Assembly (NCBI RefSeq): GCF_035994945.1
Contig: NZ_CP108677.1
Span: 5,642,001-5,706,000, forward strand
From: Streptomyces sp. NBC_01216
GTDB lineage: Bacteria; Actinomycetota; Actinomycetes; Streptomycetales; Streptomycetaceae
Reading direction: 5' to 3'
Length of the DNA stretch: 64,000 bases
The notes under the pieces are model-generated. The model was not told where the DNA came from. It saw nothing but the letters and a program-made list of their open reading frames with translations, and made no database searches. A program made the position numbers and the translations under genes. Below are positions 1 to 64,000 of the stretch, one piece after another. Positions within the stretch are counted from its first letter, which is position 1. The number at the start of each line of letters is the position of its first letter.

Positions 1-733
1 CTTCCGCGTGGCCCTGGTTCCGTGTCCGCGGGTGCGCCGTCGGCCGAGCGGGTGGGCGGGGCAAGGCGGTGTGGGGCGCGGGGTGTTGAAGCGGGGCCGG
101 CGGGTATCCGGACGGCCGTGTGCGGAGCGCCGGGCATCCTCCCGGGAGGGTGTCGACGAGATGTGGCGGGTCGGTCGGCGGGTGCGGCTCGGTGCGGCGT
201 GCGCAGGAGCCGGTCGTGAGGTGCGCGGGCCGCGCGGTGCGGACCCGCAGTGTCCGGAACGCGACACCCCGGGTCCGGAAGCCGGGGCGGCCGGCCGGGG
301 GCGCGACGTCCGGAAGCCGACGCTCCGCGTCCGGGGGCCGGTGTTCGGGAACCCGGTGTGCCGGAGTCCGCGACTGTGCCCGAAACGGTGCTTCCGTCAC
401 CCTTGGGGGCGGGTGCCGGGAGGTGTGGCGCCGTGCTCCGGGATCACGCCCCCGGTGACTCCCGGTGACGGTGACGGCCCCGGTCACCTTCTCGATCCGG
501 CCTCGGTCGGCCGCCCTGCCCTCCGCTCGTCCGGCCTCCTGGTTCGCGGCGGTCTCCGCGGTGGCCGTGCGGCGCAGCACGGCCCGGATGGGAGTGTGCC
601 GTCGCGGTCCGGCGGGCGGAGAACGGAAAAGAAACCGGAAGAACGTGGAAACAAGCGGAAGGCAAGGGACCGGGGGAGGAGGGGCGTGGAAGCGGGGAGG
701 CGCGGAGGGGGACGTCGGGAGACGGTGGTGCGG
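1..733. other. No recognisable gene (733 bases)
   Basis: Open frames exist on both strands but their translations are Arg/Gly/Pro-rich shadows of GC-rich DNA with no family resemblance. The stretch 240-380 carries several loosely repeated copies of the octamer GTCCGGAA or near relatives, giving it a low-complexity look. It lies downstream of the thioesterase gene that ends at 734 on the minus strand. I see no RNA gene, insertion sequence or convincing promoter here. Confidence 0.5.
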
Positions 734-1228
734 TCAGGCCGCGCCGCCACCCGGGACGTTGTCCGCGTCCTTGGCCGTGACCTCGCGGAGCAGGCAGGTC
801 AGCCGGGCCGAGCAGACCCGCTTGTCCTGGTCGTCCGTGATCACGATCTCGTAGGTGGCCGTGGAACGACCGCGGTGGACCGGGGTCGCGACCCCGGTGA
901 CCAGTCCGCTGCGGACGCCGCGGTGGTGGGTGCAGTTGAGATCCACTCCCACGGCGATCTTGGAGACGCCGCCGTGCAGCATCGAGCCGATCGACCCCAG
1001 TGTCTCGGCGAGCACGGCGGACGCGCCGCCGTGCAGCAGGCCGTAGGGCTGGGTGTTGCCCTCCACCGGCATCGTGCCGACGACCCGCTCGGCGGACGCC
1101 TCGACGATCTGCACGCTCATCCGGTTGCCGAGGTGCCCGGCGGAGAAGAGCGCCTGCAGGTCGACGCCGAGGGCGGCGTACTCGGCGAGGACCTCCTGCG
1201 GGAACTTCACGTGCTGCTGCTCACCCAT
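734..1228 (-). CDS. PaaI-type hotdog-fold thioesterase
   Basis: A 164-residue single hotdog-domain protein. The PaaI/HGG signature is visible: HGG at residues 66-68 at the start of the central helix, with Glu75 in the usual catalytic position, followed by a G-V-D-L-N strand typical of acyl-CoA thioesterases (PaaI, EntH and MenI relatives). Family knowledge predicts hydrolysis of acyl- or aryl-CoA thioesters in the cytosol; the substrate cannot be read from sequence. The ATG at 1228 is chosen because the protein then starts about 30 residues before the fold, as in relatives; the frame runs open far upstream only because the DNA is GC-rich. It lies 77 bases downstream of, and on the same strand as, the molybdopterin oxidoreductase gene. 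Confidence 0.85.
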   Translation of the reverse strand: MGEQQHVKFPQEVLAEYAALGVDLQALFSAGHLGNRMSVQIVEASAERVVGTMPVEGNTQPYGLLHGGASAVLAETLGSIGSMLHGGVSKIAVGVDLNCTHHRGVRSGLVTGVATPVHRGRSTATYEIVITDDQDKRVCSARLTCLLREVTAKDADNVPGGGAA

Positions 1229-1305
1229 CGGCCCGGCTCCGTTCGTCTTCGTACGGCTTCTGATACGGCTGCCCTGCCGGCCAGCGCGCCCGCCTGAGCG
1301 AACGC

Positions 1306-3588
<2,283 letters not shown>

Positions 3589-3634
3589 CGCGCTCTCCCT
3601 TGAGCGTCCGTGCGGTGACGTACCCCCCGATCCT

Positions 3635-3646
3635 GTCACGCGTGAC
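3635..3646. promoter_or_regulatory. 12-bp perfect palindrome between divergent oxidoreductase and polA
   Basis: GTCACGCGTGAC is a perfect inverted repeat centred between the two divergent start codons (3588 and 3711). Its place suggests an operator for one or both promoters. No regulator is identified; the half-site GTCAC resembles several bacterial families, so assignment is inference. Confidence 0.4.
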
Positions 3647-3710
3647 CGACAAAGCTCCACGTAAGGTCGGTGTGGAGGGGATTGTCAGCGGTCCGTGGCA
3701 GGATCGACCC

Positions 3711-6422
3711 GTGGCCGAGACAGCATCGAAGAAGACCGCAGACCCCCGTCCCCGCCTGCTCCTCATGGACGGGCACTCCCTCGCGTACCGGGCTTTCTTC
3801 GCACTGCCCGCGGAGAACTTCACCACCGCGACGGGGCAGCCGACCAACGCCATCTACGGCTTCGCGTCGATGCTGGCGAACACGCTCCGCGACGAGGCGC
3901 CCACGCACTTCGCGGTCGCGTTCGACGTGTCCCGCAAGACATGGCGCTCCGAGGAGTTCCCGGAGTACAAGGCGAACCGTTCCAAGACCCCGGACGAGTT
4001 CAAGGGGCAGGTGGAGCTGATCGGCGAGCTGCTCGACGCCATGCACGTGGAGCGCTTCGCGGTCGAGGGCTTCGAGGCGGACGACGTGATCGCCACGCTC
4101 GCCACGCGGGCCGAGGCGGAGGGCTTCGAGGTTCTGATCGTCACCGGCGACCGGGACTCCTTCCAGCTGATCACCGACCACGTGACGGTGCTGTACCCGA
4201 CCAAGGGCGTCTCCGAGCTGACCCGTTTCACCCCGGGGAAGGTCGAGGAGAAGTACGGCCTGACTCCCCGGCAGTACCCGGACTTCGCCGCCCTGCGAGG
4301 CGACCCGTCCGACAACCTTCCCGGAATCCCTGGCGTCGGCGAGAAGACGGCCGCCAAGTGGATCAACCAGTTCGGTTCCTTCGCCGAGCTGGTCGAGCGC
4401 GCCGAGGAGGTCAAGGGCAAGGCGGGGCAGAATCTCCGGGACCACCTGGAGGCCGTGAAGCTGAACCGGGTGCTGACCGAGATGGTCCGCGACGTGGCGC
4501 TGCCCCGCACGGTCGGCGACCTGGAACGCGCCCCATACGACCGTACGGCCGTCGCGCTCGTCCTCGACACCCTGGAGATCCGCAACCCCTCACTGCGGGA
4601 GCGGCTGCTCGCCGTGGACCCCGGAGCGGGTGAGGAGCAGGCCCCGGAGCCGGCCGCGGGCGTCGAGCTGGACGGCTCGGTCCTCCGTGCCGGCGAGCTC
4701 GCCCCCTGGCTGGCGGAGCACGCCGGGGAGCCGCTGGGGATGGCCACAGTCGACAGCTGGGCGCTCGGCACCGGCAACGTCGCCGAGATCGCCCTCGCCA
4801 CCGCGGAGGGCCCCGCGGCCTGGTTCGACCCCACGAGGCTCGACGAGGCGGACGAGCGCGCCTTCGCCGAATGGATCGCCGCCCCGGACCGGCCCAAGGT
4901 GCTGCACAACGCCAAGGGCGCGATGCGGGTCTTCCCGGAACACGGCTGGAGCGTCGCCGGTGTCACCATGGACACCGCGCTCGCCGCCTACCTGGTGAAG
5001 CCGGGCCGACGCTCCTTCGCGCTCGACGCGCTGTCCGTCGAGTACCTCGGCAGGGAGCTGGCCCCGGCCGCCGCCGCCGACGGCCAGCTCGCCTTCGGCG
5101 CCGACGACACCGCCGAGGCCGAGGCCCTGATGGCGCAGGCCCGCACCGTGCTCGATCTGGGGGCGGCCTTCGAGGAGAGGCTCGGCGAGGTGGGCGCCCG
5201 TGAGCTCCTGCACGACGTCGAGCTGCCCACCTCCGCGCTCCTGGCCCGTCTGGAGCGGCACGGCATCGCCGCCGACCGGGCCCATCTGGAAGCCATGGAG
5301 CAGCAGTTCGCGGGCGCCGTGCAGCAGGCCGTGAAGGAGGCGCACGCGTCGGTCGGCCACGAGTTCAACCTCGGCTCGCCCAAGCAGCTGCAGGAGGTCT
5401 TCTTCGGCGAGCTGAACCTGCCCAAGACGAAGAAGACCAAGACCGGGTACACCACGGACGCCGACGCCCTCGCCTGGCTGGCGGGCCAGACGGAGCACGA
5501 ACTGCCGGTGATCATGCTCCGGCACCGAGAGCAGGCCCGGCTGCGCTCCACGGTCGAGGGCCTGGTCAAGACCATCGCCGCGGACGGCCGCATCCACACC
5601 ACCTTCAGCCAGACGGTGGCCGCGACCGGGCGTCTGTCGTCCACCGACCCGAACCTGCAGAACGTGCCGGTCCGCACGGACGAGGGCCGGGCGATCCGGC
5701 ACGGCTTCGTCGTGGGCGAGGGCTTCGAGGGCCTGATGACCGCCGACTACAGCCAGATCGAACTGCGGGTGATGGCCCACCTCTCCGAGGACCAGGGCCT
5801 CATCGAGGCGTTCACCTCGGGCGAGGACCTGCACACCACGGTCGCCTCGCAGGTCTTCGGCGTCGAGCGGTCCGCCGTCGACGCGGAGATGCGCCGCAAG
5901 ATCAAGGCCATGTCCTACGGCCTGGCGTACGGCCTGTCCGCCTTCGGCCTCTCCCAGCAGCTGAACATCGAGGCGGGCGAGGCGCGTGCCCTGATGGACA
6001 CGTACTTCGAGCGTTTCGGCGGGGTGCGGGACTATCTGCGCCGGGTGGTCGACGAGGCCCGTGCCACGGGCTACACCGAGACGATGCTCGGGCGTCGTCG
6101 CTATCTCCCGGACCTGAACAGCGACAACCGCCAGCGCCGCGAGGCGGCGGAGCGCATGGCGCTGAACGCTCCGATCCAGGGCACGGCGGCGGACATCGTG
6201 AAGGTCGCCATGCTGAACGTCGACCGGGCGCTGACCGAGGCCGGTCTCACCTCCCGGATGCTCCTCCAGGTGCACGACGAGATCGTGCTGGAGATCGTGC
6301 CGGGGGAGCGGGAACAGGTCGAGGCCCTGGTGCGCCGTGAGATGTCCGCCGCCGTCACCCTGCGCGCGCCGCTCGACGTCTCGGTGGGCGTCGGCCCGGA
6401 CTGGGAGTCGGCCGCGCACTGA
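3711..6422 (+). CDS. polA: DNA polymerase I
   Basis: A 903-residue family A DNA polymerase that fills gaps in excision repair and removes RNA primers. The N-terminal 5' nuclease (about residues 10-300) has the LLLMDGHSLAYRAFF start and the G-D-x-S-D-N-L-P-G helix-hairpin-helix region; the polymerase domain has motif A (DYSQIELRVMAH), the O-helix region KAMSYGLAYG and motif C (QVHDEIVLE). The middle 3'-5' exonuclease domain looks dead: the ExoI DxE motif reads VDSWAL and the ExoII Asp is missing in HNAKGAMR, as in several Gram-positive enzymes. The GTG at 3711 is chosen because relatives begin just before the TASKK segment; the 37 residues upstream are not protein-like. Divergent from the oxidoreductase gene. 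Confidence 0.95.
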   Translation: MAETASKKTADPRPRLLLMDGHSLAYRAFFALPAENFTTATGQPTNAIYGFASMLANTLRDEAPTHFAVAFDVSRKTWRSEEFPEYKANRSKTPDEFKGQVELIGELLDAMHVERFAVEGFEADDVIATLATRAEAEGFEVLIVTGDRDSFQLITDHVTVLYPTKGVSELTRFTPGKVEEKYGLTPRQYPDFAALRGDPSDNLPGIPGVGEKTAAKWINQFGSFAELVERAEEVKGKAGQNLRDHLEAVKLNRVLTEMVRDVALPRTVGDLERAPYDRTAVALVLDTLEIRNPSLRERLLAVDPGAGEEQAPEPAAGVELDGSVLRAGELAPWLAEHAGEPLGMATVDSWALGTGNVAEIALATAEGPAAWFDPTRLDEADERAFAEWIAAPDRPKVLHNAKGAMRVFPEHGWSVAGVTMDTALAAYLVKPGRRSFALDALSVEYLGRELAPAAAADGQLAFGADDTAEAEALMAQARTVLDLGAAFEERLGEVGARELLHDVELPTSALLARLERHGIAADRAHLEAMEQQFAGAVQQAVKEAHASVGHEFNLGSPKQLQEVFFGELNLPKTKKTKTGYTTDADALAWLAGQTEHELPVIMLRHREQARLRSTVEGLVKTIAADGRIHTTFSQTVAATGRLSSTDPNLQNVPVRTDEGRAIRHGFVVGEGFEGLMTADYSQIELRVMAHLSEDQGLIEAFTSGEDLHTTVASQVFGVERSAVDAEMRRKIKAMSYGLAYGLSAFGLSQQLNIEAGEARALMDTYFERFGGVRDYLRRVVDEARATGYTETMLGRRRYLPDLNSDNRQRREAAERMALNAPIQGTAADIVKVAMLNVDRALTEAGLTSRMLLQVHDEIVLEIVPGEREQVEALVRREMSAAVTLRAPLDVSVGVGPDWESAAH

Positions 6423-6503
6423 CCATGCCGCCCCGTCTTGCGTCGTTCCGTCCTGCGCCGCCGCGTCTTCGTGCCCGTTGCGCCCCGAGGCCCGGCCCGA
6501 GGG

Positions 6504-7394
6504 TCAGTGGGGGCGCCCCGAGCGGGCCGGCGGCGAGGCCCGGTCCCCGGCGGGCGGGCCGGCCTCGGGGCTGCCGGTCGGCTCCGCGGGGACGGCGGTC
6601 CTGCGCAGCCGCATCCACGCCCCGTACAGCAGGATTCCGGCGGCCAGTCCCGCGCCCGCACCGAAGCAGGCCGTCGGAATGAGGTCCAGCGGCTTGTCGA
6701 TCCGGCCCCAGTACGCGTAGAAGCGCAGGCAGCGGTGCACGATGCCGGCGAGGAGGCACGTCCCGATCAGCCCGTAGGCCAGTCGGCGCCCGCGCCGGTC
6801 CAGTACCGCGACCTCCACCGGCGGGGCCGCGTCCGGGCGTGTCGCGCGCAGCGCCCGGACCGCGAACCACACCAGCAGGCCCAGGGCCAGAGCGGAACCC
6901 CCGTATTGCGCGTACAGATAGACCGGGAACCCGGCCACGAGCTCGCCGAGGAACGGAATCGCCCGTGTGCCCCAGCGGTCGGGATGGGTGAAGGAGTCCC
7001 ACACGACGTGCGTGGTCGCCCCGAGTACCGCGGACAGACAGAACCACCCGGCCAGGACCGGAGCCCGTCGCCCGCGCCAGGAGCGTCCCCGTACGAGGCC
7101 GTGGACCCGCCCCCGCCATCGCGTGGGGAGCAGCGCCACCAGCGGCTCGCGCACCACCAGCCATGCCGCCACCAGCGCCGCGGTGATGAACACGTCGACC
7201 GTGACGACTCCCACCGCCGAGTGCGTGACGCTGCCGAAGAGCATCGCGCCCGGGATCGCCGTGGCGGCGAAGTAGGTCATGTCGGGCGAGAACGAACCCG
7301 CCACGAGCGCTGAGGCGATGAGCGGTCCCCGCGCGGTGCCGTCCCGTCTGATGACCGGTAGCATCGCGGCGGCATGGCTCAACGTGAACGGCAT
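6504..7394 (-). CDS. DUF4184 family membrane protein
   Basis: A 296-residue multi-pass membrane protein starting with the diagnostic MPFTLSHAAAMLP of DUF4184. His7 and later His/Asp residues (SFSPDMTYF, THVVWDSFTHPDRWG) resemble the metal-binding pattern of the YdjM/LexA-binding hydrolase-like inner membrane family, so a membrane metal-dependent hydrolase is conceivable but unproven. About six to seven hydrophobic segments alternate with Arg-rich loops, and the tail is Pro/Gly/Ala-rich. It converges on polA with an 81-base gap, in which I see no clear terminator. Confidence 0.8.
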   Translation of the reverse strand: MPFTLSHAAAMLPVIRRDGTARGPLIASALVAGSFSPDMTYFAATAIPGAMLFGSVTHSAVGVVTVDVFITAALVAAWLVVREPLVALLPTRWRGRVHGLVRGRSWRGRRAPVLAGWFCLSAVLGATTHVVWDSFTHPDRWGTRAIPFLGELVAGFPVYLYAQYGGSALALGLLVWFAVRALRATRPDAAPPVEVAVLDRRGRRLAYGLIGTCLLAGIVHRCLRFYAYWGRIDKPLDLIPTACFGAGAGLAAGILLYGAWMRLRRTAVPAEPTGSPEAGPPAGDRASPPARSGRPH

Positions 7395-7623
7395 CGATGG
7401 TCCCCCTCAGGATCCGGGCCGGCCACCAGGGTCCTTGCGTCGGCGGTCGGCGGAGATGTCCAGTATGCGGGGGGTGATTTCCTCGCGAGGGTATGCGGCC
7501 GAGACGTGACGAAGGCGTGAAGCACGATCAGAACCCGGTGTCCCGGGGTCCGGAGTTGTCGTAGGGTCGCCTGGGTCTCGCGCGGGGAGCGCGGGCGCAG
7601 GCCAAGGGGAGGGGACCGTAGGC

Positions 7624-9435
7624 ATGGCAGCGCAATTGGGCCGTCGGCTGCGCAAGGGGGCCACCAGTAGCGCTGTGGTGGCCGCGGCGGTGGCCGCGCT
7701 GGCCGCCTCGCAGGCCCCGGGAGTGACACCCCCGCCCACCGACAACACGAGCGGGGACCAGGCCCTCGGCATCGGCGATCCGTCGGTGCCCCCGGACGGC
7801 TCCGCGACCGGCGACTCCCCCTACTACACGGCCCTGCCGCCGCTGAACACGCCCAACAAGCCCGGTACCGCGCTGGACACGCCGATCGTGACCGGTCCGG
7901 CCGAGGCGGGGATACCCGCGTCCGTGCTCGCCGCCTACAAGCGCGCCGAACAGTCCATACGGTCCAGCGATCCCTCCTGTCACCTTCCCTGGCAGCTCCT
8001 CGCCGGCATCGGAAAGGTCGAGTCGGGCCAGGCGCGGGGCGGCCGGGTGAACGCCGACGGCACCACGCTCTCGCCCATCCTGGGTCCGGTGCTCAACGGC
8101 GTCGGCTTCGCCGACATCTCGGACACCGATCACGGCGCCTACGACGGGGACACGAAGCACGACCGCGCCGTCGGCCCGATGCAGTTCATCCCCTCCACGT
8201 GGGCTACCTGGGGCCAGGACGCCAACGGCGACGGCCGCAAGGACCCCAACAACATCTACGACGCCGCGCAGGCGGCCGGTCTCTACCTCTGCGCCGGCAA
8301 CCGCGACCTCGCGGTCAAGGCCGACCTGGACCGGGCGATCCTCAGCTACAACCGCTCGACCGAGTACCTCAACACGGTCCTCTCCTGGTTCGAGTACTAC
8401 AAGCGCGGCACCCATCAGGTCCCGGACGGGACCGGCGTGCTCCCGGCGGACCGCGGCGACGTCCCGAGCAGTGGCCAGAGTCCCTCGCCGTCCCCGGTCA
8501 CCCCCAGCCCGTCGAAGCCCGTGACGCCCTCGCCCTCGCCCAGCCCGTCGAAGCCCACCACGCCCCCGCCGACCCCGCCGCCCGTGACGCAGCCCCCGGT
8601 CGCCCGCGTGGCGCGGCTCGCCGACTCCGGGACCGGCACGCTCCAGGCGACCGCCGGCGGCGTCTTCGCCGCGCGCCCCACGATCGTGGCGCTGGACGCC
8701 GCGGGCGAGCCGGTCGCCGGTCTGGCCGTGCGCTTCGAGATCGTCGGCACCACCGACTCCCACTTCGGCGGCGGAGCGAAGAGCATCACCGTCACCACCG
8801 GCCCGCAGGGCAAGGTCGTCTCCCCGGCCGTCCGGGCGGGCGAGCAGCCGGGGGCGTTCACCGTGCGGGCGTCAGTCGAGGGGCGCAAGCTGCTGCCCGT
8901 CGATTTCACCGCGACCGTCACGGTCCGGCAGGCCGACGCCCTGGCCGCCGACACCGAGGAGCTGACCGCCGTCACCTCCTCCGGCTTCGCCGACCGGATC
9001 CTGGTGAAGGCCACCCTCGACGGCGCCCCCGCCGCCTCGGTGGGTCTCACCGCCGCCGTCCTCACGGCCGGCGAGGATCCGCAGCCCGCCGCCGAGGGGC
9101 CGCACTTCAAGGACGCGAAGGGCGATCCGGTCCGGACCCTCACCGGTCTCAGGACCGACGAGAAGGGGCTGCTCACCCTCCCCGACCTCTTCGCGGACGA
9201 CCAGGCGGGCACCTTCGTGCTGCGCCTGACGGCCCCGGGAGGGGGCACCGTGGACATCCTTCTGAAGGTCACCACCGCCGAGCCGGCCCCGAAGCCGACC
9301 CCGACTCCCACGCCGACCCCGACCCCGACTCCCACCCCGACGTCGTCGCCGACCTCACCTCCCGCCTCGACGCCGAGCCCGACGCCGACCTCGACAGGCT
9401 CCGCTCCTTCGCCGTCGGCCTCTCCGGCCACCTGA
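7624..9435 (+). CDS. Secreted lytic transglycosylase with Pro/Thr-rich linkers and beta domain
   Basis: A 603-residue exported peptidoglycan hydrolase. Order: Arg/Lys-containing N-terminus and hydrophobic signal segment (about 8-30), a proline-rich stretch, then an SLT_2/MltB-like transglycosylase domain (about 95-270) with the catalytic Glu133 in GIGKVESGQ and the later AVGPMQFIPSTWATWG and YNRSTEYLNTVLSWFEYY motifs. After it come P-S-P/K-P-T repeats, an immunoglobulin-like region (about 325-555), and a tail of Thr-Pro repeats ending in Ser/Pro without an LPXTG or membrane anchor, so it is probably released or held by the glycan. Start ATG follows AGGGGAGGGGACC. The long T-P repeats may be length-variable between strains. 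Confidence 0.88.
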   Translation: MAAQLGRRLRKGATSSAVVAAAVAALAASQAPGVTPPPTDNTSGDQALGIGDPSVPPDGSATGDSPYYTALPPLNTPNKPGTALDTPIVTGPAEAGIPASVLAAYKRAEQSIRSSDPSCHLPWQLLAGIGKVESGQARGGRVNADGTTLSPILGPVLNGVGFADISDTDHGAYDGDTKHDRAVGPMQFIPSTWATWGQDANGDGRKDPNNIYDAAQAAGLYLCAGNRDLAVKADLDRAILSYNRSTEYLNTVLSWFEYYKRGTHQVPDGTGVLPADRGDVPSSGQSPSPSPVTPSPSKPVTPSPSPSPSKPTTPPPTPPPVTQPPVARVARLADSGTGTLQATAGGVFAARPTIVALDAAGEPVAGLAVRFEIVGTTDSHFGGGAKSITVTTGPQGKVVSPAVRAGEQPGAFTVRASVEGRKLLPVDFTATVTVRQADALAADTEELTAVTSSGFADRILVKATLDGAPAASVGLTAAVLTAGEDPQPAAEGPHFKDAKGDPVRTLTGLRTDEKGLLTLPDLFADDQAGTFVLRLTAPGGGTVDILLKVTTAEPAPKPTPTPTPTPTPTPTPTSSPTSPPASTPSPTPTSTGSAPSPSASPAT

Positions 9436-9457
9436 GCCTCCGGCTCCTCCTCTCTTC

Positions 9458-9495
9458 GTGCCGCCTCGCCGCCCGACCGGACGGCGAGGCGGCAC
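9458..9495 (+). terminator. Terminator after the transglycosylase gene
   Basis: A perfect 14-bp inverted repeat (GTGCCGCCTCGCCG and its complement) with a 10-base loop, starting 22 bases after the transglycosylase stop. There is no U-tract, as is usual in Streptomyces. Confidence 0.7.
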
Positions 9496-9555
9496 ACCGC
9501 GTTCCGGGTACGACGTGTTCTCATCTCGCGGTCGCGTTGCTACGGTGCCCCCGAC

Positions 9556-9570
9556 CTGACGCTACATCAG
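9556..9570. promoter_or_regulatory. Near-palindrome upstream of the SPW_0924/DUF3068 pair
   Basis: CTGACGCTACATCAG is an inverted repeat with one mismatch per arm, lying 23 bases before the GTG of the microprotein gene. The position suits an operator or a promoter-linked site; the binding protein is unknown. Confidence 0.3.
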
Positions 9571-9593
9571 ATCGAGTACCGGGAGGCCGAACC

Positions 9594-9734
9594 GTGCGCG
9601 CCCTTGTCGCCGCCGCCATCGGGCTGCTCCCCGCCCTCCTGGTCGTGCTGCTCTTCGCCTGGGTGGATCTGCCGCCCGAAGGCCCCACCTCTCCCCGCCC
9701 TCTCCTCACCGCCGACCCCGGCCCCCTGAAGTAG
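9594..9734 (+). CDS. SPW_0924 family small membrane protein
   Basis: A 46-residue protein: a short basic start, one hydrophobic helix (about residues 4-23) and a Pro-rich end with the conserved SPRPLLT motif. Size, motif and position directly ahead of DUF3068 match what I know as the SPW_0924 family of Streptomyces. GGGAGG precedes the GTG start at good spacing. It ends 11 bases before DUF3068, so the two are probably cotranscribed and may act together at the membrane; function unknown. Confidence 0.75.
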   Translation: MRALVAAAIGLLPALLVVLLFAWVDLPPEGPTSPRPLLTADPGPLK

Positions 9735-9745
9735 GAGGTGCGCCC

Positions 9746-10738
9746 ATGCGCCGCCTGGCGAGCCTCGCGCTGCTCTCCCTCGCCGTCTGCTTCGCCTCGA
9801 TGGCTCCCACCCTGCGCTGGTACGTGTTTCCCCGGGCGGTGAAGATCCCGCCGAACCAATACCAGGTGACGGTCCTGGAGGCGAAGCCCGCGACCCTGCT
9901 CGACTACTCCACGCTCAAGGCCGAGAAGGTCGAGAAGATCACGATCGTCCAGACCCTCAAGGGCAACGTCGAGGAGTCGCGACGGATCGAGCGGGACGCC
10001 GGCCGGGACGTCGTCGTCTGGGACTCGCTCTCCCACGTCATCGGCCCCGACGGCAAGATGGTCTCCCAGGTTCCCGAGCGATACGTCTTCGACGCCCACA
10101 CCCAGGACCCCGTCCACGCCACAGGCGAGATGGTGGACGGCGACGCCGTCCGGCGGGAGGGTATCGAGTTCAAATGGCCCTTCCTGACCGAGAAGCGGGA
10201 CTACCAGTACTTCGACGCCCAGACCCGTGCCTCCGCCCCGATCCACTACAAGGGTGTCCGGGACTTCCGGGGGATGGAGGTCTACTACTTCGAGCAGGAC
10301 ATCCCCTGGACCGAGGTCCCCATGCCCAAGTCGATGCCCGTCGAGGGCATCACCCCCGAACTCCTCGCCAGGACCGGCCTCACCCGCTGGTACACCACCC
10401 GGCGCATGTTCTGGGTCGACCCGGTGACCGGGGCACCCGTCAACGGCGAGGAGGTCCACCGGGAGGAGCTCCGCAACGCCCGCGCCCTCATGGGCCAGGA
10501 CACCGTCACCGTCTTCGCGGGCCACGTGAAGATGCGCGAGGACTCCCTCCGGAGCACCGCCGAACTGGTCAGGGCCAACCGCACCCCCATCCTCCTCCTC
10601 ACCTCCTGGCTGCCGTGGACCTTCGCGGGAACCAGCCTCGCGCTGCTCGCCCTCGCCCTCTGGCTGGAGGCCCGCGGTCGACGCGCCGCCCCGGACCCGG
10701 TCACCCCCTCTCGGACCGCGCCCGGGTGTACCGGGTAG
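9746..10738 (+). CDS. DUF3068 (PorA-like) membrane-anchored protein
   Basis: A 330-residue DUF3068 protein with an N-terminal membrane helix (about 4-25), a large extracytoplasmic domain, and a second C-terminal helix (about 285-312). Conserved features include the VFPxAVKxPPxQ start of the outer domain, the W-D-S-L-S-H turn and YFEQDIPWTEVPMP. Actinobacterial members have been described as porin-like, but that function is not established for Streptomyces. A strong AGGAGGTG ribosome site precedes the ATG, 11 bases after the SPW_0924 stop. Its last 38 bases overlap the 3' end of hrpB on the other strand. Confidence 0.85.
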   Translation: MRRLASLALLSLAVCFASMAPTLRWYVFPRAVKIPPNQYQVTVLEAKPATLLDYSTLKAEKVEKITIVQTLKGNVEESRRIERDAGRDVVVWDSLSHVIGPDGKMVSQVPERYVFDAHTQDPVHATGEMVDGDAVRREGIEFKWPFLTEKRDYQYFDAQTRASAPIHYKGVRDFRGMEVYYFEQDIPWTEVPMPKSMPVEGITPELLARTGLTRWYTTRRMFWVDPVTGAPVNGEEVHREELRNARALMGQDTVTVFAGHVKMREDSLRSTAELVRANRTPILLLTSWLPWTFAGTSLALLALALWLEARGRRAAPDPVTPSRTAPGCTG

Positions 10739-13289
10739 GCGGCGCGCTCCGTGGGTCCTCCGGCCACGGATGCCGGGGATACCGCCCCCGCAGTTCCGCC
10801 CGCACCGAGCGATAGCCCTCCCGCCAGAACGAGGCCAGATCCGCCGTCACCGCCGCCGGGCGCCCCGCGGGGGAGAGCAGATGGACCAAAACCGGCACAC
10901 CCGCCACCCGAGGCGTCTCGGCCAGGCCGAACATCTCCTGGAGCTTCACCGCCAGCACCGGCTGCTCGCCGCCGTAGTCGACCCGTATCCGCGATCCACT
11001 CGGCACCTCGATCCGCTCGGGCGCCAGCTCGTCCAGCCGGGCCGCCTCACCCGACCCCCAGGGCAGCAGACGCTGGAGCGACCGGCCGGCGTCGATCCGG
11101 CCCAGATCGGCCCGCCGCCGCGCCCGTGACAGCTCGGGCTCCAGCCACTCCTCCGCCCGGTCGAGCAGACCGCCCTCCGTGACGTCCGGCCACGGTGCGC
11201 CCAGCACCCGGCGCAGGAAGCCCAGTCGCCGCCGCAGCTCCGCCGACTCCCGGCTCCACCGCAGCAACCCCAGCCCGTCACGCCGTAGACCGTCCAGCAG
11301 CGCCGCCCGCACCAGCCCGGGATCGGCATCGTCCCGCAGCGGACGTACCGTCAGCTCGACCGCCCCGAGACGGGAGACGGACCGGGCGACGACATCACCG
11401 TCCTCCCAGCGAACCTCCTCGTCCTCCGCGAGCAGCCGGCCGGCCGCGGCGCGCGCCACCTCCTCGTCCGCCACGGCCGCCAGCCGCACCCTCGCCGTCG
11501 CGTCACGCGCCGTACGGTCCGCCACGGCGACGGCCAGCCAGGGAGCGTCGCGCAGGACCGAGCCCGCGGAGAGCTCCGCACCCGTACCGGACACCATCAG
11601 CAACCCCCGGCCCTCCCGGGCACGCGCCACCCGCTCGGGAAACGCCAGCGCCGTCACCAAGCCCGCCACGGCGTCGTCCCCCCGCACCGGCCCCTCCGCA
11701 CGCCCCGCGACGGAGGCACCGCCCCCGTCACCGGCTCCCTTCCCCGTGCCGGCGCCGACCGGCTCCCCCACCGAGCGCTCCAGCCTCCGCGCCTCCGTCT
11801 TCCAACGGGCCGCGTACCCGTCACCGCCCCGACGCGCGGCCCGCCAGGCGACCGCCAGATCGTCGCCGTACTCGCGCGGCGGCTCCTCGCTCAGCAGCGC
11901 CACCACCTCGGCCGCCCGCCGGGCGCCGACCTCCGGTGCGCCGTCCAGCAGAGCCCGCGCGAGCCGCGGCTGCACCCCGATCCGGGACATCCGCACACCC
12001 CGGTCCGACACCCGACCGTCCTCGTCCACCGCGCCGATCGCCGCCAGCACGGAGCGGGCCGCGGCCATCGCCCCGGCCGGAGGGCCGTCGAGGAGCGCGA
12101 GCCCGGCCGCGCTCGGATCACCCCAGCACGCCGCCCGCAGCGCGAAGGACGTCAGGTCGGCGATCCTGATCTCCGGCGACGGGAACCGGGAGCGGTTCCC
12201 GTCCTCCGCCTCGGACCAGCAGCGGTAGACAGCGCCCGCCGCCTCCCGCATGGAGCGCCCGGCGCGCTGCGTCGCCGCCGCGACCGACACCGGAACCGTC
12301 GCCAGGGACCCCAGCCCTCTGGCATGGTCCATCCGCGGCTCCCGCGCGAGCCCCGAGTCCACGACGACCCGGACCCCCGGGACGGTCAGGCTCGACTCCG
12401 CCACCGAGGTGGACAGCACCACCCGGCGACGGAGGCCCGGCCCGGAACCCCGCAGCACCGCGTCCTGCACGGCCGCCGGCGCCCGCCCGTGCAACGGGAA
12501 CACGTCCGCGTCGACGTCGCCGAGCAACCCGGCGACCCGCGCGATCTCGCCCGTCCCCGGCAGGAAGCACAGCACGTCCCCCTCGTGCCGGTCCATCGCC
12601 CGCCGCACCGTGGCCGCCACATGACGCAGCAGCGCCGGGTCCACCCAGGTGCCGTGCGCGGGGCGCACCCCCGACGGAGGCGCGGCGAAGAAGACGCGGT
12701 ACCCGTGCGCCTCCCCGGTGCTCTCCACCACGGGCGCCGGTCCGCTTCCGTCGAGGACCGTGAGCAGCTCCGCCCACGCCGGGGCGTCGCTCGTCGCGGA
12801 GGCCGCGATCAGGCACAGATCGGGGCGCAGCGTCGCCCGTACGTCGACGAGGAACGCCATCGCGGTGTCCGCGTCCAGATGACGCTCGTGGCACTCGTCG
12901 AGCAGCACCACGTCCACGTCCGGGAGCTCCGGGTCACGCTGGAGCCGTTGGAGCAGGACGCCCGTGGTGACCACCTCCACGCGGGTGGCGGGTCCCTTCC
13001 GGCGTTCCCCGCGCACGGAGAACCCGACGGTTCCGCCGGGCTCCTCGCCGAGCAGCCACGCCATGCGGCGTGCCGCCGCCCGGACCGCCATCCGGCGCGG
13101 CTCGGCCACCAGCACCCGCCGTCGCGGACCGCTCCCTATGAGTCCGGCCAGCGCCAGCGGTACCAGCGTGGTCTTGCCGGTGCCGGGAGGCGCGGACAGT
13201 ACCGCCGTGCCGCGCTCCTCGAGCGCGGTCAGCAGCTCGGGTACGGCATGGCGGACGGGGAGACGGTCGAGAACGTCGTTTCGGATCAC
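10701..13289 (-). CDS. hrpB: ATP-dependent RNA helicase HrpB
   Basis: An 862-residue DEAH-box helicase of the HrpB family. Visible motifs are Walker A PPGTGKTT (about 35-42), motif Ia AEPRRMAVR, the DECH box in LLDECHERHLD, motif III SAS/AT, and motif VI QRAGRSMREAAG (HrpB-type, where other helicases have QRxGRAGR). The C-terminal half has the HA2 and HrpB-specific domains. Length and domain order match E. coli HrpB. Family members are RNA-stimulated ATPases of poorly defined role. The GTG at 13289 gives the usual short lead (MIRNDVLDRLPV) into the helicase. The 3' end overlaps the convergent DUF3068 gene by 38 bases. Confidence 0.92.
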   Translation of the reverse strand: MIRNDVLDRLPVRHAVPELLTALEERGTAVLSAPPGTGKTTLVPLALAGLIGSGPRRRVLVAEPRRMAVRAAARRMAWLLGEEPGGTVGFSVRGERRKGPATRVEVVTTGVLLQRLQRDPELPDVDVVLLDECHERHLDADTAMAFLVDVRATLRPDLCLIAASATSDAPAWAELLTVLDGSGPAPVVESTGEAHGYRVFFAAPPSGVRPAHGTWVDPALLRHVAATVRRAMDRHEGDVLCFLPGTGEIARVAGLLGDVDADVFPLHGRAPAAVQDAVLRGSGPGLRRRVVLSTSVAESSLTVPGVRVVVDSGLAREPRMDHARGLGSLATVPVSVAAATQRAGRSMREAAGAVYRCWSEAEDGNRSRFPSPEIRIADLTSFALRAACWGDPSAAGLALLDGPPAGAMAAARSVLAAIGAVDEDGRVSDRGVRMSRIGVQPRLARALLDGAPEVGARRAAEVVALLSEEPPREYGDDLAVAWRAARRGGDGYAARWKTEARRLERSVGEPVGAGTGKGAGDGGGASVAGRAEGPVRGDDAVAGLVTALAFPERVARAREGRGLLMVSGTGAELSAGSVLRDAPWLAVAVADRTARDATARVRLAAVADEEVARAAAGRLLAEDEEVRWEDGDVVARSVSRLGAVELTVRPLRDDADPGLVRAALLDGLRRDGLGLLRWSRESAELRRRLGFLRRVLGAPWPDVTEGGLLDRAEEWLEPELSRARRRADLGRIDAGRSLQRLLPWGSGEAARLDELAPERIEVPSGSRIRVDYGGEQPVLAVKLQEMFGLAETPRVAGVPVLVHLLSPAGRPAAVTADLASFWREGYRSVRAELRGRYPRHPWPEDPRSAPPTRYTRARSERG

Positions 13290-13522
13290 GACCTCAGTCT
13301 CGTCCCTCGGCGGAGACGGCGGCCCCCGCTGTCCACAGGCCCCAGCTGTTCATAGGACTTATGGAGTCCGTCGGGTCCGGGGGACCGCCGGCTCCGAGGG
13401 CCGCCGGGAGCCGTCCGGCGCGCCGGTCTCGTGACGGCTGGGACCGGCGGTGCGCCGGCCGGGCCGGGGCGACGAGGTGTCCGCCGGTCGCGCCCCGGCG
13501 GCGCGGTACCGCCCGACGGGTC

Positions 13523-14359
13523 TCAGGACCGCTCGTCCCGCTCGCAGACGAAGATCGCCGAACCTGGGATGAGGTTGCCGCGCAACGGGGACCAGCCGCC
13601 CCATTCCTGGCTGTTCCAGGCCGGCCACTCCGGTTCGACCAGGTCGAGCAGCCGGAAACCGCCGGCCACCACGTCGCGCACCCGGTCGCCGATCGTCCGG
13701 TGGTGCTCCACGTAGACGGCCCGTCCCTGCTCGTCCTGTTCCACATAGGGGGTGCGGTCGAAGTACGAGGCCGCGACCGACAGGCCCTCGGGGCCGGGCT
13801 CGTCCGGGAAGGCCCATCGGACGGGGTGGGTCACCGAGAAGACCCAGCGCCCGCTCGGCCGCAGGACCCGGCGCACCTCTCGGAACACCCGCACCGGGTC
13901 GGCGACGAAGGGAACCGCGCCGTACGCCGAGCACGCGAGGTCGAAGGAGCCGTCCCGGAACGGCAGCGCGCAGGCGTCGGCCTCGACCAGCGGGACGTCC
14001 GCCCCGATCCGCAGCGCGTGCTGGAGCTGCCGGTGGGACAGATCGAGCGCCACCGGTCGCGCGCCTCGCCCGGCCAGCCACCGGGAGCACTGCGCCGCAC
14101 CGGCGCCGATCTCCAGCACGTCGCGCCCCTTCAGCAGGTCCGCCGGGCCCAGCAGCTCGGCTTCCGCCTCGTCGAGTCCCTCGGGGCCCCAGACGAAACG
14201 GTCGTCCCCGAGGAACGCTCCGTGCTCGGTCTGGTAAGCGTCGGCGTTGCGGTCCCACCAGACGCGACTGGCCCGGCTGCTCTCCGCGTCACCGGCGTCA
14301 CGCCGCGTCGCCTCCGGCTCGAAGCCGCCCTCGTCTTCCGGTCCGTACTCTTGGTTCAT
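13523..14359 (-). CDS. Class I SAM-dependent methyltransferase
   Basis: A 278-residue methyltransferase. SAM motif I is VLEIGAGAAQCSRWL (about residue 80 on), followed by the acidic end of strand 2 (VALDLS), the VEADACALPFRDGSFD post-motif and the VFREVRRVLRPSGRW motif of Methyltransf_11 enzymes. The C-terminal lid with Y-V-E-Q-D-E-Q-G and FRLLDLVEPEWP is typical of a conserved actinomycete group next to rpsA; substrate unknown. Divergent from rpsA, with 344 bases between starts. Confidence 0.87.
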   Translation of the reverse strand: MNQEYGPEDEGGFEPEATRRDAGDAESSRASRVWWDRNADAYQTEHGAFLGDDRFVWGPEGLDEAEAELLGPADLLKGRDVLEIGAGAAQCSRWLAGRGARPVALDLSHRQLQHALRIGADVPLVEADACALPFRDGSFDLACSAYGAVPFVADPVRVFREVRRVLRPSGRWVFSVTHPVRWAFPDEPGPEGLSVAASYFDRTPYVEQDEQGRAVYVEHHRTIGDRVRDVVAGGFRLLDLVEPEWPAWNSQEWGGWSPLRGNLIPGSAIFVCERDERS

Positions 14360-14479
14360 CTCGCCCGTCGATGTAGTTTGCGCACAGCGCGGCTGCGCGG
14401 CCCCGCGGCCGGTACGGCCTGGGGCGACTCGAGTTGCGCCGGTTATGGGGTGATCTGCCCCGGGTGCGCGCTTCGCGCA

Positions 14480-14508
14480 TTGACCCTGTCCGGCTGCCCC
14501 CGTATGCT
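14480..14508 (+). promoter_or_regulatory. rpsA promoter
   Basis: TTGACC at 14480-14485 and TATGCT at 14503-14508 are separated by exactly 17 bases, a near-consensus HrdB-type (vegetative sigma) promoter. Transcription should start near 14515, giving an untranslated leader of roughly 190 bases before rpsA. The 344 bases between the methyltransferase and rpsA starts hold this promoter, GC-rich hairpin-forming leader sequence and nothing else I recognise. Confidence 0.75.
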
Positions 14509-14703
14509 AAAGGTTGCGCTGCGGGCCTGCGCGCCTCAGACGGAGCAGGCCGCGCTCGCACCTGTTGTATGTCCCCTCGGTTTTCGAGGCGCCCCCGTTC
14601 GCGGGATCGGCGCTTCATTGGCTGTCCGGCTTCTTGGTGCGATACGGGCTCTCGGCGTAGCAGTACCTACGACTTTCTGTCCGTAACCGGAGCCCTTTCC
14701 CAC

Positions 14704-16206
14704 ATGACGAGCAGCACCGAGACCACCGCCACCACCCCGCAGGTTGCGGTCAACGACATCGGTAACGAGGAAGCCTTCCTCGCCGCGATCGACGAGACGA
14801 TCAAGTACTTCAACGACGGCGACATCGTCGACGGCGTCATCGTGAAGGTCGACCGGGACGAGGTCCTGCTCGACATCGGTTACAAGACCGAAGGTGTCAT
14901 CCCGAGCCGCGAGCTCTCGATCAAGCACGACGTCGACCCGAACGAGGTCGTCAAGGTCGGTGACGAGATCGAGGCCCTGGTCCTTCAGAAGGAGGACAAG
15001 GAAGGCCGCCTGATCCTCTCGAAGAAGCGCGCCCAGTACGAGCGCGCCTGGGGCACCATCGAGAAGATCAAGGAAGAGGACGGCATCGTCACCGGTACCG
15101 TCATCGAGGTCGTCAAGGGTGGTCTCATCCTCGACATCGGCCTCCGCGGCTTCCTCCCGGCCTCCCTGGTCGAGATGCGTCGCGTCCGCGACCTCCAGCC
15201 CTACGTGGGCAAGGAGCTCGAGGCGAAGATCATCGAGCTGGACAAGAACCGCAACAACGTGGTCCTGTCCCGCCGTGCCTGGCTGGAGCAGACCCAGTCC
15301 GAGGTCCGCCAGACCTTCCTCACGACCCTCCAGAAGGGTCAGGTCCGCTCCGGCGTCGTGTCCTCGATCGTCAACTTCGGTGCCTTCGTGGACCTGGGTG
15401 GCGTCGACGGCCTGGTGCACGTCTCCGAGCTGTCCTGGAAGCACATCGACCACCCGTCCGAGGTCGTCGAGGTCGGCCAGGAGGTCACCGTCGAGGTCCT
15501 CGACGTGGACATGGACCGCGAGCGTGTCTCCCTGTCGCTGAAGGCGACGCAGGAGGACCCGTGGCAGCAGTTCGCCCGCACGCACCAGATCGGCCAGGTC
15601 GTTCCCGGCAAGGTCACCAAGCTGGTTCCGTTCGGCGCGTTCGTCCGCGTGGACGAGGGCATCGAGGGCCTGGTCCACATCTCCGAGCTGGCCGAGCGTC
15701 ACGTGGAGATCCCGGAGCAGGTCGTCCAGGTCAACGACGAGATCTTCGTCAAGGTCATCGACATCGACCTCGAGCGTCGTCGCATCAGCCTCTCGCTGAA
15801 GCAGGCCAACGAGTCCTTCGGTGCCGACCCGGCCTCGGTCGAGTTCGACCCGACCCTGTACGGCATGGCCGCGTCCTACGACGACCAGGGCAACTACATC
15901 TACCCCGAGGGCTTCGACCCCGAGACCAACGACTGGCTCGAGGGCTACGAGACCCAGCGCGAGGCCTGGGAGACCCAGTACGCCGAGGCGCAGCAGCGCT
16001 TCGAGCAGCACCAGGCTCAGGTCATCAAGTCCCGCGAGGCCGACGAGGCCGCCGCTGCCGAGGGTGGCCCCGCCGCTCCGGCCGGTGCCCCGGCGGGCGT
16101 CTCCGGTGGTTCGTACTCCTCGGAGTCGGACGACAACTCCGGCGCCCTGGCGTCGGACGAGGCCCTGGCGGCCCTGCGCGAGAAGCTGGCCGGCGGCCAG
16201 AGCTGA
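14704..16206 (+). CDS. rpsA: 30S ribosomal protein S1
   Basis: A 500-residue S1 protein with four S1/OB repeats, beginning near residues 36, 121, 206 and 293; each shows the G-x-V-x-x-(V/I) start and the F-V-D-L-G/GLVHISELS end. Gram-negative S1 has six repeats; four is the usual actinobacterial form. The C-terminal 130 residues are acidic and Glu/Ala/Gly-rich without an S1 fold. It delivers mRNA to the 30S subunit. The ATG at 14704 starts the conserved TSSTETTATTPQVAVNDIG; the open frame upstream is leader, since it contains the promoter. Codon use is strongly biased to C-ending codons, as expected for high expression. Confidence 0.96.
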   Translation: MTSSTETTATTPQVAVNDIGNEEAFLAAIDETIKYFNDGDIVDGVIVKVDRDEVLLDIGYKTEGVIPSRELSIKHDVDPNEVVKVGDEIEALVLQKEDKEGRLILSKKRAQYERAWGTIEKIKEEDGIVTGTVIEVVKGGLILDIGLRGFLPASLVEMRRVRDLQPYVGKELEAKIIELDKNRNNVVLSRRAWLEQTQSEVRQTFLTTLQKGQVRSGVVSSIVNFGAFVDLGGVDGLVHVSELSWKHIDHPSEVVEVGQEVTVEVLDVDMDRERVSLSLKATQEDPWQQFARTHQIGQVVPGKVTKLVPFGAFVRVDEGIEGLVHISELAERHVEIPEQVVQVNDEIFVKVIDIDLERRRISLSLKQANESFGADPASVEFDPTLYGMAASYDDQGNYIYPEGFDPETNDWLEGYETQREAWETQYAEAQQRFEQHQAQVIKSREADEAAAAEGGPAAPAGAPAGVSGGSYSSESDDNSGALASDEALAALREKLAGGQS

Positions 16207-16237
16207 GGCTCTGAGCGCCAGCTGAACAGCTGAGGCC

Positions 16238-16272
16238 ACAAGGCCCGCTCCCCTCGGGGGGGCGGGCCTTGT
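16238..16272 (+). terminator. Strong terminator of rpsA
   Basis: An 11-bp perfect inverted repeat (ACAAGGCCCGC and its complement) around a loop that itself has CCCC/GGGG pairing, located 31 bases after the rpsA stop, followed by GTCGTTTC. Confidence 0.85.
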
Positions 16273-16645
16273 GTCGTTTCACGGGGCGATGGGCGATGCC
16301 CGGCCGTCCACCGTGGCCGTCGGCGATGCCGGACGCGATGCTCCGCTCGCCGACGAGACGCCGGTCGTGGCGTGTCGGGGTCCGGACCGATCCGCGCACG
16401 GGCGGCCCGACTGCCGACGGGCCCGGGAATGGACGCTCCCCGGACGGCGTTCCCTCCAGTGCCGCGTCAGCCGAGGTTCGCCCCGCCGTGACGCCCGGCA
16501 CGGCACTTCGCCCGACTGCAGCATCGACCGAGTAGACCCTTACAAGGCCGGTCCGGCACCTCACGAAGCGCCGCACCGGACGCCGCGTCCTTGACGGGCA
16601 CACCTCACCCGGCGCGGCACCAGGAACAGAGGAGGAGCGGAAATC
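16273..16645. other. Intergenic region, rpsA to PAC2 (373 bases)
   Basis: No gene is visible. The last 20 bases carry the GGAGGAG ribosome site of the PAC2 gene, and the region must hold its promoter, but I cannot point to a convincing -35/-10 pair. Confidence 0.45.
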
Positions 16646-17584
16646 GTGCTTGACCCCCAGGATTTGTACGAATGGGACCGGAAGGGCCGGGCCGCGGTGG
16701 ACATGGCCCTGGCACAGGAGTCGGCCGGGCTGGTCATGCTCTACCACTTCGACGGTTACATCGACGCGGGCGAGGCCGGAGAGCAGCTCGTGGAGAGGCT
16801 CCTCGGCTCGCTGCCCCACCAAGTGGTGGCCCGCTTCGACCACGACCGTCTGGTGGACTACCGCGCCCGCCGCCCTCTGCTCACCTTCCGCCGTGACCGC
16901 TGGACAGCGTACGAGACCCCGGCGATCGAGCTCCGCCTCGTCCAGGACGCCACCGGCGCACCCTTCCTGCTGCTCTCCGGGCCCGAGCCGGACGTCGAGT
17001 GGGAGCGTTTCGCCGCGGCCGTCCGCCAGATCGTCGAACGGCTCGGCGTGCGGCTCGCGGTGAACTTCCACGGCATTCCGATGGGCGTTCCGCACACCCG
17101 TCCCGTGGGTCTCACCCCGCACGGCAGCCGCACCGACCTGATGCCCGGCCACCGCAGCCCCTTCGACGAGGCGCAGGTGCCCGGAAGCGCCGAGTCGCTG
17201 GTGGAGTACCGCCTCACCCAGGCCGGTCACGACACCCTCGGCGTCGCCGCGCACGTACCGCACTACATCGCCCGCTCCGCCTACCCCGACGCGGCACTGA
17301 CGGTTCTGGAGGCCGTCACCGCGGCCACCGGGCTGGTTCTGCCGACCGTGGCGCACGCCCTGCGGGCCGAGGCCCGGCGCACCCAGACGGAGATAGACCG
17401 CCAGATCGGCGAGGGCGACGAGGAGCTCGTGGCGCTCGTCCAGGGCCTTGAACACCAATACGACGCGGCGGCCGGCGCCGAGACCCGGGGCAGCCTGGTC
17501 GCGGAGCCCGTCGATCTGCCCTCGGCGGACGAGATCGGCCGGGAGTTCGAGCGCTTCCTGGCGGAGCGCGAAGGCGACGGGTAG
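16646..17584 (+). CDS. PAC2 family protein
   Basis: A 312-residue protein of the PAC2 (proteasome assembly chaperone 2) family. The N-terminal half has the [16 protein letters not shown] core, followed by DYRARRP and the [14 protein letters not shown] motif that marks the actinobacterial branch. The C-terminal 60 residues are acidic and probably coiled coil ([13 protein letters not shown]). In eukaryotes PAC2 helps build the 20S proteasome; actinobacteria do have proteasomes, but the bacterial PAC2 role is not shown. GGAGGAG lies 8 bases before the GTG start. No operon partner is obvious; coaE begins 56 bases downstream. Confidence 0.88.
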
Positions 17585-17640
17585 GCCGGGCGCGGCCCCC
17601 GCGCGGGCACCGGCCGGGTGGGGGTCCTAAGCTGCCGCTC

Positions 17641-18261
17641 ATGCTGAAGGTGGGCCTGACCGGTGGAATCGGCGCCGGCAAGAGTGAAGTGTCGCGGTTG
17701 CTCGTCTCCCTCGGGGCGGTCCTGATCGACGCCGACAAGATCGCCCGCGAGGTCGTCGAGCCAGGGACACCCGGGCTCGCGGCGGTCGTCGACGCCTTCG
17801 GGGCCGGGGTCCTCTCCGCCGACGGGACACTGGACCGGCCGAAGCTGGGCTCGATCGTCTTCGCCGACGCGGAGCGCCTGGCTGCCCTGAACGCCATCGT
17901 CCATCCGCTGGTCGGCGCCCGCTCCGCCGAACTGGAGCGCGCCGCGGGACCGGACGACGTCGTGGTCCACGACGTTCCGCTGCTCACCGAGAACGGCCTG
18001 GCCCCGCTCTATGACCTGGTCGTCGTCGTGGACGCGTCCCCCGAGACCCAGCTCGACCGGCTCGTCCGGCTGCGGGGCATGGCCGAGCCGGAGGCGCGGG
18101 CCCGGATGGCCGCCCAGGCCACCCGCGCGCAGCGGCGGGCCGTGGCGGACCTCGTCGTCGACAACGACGGCCCGCTCGCCGAGCTGGAACCCCAGGTGCG
18201 GACGGTCTGGGCGGAGCTGGCGCGGCGAGCGGCGGCCGACCGAGACCGGGACGGGACGTGA
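17641..18261 (+). CDS. coaE: Dephospho-CoA kinase
   Basis: A 206-residue kinase that catalyses the last step of coenzyme A synthesis, phosphorylating the ribose of dephospho-CoA. Walker A is GGIGAGKS at residues 8-15; the [13 protein letters not shown] substrate-binding segment (about 31-43) and the lid [15 protein letters not shown] with R-G-M are present. Length fits the compact CoaE form; some actinobacteria (mycobacteria) carry a GrpB-like C-terminal extension, absent here. ATG at 17641 begins directly at the first beta strand. Confidence 0.94.
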
Positions 18262-18573
18262 CCAAGCCGCACGTGTGACGGCGGAGGCGTCGGCGCGACC
18301 GCGTCGGAGGTCGGCCGCTCACCGGTCCGCGCGCAGGACGGGTACGGCCGCTTCCACGCTCGGGCCGGCGAGGCGCGGCCGCCGGAACGGAACGGGCGCG
18401 GGGAGCGTGCGGGGGCGCGGCGTCCGGCCCTGGAAGAAGCCGGCCCGGGGCGCCGATGCCCGCGGCTGTCGGCTGGGTAGGTATCGCCGGGACGGCCGCC
18501 GGCTCCCGCCCGCCGTGGAATACGGCTGTCGTCCGCCATGTTGAACCGCCGGAGTGAGGGGAAGGATGCCACC
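18262..18573. other. Intergenic region, coaE to TPR protein (312 bases)
   Basis: No gene is supported. It ends in GGAGTGAGGGGAAGG, which provides the ribosome site of the TPR gene. An ATG at 18538 is in frame with it and could give a 12-residue longer product. Confidence 0.4.
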
Positions 18574-18960
18574 GTGGCCGAGAACAACCCGGAGACCCAC
18601 GTCATCGACTTCCGTGCCGCCGAGCAGTTGCTGGCCGCGCGGGACCCGCGCGGTGCCGTGAAACTGCTGGACTCGGTGATCGCCGCCCATCCCGAGAACA
18701 CCGCGGCGCGACTGCTGCGCGCCCGCGCCTTCTTCGCCGCGGCCCAACTGCGTCCCGCGGAGCTTGAGTTCGAGCTCGTTCTGGAGCGCGAGCCGGACAA
18801 CGCCTTCGCCCACTTCGCGCTCGCCCGGACCTTCCAGCGCTCCGGCCGTCCCGAACAGGCCACCCGCCACTTCCGGCTGGCGGCGGCGCTCGACCCGAAG
18901 CCGGAGTACCTGGAGGCGGCCCGCTTCGGCGGCCTGGAGGACCGGTCCCTGGACGACTGA
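18574..18960 (+). CDS. Tetratricopeptide repeat protein
   Basis: A 128-residue cytosolic protein with about three TPR units: helices around AAEQLLAARDPRGAVKLLDSVIAAHP, the next pair around LLRARAFFAAAQLRPAELEF, and AHFALARTFQRSGRPEQATRHF, each with the small-residue/Ala8-Ala20-Pro32 spacing. Such proteins are usually protein-binding scaffolds; no partner is evident. The GTG at 18574 sits about 9 bases after GGGGAAGG; the alternative ATG at 18538 has a poorer site. Confidence 0.85.
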   Translation: MAENNPETHVIDFRAAEQLLAARDPRGAVKLLDSVIAAHPENTAARLLRARAFFAAAQLRPAELEFELVLEREPDNAFAHFALARTFQRSGRPEQATRHFRLAAALDPKPEYLEAARFGGLEDRSLDD

Positions 18961-18970
18961 TCCGGCGAGG

Positions 18971-19246
18971 TCAGCGGGGCCCGTCCCGGCCGCCGTGGTC
19001 GGGCTCGTACGGAGGTACGTCCCGGCCGGGCTGCCAGTGCGGGCCCTGGCGGAGGTGACGCACCACGAGGACCAGATCCACTGCGACCACCAGGAACAAC
19101 GCCCCGCAGGCCGCCGCCCACCCAGGCCGTCCGACCAGTGCGAACACCGTCGTGCCGAAGGCCGCCCAGAGCAGCCCCCACAGACCCAGCCAGAACCTCA
19201 TGCGCAGCGGGCTGCGCGCGGTCGACGGTTCGCTTCCGGTACGCAT
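18971..19246 (-). CDS. DUF6343 family small membrane protein
   Basis: A 91-residue protein with an MRTGSEPSTARSPLRMR start and two hydrophobic helices (about 17-38 and 42-63), then a short tail with GPHWQPGRDVPPYEP. Start and architecture match the DUF6343 family found in Streptomyces. Function is unknown. It converges on the TPR gene with only 10 bases between the stops. The ATG at 19246 is preferred; the frame is open further upstream but Arg/Pro/Gly-rich and unlike protein. Confidence 0.75.
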   Translation of the reverse strand: MRTGSEPSTARSPLRMRFWLGLWGLLWAAFGTTVFALVGRPGWAAACGALFLVVAVDLVLVVRHLRQGPHWQPGRDVPPYEPDHGGRDGPR

Positions 19247-19621
19247 CACGGTCACACCTCCGACGGTGCCTACCGGGCATGTACCCGCGACGAGGACCGG
19301 CGAACGGACGCGCTCGGCAGGAGTGGCGGCCGCAGGCCCCGGAACGGTCCGGCGGACGGGGGTCCGGGACTTGCCGGGCTCGTTGCCACCCCGCCAGGTG
19401 TGCCGCGCCCGGTGGAGACGTCCGGGCACGGCACACATGGCGGCGGGGCCGGTCGAGGCGCCGCCGGGCGGTCGTGTCCGGCCGCCGGGGCCCGGCGGCG
19501 TGCCGCGTCGTCCGTCGCCCCACCGGCCTGACCGGGAGGCTCCGCCCCGCCCCTCCGTCCCGCTCCCCGTCGCAGGCCGGGGCCCACCGGGCGCGGCCCG
19601 CACCCCCACGTCCCGAGGCGC
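19247..19621. other. Intergenic region (375 bases)
   Basis: It separates two minus-strand genes, DUF6343 and the small lipoprotein. Open frames here are GC shadows. I see no RNA gene or strong hairpin. Confidence 0.4.
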
Positions 19622-19957
19622 TCAGTACACGACGCTGTAGCTGCGCCAGGGGAGGCTGCCGGGGACGATCTCGTTGGTCGTGTTGGTGGCGATGTAGATG
19701 GGGTCCGGGTCCTTGCAGTCCCGCGTCCGGTACATCTGGATGTCGTTGAGCGTCCGGTTCTCGACCTTGCGGGTCCCGGCCGGCCCGAGCCGGTGGCAGC
19801 CCTTCACCGGGGGGCTCGTCACCGTCACGACGAGGTCGCGCTCGGTCTCGTACGTCAGCGTGCCCACCGCGGTCCGGCCGAGGCCGGAACAGCCCGCGAC
19901 GGCGAGGGTCAGGAGTGCGGCCCCGGCTGCGGTGCCGAGACGCCGTGGAACGGACAT
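19622..19957 (-). CDS. Small secreted lipoprotein, hypothetical
   Basis: A 111-residue protein with a lipoprotein signal: basic MSVPRR, hydrophobic core, and lipobox LAVAGC with Cys23 as the lipidation site. The mature part has two Cys (in KGCHRLG and RDCKDPD) likely to form a disulfide, and the ends IYIATNTT and WRSYSVVY suggest a small beta domain. I do not recognise a named family. It is divergent from the SNF2 helicase. Confidence 0.72.
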   Translation of the reverse strand: MSVPRRLGTAAGAALLTLAVAGCSGLGRTAVGTLTYETERDLVVTVTSPPVKGCHRLGPAGTRKVENRTLNDIQMYRTRDCKDPDPIYIATNTTNEIVPGSLPWRSYSVVY

Positions 19958-20175
19958 GGCGGGTCCTCGTCTGTCGGGCGAAGGAGGCGGAGGCCTCGTT
20001 CTCTCGCACCTTGCCGTCTTGCGCGCGCGACGGCACCCGCTGCTGGTCCGGCCGGGCGAAGCGCGGCGGCACCCGTCGCGCCGGATCCCCGCGCGATACC
20101 GCGCGCACCCCCGCTGTCAGACCCCACCCGTAAGGTCGGAGGTCCAGTCGCAATCCGTCACCCGGGAGCGGGGAG

Positions 20176-23031
20176 GTGAGCAGCGCCGTGACACACACCT
20201 GGCAGACCAGTGCCGCCGTCTTCCTGCCGGCCGCCCTGCCCCGGGAGGGCCGGGTCGCCTTCTGGGCGCCCGATGGCGCCGCCCTGCCCGACGGGGGCGA
20301 GCCGGCGGCACGAACCGAGCTGACCGTCGTCCGGCGGCACGGCACCGGAGTCCGCGGGCGCGCCGTACCGGTCGTGCTCCTTCCCGTCGCCGACGCCCTG
20401 CCCCATCTCGTCGCCGCCCGCTCCTACCCGGCCGCCCATCCGGCCACCGCCTGTTGGGGCGCCGCGGCCCTGCACGCCCTGCACCTGGTGGCCCGCGGGC
20501 GCCTGCTGCCCGGTCTCACCGCCGACGACCTGGACGCCTGGCGGGCCGGTCCGCTCGACGCGGAGGACATCGCCCATCTGCGTGCCGTCGCCGCCGCCAT
20601 GCCGCACGAGGCCCACGCCGTGCCCGTTCCCGGCCGGGGGCCGCTCCGGCTGCCCGAACCCGAGGCACTCGTCCGGGCCTTCCTCGACGCGGTCGCCGAC
20701 GCCCTGCCCCGTACGCCCGCCGCCGCCCACGCGGCCGGCGCGCCGTTCGCCGCCCGGGAAGCCCAGCACCTGCCCCGCGCACGTGCCTGGGCCGCCGAGG
20801 CCGCGGCGGGCATGGACGCCGGGGTCCGGGTCTCGCTCCGCCTCGACCTCACCGGGTACGAGCTCTTCGACCCCGCCGAGGAGGGCGGCGACGAGCGACC
20901 GGCCGCCGCCGCGCTCCTCCAGGTGCACAGCCTCGCCGACCCCACCCTCGTGATCGACACCGCGGCGCTGTGGGCGGGTGACGGCGTAGAGCACTTCGGA
21001 CCGCGCGTCCAGGTCGACGCCGTCCTCGCCCTGCGCCGCGCGGCCCGTGTCTGGCCGCCGCTCGGCCGCCTCCTGGAGAGGGACGTCCCGGACACCCTCG
21101 CCCTCACCGAGGACGAACTGTACGAACTGCTCGGCCCCGCCGCGGCCCGCCTCGCGGACGCCGGAGTCGCCGTCCACTGGCCACGGGAACTCGCGCGCTC
21201 GCTCAGCGCCTCAGCCGTCGTCCGGCCGCCGCGGTCCGCACCGGGCTCCGCCACCGACGGCACGGCTTTCTTCGACGGCGGGGACCTGCTGCGCTTCGAC
21301 TGGCAGCTGGCGCTCGACGGCGATCCGCTCAGCGAACGCGAGATGGACGCCCTGGCCGAGGCGCACCGGCCCGTCGTACGCCTGCGCGACCAGTGGGTGG
21401 TCGTCGATCCGGACCTCGTCCGCAAGGCCCGTAAGCGTGAACTCGGCCTGCTGGAGCCGGTCGACGCCCTCGCCGCCGCGCTCACCGGGACCGCCCAGGT
21501 CGACGGCGAGAACGTCCCCGCCGTGCCCGTCGGAGCCCTCGCGACCCTGCGCGACCGGCTCGTCGGCGGCCCGGGGGACGTCGAACCCCCGGCCGGTCTG
21601 CACACGACCCTGCGCGACTACCAGCTCCGCGGCCTCGCCTGGCTCGACCTCATGACCTCGCTCGGTCTCGGCGGCTGCCTCGCCGACGACATGGGGCTCG
21701 GCAAGACCGTCACCCTCATCGCCCTCCACCTCCGCCGTGCCCGCCGCGCGCCCACCCTCGTCGTCTGCCCCGCCTCCCTGCTCGGCAACTGGCAGCGGGA
21801 GGTGCGGAGGTTCGCGCCCGGCGTCCCCGTGCGCCGTTTCCACGGCGCCGACCGTTCCCTGGACGGACTCGACCACGGTCCCGGCGGGTTCGTCCTCACC
21901 ACCTACGGCACCCTGCGCACCAGCGCCCCCCGGCTCGCCGAACAGGAGTGGGGCATGGTGGTCGCCGACGAGGCACAGCACGTCAAGAACCCCTTCTCCG
22001 CGACGGCCAAGGCCCTGCGTACCATCCCGGCACCGGCCAGGGTCGCTCTCACCGGCACGCCCGTGGAGAACAACCTCTCCGAGCTGTGGGCGCTCCTCGA
22101 CTGGACCACGCCCGGCCTGCTCGGCCCGCTCAAGACCTTCCGTTCCCGCCACGCGCGCGCCGTCGAGAACAGCGAGGAGATCGAGAACGACGAGGCCGTC
22201 GAGCGCCTCGCCCGGCTCGTCCGGCCCTTCCTGCTGCGCCGCCGCAAGTCGGACCCCGGCATCGTCCCCGAACTGCCACCCAAGACCGAGTCCGACCACC
22301 CCGTCCCCCTCACCCGCGAACAGGTCTCCCTGTACGAGGCGGTGGTCCGGGAGACGATGGCGCAGATCGAGGGAGCGCGGGGCATGGCCCGGCGGGGGCT
22401 CGTCATGAAGCTGCTCACCTCGCTCAAGCAGATCTGCAACCACCCCGCCCAGTACCTCAAGGAGCACACGGCTGACGGCGGCGGCACGCCCCGGCTCGCA
22501 GGCCGCTCCGGCAAGCTCGCCCTGCTCGACGAACTTCTCGGCACGATCCTCGCCGAGGACGGAGCCGTGCTCCTCTTCACCCAGTACGTCTCCATGGCCC
22601 GGCTCCTCGCCGACCACCTCGCCGCCCGGGGTGTTCCGGCGCAACTGCTGCACGGCGGAACGCCGGTGGCGGAACGCGAACGGATGGTGGACCGCTTCCA
22701 GGACGGTGAGGTCCCCGTCTTCCTGCTGTCGCTGAAGGCCGCGGGCACCGGACTCAACCTCACCCGCGCGGGCCACGTCGTCCACTACGACCGGTGGTGG
22801 AACCCGGCGGTCGAGGAACAGGCCACCGACCGCGCCTACCGCATCGGACAGACCCAGCCGGTACAGGTCCACCGGCTGATCGCCGAGGGCACGGTGGAGG
22901 ACGCCATCGCCGAGATGCTGCGGGCCAAACGTGCCCTGGCCGACGCCGTCCTCGGGTCCGGAGAGGCCGCGCTGAGCGAACTGACCGACCGGGAACTCGC
23001 GGACCTGGTCTCGCTGAGGAGGCCGTCGTGA
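20176..23031 (+). CDS. SNF2-family DEAD/DEAH helicase
   Basis: A 951-residue Swi2/Snf2 ATPase. The N-terminal 450 residues form the bacterial SNF2 N-terminal domain (with LARTG-like W-Q-L-A-L-D-G-D-P-L-S-E). Helicase core: Walker A DDMGLGKT near 505, DEAQ (VVADEAQHVKN) near 597, LTGTPVENNLSELW, and motif VI ATDRAYRIGQ near 885. DEAQ with the downstream SWIM gene is a common bacterial pair; such enzymes translocate on duplex DNA, and role in repair or transcription is inferred only. The GTG at 20176 follows GGGAGCGGGGAG; another in-frame GTG lies four codons on. It overlaps the next gene by four bases (GTGA). Confidence 0.9.
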   Translation: MSSAVTHTWQTSAAVFLPAALPREGRVAFWAPDGAALPDGGEPAARTELTVVRRHGTGVRGRAVPVVLLPVADALPHLVAARSYPAAHPATACWGAAALHALHLVARGRLLPGLTADDLDAWRAGPLDAEDIAHLRAVAAAMPHEAHAVPVPGRGPLRLPEPEALVRAFLDAVADALPRTPAAAHAAGAPFAAREAQHLPRARAWAAEAAAGMDAGVRVSLRLDLTGYELFDPAEEGGDERPAAAALLQVHSLADPTLVIDTAALWAGDGVEHFGPRVQVDAVLALRRAARVWPPLGRLLERDVPDTLALTEDELYELLGPAAARLADAGVAVHWPRELARSLSASAVVRPPRSAPGSATDGTAFFDGGDLLRFDWQLALDGDPLSEREMDALAEAHRPVVRLRDQWVVVDPDLVRKARKRELGLLEPVDALAAALTGTAQVDGENVPAVPVGALATLRDRLVGGPGDVEPPAGLHTTLRDYQLRGLAWLDLMTSLGLGGCLADDMGLGKTVTLIALHLRRARRAPTLVVCPASLLGNWQREVRRFAPGVPVRRFHGADRSLDGLDHGPGGFVLTTYGTLRTSAPRLAEQEWGMVVADEAQHVKNPFSATAKALRTIPAPARVALTGTPVENNLSELWALLDWTTPGLLGPLKTFRSRHARAVENSEEIENDEAVERLARLVRPFLLRRRKSDPGIVPELPPKTESDHPVPLTREQVSLYEAVVRETMAQIEGARGMARRGLVMKLLTSLKQICNHPAQYLKEHTADGGGTPRLAGRSGKLALLDELLGTILAEDGAVLLFTQYVSMARLLADHLAARGVPAQLLHGGTPVAERERMVDRFQDGEVPVFLLSLKAAGTGLNLTRAGHVVHYDRWWNPAVEEQATDRAYRIGQTQPVQVHRLIAEGTVEDAIAEMLRAKRALADAVLGSGEAALSELTDRELADLVSLRRPS

Positions 23032-24311
23032 CCCCTCGCCCGTCCGCCCGGGGGCTCGGCCCGCGCCACGACGACCGCCGCCGTACGTTCCCGCCGCTCG
23101 CCCCGCGCGAGGCGCCGGACGGCCGCTTCGCCGGCACCTGGTGGGGCAACGCCTGGGTGGACGCCCTGGAGGACACCGCCCTCGACCCGGCCCGCCTGGC
23201 CCGGGGCAGGGCCTATGCCGGACGCGGCCACGTCGACGCCATCACGGTCACGCCCGGCCGTGTCGTCGCCTACGTCCACGGCAGCCGGCCCCGCCCGTAC
23301 CGCACCGAGATCCGGCTGCGCTCCCTCGGAGAGGACGGCTGGGAGGACTTCCTCGACGAGGTGACCGCCCGGCCGGACCACCTCGCCGCCCTCCTCGACA
23401 AGGACGTCCCGCACGCCGTCGGCGCGGTGACGGGCCTGCTGCCCGCGCCCGGCGATCTGATCCCCGACTGCTCCTGCCCGGACGACGGGTTCCCCTGCAA
23501 GCACGCCGCAGCTCTCTGCTATCAGTCGGCCCGGATCCTCGACGAGGATCCCTTCGTCCTCTTCCTGATGCGCGGGCGCGGGGAGCAGGAACTCCTCGCC
23601 GCTCTGACCCGGCGCAACGCGGCGCGGTCGGCGGCCGAGGCGAGCGCGGCGGCCCCCGCCCTGGCGACCGTCCCCGCCCGCGCCGTCCTCACCCCGCCCG
23701 CGGACGACTCCGTGCCGCGGCCCCTGCCCCCACTGCCCGAACCCCTGCCGGTGCCCACGCGCCCTGGCCGCCCGCCCGCCTTCCCGCCCGACCCCGACGC
23801 CCCCGACCCGGTGGCCCTGGACCTCCTGGCCACCGAGGCCGCCGCTCGCGCACACGCCTTCCTGACGACTGGTCAGGATGCCGTCGCCTCGCTCTCCCCC
23901 TGGCAGGACGCCGTCCGACTGGCCGCCGCCCACCCCGGCTCCGGCCTCACCGCGTCCACCCGCGCGCTCTACCGTGACCTCGCGGACGCCCTCGACCGCA
24001 CCCCCACCGACCTGGCACGGGCGGTGGCCGCCTGGCGGCAGGGCGGTCCGGCCGGTCTCGACGTCCTCGAAACCCCCTGGGACCCGCCCGCCGGCCCCTT
24101 CGACCGGGCCCGCCCCGCCCTGCTCGCCACCGACTTCCCCGCCTTCCGGCCCTGGCGCAACCGGCTCTCCACCCGCTCGCTCCAGCTCCGTCTCGGCCGT
24201 GACGGCCTCTGGTACGGCTACGAGTCCGACACCGACCGCGAGGACTGGTGGCCCCGCGGCACCCCCGACGCCGACCCCGTCGGCGCGCTCTCCGCGCTCC
24301 TGGGCGGCTGA
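23028..24311 (+). CDS. SWIM zinc finger protein, SNF2 partner
   Basis: A 427-residue protein. After the conserved F-A-G-T-W-W-G-N-A-W-V-D-A-L-E start, a SWIM finger CSCPDDGFPCKH sits near residues 147-158 (CxCx6CxH). The following 270 residues are Pro/Ala-rich with a C-terminal conserved patch ending in LQLRLGRDGLWYGY. SWIM domains bind DNA or protein; this family is nearly always next to an SNF2 helicase, and here its GTG overlaps the helicase stop (GTGA), so the two are translationally coupled and probably form one complex. Confidence 0.88.
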   Translation: MTPRPSARGLGPRHDDRRRTFPPLAPREAPDGRFAGTWWGNAWVDALEDTALDPARLARGRAYAGRGHVDAITVTPGRVVAYVHGSRPRPYRTEIRLRSLGEDGWEDFLDEVTARPDHLAALLDKDVPHAVGAVTGLLPAPGDLIPDCSCPDDGFPCKHAAALCYQSARILDEDPFVLFLMRGRGEQELLAALTRRNAARSAAEASAAAPALATVPARAVLTPPADDSVPRPLPPLPEPLPVPTRPGRPPAFPPDPDAPDPVALDLLATEAAARAHAFLTTGQDAVASLSPWQDAVRLAAAHPGSGLTASTRALYRDLADALDRTPTDLARAVAAWRQGGPAGLDVLETPWDPPAGPFDRARPALLATDFPAFRPWRNRLSTRSLQLRLGRDGLWYGYESDTDREDWWPRGTPDADPVGALSALLGG

Positions 24312-24616
24312 CGGGGCCCTGGGTCCCGATCGCGGGAACACCCCCGCCCGGCACATCCCGCCCGCGCCGGCCGCCACACCCTGCCCGCGCAGGACGGCGG
24401 ACGCCCCCCGCCGTCCTGCGCGGCGGCACCCGCGGCCGAGTGGCGGCACCCGCCCCGGCCGGGCGCGGCGGCCCGCCTCAGCTTCCCCACGCGTGTTCGA
24501 CGGTATGCCCACTCGTTGGAGTGAAACACGCCGACGGCCTGATCCCGCCGCGTCCGCCTCGCGTTATTGCGGATGCGGGCAAATACCCGTGAACACCTTC
24601 CGGAAGGCAGGAAGCC
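24312..24616 (+). promoter_or_regulatory. Chaplin upstream region with CACTC-GAGTG palindrome
   Basis: The 305 bases between the SWIM gene and the chaplin hold no gene. A perfect inverted repeat CACTC-GTTG-GAGTG lies at 24510-24523, about 94 bases before the chaplin ATG, in a locally less GC-rich stretch. Chaplins are controlled by the developmental cascade (BldN, ECF sigma factor), so this palindrome is a plausible developmental control site; that link is inference. AGGAAG precedes the ATG. Confidence 0.4.
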
Positions 24617-25360
24617 ATGAGGCAGATTCGCCGAAGTGGTCTGGCCACACTGATGGTCACGGGCGGCGCACTCGCCCTCTCGGCGGGCGCCGCGCACGCC
24701 GACGCCGGCGCACAGGGTGCCGCCGTCGGTTCGCCGGGCGTGATCTCCGGCAACAGCGTCCAGCTGCCGGTGCACGTGCCGGTCAACGCGTGCGGGAACA
24801 CCGTCAGCGTCGTCGGGCTGCTCAACCCGGCGTTCGGCAACAGCTGCGAGAACCGCTCAGGCGGATCCGACGGCGTAGGCCGTGCGCACAAGGACCAGCC
24901 GGGCACCCCGCGTGCCGGACAGCAGGGCGGTCACAGCGGTCATACGGGCGGGAACGCGTCCAACGGCGGCGGCGCCGCCGCCGAGGGTGTGGCGCACCAC
25001 TCCCCGGGTGTGATCTCCGGCAACGGTCTCCAGCTGCCGATCGACCTCCCCGCCAACCTCAGCGGCAACTCGATCAACGTGGTCGGTGTCGGCAACCCCG
25101 TCTACGGCAACACCGCGGTCAACGGCCCCGCCACGCCCGAGACGCCCCGTGTGGTGACCCCGCCGACCGAGACCGTGGAGAACCCGCCCGCTCCGAGCAC
25201 CGCCGTGGACATGCCGGCTCCTCAGCCGCACGCGCACTCCGCCGCGCTCGCCAGCACCGGCTCGGACACGGTCGGGATCGCCGCACCGGCCGGCGCCGCG
25301 CTGCTCCTCGGCGGCGCGCTGATGTACCGCCGCGCCCGTCGGACGGGCGGAGCGGCCTGA
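24617..25360 (+). CDS. Long chaplin, cell-wall anchored (ChpA/B/C type)
   Basis: A 247-residue surface protein that helps make the hydrophobic, amyloid-like coat of aerial hyphae and spores. Signal peptide 1-29 ending AHA-DA; chaplin domain 1 about 39-79 with Cys59 and Cys77; Gly/His-rich spacer; chaplin domain 2 about 129-169; Pro-rich wall-spanning stretch; sortase signal LASTG (211-215, LAXTG class E type) followed by a hydrophobic helix and RRARR. Domain 2 has Ser149 and Ala167 where both conserved Cys should be, so it cannot form the usual disulfide. Converges on DUF2293 with 13 bases between stops. Confidence 0.93.
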   Translation: MRQIRRSGLATLMVTGGALALSAGAAHADAGAQGAAVGSPGVISGNSVQLPVHVPVNACGNTVSVVGLLNPAFGNSCENRSGGSDGVGRAHKDQPGTPRAGQQGGHSGHTGGNASNGGGAAAEGVAHHSPGVISGNGLQLPIDLPANLSGNSINVVGVGNPVYGNTAVNGPATPETPRVVTPPTETVENPPAPSTAVDMPAPQPHAHSAALASTGSDTVGIAAPAGAALLLGGALMYRRARRTGGAA

Positions 25361-25373
25361 GGCCCTCCAGCCC

Positions 25374-26033
25374 TCATCCCGGACTCCAGGCCCGGAGCAC
25401 CGTCTCGATGACGGGGGCGACCCTCGACCGGGCCTGGTGACGGGCAACCCCGCGCATGAGCAGCGTGTCGTAGTCGGTGTCCACGTGCCGGACGGAGGCC
25501 CGCACCGCGGCGGTGACCGCACCCCGGTCCAGCGCCCGGCCGGCCGCCGTGCGCCCCACCCGGCCACTGCCCTTCCGCGCTGCGTGCGCGGCGATCTCCG
25601 CCGCCCGCTCCGGCGGGCAGGACGGGAAGAGCCGCCGGATCTCGTTCTCCAACAGCGCCGTGACCTCCGCGTCGCGCTCCGCGCGGCGGGCCGCGTCCCG
25701 GGACCGGCGCCGGGCCCGTGCCTCCGCGTCCGCCAGGCAGGCCGTCTCCGCCAGCGCGAGCGCGGCCTCCTCGACCAGCAGCCCCCGGCGCTCGTACCGG
25801 GTGCGCCGCCTGTTGTGGCGTACGACCACCGCCCACAGCGCGCTGCCCTCGCGGGCCCTGCGGGTGAGAGCGGTGTCCCCACGGGGGAGGAACACCAGAT
25901 GGCCGAGGTCCGCGCAGTCCAGGCAGACCGGCGCGTTGAACTCGACGATCATCCGCTCCAGCGGGCCTCGGCGGCACTCGGAACAGTGGCGGCGTCTCAG
26001 CGGCTCGACGACCACGGGTGCGACGAGTTCCAC
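25374..26033 (-). CDS. DUF2293 domain protein
   Basis: A 219-residue protein. Near the N-terminus two CxxC pairs (CSEC about residues 17-20 and CLDC about 37-40) look like a zinc ribbon. The centre has the DUF2293 hallmark R-T-R-Y-E-R-R-G-L-L-V-E-E-A-A-L followed by a strongly charged helix, and the C-terminal part resembles H-V-D-T-D-Y-D-T-L-L-M-x-G with Arg-rich helices, suggesting nucleic-acid contact. Function unknown. The GTG at 26033 has GGGGAG five bases ahead and is preferred to longer starts. Divergent from the next gene. Confidence 0.78.
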   Translation of the reverse strand: MELVAPVVVEPLRRRHCSECRRGPLERMIVEFNAPVCLDCADLGHLVFLPRGDTALTRRAREGSALWAVVVRHNRRRTRYERRGLLVEEAALALAETACLADAEARARRRSRDAARRAERDAEVTALLENEIRRLFPSCPPERAAEIAAHAARKGSGRVGRTAAGRALDRGAVTAAVRASVRHVDTDYDTLLMRGVARHQARSRVAPVIETVLRAWSPG

Positions 26034-26182
26034 GGTGTCTCCCCTCACTCGGCGGGCGCCGGGGCGGGGACCGGGTCGCACGGACCGGGCGGGTGCCGGT
26101 CCCGTCCCCGGGCGCCTGCGGGGAGGCGGCGACGCAGAAAACCATTCGCTCCCTCACGGCGGACGGCCCTAGGGTCGGCCGT

Positions 26183-26917
26183 GTGGCAACGAGACTCAAT
26201 CAGATCATCGCCGTGGAGAAGGGCGTCAAGTCCCGGGCGCATCAGGACCTGACGGCTGCTCATCACGGTCTCCAGAAGCCGGCGTTGCTCGCCGGCATCT
26301 CCCGCACTTACCAGCCGAAGGACGAGGAGGGCGAGCAGTTGCCGCCCGAGTCCACACGGGTGCAGGTGAAGGCCGAGGACGTGCTGCGCGACACCGCGCG
26401 GGTACTGACCCGCCTGTTCGACGTAACAGCCACCAAAGACTGGGCGAACTGCGAGGCGCGGGCCGACATCACGGTCGACGGCCGCGTCCTGGTCGGCCGG
26501 GTGCCCGTGGCCTACCTGCTCTTCCTGGAGAAGCAGTTGACGGACATCAACACCTTCGTCCGCAAGCTGCCGGTGCTGGACGCCGCCGAATCCTGGACGC
26601 AAGACCCGTCGACCGACGCGTGGAAGACGGAGGTCGTGCGTACGGTCCGTACCAGGAAGGTGCCGCGCAACCACGTCAAGGCGGAGGCCACGGAAAAGCA
26701 CCCGGCACAGGTCGAGGTCTACTACGAGGATGTGCCGGTCGGCTACTGGACGACGGTCAAGTTCTCCGGGGCGCTGCCGGCCCGGCGGGTCAACGAACTG
26801 CTGGAGCGGGTGGAGAAGCTCCAGCAGGCGGTGAAGTTCGCCCGTGAGGAGGCCAATGGCGCCGAGGTCACCGACCAGCGTGTCGGAGACGCCGTCTTCG
26901 GCTACCTCTTCGGGTAG
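26183..26917 (+). CDS. Conserved actinobacterial protein, unrecognised (perhaps DUF7873)
   Basis: A 244-residue soluble protein with no signal or membrane segment. I do not recognise an enzyme motif; I believe the family carries a DUF number (DUF7873) but cannot confirm it. Visible parts: an N-terminal helical region (QIIAVEKGVKSRAHQDLTAAHHG), a central mixed region with W-A-N-C-E-A and G-R-V-P-V-A-Y-L-L-F-L-E-K-Q-L-T-D, a basic segment RTVRTRKVPRNHVK that could touch nucleic acid, and a C-terminal coiled coil (ELLERVEKLQQAVKF). The GTG at 26183 begins the conserved part. It is directly followed by a hairpin and by two tRNA-like RNA elements on the same strand, which suggests, without proof, an RNA-linked role. 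Confidence 0.7.
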   Translation: MATRLNQIIAVEKGVKSRAHQDLTAAHHGLQKPALLAGISRTYQPKDEEGEQLPPESTRVQVKAEDVLRDTARVLTRLFDVTATKDWANCEARADITVDGRVLVGRVPVAYLLFLEKQLTDINTFVRKLPVLDAAESWTQDPSTDAWKTEVVRTVRTRKVPRNHVKAEATEKHPAQVEVYYEDVPVGYWTTVKFSGALPARRVNELLERVEKLQQAVKFAREEANGAEVTDQRVGDAVFGYLFG

Positions 26918-26936
26918 CCGGGACACACCACAGACT

Positions 26937-26960
26937 CCCCGCCCGCGATCGCGGACGGGG
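26937..26960 (+). terminator. Hairpin after the 26183-26917 gene
   Basis: CCCCGCCCGCG and CGCGGACGGGG form an 11-bp stem with one mismatch and a 2-base centre, 19 bases after the stop codon. It may end the protein mRNA, or be a processing signal ahead of the RNA elements. Confidence 0.5.
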
Positions 26961-27003
26961 TGCGCGAGGAGCGCAAAGCTGAAGCTGAGGCTTGTCGTGA
27001 CAT

Positions 27004-27084
27004 CCGCGGTCCAGTGGGGGTTCGAGTCCCTCTCCCGGCACTTACCGCGCCGGGATGGCCCAACCAGGCAGAGGCATACCGCGG
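27004..27084 (+). ncRNA. tRNA-like RNA unit 1, permuted order (Y RNA-like)
   Basis: All pieces of a tRNA are present, but the 3' half comes first. T-stem 27016-27020/27028-27032 with loop TTCGAGT; acceptor strand TCCCGGC 27033-27039; 9-base loop; acceptor strand GCCGGGA 27049-27055 (7 perfect pairs); TG in place of positions 8-9; D-arm 27058-27075 with AACCAGGCAG loop containing G18-G19. The outer ends pair as the anticodon-type helix: CCGCGGT 27004-27010 with ACCGCGG 27078-27084, seven pairs. Further out, GCTGAG 26984-26989 can pair with CTCAGC 27109-27114. No U33-containing anticodon loop and no encoded CCA. This is the topology of the tRNA-mimic part of YrlA-type Y RNAs, or of a permuted tRNA gene. 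Strand is inferred from the T-loop and D-loop sense. Exact RNA ends unknown. Confidence 0.72.
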
Positions 27085-27156
27085 TCAATCTCAGACTATT
27101 GCTCCAGACTCAGCATGCGCCGCTCATCGCCGGATCGACCGGGCCCGGGCCCCGGT

Positions 27157-27227
27157 GCGTCGAAATGCCAGTTCGAATCTGGTCCGCCGAGCTCGATCGG
27201 CGGTGGTCCAACGGCAGGACGCGACGC
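27157..27227 (+). ncRNA. tRNA-like RNA unit 2, permuted order (Y RNA-like)
   Basis: The same permuted plan as the element 73 bases upstream, with different helix sequences. GCGTCG 27157-27162 (3' anticodon strand plus one), AAAT variable region, T-stem GCCAG/CTGGT with loop TTCGAAT 27172-27178, acceptor strand CCGCCGA 27184-27190, 6-base loop GCTCGA, acceptor strand TCGGCGG 27197-27203 (7 perfect pairs), TG, D-arm GTCC-AACGGCA-GGAC 27206-27220, G26, then CGACGC 27222-27227 pairing perfectly with GCGTCG. Flanks continue the helix: GGGCCCGGG 27141-27149 with CCCGGGTCC 27240-27248 (nine pairs, one G-U). Different sequences in the two units with all helices kept is covariation evidence for a selected structure. 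Confidence 0.75.
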
Positions 27228-27286
27228 CATGACGAATGACCCGGGTCCTCAAGCGTGCCGGCGTGTGAAGGGGAGCGGCACCGACA

Positions 27287-27317
27287 GGGTCCGGGGGCAG
27301 GCTACGCCCTCGGACCC
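27287..27317 (+). terminator. Hairpin downstream of the tRNA-like units
   Basis: GGGTCCGGGGGC and GCCCTCGGACCC form a 12-bp stem (one G-U) with a 7-base loop AGGCTAC. It lies 39 bases beyond the outer helix of unit 2 and could end the RNA transcript. The remaining sequence to 27429 is GC-rich with no gene. Confidence 0.55.
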
Positions 27318-27429
27318 GCTCCGCTTGCCGGCGGACGACCCGCCGGTGCTCCTCCGGCGGAGGAATCCCCTCAGGTGATGTCGAAGGCCCCTCCGGCGGG
27401 TTCCGGCCGAGGAACCCCCTTCGGTCGTG

Positions 27430-28641
27430 TCATTGCCGGTAGCCGCTCAGGAACCGCCCGATGCGCCCGACGGCCGCGTCCAGGTCGTCGGCGTGCGGCA
27501 GGGTCAGGATGCGGAAGTGGTCCGGGCGCGGCCAGTTGAATCCGGTGCCCTGCACCACCTGGATCTTCTCCCGCAGCAGCAGGTCCAGGACGAACTTCTC
27601 GTCGTCGTGGATCGGGTGCACCTTCGGGTCGAGCCTGGGGAAGGCGTACAGCGCGCCCTTGGGCTTCACGCAGGACACGCCGGGGATCTCGTTCAGCTTC
27701 TCCCACGCGCGGTCGCGCTGCTCGTACAGCCGTCCACCCGGGGCGGTCAGCTCGTGGATCGACTGCCGGCCGCCGAGCGCGGCCTGGATGGCGTACTGGG
27801 CCGGGGCGTTGGGGCACAGCCGCATCGAGGCCAGCATGGTCAGCCCCTCGAGGTAGTTTTTCGCGTGCTGCCGCGGGCCGCTGACGACCAGCCAGCCGGA
27901 GCGGAAGCCCGCCACCCGGTAGGTCTTGGAGAGTCCGGAGAAGGTGAGGACGACCAGGTCGGGGGCGAGGGCGGCGGCGGTGTGGTGCACGGCGTCGTCG
28001 TAGAGGATCTGGTCGTAGATCTCGTCGGCGAAGACCATGAGCCCGTGGCGCCGGGCGAGGTCGAGAACGCCCTCGACGATCTCGCGCGGATAGACCGCGC
28101 CGGTCGGGTTGTTGGGGTTGATGATCACGACGGCGCGGGTCCGGTCGGTGATCTTCGACGCCATGTCGTCGAGGTCCGGGTACCACTCCGCTGACTCGTC
28201 GCAGAGGTAGTGCACGGCCCTGCCGCCCGCGAGGGTGGTGGCGGCGGTCCACAGGGGGAAGTCGGGGGCGGGGATCAGGATCTCGTCGCCGTCCTCCAGG
28301 AGTGCCTGAACGGCCATCGAGACCAGTTCGGAGACACCGTTGCCGAGGAAGACGTCGTCGACGTCGACGTCCGGCAACCCCTGCGCCTGATAGCGCTGGG
28401 CCACGGCCCGCCGGGCGGAGAGGATGCCGCGGGAGTCGGTGTAGCCGTGTGCCTTCGGAAGCATCCGGATCATGTCCTGGACGATCTCCTCGGGGGCCTC
28501 GAAGCCGAAGAGCGCCGGGTTGCCGGTGTTGAGGCGCAGGACGCTGTGGCCCGCCTCCTCCAGGGCGTTGGCGTGCTCGATCACCGGACCGCGGATCTCG
28601 TAGCAGACCTCGCTCAGCTTGCTCGACTGCCGGAACTCCAT
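27430..28641 (-). CDS. PLP-dependent aminotransferase, AlaA type
   Basis: A 403-residue class I/II aminotransferase. PLP-binding features are N176-P-N-N-P-T-G (strand and loop), Asp206 and Tyr209 in ADEIYDQILYDD, the Schiff-base Lys239 in FSGLSKTYRVAGFRSGW, and the C-terminal Arg in HFRILTLP that holds the carboxylate. The start MEFRQSSKLSEVCYEIRGPV and overall sequence match the alanine-synthesising AlaA/YfbQ group (glutamate-pyruvate type) of actinobacteria; assignment to alanine is from family resemblance. Divergent from an HxlR-type regulator with 86 bases between starts, and the regulator operators lie in that gap, so it may be the controlled gene. Confidence 0.9.
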   Translation of the reverse strand: MEFRQSSKLSEVCYEIRGPVIEHANALEEAGHSVLRLNTGNPALFGFEAPEEIVQDMIRMLPKAHGYTDSRGILSARRAVAQRYQAQGLPDVDVDDVFLGNGVSELVSMAVQALLEDGDEILIPAPDFPLWTAATTLAGGRAVHYLCDESAEWYPDLDDMASKITDRTRAVVIINPNNPTGAVYPREIVEGVLDLARRHGLMVFADEIYDQILYDDAVHHTAAALAPDLVVLTFSGLSKTYRVAGFRSGWLVVSGPRQHAKNYLEGLTMLASMRLCPNAPAQYAIQAALGGRQSIHELTAPGGRLYEQRDRAWEKLNEIPGVSCVKPKGALYAFPRLDPKVHPIHDDEKFVLDLLLREKIQVVQGTGFNWPRPDHFRILTLPHADDLDAAVGRIGRFLSGYRQ

Positions 28642-28669
28642 GCGACGAACCTTCCCCAGAACCAGTGAT

Positions 28670-28705
28670 ACTTGGTTTTACCAAGTTGAAGCTTGGAAAG
28701 TCCAA
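28670..28705. promoter_or_regulatory. Double operator of the HxlR-type regulator
   Basis: Two inverted repeats in tandem: ACTTGG-TTTTA-CCAAGT (28670-28686, perfect 6-bp arms) and TTGG-AAAGT-CCAA (28693-28705), centres 21 bases apart, i.e. about two helical turns, the expected spacing for cooperative dimers. A further CAACTTG half-site follows. They lie between the aminotransferase and the regulator; autorepression is likely. Confidence 0.7.
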
Positions 28706-28720
28706 CAACTTGTCTAGACT
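28693..28720 (+). promoter_or_regulatory. Promoter of the HxlR-type regulator, probably leaderless
   Basis: TTGGAA (28693-28698), 16 bases, TAGACT (28715-28720). Transcription would start at or next to the ATG at 28728, so the mRNA is probably leaderless, which fits the lack of a ribosome site. The -35 lies inside the second operator repeat. Confidence 0.55.
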
Positions 28721-28727
28721 GCGTCGC

Positions 28728-29393
28728 ATGCCACGCCGCCGAAGCTATGACCAGTACTGCGCCGCCGCCCGCGCCCTCGACGCCGTCGGTGACCGCTGGA
28801 CGCTGCTGATCGTCCGCGAACTCCTCGCCGGACCACGCCGCTACACCGATCTGCACGCCGATCTGCCGGGTGTCAGCACGGACATGCTGGCCGGACGGCT
28901 CAAGGACATGGAGGGCGCCGGACTCGTCACGCGCCGCCGCCTTGCGCCGCCCGTCCCGGCGTACGTGTACGAACTCACCGCGCGCGGCACCACGCTGCTG
29001 CCCGTGCTGCGGGCCCTCGCCGCCTGGGGGGCGCCCGCCCTGGAGGAACCCCGGCCGACCGATGCCGTCCGCGCGCACTGGTTCGCCCTGCCGCTGCTGC
29101 GCGCACTGGACGGGCTCGCCGAGGGCGTCGTCCAGGTGACGTTGCCGGAGGGCGGGTTCCACGTACGGGTCGGCGGCGACTCCGCTCCGGAGTACGCCGA
29201 TGGGACGGCCGACGCCCCGGACGCGCACCTGCGGACGGACATGGCGACCTGCCGCGCCCTGGCGAGCGGCGCACTCGCACTCTCCGAGGCCGTCGCGAGC
29301 GGCCGAGCCGAACTGACCGGACCGACCGAACCGACCGAGCCGGCCGGCCTCCGGTCGGGGCACTCGGGAAGCGCATCCGTCGCCGCCGGGTGA
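28728..29393 (+). CDS. HxlR-type winged-helix transcriptional regulator
   Basis: A 221-residue regulator. The winged helix (residues about 10-95) shows the HxlR pattern: Cys11 near the start, A-V-G-D-R-W-T-L-L-I-V-R-E-L-L, R-R-Y-T-D-L, P-G-V-S-T-D-M-L-A-x-R-L-K-D-M-E recognition region, and the wing Y-E-L-T-x-R-G. A C-terminal extension of about 120 residues (SCP2-like region with W-F-A-L-P-L-L) is longer than in minimal HxlR proteins and may bind a ligand. The ATG at 28728 has no ribosome site; see the promoter entry. Two operator palindromes lie upstream, so it probably represses itself and perhaps the divergent aminotransferase. Confidence 0.86.
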   Translation: MPRRRSYDQYCAAARALDAVGDRWTLLIVRELLAGPRRYTDLHADLPGVSTDMLAGRLKDMEGAGLVTRRRLAPPVPAYVYELTARGTTLLPVLRALAAWGAPALEEPRPTDAVRAHWFALPLLRALDGLAEGVVQVTLPEGGFHVRVGGDSAPEYADGTADAPDAHLRTDMATCRALASGALALSEAVASGRAELTGPTEPTEPAGLRSGHSGSASVAAG

Positions 29394-29491
29394 CCCGAGC
29401 CGTCGCCCGCCGTCCCCGCACCGTCGAAGCCGTACGTCCGGGCCGCACCCCGACGCGGCACCGGTCCGCGGCACCGTGACCGCGGACCGGC

Positions 29492-30154
29492 ATGATGGGC
29501 CGGGTGCGATTCCTGCCGACCACCTGGGAGAAGCTGACCGACGCCGTCGCGGCGCATGTCGACGGGACGACCTCAGGTGACGGCGGCGAGTGGCTCAAGG
29601 TGGGCGTGGACGGCGCACCCGCCGCGCACACCGGGGAGTTCGTCCGGCGGCTGGCCGACGCGCTGCGGCTGCGCGGGCGTTCCGTGCTCGTGGTGGGTAC
29701 CGGCGGCTTCCTGCGCCCGGCGTCGCTGCGCTTCGAGTACGGCAGGCGGGACCCGGACGCCTACTACGACGGCTGGTTCGACACCGGGGCGCTCTGGCGC
29801 GAGGTGCTGGGCCCTTTGGGGCCCGGCGGCACCGGGCGCGTCCTGCCCGACCTGTGGGACCCCGACACGGACCGGGCGACCCGCAGCCCGTACGTGCCGC
29901 TGCCGCCGGGGGGAGTCCTGCTCCTGCACGGTCCGTTCCTGCTCGGCCGCTGGTTCCCCTTCGACCTGACCGTGCACCTGCGGCTGTCACCCGGCGCCCT
30001 CGCCCGGCGTACCGAAGAGCCCTGGACGCTGCCCGCCTTCGCGCGGTACGAGGACGAGGTCGGCCCCGCCGACTCCGCCGACCTGGTCGTCCGCGCCGAC
30101 GACCCGCGCCACCCGGCCTGGAGCGGCCTGCCCGGCGGTGCCCCGGCCTCCTGA
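29492..30154 (+). CDS. Uridine kinase-like protein with degenerate P-loop
   Basis: A 220-residue protein of the group usually annotated as uridine kinase in Streptomyces. The fold pattern is P-loop kinase-like: beta strand VGVDG, a helix (EFVRRLADALRLRG), then V-L-V-V-G-T-G-G-F-L-R-P, the R-R-D-P-D-A-Y-Y-D-G-W-F-D lid-like motif, and L-L-H-G-P-F-L. The nucleotide loop reads GVDGAPAAHTGE instead of GxxxxGK(S/T): no Lys. So catalysis with ATP is doubtful for this copy. Start is uncertain: ATG at 29492 or GTG at 29504 (VRFLPTTWEKL). Confidence 0.7.
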   Translation: MMGRVRFLPTTWEKLTDAVAAHVDGTTSGDGGEWLKVGVDGAPAAHTGEFVRRLADALRLRGRSVLVVGTGGFLRPASLRFEYGRRDPDAYYDGWFDTGALWREVLGPLGPGGTGRVLPDLWDPDTDRATRSPYVPLPPGGVLLLHGPFLLGRWFPFDLTVHLRLSPGALARRTEEPWTLPAFARYEDEVGPADSADLVVRADDPRHPAWSGLPGGAPAS

Positions 30155-30329
30155 TGCCGCGTCGGGACAGGCGCGGCCCCCGGGCACACCGCCCGCCGCG
30201 GCTCCGGGTGCGCCCCGGGCGTCCCGGCTGTCCGAGTTCACGAGCCCCCGGCATGGAGTCCTGAACCGAACGGGGCATGACGGTCTCCGTCACAAGGGGA
30301 CGTCGTCCGGAGCGCCTGGGGGGACTGTC

Positions 30330-30757
30330 GTGGGCGGCAGATCGAAGGTTTCGGTGCGTCGACGCAGACGCGTCGGCATGGTGTGGGTGGTCGTGTCCGT
30401 CCTGCTGATCGGAGTGGCGGCCGCGCTGGGCGCCGTGGCCGAACTCACCCCGGCGCAGGGCGGCATCCTGCTCACGGAGACGGTTCTGCCGCGGTACCAG
30501 GTGGCCTGGCTGATGACCGCGGCCCTCGACGGCCGCCTCGACGTCGACGACAACCAGCACCACCCGACGCCGACCCGCCGGAGAGCCCCGCGCGACCGCG
30601 CTGTCGATCCGACGGTCAAGGACGTGCTCGACCATGTTCCCCGGCCGTGGCGTCGGTGGCGGCCCCCACCGCCTCCGGCGGTGGTTCCGGCGGGGGCGAC
30701 TTCGGAGGTGACGGGGTGGGCGGCGGCGAAGGTGGCGGAGGCGGCGGCTCCTGGTGA
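30330..30757 (+). pseudogene. Small Gly-rich membrane protein, apparently frameshifted
   Basis: From GTG 30330 (GGGGGGA six bases ahead) one frame gives a basic start, a membrane helix (WVVVSVLLIGVAAALGAVAEL) and a conserved-looking domain to about 30645 (VKDVLDHVP). After the CCCC run near 30645 that frame turns into Arg/Pro/Trp-rich nonsense, while another frame yields a natural Gly-rich tail ending GGGSW and a stop at 30755-30757. A strong terminator starts two bases after that stop, which supports it as the true end. So either a real frameshift mutation, a sequencing error in the C run, or (less likely) recoding. Confidence 0.6.
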
Positions 30758-30759
30758 AC

Positions 30760-30795
30760 GGGGGGCGCCGGCCGCTCTCTCGGTCGGCGCCCCCC
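30760..30795 (+). terminator. Terminator between convergent genes
   Basis: GGGGGGCGCCG (30760-30770) pairs perfectly with CGGCGCCCCCC (30785-30795), with three more inner pairs. It lies between the Gly-rich membrane protein remnant and the convergent PfkB kinase and can serve both. Confidence 0.75.
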
Positions 30796-30843
30796 GTACC
30801 GGCCGTACGGCCGGGCGCCCACCCGGCCTCGCCGCGGATGTGA

Positions 30844-31773
30844 TCAAAGCTCCCGGCGCCGGGAGCTTCCGGCTCTCCCGCCGCCGCTCCCGGGTGGTCT
30901 GCCGCCCACCACGGTCACGGCCTCCGCGCCCGCCCGGCAGCCGGCCTCGGCCGCCTTCGCCGGTCCGGCCCCCGCGAGGCGCGCGGCGAGGAACGCGCCG
31001 GTGAAGGCGTCGCCCGCCCCTGTGGAGTCGACCGGGCGCACCGCCGGCGCCGTGACCCGGGCCGTCACCTCGCCACGCTCCGCCACCAGTGCCCCCTCCC
31101 CGCCCAGGGTGACGGCCACCAGGGGGAAGGCGCGGCTCAGTTCCCCCGCCGCCCCGGCCGGTCCGGACCGGCCGGTGAGCAGCCGGGCCTCGTCGGCGTT
31201 GGGGAACAGCACGTCCGCCCCCGCCACCGCGGCCAGGAACCGGTCCGCTCCCCGCTCCGAGAGGAATCCCGCCGACGCCGGATCCACGCTCACGGTGATG
31301 CCCGCCTCCCGCGCCTGCCTCAGCGCGAGCCGGGCCGTCGTCCGGCTCGGCTCGGCGAAGAAGAGGTATCCGGACAGGTGTAGATGGGCGACCCCGTTGA
31401 GCAGGGCGGACGACCAGTCGGTGGGGGAGAGGCGGAGGGCGGCGCCGCTGTCGGTCAGGAAGGTCCGCTCCGAACTCGGGTCGACCAGCGCGATCACCGT
31501 CGCGGTGGCGGCCTGCGGGTCCGTGACCAGCAGCGGCAGCACCCCGGCCCGGCGCAGCTCCCGGTCATGCCAGTCCGCCGCGTCGCTGCCGGTCCGCCCG
31601 AGCAGCCGCACGTCCGGGCACCCCGACCGGGCGGCCCAGCAGGCCGCGTTGGCCCCGGCGCCGCCCGGCAGGGTACGGATCTCGGCCGTCGTGTCCGTCG
31701 CGGGCGTGAGCGGGGTCCTGTGCCGTGCGATCACGTCGGTGACCACGTCCCCGACGACCAGCAGCGCCGTCAC
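30844..31773 (-). CDS. PfkB-family carbohydrate kinase, probable pseudouridine kinase
   Basis: A 309-residue ribokinase-family enzyme. Near the N-terminus L-P-G-G-A-G-A-N-A-A (substrate/signature 1) and near the C-terminus DSTGAGDAFTGAF (signature 2, catalytic Asp in GAGD) are intact. It overlaps the end of psuG by four bases (GTGA), so both are translated together. In E. coli the PsuK kinase phosphorylates pseudouridine and PsuG then cleaves pseudouridine 5'-phosphate to uracil and ribose 5-phosphate; context makes this the PsuK role here. The C-terminal tail (SGGGRAGSSRRREL) is disordered. Confidence 0.85.
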   Translation of the reverse strand: MTALLVVGDVVTDVIARHRTPLTPATDTTAEIRTLPGGAGANAACWAARSGCPDVRLLGRTGSDAADWHDRELRRAGVLPLLVTDPQAATATVIALVDPSSERTFLTDSGAALRLSPTDWSSALLNGVAHLHLSGYLFFAEPSRTTARLALRQAREAGITVSVDPASAGFLSERGADRFLAAVAGADVLFPNADEARLLTGRSGPAGAAGELSRAFPLVAVTLGGEGALVAERGEVTARVTAPAVRPVDSTGAGDAFTGAFLAARLAGAGPAKAAEAGCRAGAEAVTVVGGRPPGSGGGRAGSSRRREL

Positions 31774-32681
31774 CCGGCGTCGCGGAAGGACGTCGCGATC
31801 CGCGCCGCGAGTCGCACGTTCCCACGTACGGCCGCGAGGTTCGCCTCCAGTGAAGCCCCGCCGGTGTGCGTGGTCAGGTACTCCAGCAGGAACGGTGTGA
31901 CGGCCTGTCCGGTGATCCCCTTCTCCCGCGCCTCGGCCAGCCCCCGCGCCAGCACCCGGTCGTGCAGCTCCGGGTCCAGCTGGTCGGAGGCGGCGACCGG
32001 GTTGGCCACGACGAGCGAGGAGCACGGCGCGCCCAGGGAGTCCCGGGCCCGCATCACCCGGGCCGTCTCCTCGGGCGTGTCGACCGTCCAGTCGACCGGT
32101 TCCCCTGACGAGGCCAGGTAGAAGCCGGGGAACCACCGCGTGCCGTACCCGAGCACCGTCACGCCCAGCGTCTCCAGGCGCTGGAGCGTCGCGGGGACGT
32201 CGAGGATCGACTTGACGCCCGCGCAGACCACCGTGATCCCGACCCGGGAGAGCAGCCGCAGATCCGCCGACTCGTCCTGCGTCCGGTCCCACTCCCGGTG
32301 TACGCCGCCGAGTCCGCCGGTCGCGAAGACGCGGATGCCGGCGGTGTCCGCGAGGAAGGCCGTCGCGGAGACCGTGGTCGCCCCCGTCGCGCCCGCCGCG
32401 AAGGCGGGCGCGAGGTCGCGGTGCCCCAGCTTCCGTACGTCCGGGTCCCGCGCGACGCGGTCCAGCCGGTCCGGTTCCAGCCCCACATGGGCGGTGCCGT
32501 CGATCACGGCGATGGTGGCGGGTACGGCGCCCTCGTCCCGGACGATCGCCTCCAGTTCCCGTGCCACGGCCAGGTTGCGCGGGCGCGGCAGGCCGTGCGC
32601 GATGATCGTGGACTCGAGCGCGACGACGGGGAGGCCCTCGCGGAGAGCCTCCCGCACCTCTTCGGACACCTGTATGGCCAT
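31770..32681 (-). CDS. psuG: Pseudouridine-5'-phosphate glycosidase
   Basis: A 303-residue PsuG (IndA-like) enzyme that breaks the C-C glycosidic bond of pseudouridine 5'-phosphate. Visible conserved segments are V-V-A-L-E-S-T-I-I-A-H-G-L-P-x-P (with the active-site Glu), V-R-K-L-G-H-R-D-L, F-A-T-G-G-I/L-G-G-V-H, V-C-A-G-V-K-S-I-L-D (with the Schiff-base Lys) and the Y-G-T-x-x-F-P-x-F motif. Start ATG 32681 begins at MAIQVSEEV. First gene of a two-gene operon with the downstream PfkB kinase; together they salvage pseudouridine from RNA turnover. Confidence 0.92.
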   Translation of the reverse strand: MAIQVSEEVREALREGLPVVALESTIIAHGLPRPRNLAVARELEAIVRDEGAVPATIAVIDGTAHVGLEPDRLDRVARDPDVRKLGHRDLAPAFAAGATGATTVSATAFLADTAGIRVFATGGLGGVHREWDRTQDESADLRLLSRVGITVVCAGVKSILDVPATLQRLETLGVTVLGYGTRWFPGFYLASSGEPVDWTVDTPEETARVMRARDSLGAPCSSLVVANPVAASDQLDPELHDRVLARGLAEAREKGITGQAVTPFLLEYLTTHTGGASLEANLAAVRGNVRLAARIATSFRDAG

Positions 32682-32727
32682 GTCCCATCCCTGGCGCGGC
32701 GGCGGACCGGTCAAACCTCGGCGGCGG

Positions 32728-33927
32728 TCATCCGCCACAGCCGGGCAGCGCGGGCAGCCGTCCGGCGTCCACCACCTGGATGACCGACCGGGAACCGTCC
32801 GCCTTGGCGTCGCCGAGGCTGTAGGCGACGGCCAGGGCGCCGTCGCCCGCCTGGGCGTAGCCGTAGGCCGGTGTGATCCGGGTGTAGGAGAGCGAGCCGA
32901 GGTCCAGGGCGTAGGAGGTCTCCGGCGTGCGCCAGGTGATCAGCCGGCCGCTGATCCGCAGCTGGTCCATCCCGTCGACCGCCGGGGACGTCGTCACCAC
33001 GGCCGTCGGCCGGGCGTCCCCGGTCCGCCAGACCATGAGGCGGGGTTCGGTCTCGCCCGCCACCCATGCCCAGGTGGTGCCGTCGGAGACGACCGAGCGG
33101 AGGTCGCGGAGGGCGGCGAGCGGAGCGGGCAGGGCGGCGGACCTCAGGCCGCGGAGGGAGACGGCGGAGAGCCGGGTGGTGGGGCCGGCCGACTCGCGCC
33201 ACACCAGCAGGCCGCCGGCGGCGAAGGGGGTGTCCATCACGCCGGTGTGGACGGCGCGGGGCTCGCCGCCGGCCACCGGGGCCGCGTACACCGTCGCCTC
33301 GCCGTCTCCGACGCCCTGCGCCCAGTGGACGGTTCCTCCGCTGACGACGGGCCGGGGGAGCGGCCCCGGGCGGTCGGCGTGGGTGAGGCGGCGGGCTGTT
33401 CCCGTGGTGCCGTCCCAGACGTACAGACTCCACGGGCTGTCCAGGGTCCGTCCTTCCAGGACGGCGAAGGCCGCCCACCGCCGCCCGTCGTAGTCGGCGG
33501 CGAGCAACTGGTGTGCGTCGGGGTCGTCGAAGGCGAGGAGGGTACGCGGGGAGCCGCCGCCGGCTTCGACGAGGGCCGCGCGACGCCGGCCGGAACCGGT
33601 GAGCTGGACGGCGGTCCAGCCGGGGCCCGCGTCGCTGAGCACGGCCCGTTCGCCGGGCGGGGTGCGTACCTCTCCCGCGGCGAGCGCGGAGCTCCAGGGG
33701 GCGGGCAGCCGTACTTCGCAGGCGGCGGCGAGCGTCCGCGGCCCCGGGCCGGAGGGCGAACCCGTGGCCTGGGGGGAGCGTGAGGCGCTCGTGGCCGAGG
33801 CGGCGTCCGGGGTGGGGGCGGGGCCGGGCCCCGCCGACGAGCATCCCGTGAGCAGGACGCCCGTCAGCAGCAGGGCCGGCGGGAAGACCCCGCCGGCCAG
33901 GGGGAAGGCCCTACCAGACGTAGCCAC
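32728..33927 (-). CDS. Beta-propeller-like lipoprotein
   Basis: A 399-residue lipoprotein: signal with lipobox LLTGC near residue 28, then a Ser/Pro/Ala-rich tether, and a domain with repeating W-x-x-x-A/V-A-G... and D-G-x-x-x-A-W blades (WSLYVWDGTTG, VVSGGTVHWAQGVGDG, LVWRESAGPTT, WAWVAGETEPRLMVW) like TolB/WD-type beta propellers. Two Cys (C69 region and the C-terminal PGCGG) may be bridged and close the propeller. The GTG start at 33927 lies 17 bases inside the end of the upstream C39 peptidase gene, so the two are translationally coupled. Function unknown. Confidence 0.75.
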   Translation of the reverse strand: MATSGRAFPLAGGVFPPALLLTGVLLTGCSSAGPGPAPTPDAASATSASRSPQATGSPSGPGPRTLAAACEVRLPAPWSSALAAGEVRTPPGERAVLSDAGPGWTAVQLTGSGRRRAALVEAGGGSPRTLLAFDDPDAHQLLAADYDGRRWAAFAVLEGRTLDSPWSLYVWDGTTGTARRLTHADRPGPLPRPVVSGGTVHWAQGVGDGEATVYAAPVAGGEPRAVHTGVMDTPFAAGGLLVWRESAGPTTRLSAVSLRGLRSAALPAPLAALRDLRSVVSDGTTWAWVAGETEPRLMVWRTGDARPTAVVTTSPAVDGMDQLRISGRLITWRTPETSYALDLGSLSYTRITPAYGYAQAGDGALAVAYSLGDAKADGSRSVIQVVDAGRLPALPGCGG

Positions 33928-34798
33928 GGCCGCCCATGATGGTGGTGAGGGTGTCGGAGGAGATGTGCGCCGACCTGGGTACGGAGCCTGCCCAGGAGAT
34001 CACGCTGGTACTCACCCCGCCCACCGGGTCGAGGTAGTTGACCTGCGCCGCCGCGGTGTCCGCGTTGTAGCCGTCGATCGCGACCCAGTGGAAGATCTCT
34101 ATGTTGGGATGGCCGACGAGGTGCGGGCCGCCCGGCACCTCCCAGGCGTTGCCGGCGATCGCGTAGTCGTGGTCGGTGTTGTGGGTGATGTGCTGCCGGA
34201 AGTTCGTCTTGTCGGTCGCCGTCGGCGTGTAGGGCAGGGCCCTGGGCACGTATCCGGCTCCGGGCAGCCGCTTGTTGAGCGCGTCGGCCATCGGATAGCC
34301 GGTCGGGCTGGAGACGTTGATGTTGATGCCGTACCAGGCGGTGCCGTTGGTGCCGGTCTTCAGGAGTGTCGCCGCGTCCTGCTGGGAGCGGCCCGCGACG
34401 CCGTCGTGGGCGGACTGGGTGATCACGAGGGCGGCCGGCCCGCACCAGTAGGACGTCTTCTGCGGCTGGTGCAGGCCGCCCGACAGCCGATAGCCGGCGA
34501 GCGCCCGGCTGTCGGTGGCCTTGGCGTAGGAACCGGCGGCCTGTGCTTGCTTGACGGCATCCAGTCGCTGCTGGGCGGGAGTCAGGCGCTGGGGGCCGAG
34601 GGTGTCGTAGGCGGCCTTGTAGGCGGCGCCGGGGGCGATTGGCGGCAGGGAGGCCGCGCCGAAGGGTGACGTGACGGTGGCCGAGCCGGGCACCGGGTCA
34701 CCCGGGGCCGCGTGTGCCGTGGGTGCGGCCACGGTGGCCGCGAACAGCGCCGCGGTGGCCAGGGCGAGGGCGCGGGGGAGGAAGGCTGAGGATGACAT
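33911..34798 (-). CDS. Secreted C39-family (papain-like) cysteine peptidase
   Basis: A 295-residue exported protein: signal peptide 1-31 ending AHA-AP, then about 60 residues of helical propeptide-like sequence, then a Peptidase_C39_2 domain. The catalytic Cys is in KTSYWCGPAAL, the His in IFHWVAIDGYN and the Asp/Asn in VNYLDPVGG. The GTSYWCGPA form is common in Streptomyces secreted C39-like proteins. No peptide-exporter ABC domain is attached, so it is a free peptidase. The ATG at 34798 has GGAAGAG upstream. Coupled to a beta-propeller lipoprotein by a 17-base overlap. Confidence 0.85.
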   Translation of the reverse strand: MSSSAFLPRALALATAALFAATVAAPTAHAAPGDPVPGSATVTSPFGAASLPPIAPGAAYKAAYDTLGPQRLTPAQQRLDAVKQAQAAGSYAKATDSRALAGYRLSGGLHQPQKTSYWCGPAALVITQSAHDGVAGRSQQDAATLLKTGTNGTAWYGININVSSPTGYPMADALNKRLPGAGYVPRALPYTPTATDKTNFRQHITHNTDHDYAIAGNAWEVPGGPHLVGHPNIEIFHWVAIDGYNADTAAAQVNYLDPVGGVSTSVISWAGSVPRSAHISSDTLTTIMGGRGYVW

Positions 34799-35373
34799 CG
34801 CACTCTTCCGTCGGAGGTGAGGGGAGACGTTCACGGGGTCCGTCGCGTGCACGCTTCGTGTGACGGGGCCCGGCGGATTCCCGGCGGCATGCGGCGGGCG
34901 TGCCGGGGACTCCGTCCGCGACCGGCGGGGCGCCGAGGGGCGCCGGCCGGTTCTTCCGCCGGGCCGGCGCCTTTCCTCCTCGGTCGGCGGGTTCCGCGTA
35001 CGAGGGGGCCCGTGGCCGGGCGTGCCGAGATGTCCACCCGTCCCTTCTACGACGGTCCGGTGAGCGGCCACGACCGGATGTACGCCGACCGGCGGTGCGG
35101 GCGGCACCGTACGAGGGGTGCGCGCGCCGGTTGAGGGAGCCGGGACCGCCGCCACGGAATCGGTGGCCGGGAGGCCCGCTCCGTGCGCCGGTGTCCGGCG
35201 AGGGCGCGGGCCCGCCCCGGCCGCGTCGGCCCGTGGGTCCCGACGTCGCCCTTCGGATTTCGTCGTCCTCGCCCCGGAAGGGGAAGCCGCCTGGTCACAG
35301 CGCTATCGGAGGCAGGGATTCCAGCGGGTCCCGCGCGTGGGGAGACGTCCTGCCCCCGCTACAGTCACCGGCC
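34799..35373. other. Intergenic region, C39 peptidase to cupin (575 bases)
   Basis: Divergent promoters for the peptidase and the cupin must lie here. A short frame at 35030-35134 (34 codons, starting M-S-T-R-P-F-Y-D-G) has protein-like composition at first but turns Arg-rich and has no ribosome site; I do not call it. No RNA gene or insertion sequence is seen. Confidence 0.4.
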
Positions 35374-35730
35374 ATGACCACACACGACCGCCCTTCCTTC
35401 TCCGTCCACATCCCCGACGCGGACCTGGAACCGGAGCCCCTGGACCCCGCTCAGATCGTCTCCGGGACCCCCGAGGTGACCGGAAAGGTCCTCTGGGAGT
35501 CGTCCGACGGCAGCCAGGTGCGCGGCATCTGGCAGATCACGCCCGGCGTGATGACGGACACCGAGGCCGACGAACTCTTCGTCGTCGTGAGCGGGCGCGC
35601 CACCGTCGCGGTGGAGGGCGGCGCGACGATGGAGATCGGCCCCGGCGACGCCTGTGTGCTGCGCGAGGGCGACCGGACCACCTGGACCGTGCACGAGACT
35701 CTGCGCAAGGCGTACCACATCAGCCTCTAG
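35374..35730 (+). CDS. Cupin domain protein
   Basis: A 118-residue single cupin_3-type protein. The barrel motifs are W-Q-I-T-P-G-V-M-T-D-T-E-A-D-E-L-F-V-V-V-S-G-R-A-T and P-G-D-A-C-V-L-R-E-G-D-R-T-T-W-T-V-H. The first motif lacks the H-x-H pair of metal-binding cupins and keeps only Glu, so metal binding may be changed or lost. Similar small cupins include (S)-ureidoglycine aminohydrolase-like proteins of unknown substrate. ATG at 35374. Confidence 0.8.
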   Translation: MTTHDRPSFSVHIPDADLEPEPLDPAQIVSGTPEVTGKVLWESSDGSQVRGIWQITPGVMTDTEADELFVVVSGRATVAVEGGATMEIGPGDACVLREGDRTTWTVHETLRKAYHISL

Positions 35731-35736
35731 GCGTTC

Positions 35737-35935
35737 TGTCCACGGAGGTTGGTGGCGGATTCCACGGCGTGGGGATCTTGAACGGGTGAGGGCCTTCCGG
35801 GTTCGGTGCGGATTGCGACGTCTACACCGACCGAAAGGCCCTCGTGTCCTACCGTCATGCACCTCCGACAGAGCCTGGACGCCTGCGTCTGGCCCGCTGC
35901 GCCGTCGAGGACGGCCGGCCCCCGCGGCGGGGCCC
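35737..35935 (+). mobile_element. IS481-family insertion sequence remnant (5' end only)
   Basis: From about 35737 (TTCTGTCCACGGAGGTTGGTGG, an IS-end-like segment) there is a leader with an inverted repeat (GAGGGCCTTCCGG and CGAAAGGCCCTC), then GTG 35844 opening a frame that starts M-S-Y-R-H-A-P-P-T-E-P-G-R-L-R-L-A-R-C-A, the usual N-terminus of IS481 transposases (DNA-binding HTH), with V-E-D-G-R-P-P-R-R following. After about 30 codons likeness stops and the DDE domain is absent; the MFS gene lies just beyond on the other strand. Old, truncated and inactive. Confidence 0.6.
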
Positions 35936-36014
35936 CGCGCGGCAGGCGCCGTCGGCCCCGGACGCGGAGTGGGGCCCTCCCGTGCGGCGGATTCGCGCCG
36001 GTCAGCCACGCCGG

Positions 36015-37307
36015 TCAGCCGCGGCGGACCGCACCCCGGACGGCCAGCGCCGCCATCGGCAGCAGCAGGCACGCACCCGCCAGGTTCAGCCAGCCGTATC
36101 CCGCCTTGGCCACGATCAGTCCCGCCAGCAGGCCGCCGAGGCCCGCCGCGGTGTTCATGGTGAAGTCCGACAGTCCCTGGACCGCCGCTCGGGCGGCCTG
36201 CGGCACCGAGTCCGTCAGGAGCGCGGACCCCGAGACGAGGCCCGCCGACCAGCCCAGGCCCAGCACGAACAGACCCGCGGCGGTCCTCCCGTGACTGGGC
36301 CCCGCCGTGCCCGCCAACAGCGCGGCCGCCGCCAGCAGGCCGACGGCCAGGCCGATGACCGAGAGCCGTCCCAGCCGGTCCGAAAGCCAGCCCATCACCG
36401 GCGAGAACGCGTACATGCCCGCGATGTGTCCACTGATGACCAGGCCGATCAGCTCGATGCCGGCGCCGTGATGGCTCAGCGCCACCGGGGTCATCGACAT
36501 GATCGATACCATCGCGGTGTGGGAGGCGGCCACGGTCACCAGGGCCAGCCGGGCCCGCGGGGAGTCCCGTACCGCGCGCATCCCGGCCCGCAGGGAGTGC
36601 CCGCCCGGCTTCTCCCGCTCCGCGGGACCGGCGAGCGCGCGGGCTGTCAGCAGGGGGTCGGGGCGAAGCAGCACCGCCATCAGGGCGGCGGCCAGCAGGA
36701 ACACCCCGGTCGCCCAGACGAAGGGGCCCGCCGCGACCGGGATGCCGAGGGCGGCGACGCTCCTCCCGGCCGGTGCGGCGACGTTCGGGCCGAGGACCGC
36801 GCCGATCGTCGTCGCCCACACGACCGTCGAGATGGCGCGGCCCCGCCGCTCCGGCTCGGCGAGGTCCGCGGCGGCGAAGCGCGCCGCGAGGTTGGCCGAG
36901 GAGCCCGCACCGAAGCCGACCAGCCCCAGCAGCAGCAGGGGGAAGCTGTCGGCCACCGCCCCGAGGACGACCACGGCGGCGCCCAGTGCGCCCAGCAGGT
37001 AGGCCAGCACCAGCCCGGCCCGCCGCCCGCGGGAGTTCATGAGGGCGGCCAGCGGCATGGCGAGCAGTGCCGTGCCGACCACGGTGGCCGTCGATGCCAG
37101 ACCGGACAGGGCCTCCGTGCCGCTGACGTCCTTGGCGAGTACCGAGGCCAGCGCGACGCCGATCGCGATGCCGAGGCCGCCGAGGATCTGGCTGATGATC
37201 AGTACGGCCTGGACGCGGCGCCGGAGCGCGGGCAGTCCGAGGGCCGTGACGGCGGGCGCCGTCTCGGCCGGAAGCATGGCGTCAGGGGTGCCGGGGGTGT
37301 TGGTCAC
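36015..37307 (-). CDS. MFS transporter
   Basis: A 430-residue major facilitator with about 12 membrane helices. The loop 2-3 signature is [11 protein letters not shown] (form of G-x-x-x-D-R-x-G-R-R), and the equivalent loop 8-9 reads [10 protein letters not shown]. The N-terminal region [13 protein letters not shown] and the G-V-A-L-A start match actinobacterial drug-efflux-like MFS of unknown substrate. GTG start at 37307. The IS481 remnant lies just past its 3' end. Confidence 0.88.
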
Positions 37308-37393
37308 TTACGCAGTGTGCCAGGCGACGCACGTCGCGGGAACAACTGTTTGATCATATCCGGGCCGTCCGCGTCCGCCGGAGCAGGCCCGGC

Positions 37394-37987
37394 TCAGAAC
37401 AGTGGCTGGGGCAGAACGCCCTCCAGCTCCAGCAGTCTCCGTTTGGTCTCCAGGCCGCTCCCGAAGCCGCCGAGCCCGCCGTCGCTCTCCACCACCCGGT
37501 GGCACGGCACGACCAGCGGCAGCGGATTGGACCCCATCGCCACCCCGACCGCCTGCGCGGCGCGCGGCTGTCCGACCCGCTTCGCCAGCTCCCCGTACGC
37601 CACGACCGTCCCGTACGGCACACCGTCCAGCAGCTCGCGCAGCACCTGGCGGTTGAATCCGGTCGCCAGCGACCAGTCCAGGGTGAGGCCGAACTCCCGC
37701 AGGCCGCCCGTGAAGTACTCCGTGACCCTGCGGATCGGCTCGGCCAGCCGGCCGGTCGAGCGGTGGACCGGCTCCGCCCCCAGCTGTCCCGCGACCCGGC
37801 TCAGCGTCCGCTCCCGTACGGCACCGTCGGCGTGGAAGGCCACGCTCACCAGGCCGCGCGCGGTCGCCGCCAGCAGCAGCGAACCGACGGCGCTGTCCAC
37901 GACCGCCCACTCCAACCGTTCCGTGCGTCCCGGGGGCACGGGCCTCTCGTTCTCCACACGGCTCACCGTACGACGCGCCACCGACAT
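37394..37987 (-). CDS. ogt: Methylated-DNA--protein-cysteine methyltransferase
   Basis: A 197-residue (from ATG 37987) O6-alkylguanine repair protein. The suicidal Cys162 is in PCHRVV, with the helix-turn-helix [13 protein letters not shown] and the Asn hinge G-S-N-P-L-P-L ahead of it. The C-terminal [18 protein letters not shown] is also typical. No AraC-type Ada domain, so this is the Ogt form. The frame is open up to a possible start at 38062, but the extra residues are Arg-rich and unlike relatives; the precise start is uncertain. It converges on nothing and is divergent from the MHYT gene. Confidence 0.92.
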
Positions 37988-38141
37988 CACGGGGCGGTCT
38001 CGCCCCGGTCTCGCCCCGGTCATTTCCCGGACCTCGTGGTCGTGCCGCTTCCGGCGCGCCATAATCTCGCCCCGGTAGTACTACTCAGCGGTACCGAATG
38101 TTTTCGGACGACGTCGCACCACGGGTGGAGGTCACACGCTC

Positions 38142-39041
38142 ATGCAGGGCACGGTCGACGGATTCAGCCACGGGCTCGTCACACCCGTGGCCGCCTACCT
38201 CATGGCCTGCCTCGGCGCGGCCCTCGGGCTGCGCTGCACCACCCGGTCGCTGTGCCACCTCGACACCTTCAGGGCGGGCTGGCTGGCGCTGGGCGCGACC
38301 TCCCTCGGCACCGGCATCTGGTCCACGCACTTCATCGCCATGATGGGCTTCTCGGTCCGGCAGGTCCCCGTCGGCTACGACCGGCCCCTCACCTTCGCCA
38401 GCCTGGGCGTCGCCGTGCTGATGGCCGGTGTCGGGATCTCCATCGTCGGCTGCCGCGGCGCCACCCCGCTGCCCCTGATCACCGGCGGCACCATCACCGG
38501 TCTCGGCATCGCGACCATGCACTACCTCGGCATGGCGGGACTGCGGCTCCACGGGCGGGTCGAGTACGACAGCCTCACCGTGGCGCTCTCCGTCGCGATC
38601 GCCGTGGTGGCCGCCACCGGAGCCCTCTGGACGGCCGTTTCGGGCCGTGGATTCCTGGCCGGCCTCGGCGCGAGCATGATGCTGGGAATCGGCGTCAGTG
38701 GTATGCACTACACCGCCATGGCGGCGGTCGACGTCCACCTGGCCGACAGCGCCCTCTTCGAGGGCGACGGAGGCGCCGCCACCGCGCCGCTGCTGCAGAT
38801 GCTGATCGGCCCGGCCGTGTTCCTGCTGCTGGCCGCCGTCGTCGTCCTGTTCGACCCGCTCCTCGTGATGGGCGAACCGGACCGGCGCGAGCCCGTCCCC
38901 CCGGGCTCGGGGCGACCCGGAGTGCCCGCGCCGCGCCGTGCCTCGTCCTACGGGGAGCCCGCCAACTGGTCGGCCCGTCCCGCCGGACGCGGCCCGCGCA
39001 GAGGCGGCGCCCGCGGCGCCCACCGCTCCCGGGGCTGGTGA
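38142..39041 (+). CDS. MHYT domain membrane sensor protein
   Basis: A 299-residue integral membrane protein with seven helices in the first 245 residues and three MHYT-type motifs: [16 protein letters not shown] and M-H-Y-T-A-M-A-A. The conserved Met/His are thought to bind copper and sense O2, CO or NO. In many bacteria MHYT is joined to GGDEF/EAL domains; here only an Arg/Pro/Gly-rich, 55-residue cytosolic tail follows, so signalling output is unknown. ATG at 38142. Confidence 0.88.
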
Positions 39042-39112
39042 CCCGCGGGCCCGCCCGGCCGCCCCGAGCCGTTCACCGCCCGACTGTCGGCGGTGGGTCG
39101 TACCGTGGTGGC

Positions 39113-41242
39113 ATGCGGCCCGTTTCCAAGATCGAACGTTCGGTGGCGCCCTTCGAGGTCGTCAGCCCGTACCAGCCCAGCGGCGACCAGCCGACAGCCA
39201 TCGCGGACCTCGAGCGGCGCGTCCGCGCCGGCGAGAAGGACGTCGTGCTCCTCGGTGCCACCGGCACCGGCAAGTCCGCGACCACCGCGTGGATGATCGA
39301 GAAGCTCCAGCGGCCCACGCTGGTGATGGCGCCGAACAAGACGCTCGCGGCACAGCTCGCCAACGAGTTCCGCGAACTCCTGCCGAACAACGCGGTCGAG
39401 TACTTCGTCTCCTACTACGACTACTACCAGCCCGAGGCATACGTCCCCCAGTCGGACACCTACATCGAGAAGGACTCCTCGATCAACGAGGAGGTCGAGC
39501 GGCTGCGGCACTCCGCGACGAACTCGCTGCTCACCCGCCGTGACGTCGTCGTGGTCGCCTCCGTCTCGTGCATCTACGGCCTCGGGACACCCCAGGAGTA
39601 CGTGGACCGGATGGTGCCGCTCAAGGTCGGCGACGAACTCGACCGGGACGGACTGCTGCGCCGCTTCGTCGACATCCAGTACACCCGCAACGACCTGGCG
39701 TTCACCCGGGGCACCTTCCGGGTCCGCGGCGACACCATCGAGATCTTCCCGGTCTACGAGGAGCTCGCCGTCCGCATCGAGATGTTCGGCGACGAGATCG
39801 AGGCGCTGTCCACCCTGCATCCGCTCACCGGCGAGGTCATCAGCGAGGACCGTGAGCTGTACGTCTTCCCCGCCAGCCACTACGTCGCCGGCCCCGAGCG
39901 CATGGAGCGGGCGGTCGACGGCATCGAGCGCGAACTCGAGAGCCGCCTCGCCGAACTCGACAGGCAGGGAAAGATGCTGGAGTCCCAGCGACTGCGGATG
40001 CGGACCACCTACGACATCGAGATGATGCGCCAGATCGGCTCCTGCTCCGGCATCGAGAACTACTCGATGCACTTCGACGGCCGTGAGCCCGGCTCCGCAC
40101 CCAACACCCTCCTCGACTACTTCCCCGAGGACTTCCTGCTCGTCATCGACGAGTCGCACGTGACCGTGCCGCAGATCGGCGCCATGTACGAGGGGGACGC
40201 CTCCCGGAAGCGGACCCTCGTCGACCACGGGTTCCGGCTGCCCTCGGCCCTCGACAACCGGCCGCTGAAGTGGGAGGAGTTCCAGGAGCGCATCGGGCAG
40301 ACCGTGTACCTCTCCGCCACCCCCGGGACCTACGAGCTGTCCCGCGGCGACGGCTTCGTCGAACAGATCATCCGCCCGACGGGCCTGGTCGACCCCGAGG
40401 TCGTGGTCAAGCCCACCGAGGGCCAGATCGACGATCTGGTGCACGAGATCCGGCTGCGCACCGAGAAGGACGAGCGGGTCCTCGTCACCACCCTCACCAA
40501 GAAGATGGCCGAGGACCTCACCGACTACTTCCTCGAACTCGGCATCCAGGTCCGCTATCTCCACAGCGACGTCGACACCCTGCGCCGCATCGAACTGCTG
40601 CGCGAGCTACGGGCCGGCGAGTACGACGTCCTGGTCGGCATCAACCTGCTCCGTGAGGGCCTCGACCTGCCCGAGGTGTCGCTCGTCGCCATCCTCGACG
40701 CCGACAAGCAGGGCTTCCTGCGTTCGGGCACCTCGCTGATCCAGACCATCGGCCGCGCGGCGCGCAACGTCTCCGGACAGGTCCACATGTACGCGGACAC
40801 GATCACGCCCGCCATGGAGAAGGCCATCGACGAGACCAACCGTCGCCGCGAGAAGCAGATCGCCTACAACACGGCGCACGGCATCGACCCCCAGCCGCTG
40901 CGCAAGAAGATCAACGACATCGTCGCCACCATCGCGCGCGAGGAGGTCGACACCGAGGAACTGCTCGGTACCGGGTACCGCCGGGGCAAGGACACCAAGG
41001 CGCCGGTGCCCGCACTGGCCGCGCACGGCGCGAAGGGCCGGGGCAAGGGCGCCGGGGCGGGCTCCACGCTCGAACTCGGTGACCAGCCGGCCGGCGAGCT
41101 CGCCGCGATCATCGAGGAGATGACCGACCGGATGCGCGCCGCCGCTGCGGAGCTCCAGTTCGAGGTGGCGGCCCGGCTCCGGGACGAGGTCGGCGAGCTG
41201 AAGAAGGAGCTGCGCCAGATGAAGGAGGCGGGCCTGGCCTGA
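39113..41242 (+). CDS. uvrB: Excinuclease ABC subunit B
   Basis: A 709-residue UvrB, the helicase-like damage-verifying subunit of nucleotide excision repair. Walker A GATGTGKS (about 48-55), the damage-wedging beta hairpin [12 protein letters not shown] (about 103-114), DESHVT, motif [13 protein letters not shown] and Q-T-I-G-R-A-A-R-N, and the C-terminal UVR coiled coil ([19 protein letters not shown]) that binds UvrC are all present. ATG 39113 starts M-R-P-V-S-K-I. Between the helicase and the UVR domain there is a 60-residue low-complexity linker. No LexA-type box is evident upstream. Confidence 0.97.
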
Positions 41243-41379
41243 GAGCCCGTCGGGTGTGTTGCAGGAACGACACAAAACCGGACCTCGCCTGCTGCGCTGT
41301 CGGTGACACTGCGTAGGGTGCTGGACAACCGCACGTTCATCGGGGACTGCCGCGGTGATCGCAACGAGAGGGGACGCGC

Positions 41380-41958
41380 GTGACGGTCAACATGACCAAG
41401 GGTCAGGCCATCAGCCTGGAGAAGCAGGGCGGGGGCGCCCTTACCGCGGTGCGCATGGGGCTCGGCTGGCAGGCGGCGCCTCGGCGCGGGCTGTTCGGCT
41501 CGCGCACCCGGGAGATCGACCTGGACGCCTCGGCGGTGCTCTTCGCCGACAAGCAGCCGGTCGACGTGGTGTTCTTCCGGCACCTGGTCAGCGACGACGG
41601 CTCCGTGCGCCACACCGGCGACAACCTGGTCGGCGGCGCGGGACAGGGCGGCGACGACGAGTCCATCCTCGTCGACCTCCAGCGCGTCCCGGTCCACATC
41701 GACCAGATCGTCTTCACGGTGAACTCCTTCACCGGCCAGACGTTCCAGGAGGTGCAGAACGCCTTCTGCCGGATCGTCGACGAGACCAACGGCCAGGAGC
41801 TGGCCCGCTACACCCTGGACGGCGGCGGCCAGTACACCGCGCAGATCATGGCGAAGGTCCACCGCGCCGGTTCCGGATGGCAGATGACCGCGCTGGGCAA
41901 CCCGGCCAACGGCCGCACCTTCCAGGACCTGATGCCGGCGATCCTGCCGCACCTGTAA
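41380..41958 (+). CDS. TerD family calcium-binding stress protein
   Basis: A 192-residue TerD protein. The start T-V-N-M-T-K-G-Q-A-I-S-L-E-K and the Ca2+-binding G-G-D-D-E (in GGAGQGGDDESILVDL) with D-L-D-A-S-A before it are intact. TerD proteins belong to tellurite and phage resistance and stress modules and, in Streptomyces, affect development through calcium. GTG start 41380 with GAGAGGGGAC upstream. It is the first of a TerD / TerD-like / TerC block; a terminator separates it from the second gene. Confidence 0.92.
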   Translation: MTVNMTKGQAISLEKQGGGALTAVRMGLGWQAAPRRGLFGSRTREIDLDASAVLFADKQPVDVVFFRHLVSDDGSVRHTGDNLVGGAGQGGDDESILVDLQRVPVHIDQIVFTVNSFTGQTFQEVQNAFCRIVDETNGQELARYTLDGGGQYTAQIMAKVHRAGSGWQMTALGNPANGRTFQDLMPAILPHL

Positions 41959-41979
41959 GCGGCCCGCCCGCACGATCCA

Positions 41980-42012
41980 CAGCTCCCGGAGGCCCACGGC
42001 CTCCGGGAGCTG
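41980..42012 (+). terminator. Terminator after TerD gene
   Basis: A perfect 15-bp inverted repeat (CAGCTCCCGGAGGCC and complement) with a 3-base loop CAC, 21 bases after the TerD stop. Confidence 0.85.
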
Positions 42013-42079
42013 TCCCGCATGACCGAGACGTTCACGACCCGATCCGAGCCGATCGCGGCATTTCGAGGGGACAGCGCCG

Positions 42080-44008
42080 ATGACGGCCGAGCTGGTCCGG
42101 GGGCAGAACCACCCCCTGCCCGACACCCGACTGGAGATCCGGGTGTCGGCAGGCGATCCGGTCGTCGCCGGCACCACCCTCGGCGACGAACGGGGAAGGG
42201 TCGCCGGGGCCGAGTGCATCGCCCACCCGGGCTCGCCGTCCCTGCCCGGGATCGAGGTCTCCCGGCAGGCCGCGGCCGACCACCGCCTCGCCGTCGATCT
42301 GGAAGCGCTGCCGGAGACCGTCCACCGCGTCTGCGTCCTCCTGGCCCTGCCCGTGGGCGCCGGCGGCCCGTCCCGCTTCGGCGCGGCCGCTGCCCCCTTC
42401 GTGGCCGTCACCACCCTCGACGGCACGCGGATCGCCGAATACACCCTCACCGGTCTCGACAGCGAGTCCGCCGTCGTGGCCCTGGAGCTGTACCGGCGAC
42501 AGGGCGCCTGGAAGGTCCGCGCCGTCGGCCAGGGGTACGAAGGCGGGCTCGCCGCGATGCTCCGGGACCAGGGGCTGGAGAACCCGGGCGAGCTCGCCGC
42601 CACCATCCTGGACGCCGTCGTCCGGGGCATGGCCCGCTCGGTGTCCGCCCCGCCGCCGCGCGTACCCGGTGACGAACGCGTCCGCCGCGCCGCCCCGGCC
42701 GGCGCGGCGGACCCGGCCGTACCGGCGGCTACCTCGCCCGCTCCGCCCGTGGCACCGGCCGCCGGGCCGACGCCGCACGGCGGGGGCGGTCCGATCGACT
42801 ACACCCATCCGGGCCGCCGCACCACCACCCCGCCGCCCAGGCGGACACCCGAGCCCGAGCCGCCGCAGGGCCCGCCGGTTCCCGTCGCCGGGGACGCCTC
42901 CGGCTGGTCCATGGACGAGCGGCTCTACAACCAGGTCTGGGGCATGTTCGAGGACCTGGCCCGCAGCACCGCCGCGTACCGCAGCGCCCGGGACTTCGCC
43001 GAGTCCCGACTCGACCAGGAGATCGACCGTGCGCTCGCCGACCCGCGCGGGCGCGTCGGCGGCAGCGGCGACGCCGCCCGTGCCGCGGCCCGCGCCAGAT
43101 GCGACGAGCTCACCACCCGCGCCCGGGAGGCACTGGACCGGGACCTCACCCAGCTCGCCGCCGAGTCCGACGTCGTCGAACCGGCCCTCCCCCCGGCCTT
43201 CGCCCGCTGGGACAGCCCGGTCTGGCAGGCATACCGCGTCCCCATGGAGATCCCGATGGCGCTGCGCCTGGGCGACCTCCACCTTCCCGAGCGCCCCGCC
43301 CTGCGCGTCCCGATGCTGCTCCGCCTCCCGCTGGAGCGTGGCTTGTGGGTGGACAGCGGCCGGAACCGTTCCGCGGCGGCCGCCCTGCTCGACGAGGCCG
43401 AGGTGCGCCGGCTCGCGCTCGACACCGCGGTCGCGCACACGGCCCGGCTGCTCGCCGTCCATCCCGCCGGCGAGTTCACCGTCCATGTCATCGACGCGGC
43501 GGGCGCCGGAGCCGCCTCCCTCGCCCCCCTGGTGGAGGCGGGCGTGACGGCCGCCCCGCCGGCCGCCGGGGCGGCCGGCGTCTCCGCCGTCCTTGCCCGG
43601 CTCACCGAGCGCGTCGACCTGGTCCAGATGGCCCTGCGGGCCGGCGCCTCCGACGCGCTGCCGCCCGGTGTCGACACCTCCGAGCAGCTGCTGATCGTCC
43701 ACGACTTCCCGCACGGCTTCGACGACCGGGCCGTCACCCAGTTGCGCTACCTCGCCGACGAGGGCCCGCGGGTCGGCGTCCACCTGCTGATGGTCGCCGA
43801 CCGCGAGGACGCCTCGGCGTACGGCCCGCTGCTCGATCCGCTGTGGCGCGCGCTGCTGCGGGTCACCCCGGTCGCCGACGACCATCTCGCCGATCCGTGG
43901 GTCGGTCACGCCTGGACCTATGAACCGCCGCGGGTCCCGGCCGGCAGCCGGGTGCTCGGGCAGGTCCTCGCCCAGGTGGCCGACGCTCGACGCCTCCATG
44001 GACACTGA
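42080..44008 (+). CDS. TerD-like protein fused to FtsK-like domain without P-loop
   Basis: A 642-residue two-domain protein. Residues 1-195 resemble TerD (H-R-L-A-V-D-L-E-A-L-P and the V-A-L-E-L-Y-R-R-Q-G-A-W-K-V-R-A-V-G-Q-G-Y C-terminal strand), but the G-G-D-D-E calcium site is missing. A Pro-rich linker (about 200-270) follows, then a domain resembling FtsK/SpoIIIE-like ATPases of Ter modules (P-M-L-L-R-L-P-L-E-R-G-L near 410; L-L-I-V-H-D-F-P-H-G-F-D-D-R-A and H-L-L-M-V-A-D-R near 550-590). No Walker A is present where it should be, so it is probably a structural, non-hydrolysing member. ATG at 42080. Confidence 0.75.
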   Translation: MTAELVRGQNHPLPDTRLEIRVSAGDPVVAGTTLGDERGRVAGAECIAHPGSPSLPGIEVSRQAAADHRLAVDLEALPETVHRVCVLLALPVGAGGPSRFGAAAAPFVAVTTLDGTRIAEYTLTGLDSESAVVALELYRRQGAWKVRAVGQGYEGGLAAMLRDQGLENPGELAATILDAVVRGMARSVSAPPPRVPGDERVRRAAPAGAADPAVPAATSPAPPVAPAAGPTPHGGGGPIDYTHPGRRTTTPPPRRTPEPEPPQGPPVPVAGDASGWSMDERLYNQVWGMFEDLARSTAAYRSARDFAESRLDQEIDRALADPRGRVGGSGDAARAAARARCDELTTRAREALDRDLTQLAAESDVVEPALPPAFARWDSPVWQAYRVPMEIPMALRLGDLHLPERPALRVPMLLRLPLERGLWVDSGRNRSAAAALLDEAEVRRLALDTAVAHTARLLAVHPAGEFTVHVIDAAGAGAASLAPLVEAGVTAAPPAAGAAGVSAVLARLTERVDLVQMALRAGASDALPPGVDTSEQLLIVHDFPHGFDDRAVTQLRYLADEGPRVGVHLLMVADREDASAYGPLLDPLWRALLRVTPVADDHLADPWVGHAWTYEPPRVPAGSRVLGQVLAQVADARRLHGH

Positions 44009-44039
44009 CCTGGCTATTTGGCGTTCCATTACCCTTCTC

Positions 44040-44069
44040 TTTACCTTCTCTTGGTTTTTCGGGTAGTCT
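44040..44069 (+). promoter_or_regulatory. terC promoter
   Basis: TTTACC (44040-44045), 18 bases, TAGTCT (44064-44069), in an unusually pyrimidine- and AT-rich stretch for this genome. Transcription would start just before the riboswitch. Confidence 0.55.
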
Positions 44070-44079
44070 TCTCGGCGCG

Positions 44080-44197
44080 GAGGGGAGTACTCCCCATTGC
44101 GCGGCGTTCCCGTCAATACGGACAGATCCCCAGAGGTCTGATCCCGGGGCGTCGGCCCGGCCGGCCGTGTACCGGCCCGGGTGGAAGAGACCTCCGG
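44080..44197 (+). promoter_or_regulatory. yybP-ykoY-type manganese riboswitch upstream of terC
   Basis: The leader has the family hallmarks in order: GGGGAGTA at 44082-44089 (first conserved loop), CCCGTCAATACGG at about 44109-44121 (P2-type arm of the motif) and GGAAGAGACCTCC at about 44182-44194 (second conserved loop with AGACC). yybP-ykoY aptamers bind Mn2+ and switch on Mn exporters, and TerC-family genes are among their best-known targets. Exact borders and the expression platform are not resolved; the GTG lies 44 bases downstream. Confidence 0.75.
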
Positions 44198-44240
44198 CAG
44201 CGACGACGCTGATCAGTAGCCGTACGACGCCGGAGGCGCA

Positions 44241-45266
44241 GTGGACGTTTCAACGACTCTGTGGGTGCTGACCGTTCTCGGTCTGTCCGCCCTCATCGCC
44301 ATCGACTTCCTCATCGGGCGCAAGCCTCATGACGTGTCGGTCAAGGAAGCCGGAATCTGGACGATCGTCTGGATCGCGCTGGCCGTGCTCTTCGGGATCG
44401 GCCTGCTCGTCTTCGGCAGCAGCCAGGCGTCCGGCGAGTTCTTCGCGGGCTTCATCACCGAGAAGTCGCTGAGCGTCGACAACCTCTTCGTCTTCGTCCT
44501 GATCATGGCGAAGTTCTCGGTGCCCTCGTATCTCCAGCAGCGCGTCCTGCTCGTCGGTGTCCTGATCGCGCTGGTCCTGCGGGCTGTCTTCATCGCGGCC
44601 GGTGCGGCGATCATCGCCAGTTTCTCCTGGGTGTTCTACCTCTTCGGCGCGTTCCTGATCTTCACGGCCTGGAAGCTCATCCAGGAGGCGCGTTCGGACG
44701 ACGAGGAGGACGAGTTCGAGGAGAACCGTCTGCTCAAGTCCATCGAGAAGAAGTTCGGCGTCGCCGACAAGTACCACGGTACGAAGCTCTTCATCCGGGT
44801 GAACGGCAAGCGTGTCCTCACCCCGCTGATGGTCGTCATGCTGGCCATCGGCACCACCGACATCCTCTTCGCGCTCGACTCGATCCCGGCGATCTTCGGC
44901 CTGACCCAGGACCCGTACATCGTCTTCACCGCGAACGCCTTCGCCCTGATGGGTCTGCGGCAGCTGTACTTCCTGATCGGCGGCCTGCTCAAGAAGCTGG
45001 TCCACCTCAGCTACGGACTGTCGGTGATCCTCGGCTTCATCGGTGTGAAACTGGTGCTGCACGCTCTGCACGAGTCCGGGGTGCACGTCCCGGAGATCTC
45101 CATCCCGGTCTCGCTGGCGGTCATCTGTGGTGTTCTGGTCGTCACCACGATCACCAGCCTGATCGCCTCGAAGCGGCAGGCCGAGCGAGAGGCGGCCGAG
45201 TCCGGCCGCTCGGGCAGGCCGCCGGTGGCGGCGGGGGAGGCCGAGAAGGACAGCGTCGAGGTCTGA
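44241..45266 (+). CDS. TerC family integral membrane protein
   Basis: A 341-residue membrane protein with about nine helices. The TerC pattern of acidic residues in helices is visible: F-F-A-G-F-I-T-E-K-S-L-S-V-D-N-L-F-V-F and A-I-G-T-T-D-I-L-F-A-L-D-S-I-P-A-I-F-G. A charged cytosolic loop (R-S-D-D-E-E-D-E-F-E-E-N) separates the halves. TerC/Alx proteins export Mn2+ and help load metal into exported proteins; the upstream manganese-type riboswitch supports this. GTG start 44241 with CGGAGG upstream. Confidence 0.93.
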   Translation: MDVSTTLWVLTVLGLSALIAIDFLIGRKPHDVSVKEAGIWTIVWIALAVLFGIGLLVFGSSQASGEFFAGFITEKSLSVDNLFVFVLIMAKFSVPSYLQQRVLLVGVLIALVLRAVFIAAGAAIIASFSWVFYLFGAFLIFTAWKLIQEARSDDEEDEFEENRLLKSIEKKFGVADKYHGTKLFIRVNGKRVLTPLMVVMLAIGTTDILFALDSIPAIFGLTQDPYIVFTANAFALMGLRQLYFLIGGLLKKLVHLSYGLSVILGFIGVKLVLHALHESGVHVPEISIPVSLAVICGVLVVTTITSLIASKRQAEREAAESGRSGRPPVAAGEAEKDSVEV

Positions 45267-45281
45267 GGCCCCGATCGACGT

Positions 45282-45327
45282 GCCGGGGCCGGTGCGGGAG
45301 ACGGATGTCCCCCGCACCGGCCCCGGC
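45282..45327. terminator. Bidirectional terminator between terC and MBL gene
   Basis: A perfect 17-bp inverted repeat (GCCGGGGCCGGTGCGGG and complement) with a 12-base loop between two convergent genes. Confidence 0.85.
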
Positions 45328-45386
45328 GTCCGTGAACAGGCCGCTCCGTCGTGTCCCCTGTCGGGGCCCGGCTCCCGGGAGCACGG

Positions 45387-46043
45387 TCACCAGCCGCGTG
45401 CGCGCCACTCCGCGAGGTGCGGTCGCTCGTCGCCCAGGGTGGTGTCCTTGCCGTGGCCCGGGTAGACCCAGGTCTCGTCGGGGAGCACGTCGAAGAGCTT
45501 GGTCTCCACGTCGTGGATCAGGCTCGCGAAGGCGGCCGGGTCCTTCCAGGTGTTGCCCACGCCGCCGGGGAACAGGCAGTCGCCGGTGAAGACGTGCGGG
45601 TGCCCGTGCGGGTCGTCGAAGACCAGGGCGATCGAGCCGGGGGTGTGCCCGGCCAGGCGCCGGGCGGTCAGCTCGACGCGGCCGACCCGGAGGGTGTCGC
45701 CGTCCTCGACCGCGACGTCGGTGGGTACCGGGATGCCCTCGACGTCGTACGCGCCGGCGTAGGTGCGGGCGCCGGTGGCGGCGACCACCTCGGCCAGGGC
45801 CTGCCAGTGGTCGCCGTGCCGGTGGGTGGTGACGACGGACGCGATGCCGTCGTCACCGATCAGCGTCAGCAGGGTGCCGGTCTCATTGGCGGCGTCGATC
45901 AGGAGCTGTTCGCCGGTCGCCCGGCACCGCAGCAGATACGCGTTGTTGTCCATCGGCCCGACCGCGACCTTGGAGATCATCAGGTCCGTCAGCTCGTGTA
46001 CGTCGGCCGGTCCGCCGACCCTCACCGCTCCGCTGTACGTCAT
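45387..46043 (-). CDS. MBL-fold metallo-hydrolase (glyoxalase II-like)
   Basis: A 218-residue metallo-beta-lactamase fold protein. The zinc motif T-H-R-H-G-D-H (HxHxDH), A-G-H-T-P-G-S, the F-T-G-D-C-L-F-P and Y-P-G-H-G metal ligands are all present, the pattern of glyoxalase II-like enzymes. Streptomyces lacks glutathione, so a mycothiol or other thiol ester substrate is possible. It lies 35 bases downstream of, and on the same strand as, the mycothiol-dependent enzyme gene, so the two may be one operon. Confidence 0.9.
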   Translation of the reverse strand: MTYSGAVRVGGPADVHELTDLMISKVAVGPMDNNAYLLRCRATGEQLLIDAANETGTLLTLIGDDGIASVVTTHRHGDHWQALAEVVAATGARTYAGAYDVEGIPVPTDVAVEDGDTLRVGRVELTARRLAGHTPGSIALVFDDPHGHPHVFTGDCLFPGGVGNTWKDPAAFASLIHDVETKLFDVLPDETWVYPGHGKDTTLGDERPHLAEWRARGW

Positions 46044-46078
46044 GGCGCCAGCCTATCCCCGGCCCCCGACAGGCTGCG

Positions 46079-46768
46079 TTACAACGGGGGGAGTTGTGGC
46101 AGCGGGCCGCCCTCGGTCTTCAGGGCGGAGCCGTCCCTTCGGCCGGCGAGCCAGCCGAGCAGTTCAGGGGCGGGGCCGGAGACGGCGACGGGACCGCCGT
46201 CGGCACCGCCGCCGGTCGTCCACGTCGCGCCGCTGTCGGACCGCAGTCCGGTCGACGGTACGTCCTCGCGGCCGGCGAACCGCTCGGCCAGGAAGTCGAT
46301 CTCCCGCAGGGTGAACTCCTCGGGCAGGTCCTCCAGCTCGTAGCCGACATCCAGGTCGACGTGGTGCAGCGCGACCTCCGCCCAGCGTCGGAAGGGCAAC
46401 CGGCCCGCGCGGTCCGTGACGCCGTTGCGCAGCTCCACGATCCGGTCCCAGTCGGCGGGCTCCGCGGCCACGGCCTGGAAGCGCTCGCCGGACTCGCGCA
46501 CGTCGGCGATCTGGACGTCGAGCGGGCGTACGGCGTCACGCGCGATGTCGCCGTCGCGGGTCGCGGCGTCCGCGTACATGGGAAGGCCCTCGAGGACGTT
46601 CACCAGGGCGTCCGCGTTGCGGGCGAGGTGGGCGAGGACGTGGCCGCGGGTCCACCCCGGAAGCCGTGACGCCGACGCCGTCGACGCGTTGTCCAGGGAA
46701 GCGGCTGCGTGGAGGAGCCGGTCGGTCGCTTCACGTACAGATTCCAGGTCACGCACATGGTCGATCAT
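46079..46768 (-). CDS. Mycothiol-dependent maleylpyruvate isomerase family protein
   Basis: A 229-residue DinB-like/MDMPI protein. Features: [20 protein letters not shown] (metal His and helix), [13 protein letters not shown] with the two other metal His, and the C-terminal [13 protein letters not shown] half of the mycothiol-binding domain. The family uses mycothiol as cofactor or substrate for isomerisation or S-transfer. ATG 46768. Upstream gene of a probable pair with the MBL hydrolase; divergent from uvrA. Confidence 0.88.
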
Positions 46769-46955
46769 GGGGCCGACCCTAGCGCCGCCACTCGTTCGGG
46801 TGAAGCGGTGAGAGCGAGGCCGTAAATCGAATGTGCGTGCTATAGGCTCGGTGGAAGCATCCGGCATCCTTGGTTGTTGGGTATTCAGCACATCCAGGCA
46901 TATCTGCGACCCGCACTCCTGTGCCTCCGCTCTCTCAAGAAAGGTGCGGACCGGC

Positions 46956-50018
<3,063 letters not shown>

Positions 50019-50090
50019 CGATCCCCTCCACCGCGCGGCGGCCTTCCCGCGGAACGCCGCCGCGCCGCGGAGCCCGCCGGGTGACCCCGG

Positions 50091-50115
50091 GCCCGCCGGA
50101 GATCATCCGGCGGGC
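50091..50115. terminator. Terminator between uvrA and PfkB kinase genes
   Basis: A perfect 10-bp inverted repeat (GCCCGCCGGA/TCCGGCGGGC) with a 5-base loop. The right arm overlaps the last codons of the convergent kinase gene. Confidence 0.75.
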
Positions 50116-51011
50116 TCCCGGAACGGACCCAGTTCGTGCGGGTACGGCGGCTCCGCGCCCGGACGCGTACAGGTCACGGCCGCCGCCCTCGCCGCGTACC
50201 CGAGGAGATCTCGCCAGGCCCGCGCGTCCAGGGCCCCCACGGCCCGGTCCCCCAGACCGTGCAGCAGCGCCGCGTTCACCGTGTCGCCCGCGCCGATCGT
50301 GTCGGCGACCGGCACGCCGACCGCCGGTACCGACACCTCGCCGGCGGCGGTGTATGCGGTCAGGCCCGCCGCACCCCGGGTCAGCACGACCGCGCGGGGC
50401 CCCCTCCCGAGCCACTGGGCCGGCGTGCCGCCCAGCCAGGCCGCGTCCTCCTCCGAGAGCTTCAGGACGGAGACGTGCGGCAGCCAGGACACGAAGCGGG
50501 CACGGTAGGTCCCCGCGTCGGGGATCAGGGCGGCCCGAACGTTGGGGTCCAGCAGGACCGGCGTACCGCGCTCCGCCTCCCGTCGCAGCAGCGCCTCGTA
50601 CGCGCTCGCGCCCGGCTCCAGGGCCAGCGAGCAGGTGCCGAAGGCCAGGGCCCGCACCCCGTCCGGGAGGGAATCCGGCAGGGCGAAGAGCCGGTCCGCG
50701 GTCCCCTCGACGTGGAAGGAGTAGCCTGCCGAGCCGTCCGGCCCCACCGAGGCGACCGCCAGTGCCGTCGGTTCCGGGCCGCGCTGCACGAGTCCGTCGT
50801 GGACCCCCGCCGCCCGTAGCCCCCCGAGGAGCGCCTCCCCGAAGGCGTCCGTGGAGACCCGCGAGCAGAAGGCCACGTCCGCGCCGAGCCGTGCCAGCGC
50901 CACGGCCGTGTTGTACGGGCCTCCGCCCGGCCGGGGCACCAGCGGGGACAAGGGGCCCGGGGAGCCGTCCGGCACCAGGTCGATCAGGGATTCACCGGCG
51001 ACGACGATCAC
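50103..51011 (-). CDS. PfkB-family carbohydrate kinase (fructokinase-like)
   Basis: A 302-residue ribokinase-fold enzyme. N-terminal V-V-A-G-E-S-L-I-D-L-V, signature-1 region G-G-G-P-Y-N-T-A-V-A-L-A-R-L-G, and catalytic A-D-T-I-G-A-G-D-T-V-N-A-A-L-L (signature 2, GAGD) are intact. The likeness is to fructokinases/sugar kinases of the PfkB family, acting on a sugar not determined by sequence. The GTG at 51011 is preferred because relatives begin at V-I-V-V-A-G-E; a GTG at 51044 would add 11 residues. Confidence 0.87.
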   Translation of the reverse strand: MIVVAGESLIDLVPDGSPGPLSPLVPRPGGGPYNTAVALARLGADVAFCSRVSTDAFGEALLGGLRAAGVHDGLVQRGPEPTALAVASVGPDGSAGYSFHVEGTADRLFALPDSLPDGVRALAFGTCSLALEPGASAYEALLRREAERGTPVLLDPNVRAALIPDAGTYRARFVSWLPHVSVLKLSEEDAAWLGGTPAQWLGRGPRAVVLTRGAAGLTAYTAAGEVSVPAVGVPVADTIGAGDTVNAALLHGLGDRAVGALDARAWRDLLGYAARAAAVTCTRPGAEPPYPHELGPFREPAG

Positions 51012-51127
51012 GTCCGTGAACGTAGCCCATGCCCCGCCCGTCACGACAGCCCCGGCGACGGTCCGCCGCGGACCGCCGGTATCGTCGCTTCCGTCACCCG
51101 ATGCCCCGATCCCACCGTGGAGCCCAC

Positions 51128-51553
51128 ATGTCCGGCCAGTCCAGCCGCCGCACCGTACTCAAAGGCGCCGCACTCGCCGGTACCGCCGGGCTGGGCGTCG
51201 CCGCCTGTTCCACCGAGTCGAACCTGGGCCACGCCCAGGTCCCGACCCCGACGGCCCCGGTCCCCCTCGGCGCACCCGAGGAGGTGCCGGTCGGCGGCGC
51301 GCGGCTCTACCGCGAACAGCGGGTCGTGGTGAGCTGCCCCGCCGAGGGCCGCTACAAGGCGTTCAGCGCCCAGTGCACCCACGCCGGATGCCTGCTCGAC
51401 GAGGTCGAGGACAACGAGGGCCATTGCCCCTGCCACGGCAGCCGCTTCGACGTCACCACCGGCGAGGCCGTCCAGGGCCCGGCGACCGTCCCGCTCCCCG
51501 AGGTCCCGGTCAGGGTCGAGGGCGGCAGGCTCGTCGCGGGACCGGAGGCGTAA
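51128..51553 (+). CDS. Tat-exported Rieske [2Fe-2S] protein
   Basis: A 141-residue protein. The N-terminus has a Tat-type S-S-R-R-T-V-L-K-G motif (residues 5-13), a hydrophobic stretch and a lipobox VAAC with Cys27, so it is probably a folded, lipid-anchored exported protein. The Rieske cluster sites are C-T-H-A-G-C (83-88) and C-P-C-H-G (100-104): Cys83, His85, Cys100, His103 as ligands and Cys88-Cys102 as disulfide. Partner oxidoreductase unknown; it is not part of the cytochrome bc1 operon. ATG 51128, divergent from the kinase. Confidence 0.9.
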   Translation: MSGQSSRRTVLKGAALAGTAGLGVAACSTESNLGHAQVPTPTAPVPLGAPEEVPVGGARLYREQRVVVSCPAEGRYKAFSAQCTHAGCLLDEVEDNEGHCPCHGSRFDVTTGEAVQGPATVPLPEVPVRVEGGRLVAGPEA

Positions 51554-51572
51554 CCGCGAGACCGCCGGGCCC

Positions 51573-52502
51573 TCACACCCAGTCCCAGTCGATCCCCAGG
51601 ATCCCCGGCCGTACCCCCTGCTCCACCCGGTGGACGGCGCGATGTCGGCCGCTCAGTGTCAGGTCCGCTCGTCCGCCGCGCGGCGCCCCGGCCGAGACCT
51701 GCGCGAAGCTGCGGCACCGTACCGGCAACGCCGCCTCGTCGAAGCGCACCTGCAGCACGTACTGCCCGCCGGCGAAGCGGAAGCCGCGCAGGTACTCACC
51801 GCTCGGACCGGCCGTCCCGTCCTCGAAGCCGTAGCCGAAGAGATGGGTGTCACCGGCCCGCAGCCGGGTGTCGAAGAGCAGCTCGGCGACCACCACCCCG
51901 GTGTCGGCGTGCCAGCGCACCCGGCCGGTCCGGCAGTTCTCCAGCGCGCGCACCTCGACCCGGGACGGATCGCATCCCGGGTCCCCGCGGTGGACGGCCA
52001 GGTAGCGGTCGACGCCGTCCCGGTGCGCCCGCACCACATGCTGGGACTCGCGGCCCACCAGTTCCCGGCCCGCCCCGATCCGGACCCGTTCGTGGTGCCC
52101 CACCGTGTGCAGCCCGCCGTCGACCGGCGTCTCCAGTTCCGCGAGCAGCTCCTCGACCGCGCCGGACGCCTCCACCAGCGAGCGGTACGAGCGACTCGCC
52201 GGCCGCTCCACGTCACCGCGCCCTCCGGCATCCTCGGCCAGCAGCCGGATCAGCGAGTTCACGGGCAGCTGGAGCACTTCCTCCAAGGCGCGGACGGCTT
52301 TCATCGACTCCGGCCGCTGCGGGCGCCGGGCGCCCTGCTGCCAGTAACTGAGACTGGTCACACCGACCTTGACGCCCCGGTGCGCGAGATGGTGCTGCAC
52401 CCGCTGGAGCGGCAGACCGCGCACGGCGAAGGCCGTGCGCAGGGCCAGGTGGAACGGACCGGTGTGCAGCAGCTGCACCAGATCGGCCTCGGTGTGCCCC
52501 AC
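51573..52502 (-). CDS. XRE-type helix-turn-helix regulator
   Basis: A 309-residue protein. The first 70 residues form an XRE-like HTH (P-L-Q-R-V-Q-H-H-L-A-H-R-G-V-K-V-G-V-T-S with Y-W-Q-Q-G-A-R-R-P), and the remaining 230 residues form an unrecognised mixed alpha/beta domain (T-G-R-V-R-W-H-A-D-T-G, E-L-L-F-D-T-R-L, F-A-G-G-Q-Y-V-L-Q-V-R-F), probably sensory. A GTGAACGTTCAC palindrome 13 bases before its start and two GTTCACAGCC repeats nearby suggest autoregulation and control of the divergent papain-like protease gene. GTG or ATG: the frame begins at 52502 with M-G-H-T-E-A-D. Confidence 0.82.
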   Translation of the reverse strand: MGHTEADLVQLLHTGPFHLALRTAFAVRGLPLQRVQHHLAHRGVKVGVTSLSYWQQGARRPQRPESMKAVRALEEVLQLPVNSLIRLLAEDAGGRGDVERPASRSYRSLVEASGAVEELLAELETPVDGGLHTVGHHERVRIGAGRELVGRESQHVVRAHRDGVDRYLAVHRGDPGCDPSRVEVRALENCRTGRVRWHADTGVVVAELLFDTRLRAGDTHLFGYGFEDGTAGPSGEYLRGFRFAGGQYVLQVRFDEAALPVRCRSFAQVSAGAPRGGRADLTLSGRHRAVHRVEQGVRPGILGIDWDWV

Positions 52503-52514
52503 GGGGACTCCTCA

Positions 52515-52617
52515 GTGAACGTTCACGACGCGAGGGGCGGGCCGTCGCGCAGCCGGTCGCGGGGCCGCAGGTGGCGTGAGGACGTGTGTTCACAGCCGGG
52601 TCACACCGTTCACAGCC
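52515..52617. promoter_or_regulatory. GTTCAC operator cluster between XRE regulator and protease
   Basis: A perfect palindrome GTGAACGTTCAC at 52515-52526 and two direct copies of GTTCACAGCC at 52588-52597 and 52608-52617 (20 bases apart) share the GTTCAC half-site. The set lies in the divergent region of the regulator and the papain-like protease gene, as expected for the regulator binding sites. The further stretch to the protease start is a C-rich CA/CCC low-complexity tract (about 52697-52757). Confidence 0.55.
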
Positions 52618-52770
52618 CGCCGTCACCCCGCATTGAAGCGTGTTGACCGGTTTCCGACAACGCTCGATGCTCCTCAGCAGCGTCCGGACGCGCTCCTCCA
52701 CCCCCCACACCCCCACCCCCCACACGCTCCACACACATCCCCACACCCCCCCCGCCCCGGGAGGAACGCG

Positions 52771-53394
52771 ATGCGCAGGAGAAAAACGTCCCTCGCGGCA
52801 CTCGCCGCTGCCGCCCTCTTCCTCGTCCCCACCACCTCGGCCTCCGCCGCCACCCCGGCCTCCGGTGCCCCGGCCCCTGTCGCCGCCCCGGCCGGGAGCG
52901 ACGTGTCGGCCCTCGCGTACAAGCGCCTCGGCATCACCATGCAGGCGCAGCAGAAGAGCAACTGGTGCTGGGCCGCATCCGGCAACACCATCGCGACCTG
53001 GTTCGGCCGCGGCTACTCGCAGAACCAGTTCTGCAACGCCGCCTTCCGGCGGACCCAGGGGTACGACTGCCCCGACAACCAGGCCACGCTGGGCCATGTG
53101 CAGACCGGTCTGAGCTGGGCGGGCATCAGCCCCGGCTCGTACGTCAACGGCTGGCTGCGGTACTCCACCGTGCAGAGCGAGATCAACGCCGACCGCCCGG
53201 TCGAGACACGGATCCAGTGGTCGAGCGGTGGTGGCCACATGCACGTGGTCTACGGCTACGACGACTCCGGCAGCTGGGTGTACTGGGGGGACCCCTGGCC
53301 CTCCAGCGACCGCTACAACTGGGCCTCGCACGCCTGGTACGTGAACAACGGCTCGTTCTCCTGGACCCACTCGCTCTACCGGATCGGGGCGTGA
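52771..53394 (+). CDS. Secreted papain-like cysteine protease
   Basis: A 207-residue exported peptidase. Signal peptide 1-27 (ending A-S-A-A), short Pro/Ala-rich spacer, then a papain-like domain: Q-Q-K-S-N-W-C-W-A-A-S-G with the catalytic Cys and oxyanion Gln, G-G-G-H-M-H-V-V-Y-G-Y-D-D with the catalytic His, and V-Y-W-G-D-P-W-P with the Asp-Pro motif. This is the AvrRpt2/C70-like group found in many actinomycetes. Three further Cys may make a disulfide. GGGAGG precedes ATG 52771. It overlaps the next gene by four bases (GTGA). Confidence 0.87.
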   Translation: MRRRKTSLAALAAAALFLVPTTSASAATPASGAPAPVAAPAGSDVSALAYKRLGITMQAQQKSNWCWAASGNTIATWFGRGYSQNQFCNAAFRRTQGYDCPDNQATLGHVQTGLSWAGISPGSYVNGWLRYSTVQSEINADRPVETRIQWSSGGGHMHVVYGYDDSGSWVYWGDPWPSSDRYNWASHAWYVNNGSFSWTHSLYRIGA

Positions 53395-54185
53395 CGGCCA
53401 TGACGTTCCTCCGTGCCGCGACCACCGGACTGCTGTCCGCCGCCGGTCTCGTCGCCCTCGGTGCCGTGCCGGCCGCCGCGCAGCCCGCCGGGCCGCCTCC
53501 GCCGTCGGCGGCCAGCCCCGAACAGGCCGCCTCCGCCCCGGCGACCCTGGACACGCTGTCCCGCTTCTTCGCGCGGGACGGCGCCCTCGCCCGCTCGGCG
53601 ACCCGGCCGCGGATCGAGGGGGCAGCGGTGCCGGTGCGCGTGCTGTCCCCGGACTTCGTCGCGGGGAAGCCGGGGGCCCCGGTCGCCCGGGTCGAGTTCC
53701 ACGCGAGCAAGGCGGTGGCCTCGGACGGCCGGACGGCCTCGCTGTGGACCGTGCGGCAGACGGACGGCGCCTGGCAGGTGGTGAACATCGCCACCGGCGA
53801 CGACGAGGTCCGCTACGCGGCGCAAGGGGCGCGGGCGCTGCCCGGCGGGGTCGTGTTCCGTGAGCCGCAGATCGACGCCTGGTACGTCCAGAAGGGGGCG
53901 AAGGTGCTGCCGCTGGACGAGGACGCGGTGCGGGCCGTCGGCCGGAACGGCACCAGCCTGAACGCCTACCGACAGCGGGTCGCGGCGGCGTACGGGGACA
54001 AGCTGCCCGGCTCCGCCTACGCCCGGAAGGGCGCGGCCGGCGGCTACGGTACCGCGGCTCCCGTTTCCGCCGGCGAGGAGCCGGCCCTCCCGGCGGGCGT
54101 GACGGCGGCGGGCGTGGGGGTCGCCCTGGCGCTGTGCGTGCCGGCGGTGGCGGCCGTGCGACGCCGGCGAGGTACCGCCACCTGA
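53391..54185 (+). CDS. Membrane-anchored protein coupled to the cysteine protease
   Basis: A 264-residue protein (or 261 from the ATG at 53400). Signal peptide (T-F-L-R-A-A-T-T-G-L-L-S-A-A-G-L to A-A-A-Q), extracytoplasmic domain with F-F-A-R-D-G-A-L-A-R-S and W-T-V-R-Q-T-D-G-A-W-Q-V-V-N-I-A-T-G-D-D-E, and a C-terminal membrane helix with a cytosolic RRRRG end. I recognise no named family. It shares a GTGA overlap with the preceding protease, so both are made together; a role as substrate, activator or inhibitor of the protease is inferred from that only. Confidence 0.72.
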   Translation: MTAMTFLRAATTGLLSAAGLVALGAVPAAAQPAGPPPPSAASPEQAASAPATLDTLSRFFARDGALARSATRPRIEGAAVPVRVLSPDFVAGKPGAPVARVEFHASKAVASDGRTASLWTVRQTDGAWQVVNIATGDDEVRYAAQGARALPGGVVFREPQIDAWYVQKGAKVLPLDEDAVRAVGRNGTSLNAYRQRVAAAYGDKLPGSAYARKGAAGGYGTAAPVSAGEEPALPAGVTAAGVGVALALCVPAVAAVRRRRGTAT

Positions 54186-54189
54186 TCGC

Positions 54190-54230
54190 GGGGCCCGGCC
54201 GGTTCCCTCCGGGGCCGCCGGCCGGGCCCC
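54190..54230 (+). terminator. Terminator of the protease pair
   Basis: A perfect 13-bp inverted repeat (GGGGCCCGGCCGG and complement) starting 4 bases after the stop. A second perfect 11-bp hairpin (CCGCGGCTCAG, 54236-54246 with 54273-54283) follows and holds a copy of AGGCCACCCGACAGGC. The remaining part of the 326-base gap to uvrC shows no gene. Confidence 0.8.
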
Positions 54231-54511
54231 GTGCCCCGCGGCTCAGAGGCCACCCGACAGGCTCTCAGAGCCCTGAGCCGCGGTTCCCCGTCCGGGTTGT
54301 CCCGGCCCGGACGGGGCCGGTCCGCCGGCCGTCCGCACCCGCCCGTACCCCGCGGACCACCCGCCCGCCGTGCACGGGCCGTGGCGCCGTCGCCCGGCCG
54401 GTTACCCGCCGCCGCACCCGTGGTCCCGGAGCGCCCGGCGCCCCGCTCGTCCCGCCGTACCAACGGGCGTGCCCGCCCTGAGCGTCGGTCCCCGCCAGTA
54501 GGGTGGGGAGC

Positions 54512-56566
54512 ATGGCCGACCCCTCCAGCTACCGGCCCCAGCCGGGGCAGATCCCCGATTCGCCGGGGGTCTACAAGTTCCGCGACGAACACCGCCGGGT
54601 GATCTACGTCGGGAAGGCGAAGTCCCTGCGACAGCGGCTGGCCAACTACTTCCAGCCGCTCGCGAGCCTGCACCCGCGTACGGCCACCATGGTGACCACC
54701 GCCGCCTCGGTGGAGTGGACGGTCGTCTCGACGGAGGTCGAGGCGCTGCAGCTGGAGTACTCCTGGATCAAGGAGTACGACCCGCGGTTCAACGTCAAGT
54801 ACCGGGACGACAAGAGCTATCCGTACCTCGCGGTCACCCTGGGCGAGGAGTTCCCGCGCGTTCAGGTGATGCGCGGCCACAAGAAGAAGGGCGTGCGCTA
54901 CTTCGGGCCGTACGCGCACGCCTGGGCCATCCGCGAGACCGTCGACCTGATGCTCCGCGTCTTCCCCGTCCGTACCTGCTCCGCCGGCGTGTTCCGCAAC
55001 GCGGCCTCCGCCGGCCGGCCGTGTCTCCTCGGCTACATCGGCAAGTGCGCGGCCCCCTGCGTGGGCCGCGTCACGCCCGAGGAGCACCGCGAACTGGCCG
55101 CGGAGTTCTGCGACTTCATGGCCGGTCGCACCGGTACGTACATCCGGCGTCTGGAGAAGCGGATGACGGCGGCGGCCGAGGAGACGGAGTACGAGAAGGC
55201 GGCCCGGCTGCGGGACGACATAACGGCACTACGCCGGGCGATGGAGAAGAGCGCCGTCGTTCTCGCCGACGCCACCGACGCCGACCTGATCGCGCTCGCC
55301 GAGGACGAGCTGGAGGCCGCCGTCCAGATCTTCCACGTCCGCGGCGGACGCGTGCGCGGACAGCGCGGCTGGGTCACCGACAAGGTCGAGGCCGTCACCA
55401 CGGCCGGGCTCGTCGAGCACGCGCTCCAGCAGCTGTACGGGGAGGAGAGCGGCGACGCGGTGCCCAAGGAGGTCCTCGTCCCGACGCTGCCCGAGGACGC
55501 CGGAGCCCTCAGCCAGTGGCTCGCCGGCCGGCGCGGGTCCGGTGTCTCGCTGCGCGTCCCGCAGCGCGGCGACAAGAAGGACCTCATGGAGACGGTCGCG
55601 CGCAACGCCCAGCAGGCTCTGGTCCTGCACAAGACCAAGCGCGCCAGTGACCTGACCACCCGCTCACGCGCCCTGGAGGAGATCGCCGAGGCCCTGGAGC
55701 TGGACTCGGCGCCGCTGCGCATCGAGTGCTTCGACGTCTCGCACCTTCAGGGCGACGACGTGGTGGCCTCCATGGTCGTCTTCGAGGACGGACTGCCGCG
55801 CAAGAGCGAGTACCGGCGCTTCCAGATCAAGGGCTTCGAAGGCCAGGACGACGTCCGTTCGATGCACGAGGTGATCAGCCGCCGCTTCAGGCGGTACCTC
55901 GCGGAGAAGGAGCGGACGGGGGAGTGGGGCCCCGAAGGGGTCGCCGAGGACGAGAGCGCCGTCGGCGCGGACGACGGTTACGCCGGCGGAGCGCCGCGCC
56001 GGATCGACGGCGAAGGCGTGGACCCCGCCGCCACGGACGACGGCAGGCCGAAACGCTTCGCCTACCCGCCCCAGCTCGTCGTCGTCGACGGTGGCCGGCC
56101 CCAGGTCGCCGCCGCCCGGCGCGCGCTCGACGAGCTCGGTATCGACGACATCGCCGTCTGCGGTCTCGCCAAGCGCCTCGAAGAGGTCTGGCTGCCCGGA
56201 GACGACGACCCCGTGGTGCTGCCCCGCTCCAGCGAGGGCCTGTACCTCCTCCAGCGGGTACGTGACACGGCTCACGACTTCGCCATCCGCTATCAGCGCT
56301 CGAAGCGCAACAAGCGCGTCAGGACCAGCCCCCTGGACGCGGTCCGCGGGCTCGGCGACAGCCGCAAACAGGCGTTGATCAAGCATTTCGGCTCGGTGAA
56401 GCGGCTGCGGCAGGCGACAATCGAGCAGATCTGCGAGGTCCCCGGCATGGGCCGCAAGACGGCGGAGGCCGTCGCGGTGGCCCTCGCGCAGGCGGCCCCC
56501 GCCGCGCCTGCCGTGAATACGGCGACAGGAGAGATCATGGAAGACGACGGGGGCACGACCGCATGA
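54512..56566 (+). CDS. uvrC: Excinuclease ABC subunit C
   Basis: A 684-residue UvrC, which makes both incisions around the lesion. GIY-YIG nuclease at the N-terminus (P-G-V-Y-K-F-R and [14 protein letters not shown]), a cysteine cluster near 155-190 (R-T-C-S, R-P-C-L-L, C-A-A-P-C), UVR coiled coil ([10 protein letters not shown]) that binds UvrB, RNase H-like nuclease with D-V-S-H-L-Q-G-D and V-V-D-G-G, and C-terminal helix-hairpin-helices. A 40-residue acidic insertion lies between the E-K-E-R-T-G and the final catalytic part. ATG 54512. It overlaps rapZ by four bases (ATGA). Confidence 0.97.
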
Positions 56567-57549
56567 CCGCGCACGACGAGCACGCCGTGCGCGAACCGCG
56601 TGAACAGCACGACACGCACGACCGAGAAGAAGACGGAGCAGGACACGTGAGTACGAGCACGAAGGAGGCCGGCGAGACCGCCGACGCGGCCATCCCCGAG
56701 CTGGTCATCATCTCCGGCATGTCCGGCGCCGGCCGGTCCACCGCGGCGAAGTGCCTGGAGGACCTCGGCTGGTTCGTCGTCGACAACCTGCCACCCGCGC
56801 TGATCCCCACCATGGTTGAGCTCGGCGCACGCTCCCAGGGCAACGTCGCCAGGATCGCCGTCGTCGTGGACGTCCGCGGTCGGCAGTTCTTCGACGCCCT
56901 CCGGGAGTCCCTCGCCGTCCTCGACTCCCAGCAGGTCACCCGCCGGATCGTCTTCCTGGAGTCCTCCGACGAGGCCCTCGTCCGGCGCTTCGAGTCGGTC
57001 CGCAGACCTCACCCTCTCCAGGGCGACGGCCGGATCACCGACGGGATCGCCGCCGAGCGCGACCTGCTGCGCGAGCTTCGCGGGGACGCCGACCTGGTCA
57101 TCGACACCTCCAGCCTCAACGTCCACGAGCTGCGTGCCAAGATGGACGCCCAGTTCGCGGGCGAAGAGGAGCCGGAGCTGCGGGCCACGGTCATGTCCTT
57201 CGGATTCAAGTACGGGCTGCCCGTCGACGCCGATCTCGTCGTCGACATGCGCTTCCTGCCCAACCCGCACTGGGTCCCCGAGCTGCGGCCCTTCACCGGC
57301 CTCAACGAGGAGGTCTCGGCCTATGTCTTCAACCAGCCGGGCGCCAAGGAGTTCCTCGACCGCTACACCGAGCTGCTCCAGCTGATCGCGGCCGGCTACC
57401 GCCGCGAGGGCAAGCGGTACGTGACGATCGCCGTCGGCTGCACGGGCGGCAAGCACCGCTCGGTCGCCACCTCCGAGAAGCTGGCCGCCCGCCTCGCCGC
57501 GGAAGGGGTCGAGACCGTCGTCGTCCACCGGGACATGGGGCGCGAGTGA
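56563..57549 (+). CDS. rapZ: RapZ family nucleotide-binding protein
   Basis: A 328-residue RapZ (YvcJ) protein. Walker A is G-M-S-G-A-G-R-S (52-59), with Arg58 in place of the usual Lys; Walker B-like V-I-D-T-S and the C-terminal [12 protein letters not shown]-binding/UDP-sugar pocket are present. In E. coli RapZ guides RNase E to GlmZ; actinobacteria lack GlmZ, so its role there is different. The N-terminal 40 residues are acidic and disordered. It overlaps uvrC (ATGA) and yvcK (GTGA): one translationally coupled operon. Confidence 0.94.
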
Positions 57550-58568
57550 AGCCCTATCGCCGACGTACGTCCACCCTTTCGGTGCGTACGCTCCGCAGAC
57601 GCGGCGCCCAGCCCAAGGTCGTCGCACTCGGCGGGGGCATGGGCCTGTCGGCCTCCCTCGCCGCCCTGCGCCGCATCACCGGTGACCTGACCGCCGTGGT
57701 CACCGTCGCCGACGACGGAGGCTCCAGCGGACGGCTCCGCGAGGAACTGGGCGTGCTGCCGCCCGGCGACCTGCGCAAGGCGCTCGCCGCGCTGTGCGGC
57801 GACGACGACTGGGGCCAGACCTGGGCCCGGGTCATCCAGCACCGCTTCCAGTCCAAGGGCGACCTGCACGAGCACGCGGTCGGCAACCTGTTGATCGTCG
57901 CCCTGTGGGAGCAGATCGGCGACCACGTCCAGGCGCTGGACCTGGTCGGGAAGCTGCTCGGCGCGCACGGCCGGGTGCTGCCCATGTCCGCCGTCCCGCT
58001 GGAGCTCCAGGCGCTGGTCAGGGGCCACGATCCGACCCGCCCGGACGAGGTGGACACCGTCCGGGGCCAGGCGACGGTGGCGCTCACCCCCGGTGAGGTG
58101 CAGTCGGTGCACCTGGTCCCCAACGATCCGCCGGCCGTGCCCGAGGCCGTGGCCGCGGTCCTGGACGCGGACTGGGTCGTCCTGGGTCCCGGCTCCTGGT
58201 TCTCCTCGGTGATTCCGCACCTGCTCGTGCCCGAACTGCTGGACGCCCTGACGGAGACCAAGGCCCGTCGGGTGCTCTCGCTCAACCTCGCGCCGCAGCC
58301 GGGAGAAACCGAGGGGTTCTCTCCGCAACGTCATTTGGAGGTTTTGGGACGACACGCCCCTAAACTCGCGTTGGACGTGGTGTTGGCCGACGTGGCCGCC
58401 GTGCCCGACCGTGAATCCCTCGCCGACGCCGCCAAGCGGTTCGGCGCCGCGGTCGAGCTGGCGCCGGTCGCCCGCGCCGACGGGCTCCCGAAGCACGATC
58501 CGGAGCTGTTGGCCGCCGCGTACGACCGTATTTTTCGGATGCATGGAAGGATCGGCCCATGGCGATGA
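57546..58568 (+). CDS. YvcK-family gluconeogenesis factor (UDP-sugar binding)
   Basis: A 340-residue YvcK/CofD-fold protein. The start [14 protein letters not shown] is the glycine-rich nucleotide-sugar site, followed by [11 protein letters not shown] and [19 protein letters not shown], and [13 protein letters not shown]. YvcK binds UDP-GlcNAc and adjusts carbon flow and cell-wall synthesis. GTG start 57546 overlaps rapZ; it overlaps whiA by ten bases. A 25-residue basic N-terminal extension precedes the fold. Confidence 0.92.
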
Positions 58569-59548
58569 CGGCAGCGGTGAAGGACGAGATCTCCCGGCTT
58601 CCCGTCACCCGGACCTGCTGCAGGAAGGCAGAGGTCTCGTCGATCCTGCGGTTCGCGGGCGGTCTGCACCTGGTGAGCGGCCGGATCGTGATCGAGGCGG
58701 AGCTGGACACCGCGATGGCGGCCCGGCGTCTGAAGCGGGACATCCTGGAGATCTTCGGGCACAGCTCGGAGCTGATCGTGATGGCCCCCGGCGGGCTGCG
58801 GCGCGGTTCCCGCTTCGTCGTCCGCGTGGTCGCCGGCGGCGACCAGCTGGCCCGCCAGACCGGCCTGGTCGACGGCCGCGGCCGGCCGATCCGCGGCCTG
58901 CCCCCGCAGGTCGTCTCCGGAGCCACCTGTGACGCCGAGGCCGCCTGGCGCGGCGCCTTCCTGGCCCACGGCTCGCTGACCGAACCGGGCCGCTCCTCCT
59001 CGCTGGAGGTGACCTGCCCCGGTCCGGAGGCCGCCCTCGCCCTCGTGGGCGCGGCACGGCGGCTGAGCATCGCGGCGAAGGCCCGCGAGGTCAGGGGGGT
59101 GGACCGGGTCGTCGTGCGGGACGGGGACGCGATCGGTGCCCTGCTGACCCGGCTGGGCGCCCACGAGTCGGTGCTGGCCTGGGAGGAGCGGCGGATGCGT
59201 CGCGAGGTCCGCGCCACCGCCAACCGGCTGGCCAACTTCGACGACGCCAACCTGCGCCGTTCGGCCCGCGCGGCGGTCGCCGCCGGCGCCAGGGTGCAGC
59301 GGGCGCTGGAGATCCTGGCGGACGAGGTGCCCGAGCACCTCGCCGCCGCGGGCCGGCTCCGCATGGAGCACAAGCAGGCGTCCCTGGAGGAGCTGGGCGC
59401 GCTCGCGGACCCGCCGCTGACCAAGGACGCGGTCGCCGGCCGGATCCGCCGCCTGCTCGCCATGGCGGACAAGCGGGCCCAGGACCTGGGTGTCCCCGGG
59501 ACCGAGTCCAATCTGAGCGAGGAGCTCGACGACAGCCTGGTCGGCTGA
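58559..59548 (+). CDS. whiA: Sporulation regulator WhiA
   Basis: A 329-residue WhiA protein. N-terminal homing-endonuclease-like part ([41 protein letters not shown]) that has lost nuclease function, and C-terminal DNA-binding WhiA helices ([14 protein letters not shown] and [25 protein letters not shown]). With WhiB it triggers sporulation septation by activating ftsZ and other genes. Last gene of the uvrC-rapZ-yvcK-whiA operon; ATG 58559 overlaps yvcK by ten bases. Confidence 0.96.
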
Positions 59549-59582
59549 GCGCCTGTCGGCCGAAGGCCACCCGACAGGCGCT
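59548..59582 (+). terminator. Terminator of the uvrC-whiA operon
   Basis: AGCGCCTGTCGG and its exact complement (12 bp) around an 11-base loop, starting at the last base of the whiA stop codon. The hairpin contains a second copy of the 16-base AGGCCACCCGACAGGC seen near 54247. Confidence 0.8.
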
Positions 59583-59768
59583 GAGCGCATCTCGGGTGGT
59601 CTTCGGCCGAAGGGTGGGGCTCCCGCCCGTCGGGGGCTCGCCGGTCGAAGGGTGGTTCCGCTCGACTCGCCGCCGACGGTGCCTTGTTGAGGTATCGCCG
59701 ACGGCTTTGCGCCGCCCGCGCCCGACACGCCGGACGCGCTCTTGACATGGTCATGGGCCCACCAGAGC

Positions 59769-59801
59769 CTGTCGTCTGTTCATTTTCGTGGCAGACGACA
59801 G
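59769..59801 (+). promoter_or_regulatory. Long inverted repeat before the carboxypeptidase gene
   Basis: CTGTCGTCTG and CAGACGACAG (10 bp, perfect) flank a 13-base AT-rich loop TTCATTTTCGTGG, ending 12 bases before the ATG. It could be an operator or an mRNA hairpin that affects translation, since GGGGGG of the ribosome site follows at once. A TTGACA lies 25 bases upstream. Confidence 0.45.
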
Positions 59802-59813
59802 CAAGGGGGGCTT

Positions 59814-62774
59814 ATGAGACGCAGAGCGGGATCGATCCTCGCCGCGGCTTCACTGCTGATGGCGGGGCTGGCGGCGGCACCCGTCGCCGGAGCGGAACCG
59901 AACGGCTCGCCCCACGGCGCCGACGGCGAAGCCCTCTCCGTGTGGCGCGCGACGGTCGGCAAGGAGCAGGTGCCGCTCCTGCTCGACGCGGGCGCCGACG
60001 CCCACGAGCTGACCGAGCAGGTACCGGAGCGGGGCTCCGCCACGCTGGAGCTCGTCCTCACCGGCCGGCAGGCCGGCCGGCTGCGCGAGAAGGGGGTCGC
60101 ACTCGCCGAGCACACGCTGACCTCGCAGGCAGAGAAGCGGGTGGCCGCGGCGGGGGACGGCGTGTTCCGCCCGTACGGCGGAGAGAACGGCCTCAAGCGG
60201 GAGGTCCTCGCCACGGCCCGGAGCCATCCGGGCCTCACCAAGGTCGTCTCCCTCGGCAAGACGGTCAAGGGCCAGGACATCCTCGCCCTCAAGGTCAGCA
60301 AGGGCGCCGCGAAGTCCAGGGACGGTTCCCGCCCCGCCACCCTGTACATGTCCAACCAGCACGCCCGTGAGTGGATCACCCCCGAGATGACCCGGCGGCT
60401 GATGCACTACTACCTCGACGGGTACGGCAAGGACACCCGGGTCACGAAGATCGTCGACTCCACCGAACTGTGGTTCGTGCTCTCCGCCAACCCGGACGGC
60501 TACGACTTCACCCACGCCGATCCCGCCAACCGGCAGTGGCGCAAGAACCTGCGCGACAACGACGGCGACGGCCGGATCGAGCCGGGCGACGGCGTCGACC
60601 TCAACCGCAACTTCGCCTACAAGTGGGGATACGACAACGAGGGTTCGTCGCCCGACCCGGCCGACGAGACCTACCGCGGCACCGGCCCGATGTCCGAGCC
60701 GGAGACGAGGGCCCTGGACGCCTTCCAGAAGCGAATCGGCTTCCGGTACGGCGTCAACTACCACTCGGCCGCCCAGCTCCTGCTCTACGGCGTCGGCTGG
60801 CAGGTCGCCACCGACACCCCCGACGACATCGCGCTCAAGGCGCTCGCCGGCACCCCGCAGAAGCCGGCGGTCCCCGGCTACCGTCCGCAGGTCTCCTCGG
60901 AGCTCTACACCACCAACGGCGAGGCCGACGGCCACGCGGCCAACGTCAACGGGATGCAGATGTTCACCCCGGAGATGTCGACCTGCGCCACCGCCTCGCG
61001 CGTCGACCCGAACGACGACTGGGAGCCGGCCGACTGCGCCTCCGTCTTCACCTTCCCGGACGACGAGCGACTGATCCAGGCGGAGTTCGCGAAGAACGTC
61101 CCCTTCGCCCTCGCCGTCGCCGAGAGCGCCTCCCACCCGGACCGTCCGGTCTCCCTCACGGGCCTGGACGCCCCGGACTTCACCCCGGACGCCTTCACCA
61201 CCTCCTACGCCCGCGGCGGCGGCCAGGAGGTCTCGGTCACCGCGCGCGGGTCGCTGGTGGCCAAGCGGCTCAAGTACCGCGTCAACGGGGGCCGTACGCA
61301 CACCGGACGGCTCACGGCGTGGCGCGGCGGCGAGACCTACGGCGGTGAGGACAACCTCTACTTCGACCAGTACCGGGGCGAGGTGGCGGGCGCCGGGCCG
61401 GGCGACACGGTCGAGGTCTGGTTCACCGGCCGCACCCGCGGAGGGAAGACGACCTCGTCGGCGCCGTTCACCTACACGGTGGCCGAGCGTCCGCGGGGCG
61501 ACGTGCTGGTCCTCGCGGAGGAGGGCGGGACGTCCGCCGCGCGGCACGCCGCCGCCTACACCGAGGCGCTCGCGGCCACCGGCCGCCGCGCCGTCGTCTG
61601 GGACGTCGCCACCCGGGGCACCCCGGACCCGCTCGGCGTGCTGAGCCACTTCCGCGCGGTCGTATGGTACACCGGCGCGGAACAGCCCTCGGGTCCGGTC
61701 ATGCTCGCCGTCCGCGCCTACCTCAACGAGGGCGGCAAGCTGGTCGTCGCGGGGGAGAAGTCCGGCGGATTCGTCGACATCGGCCGTGCCGACTCCAACG
61801 ACTTCGCCCAGTACTACCTCGGCGCCTACCACCGCGCCGGCCTGAAGGGTGCCTCCGCCTTCGCCGGTTCCGGCGGATTCGGAGGCGTCCGGGCCACGCT
61901 CGGGCCCGCCGCGGACAACCCGCTGGACGACGCCGGCGCCTACACCGTCACCTCCGACACCCTGAAGCCCGACCGGTTCCCGCGGTTCCGTAGCTCCTCC
62001 GCGGGCGACTACCCCGGTCTCCGCACCCCCTTCGAGCCCTACGAGGGCTCGTACTTCGCCGCCGCGCGTCATGCCGACGACACCTGGACCCGGCTCAGCC
62101 GGACCGTGGACCTCACCGGGGTCGACGCCGGCGCCGCGCCGGCCCTGAGGTTCCAGGTCAGCTACGACACCGAGCCGGGCTACGACAACCTCGTCGTCGA
62201 GGCGCACACCGTCGGACAGGACGACTGGACCACCTTGCCCGACGCCGAAGGCGGCACCTCCTCCGCGGCCCCGGCCGACTGCGGCGAGGGCTACTACGTC
62301 GGCGGTCACCCCTTCCTCACCCACTATCTGACGGTGGGCGAGGACGGCTGTGCCACGACCGGCACCACCGGTACCTGGAACGCCTTCACCGGCCCCTCCA
62401 ACGGCTGGCAGCGGGCGTCGGTCGACCTGAGCGCCTACGCGGGCAAGAGGGTCGAGCTCTCGCTCTCGTACATCTCGGACCCCGGCACCGGGGGGATGGG
62501 CGCGTTCGTCGACGAGACCGCGCTCGTCGTCGGCGGCACGCCCGGGGGCGGCGAGGGCTTCGAGACGGCGCTGGGTGCCTGGTCCGTGACGGGGGCGCCG
62601 GCCGGCAGTCCCGGGAACGGCGGTGACTGGGTGCGCTCCCCGGGCCTCTTCCACTCCCAGGCGGCCGTCACCACCCGGGACACCGTCCTCCTCGGCTTCG
62701 GACTGGAGCACCTCGGGAACGCGGCGGAGCGGAGGCAGATCATCGGAAGGGCGCTCGGTTCCCTGCGCCGCTGA
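59814..62774 (+). CDS. Secreted M14 zinc carboxypeptidase with C-terminal beta domains
   Basis: A 986-residue exported peptidase. Signal peptide 1-33 (ending A-G-A-E), a pro-region (about 40-135), then the M14 domain: S-N-Q-H-A-R-E-W-I-T with zinc ligands His183 and Glu186, V-D-L-N-R-N-F-A-Y-K-W with substrate Arg/Asn, and Y-H-S-A-A-Q (third zinc His). The rest (about 440-986) holds a beta domain with Asp/Gly-rich repeats and a part resembling the C-terminal portion of immune inhibitor A (R-F-Q-V-S-Y-D-T-E-P-G-Y-D-N and F-V-D-E-T-A). ATG 59814 with AAGGGGGG upstream. Confidence 0.9.
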   Translation: MRRRAGSILAAASLLMAGLAAAPVAGAEPNGSPHGADGEALSVWRATVGKEQVPLLLDAGADAHELTEQVPERGSATLELVLTGRQAGRLREKGVALAEHTLTSQAEKRVAAAGDGVFRPYGGENGLKREVLATARSHPGLTKVVSLGKTVKGQDILALKVSKGAAKSRDGSRPATLYMSNQHAREWITPEMTRRLMHYYLDGYGKDTRVTKIVDSTELWFVLSANPDGYDFTHADPANRQWRKNLRDNDGDGRIEPGDGVDLNRNFAYKWGYDNEGSSPDPADETYRGTGPMSEPETRALDAFQKRIGFRYGVNYHSAAQLLLYGVGWQVATDTPDDIALKALAGTPQKPAVPGYRPQVSSELYTTNGEADGHAANVNGMQMFTPEMSTCATASRVDPNDDWEPADCASVFTFPDDERLIQAEFAKNVPFALAVAESASHPDRPVSLTGLDAPDFTPDAFTTSYARGGGQEVSVTARGSLVAKRLKYRVNGGRTHTGRLTAWRGGETYGGEDNLYFDQYRGEVAGAGPGDTVEVWFTGRTRGGKTTSSAPFTYTVAERPRGDVLVLAEEGGTSAARHAAAYTEALAATGRRAVVWDVATRGTPDPLGVLSHFRAVVWYTGAEQPSGPVMLAVRAYLNEGGKLVVAGEKSGGFVDIGRADSNDFAQYYLGAYHRAGLKGASAFAGSGGFGGVRATLGPAADNPLDDAGAYTVTSDTLKPDRFPRFRSSSAGDYPGLRTPFEPYEGSYFAAARHADDTWTRLSRTVDLTGVDAGAAPALRFQVSYDTEPGYDNLVVEAHTVGQDDWTTLPDAEGGTSSAAPADCGEGYYVGGHPFLTHYLTVGEDGCATTGTTGTWNAFTGPSNGWQRASVDLSAYAGKRVELSLSYISDPGTGGMGAFVDETALVVGGTPGGGEGFETALGAWSVTGAPAGSPGNGGDWVRSPGLFHSQAAVTTRDTVLLGFGLEHLGNAAERRQIIGRALGSLRR

Positions 62775-62852
62775 CCTGGATGAATCGGCTCATACGACCT
62801 CGCGCGGCCCGTTACTCGTGAGTAGCGGCAGGACGCCACCGTTCCCTTATGA

Positions 62853-63983
<1,131 letters not shown>

Positions 63984-64000
63984 TTCCCGGGGTGGCCACC

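What the first reader, a model, noticed from the sequence alone, without database searches (positions are those of the whole stretch)
27004..27084. tRNA in circularly permuted order (unit 1)
T-arm and 3' acceptor strand come before the 5' acceptor strand and D-arm, joined by a 9-base loop. Seven perfect acceptor pairs, a 5-bp T-stem with TTCGAGT, a GG-bearing D-loop, and a 7-bp anticodon-type helix made by the outer ends are all seen. A normal-order tRNA cannot be drawn here. Established knowledge: this shape is known from permuted tRNA genes in some algae and archaea and from the tRNA-mimic domain of bacterial YrlA Y RNAs, which normally sit by Ro60 (rsr). No TROVE gene is in the window, and there is no U33/anticodon loop or encoded CCA, so a Y RNA-like tRNA mimic is likelier than a decoding tRNA.
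Basis: partly seen in the sequence, partly recalled or inferred. Interest (0 to 1): 0.95.

Follow-up and report, generated by a model that had tools for sequence, protein, structure and literature searches.

The report
Swapped-order tRNA mimics beside DUF7873
Right after a gene for an uncharacterised protein (DUF7873), this Streptomyces genome and many phages carry two stretches that are predicted to make RNAs shaped like the top half of a tRNA with its halves in swapped order; with the protein they likely form a particle that would act as a tRNA decoy, a kind of tRNA mimic known so far with a different protein.

Summary
The permuted tRNA shape is real and is not alone. Unit 1 (window 26978-27114) and unit 2 (27128-27263) each hold a T-arm, acceptor stem, short linker and D-arm in swapped order on a long stalk. 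In aligned Streptomyces copies the pairs covary. Across 198 distinct heads the tRNA tertiary pair 15-48 switches between A-U (163) and G-C (29), which supports a true tRNA elbow. Models built from Streptomyces alone match 74 of 80 viral loci that hold DUF7873. DUF7873 (PF25283), encoded just upstream, goes with the RNA: of 101 genus genomes, 49 of 50 with DUF7873 give a strong unit 2 match and 0 of 51 without it do. Phage heads often encode CCA after the acceptor stem (32 of 64, against 37 of 290 tRNAs in such loci). In 26 of 80 Streptomyces loci a plain hairpin replaces the unit 1 head while the stalk persists. The closest known RNA is YrlA of Ro60, but the YrlA score is far below threshold and no Ro60 gene is in the window. 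Rfam 15 has no match over it; no paper listed by ten searches describes it. No transcript, binding or function was shown. The decoy role is inference.

The parts
26183..26917 (+). DUF7873 gene (PF25283), 244 aa, start GTG chosen by homologue length; proposed protein partner
   Evidence: Pfam 401.9 bits, E 1.5e-120; many homologues of 243-244 aa; AlphaFold2 model pLDDT 93.7
26937..26960 (+). Hairpin between the DUF7873 stop and unit 1; may be a terminator or attenuator of the mRNA
   Evidence: sequence reading; no T-run terminator found
26978..27114 (+). Unit 1: stalk plus permuted tRNA-like head
   Evidence: alignment A4 and pair counts, fold, covariance model R2
26978..27003 (+). Unit 1 stalk, 5' strand (GCUGA..CUG.GGC..GUC.UGA)
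   Evidence: drawn by hand, in the minimum-energy fold and in most printed loci without the head
27004..27084 (+). Unit 1 head: outer helix, T-arm, acceptor stem with 9-nt linker 27040-27048, D-arm
   Evidence: A15 = 27063 and U48 = 27015 by the numbering used
27085..27114 (+). Unit 1 stalk, 3' strand, with the conserved CUCAGACUAUUGCUCCAGACUCAGC
   Evidence: conserved in Streptomyces and, in part, in phages
27128..27263 (+). Unit 2: stalk plus permuted tRNA-like head
   Evidence: alignment A3 and pair counts, fold, covariance model R1
27134..27140 (+). Conserved internal loop of unit 2 stalk, 5' side AUCGACC (faces 27249-27257); candidate protein-binding site (inferred)
   Evidence: recurs in Streptomyces and many phages
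27157..27227 (+). Unit 2 head: outer helix 27157-27162 / 27222-27227, T-stem 27167-27171 / 27179-27183, acceptor 27184-27190 / 27197-27203, linker 27191-27196, D-stem 27206-27209 / 27217-27220
27249..27257 (+). Conserved internal loop of unit 2 stalk, 3' side (UCAAGCGUG here, UUAAACG type in many relatives)
27287..27317 (+). GC-rich hairpin after unit 2; possible 3' end
   Evidence: sequence reading; no T-run terminator found

Best explanation
Window 26978-27263 carries two tandem units in which a tRNA upper half in circularly permuted order sits on a long paired stalk; they are predicted to be transcribed, and with the DUF7873 protein encoded just upstream they likely form a ribonucleoprotein that would act as a tRNA decoy. 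Shown by sequence: the order of the parts, covarying stems, covariation of the tertiary pair 15-48, close linkage to DUF7873, spread in phages, and persistence of the unit 1 stalk where its head is lost. Inferred: DUF7873 holds the stalks, most likely at the conserved internal loops; the heads, which lack an anticodon loop, offer the elbow, acceptor stem and (in many phages) CCA end of a tRNA to enzymes that recognise those parts, so that these enzymes are held or kept from real tRNAs. In phages, where the cassette can sit in tRNA arrays, this could shield phage translation; in Streptomyces it would be a resident RNP. Where the linker carries CCA, RNase P and 3' processing would remove it, leaving a two-piece head with a free CCA end; short conserved linkers in Streptomyces (4-6 nt) may stay closed.
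For: Pairing and covariation in Streptomyces (rows picked by the detector, which favours complete acceptor and T stems): unit 2, 43 sequences, 96.5% of cells paired, 23 of 37 pairs with changes on both sides (9.3 in shuffles; slid controls pair at 44.5% or less); unit 1, 24 sequences, 96.2% paired, 7 of 39 pairs (3.4 in shuffles; slid 47.7% or less). Levitt pair: 198 distinct heads, A-U 163, G-C 29, other 6; the 107 phage heads with U8, A14, A/G15 and U/C48 split 79 A-U, 28 G-C, none mixed. Linkage: DNA match in 48 of 101 genus genomes, all 48 among the 50 with DUF7873; strong R1 matches (68 bits or more) in 49 of 50 with DUF7873 and 0 of 51 without. Reverse test: 28 viral contigs with the inter-unit motif; 12 hold a unit, 11 of these have DUF7873 upstream, the 12th is a contig whose other part (L191) has it; the other 16 show neither. 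Spread: R1 or R2 at E 1e-3 or better in 74 of 80 IMG/VR loci, 76 of 80 adding L175 and L200 by pattern; 13 of 14 named phage stretches read. Stalk without head: 26 of 80 Streptomyces loci. CCA: phage heads 32 of 64 against tRNA calls in such loci 37 of 290. Neighbouring genes are not conserved: DUF2293 7 of 80, aminotransferase 25 of 80. RNA and gene can part in order: L232 upstream, L221 on the other strand.
Confidence: 0.45

Rival explanations
1. Tether model: the stalk is held by DUF7873 and the tRNA-like head brings in a tRNA-binding RNase such as PNPase, as YrlA does with Ro60, so the particle is a targeted RNA-degradation machine rather than a decoy.
For: Same build as YrlA (stalk plus permuted head), for which head binding to PNPase is reported (PMC8394870 passages).
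Against: No data on any nuclease partner; no fold relative of DUF7873 points to a Ro60-like ring (inconclusive).
Confidence: 0.2
2. Two-piece precursor: RNase P and 3' processing cut out the linker in both units, leaving free CCA ends that are charged with an amino acid, a function parallel to permuted two-piece tmRNA.
For: N-CCA after the acceptor in 32 of 64 phage heads and linker length 6-76 there; unit 1 heads are nearest to tRNA-Leu in 33 of 40 phage loci (Leu is also the commonest isotype among tRNA calls, 50 of 323); the same gene order and a similar processing are described for two-piece tmRNA (PMC3985003 passages).
Against: Linkers of 4-6 nt and no CCA in most Streptomyces heads; no constant isotype in unit 2; no match to tmRNA families in the window. 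A tag reading frame was not searched for systematically.
Confidence: 0.15
3. Ro60 Y RNA: the units are divergent YrlA RNAs that serve Ro60 encoded elsewhere.
For: YrlA is the only tRNA-like Rfam hit over unit 1 (18.6 bits, E 0.35); the genome has one partial TROVE match.
Against: Cut-off is 69 bits; 16 of 50 DUF7873 genomes and 5 of 6 phage records have no TROVE match; TROVE and DUF7873 are not clearly associated (34 of 50 against 26 of 51, p 0.11).
Confidence: 0.05
4. Cis element: the structures belong to the DUF7873 mRNA 3' region and regulate its decay or expression.
For: A unit follows DUF7873 on the same strand in 72 of 80 viral and 79 of 80 Streptomyces loci by pattern.
Against: In L232 the RNA lies upstream and in L221 on the other strand; a tRNA tertiary fold is not needed for a 3' UTR hairpin.
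Confidence: 0.1
5. Tandem-tRNA remnant or decoding permuted tRNA: 3' half, spacer and 5' half of neighbouring tRNA genes read as one unit, or a gene re-joined into a decoding tRNA.
For: R1 gives one match of 37-50 bits in most genus genomes; in G000 it lies at C1:5063663-5063796 over two adjacent real tRNAs (checked in G000 only). This is also a plausible origin of the units.
Against: No tRNA call in the window; outer strands pair into a long conserved stalk instead of an anticodon arm; strong units stand apart at 68 bits or more and go with DUF7873.
Confidence: 0.03

Closest known systems
YrlA bacterial Y RNA with Ro60/Rsr (Rfam RF02553; PDB 6CU1)
   Same: Long stalk from paired ends, head like the T, acceptor and D arms in circularly permuted order (passages of PMC8394870, and PMC11472068)
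   Different: Partner gene is DUF7873, not Ro60; two units in tandem; phage heads often encode CCA after the acceptor stem; model score 18.6 against 69
Permuted two-piece tmRNA (Rfam RF04321)
   Different: Complete D-stem, two heads, DUF7873 next door; no tmRNA family match in the window. Tag frame and pseudoknots were not searched for. A true permuted tmRNA match lies at L223:5537-5834, apart from the units of that contig
Circularly permuted tRNA genes of algae and one archaeon
   Same: 3' half before 5' half, RNase P and tRNase Z proposed for the linker (PMC3978253 passages)
   Different: Those are re-joined into decoding tRNAs through bulge-helix-bulge processing; here the outer strands form a stalk and no anticodon loop is seen
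Phage tRNA arrays
   Same: In phages the cassette can sit among tRNA genes, e.g. Gordonia phage Phendrix and Rhodococcus phage NiceHouse
   Different: The units are not ordinary tRNAs and are not annotated as tRNA-like RNAs in the 14 phage stretches read

Membership tests
YrlA / bacterial Y RNA | Permuted tRNA-like head on a stalk of the paired ends | tested here: met
YrlA / bacterial Y RNA | Reaches the curated covariance-model score | tested here: not met
   18.6 bits against 69 for unit 1, unit 2 not listed
YrlA / bacterial Y RNA | Ro60 (TROVE) gene next to the RNA | tested here: not met
   own TROVE match 1.15 Mb away; 16 of 50 DUF7873 genomes have none; 5 of 6 phage records have none
YrlA / bacterial Y RNA | Binding to Ro60 | not testable with these tools
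   needs an experiment
Permuted two-piece tmRNA | Permuted order acceptor 3' strand, linker, acceptor 5' strand | tested here: met
Permuted two-piece tmRNA | Match to tmRNA families | tested here: not met
   none at gathering in the window, none up to E 10 over 26850-27450
Permuted two-piece tmRNA | Tag-coding region | not tested
   no systematic search was made
Permuted two-piece tmRNA | Linker removed, free CCA end charged | not testable with these tools
   CCA is encoded in 32 of 64 phage heads, processing unknown
Circularly permuted tRNA gene | Anticodon arm after re-joining | tested here: not met
   outer strands continue into a conserved stalk
DUF7873 (PF25283) protein family | Pfam score over cut-off | tested here: met
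   401.9 bits against 27
New family: permuted tRNA-like RNA units with DUF7873 | Both RNA unit and DUF7873 in the same locus | tested here: met
   79 of 80 Streptomyces loci, 76 of 80 viral loci, loci having been fetched by DUF7873; reverse test 12 of 12 contigs with a unit

The most novel reading that the evidence does not exclude
A new class of phage and bacterial ribonucleoprotein: DUF7873 bound to twin permuted tRNA-like RNAs, made from the middle of a tandem tRNA duplication (3' half, spacer, 5' half), cut by the host's own tRNA-processing enzymes into pieces that show two free CCA ends on one particle, and used by phages to seize or shield the tRNA machinery.
Probability: 0.25. Interest if true: 0.97.

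Novelty: new variant of a known kind. Interest (0 to 1): 0.9.

Why it matters
In bacteria, permuted tRNA mimics are best known as the Y RNAs of Ro60. Here is a second kind with another protein, in about half of the Streptomyces genomes sampled (50 of 101) and in phages of seven host genera among the records read, with no Rfam 15 family over it in the loci scanned. It gives a function lead for a protein family with thousands of members (6801 proteins at E 1e-3 among 7999 scored), offers natural head-loss variants that separate stalk from head, and makes testable the question why phages carry tRNA-shaped RNAs that have no anticodon loop.

Tried and rejected
Decoding tRNA in normal order: ARAGORN 0 in the window. 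In 36 of 80 Streptomyces loci it drew one over unit 1 with varying anticodons (agc, gaa, gag or unassigned). Of the drawings I read, the upstream strand pairs worse than the permuted one in L090 and L101; in L074 it also reaches seven pairs with one G-T. I judge these spurious, mainly because in these three the upstream strand does not follow the acceptor changes; I did not check all 36. A similar likely false call is the tRNA-Sup(tta) annotated in Klebsiella phage vB_KpM_FBKp24, which overlaps the unit 2 T-arm.

Tandem real tRNAs as a source of false matches: found and set apart, verified in G000 only. The upstream control gave 24 unit calls in 80 upstream stretches against 4 in 80 shuffles of the downstream stretches; tRNA arrays there may explain it, so the pattern alone is not specific, and I did not check the 24. 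The pair table contains two wrongly chosen pairs (L067, L228), so I use for CCA; that count still holds near-duplicate viral loci. Some of the 198 heads may be tandem tRNAs too.

Samples are capped and chosen by DUF7873: the genome scan kept the best 80 of 403 relatives (79 titled Streptomyces, one 'Actinobacteria bacterium'), the viral scan the best 80 of 231. Rows of A3 and A4 were picked by the detector and thinned by similarity (42 and 23 rows plus the window).

Detector misses: unit 1 of L108 was first counted as headless (27), corrected to 26. Four viral loci (L172, L173, L208, L211) show no unit by any method. Microcoleus phage L071 has no unit right after DUF7873; only a weak R2 match 1.8 kb downstream (E 1.7e-4).

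DUF7873 function by fold or sequence: no convincing PDB sequence match (best E 0.064), no PHROGs family, Foldseek PDB none at E 0.001; best viral matches A0A514TZW7 (E 1e-4, unnamed) and an uncharacterised Vibrio phage Vp_R1 protein (probability 1.00, E 0.014). Promoter and terminator scans of 26880-27420 found none. Aminoacyl identity: unit 1 nearest to tRNA-Leu in 33 of 40, unit 2 mixed (ungapped comparison, so rough). Literature: ten searches. I saw the listings (only part of the hits) and passages of six papers, none read whole; no listed title or abstract start concerns DUF7873 or these RNAs. Most subscription papers are not held, and a review of RNA-repair systems that I recall as naming a tRNA-like partner RNA of Band-7 proteins is not held, so I cannot exclude a mention there.

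Full report
What was checked. The finding at 27004-27084 was read base by base. The outer helix CCGCGGT/ACCGCGG, T-stem with TTCGAGT, seven acceptor pairs, nine-base linker and D-arm are all there. A strict detector (T-stem 5 of 5, acceptor 7 of 7, D-arm pattern, outer helix of at least four of five pairs) hits the 64 kb window only at 27021 and 27172 and not once in 40 dinucleotide shuffles. The second hit is a second unit. ARAGORN and Rfam at gathering find nothing in the window.

Anatomy. Unit 1 runs from 26978 to 27114 and unit 2 from 27128 to 27263, 13 nt apart. In both, the permuted tRNA head sits on a long stalk formed by the outer strands. The stalk of unit 1 reads GCUGA..CUG.GGC..GUC.UGA on its 5' strand; that of unit 2 has an outer helix, a conserved internal loop (AUCGACC facing UCAAGCGUG here, UUAAACG in many relatives) and a nine-pair helix. 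Unconstrained folding of the window sequence gives the same stalk and head helices, with some added pairs.

Covariation. MAFFT alignments of Streptomyces units were counted against the drawn structure. The rows were picked by the detector, so complete acceptor and T stems are favoured, but which bases pair was left free. Unit 2: 43 sequences, 96.5% of cells paired, 23 of 37 pairs with changes on both sides against 9.3 in shuffles, and no more than 44.5% paired when slid. Unit 1: 24 sequences, 96.2% paired, 7 of 39 pairs against 3.4; the count of further pair types there is not clearly above shuffles (55 of 500 reach it), no stalk pair outside the outer helix of the head changes on both sides, and many never vary. 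Acceptor stems change in concert, for instance TCCCGGC/GCCGGGA, CTCCGGC/GCCGGAG, CCGCGGC/GCCGCGG.

A tertiary test. In tRNAs, residues 15 and 48 form the Levitt pair (recalled knowledge). Among 198 distinct heads from Streptomyces, Nonomuraea and phages, U8 is present in 196 and A14 in 195, and 15-48 is A-U in 163, G-C in 29 and something else in 6. Among the 107 phage heads with U8, A14, A or G at 15 and U or C at 48, there are 79 A-U and 28 G-C and no mixed pair; the Streptomyces group has two A-C. The detector asked for an A near position 14 but not for U8 or for any relation of 15 and 48. The heads are related to one another, so the p-value of the script is not a measure of independent events, but G-C occurs in phages of Klebsiella, Rhizobium, Vibrio, Rhodococcus and Gordonia and in unnamed viral contigs. 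I take this as good evidence for a true tRNA elbow.

The partner gene. The gene just upstream, 26183-26917, is DUF7873. In 101 genomes of the genus, the DNA of the units matches in 48, all among the 50 with DUF7873. The unit 2 covariance model R1 gives strong matches (68.5 bits or more) in 49 of those 50 and in 0 of the 51 others; the one missed, G010, has a unit by pattern. Weaker R1 matches (37 to 50 bits) occur in most genomes and in G000 coincide with two adjacent real tRNA genes, a class of false match and perhaps a hint of origin: the middle of a tandem tRNA pair has the same order of parts. In a reverse test, 28 viral contigs carry the inter-unit motif; 12 have a unit there, 11 of them with DUF7873 about 0.4 to 1.1 kb upstream on the same strand, and the twelfth is a contig already known to have it. 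Other neighbours are not kept: in 80 Streptomyces loci DUF2293 is seen in 7, the chaplin in 7, the aminotransferase in 25, HxlR in 25. The order of gene and RNA can differ: upstream in L232, opposite strand in L221.

Spread. DUF7873 is in 73 of 50,697 phage records (Vibrio 29, Gordonia 12, Rhizobium 12, Klebsiella 7, Serratia 6, Arthrobacter 3, Pseudanabaena 2, Rhodococcus 1, Microcoleus 1). I read stretches of 14 of these records; 13 have at least one permuted unit after the gene. By the pattern the Rhizobium and Vibrio phages show one unit and the others two, except Gordonia phage Ziko, where unit 1 is seen by model R2 only. In the 80 IMG/VR loci kept (of 231 found) the detector finds a unit in 72 (44 with two or more calls) against 4 calls in 80 shuffles; an upstream control gave 24 calls, perhaps from tRNA arrays. 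Models trained on Streptomyces alone match 74 of the 80 at E 1e-3 or better. In the 80 genome loci kept (of 403) 79 have a unit and 47 have two. In the phylum sample, 6 of 246 genomes have DUF7873, all of this genus; a Nonomuraea record also has gene and units.

CCA and the linker. The linker joins the acceptor strands. In phage tandem pairs it is 6 to 76 nt long and starts with discriminator plus CCA in 19 of 32 unit 1 and 13 of 32 unit 2 heads, more often than tRNA calls in such loci encode CCA (37 of 290). In Streptomyces it is 4 to 42 nt in unit 1 and 6 to 23 in unit 2, with N-CCA in 9 of 53 and 1 of 73, and 51 of 73 unit 2 linkers are exactly GCTCGA. Of 33 distinct own tRNA genes examined (68 in the genome), 7 encode CCA. 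So phage heads look like precursors of an end with CCA, while Streptomyces unit 2 looks like a closed loop. Whether anything is cut is unknown.

Heads and stalks can part. In 26 of 80 Streptomyces loci the unit 1 head is missing and a short hairpin caps the stalk; most of the 14 printed examples fold with the same stalk (one of the 14, L108, in fact has a head, and two were cut short or fold otherwise). The stalk is thus the more conserved part of unit 1. This fits a protein-binding stalk and an exchangeable head, and argues against any function that needs two heads.

Relation to known RNAs. The build is that of YrlA, the bacterial Y RNA: a stalk from paired ends and a head like the D, T and acceptor arms (passages of PMC8394870) that superposes on tRNA with a circular permutation (passages of PMC11472068). 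Membership fails on what defines the family: the YrlA model reaches 18.6 of 69 bits and Ro60 is not adjacent; 34 of 50 DUF7873 genomes and 26 of 51 others have a TROVE match (counts read from the lists), and of six phage records only Rhizobium phage RHph_Y65 has one. The order of the acceptor strands and the CCA recall permuted two-piece tmRNA (passages of PMC3985003), but no tmRNA family matches the window and the head has a D-stem. Permuted tRNA genes of algae and an archaeon end up as decoding tRNAs (passages of PMC3978253), which nothing here supports. Rfam release 15 has no gathering match over the units in the window or in the 20 other loci scanned, of which 18 hold clear units.

How it likely works. 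I propose that DUF7873 holds the stalks and that the heads serve as tRNA decoys for enzymes that read the tRNA elbow, acceptor stem or CCA end. For YrlA, the authors of PMC7790460 name competitive inhibition of a tRNA nuclease as one possibility (passages), and a subset of jumbo phages is reported to carry Ro60-type proteins next to a discussion of RNA repair (passages of PMC7824862). The tether variant, where the head brings a nuclease to other RNAs, is the main rival. The AlphaFold2 model of DUF7873 is confident (pLDDT 93.7, pTM 0.70) but has no informative relative, and the protein is not basic, so nothing yet shows RNA binding.

Verdict. As an RNA it is a new variant of the permuted tRNA mimic known from Y RNAs, with another protein partner, tandem arrangement and a wide phage distribution. 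The function is open; my mechanism is an inference at moderate confidence.

Noticed in passing
27126-27265: A second permuted unit with its own acceptor stem, 151 nt after the first (T-loop to T-loop); part of the same system.
   Followed up: yes
Viral loci such as L164, L177, L189 and phages L066-L068, after unit 2: A strong hairpin with an apical GGAUAUG, found by exact motif 45-170 nt after the unit in 18 of 79 loci checked (seen by eye in L066-L068); could be a terminator or a third binding element.
   Followed up: partly
L067:1063-1591 (Gordonia phage Phendrix): Rfam tmRNA match (89 bits) inside a phage tRNA array, not annotated in the record read.
   Followed up: no
L223:5537-5834: A permuted tmRNA match (RF04321, 59.8 bits) on the same viral contig as DUF7873 and its units.
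   Followed up: no
L238:3515-3594 (Klebsiella phage vB_KpM_FBKp24): Annotated tRNA-Sup(tta) overlaps the T-arm of unit 2; likely a false tRNA call.
   Followed up: partly
L068:4368-5240 (Rhodococcus phage NiceHouse): A Band-7-like membrane protein gene lies just after the units; Band-7 proteins are recalled as partners of a tRNA-like RNA in RNA-repair systems.
   Followed up: no
L071:3941-4150 (Microcoleus phage My-WqHQDG): A HEARO RNA (129 bits) stands right after DUF7873 where the units usually are.
   Followed up: no
G000:C1:6818666-6818860: Single partial TROVE match in the own genome (profile 288-354, open frame 570 aa), far from the window; Rfam finds no RNA at gathering in the 4 kb around it (L065).
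   Followed up: partly
24617-25360 and 25374-26081: Chaplin-type protein (ChpA-C) and a DUF2293 gene next to DUF7873 in this genome, seen in 7 of 80 relatives each.
   Followed up: partly
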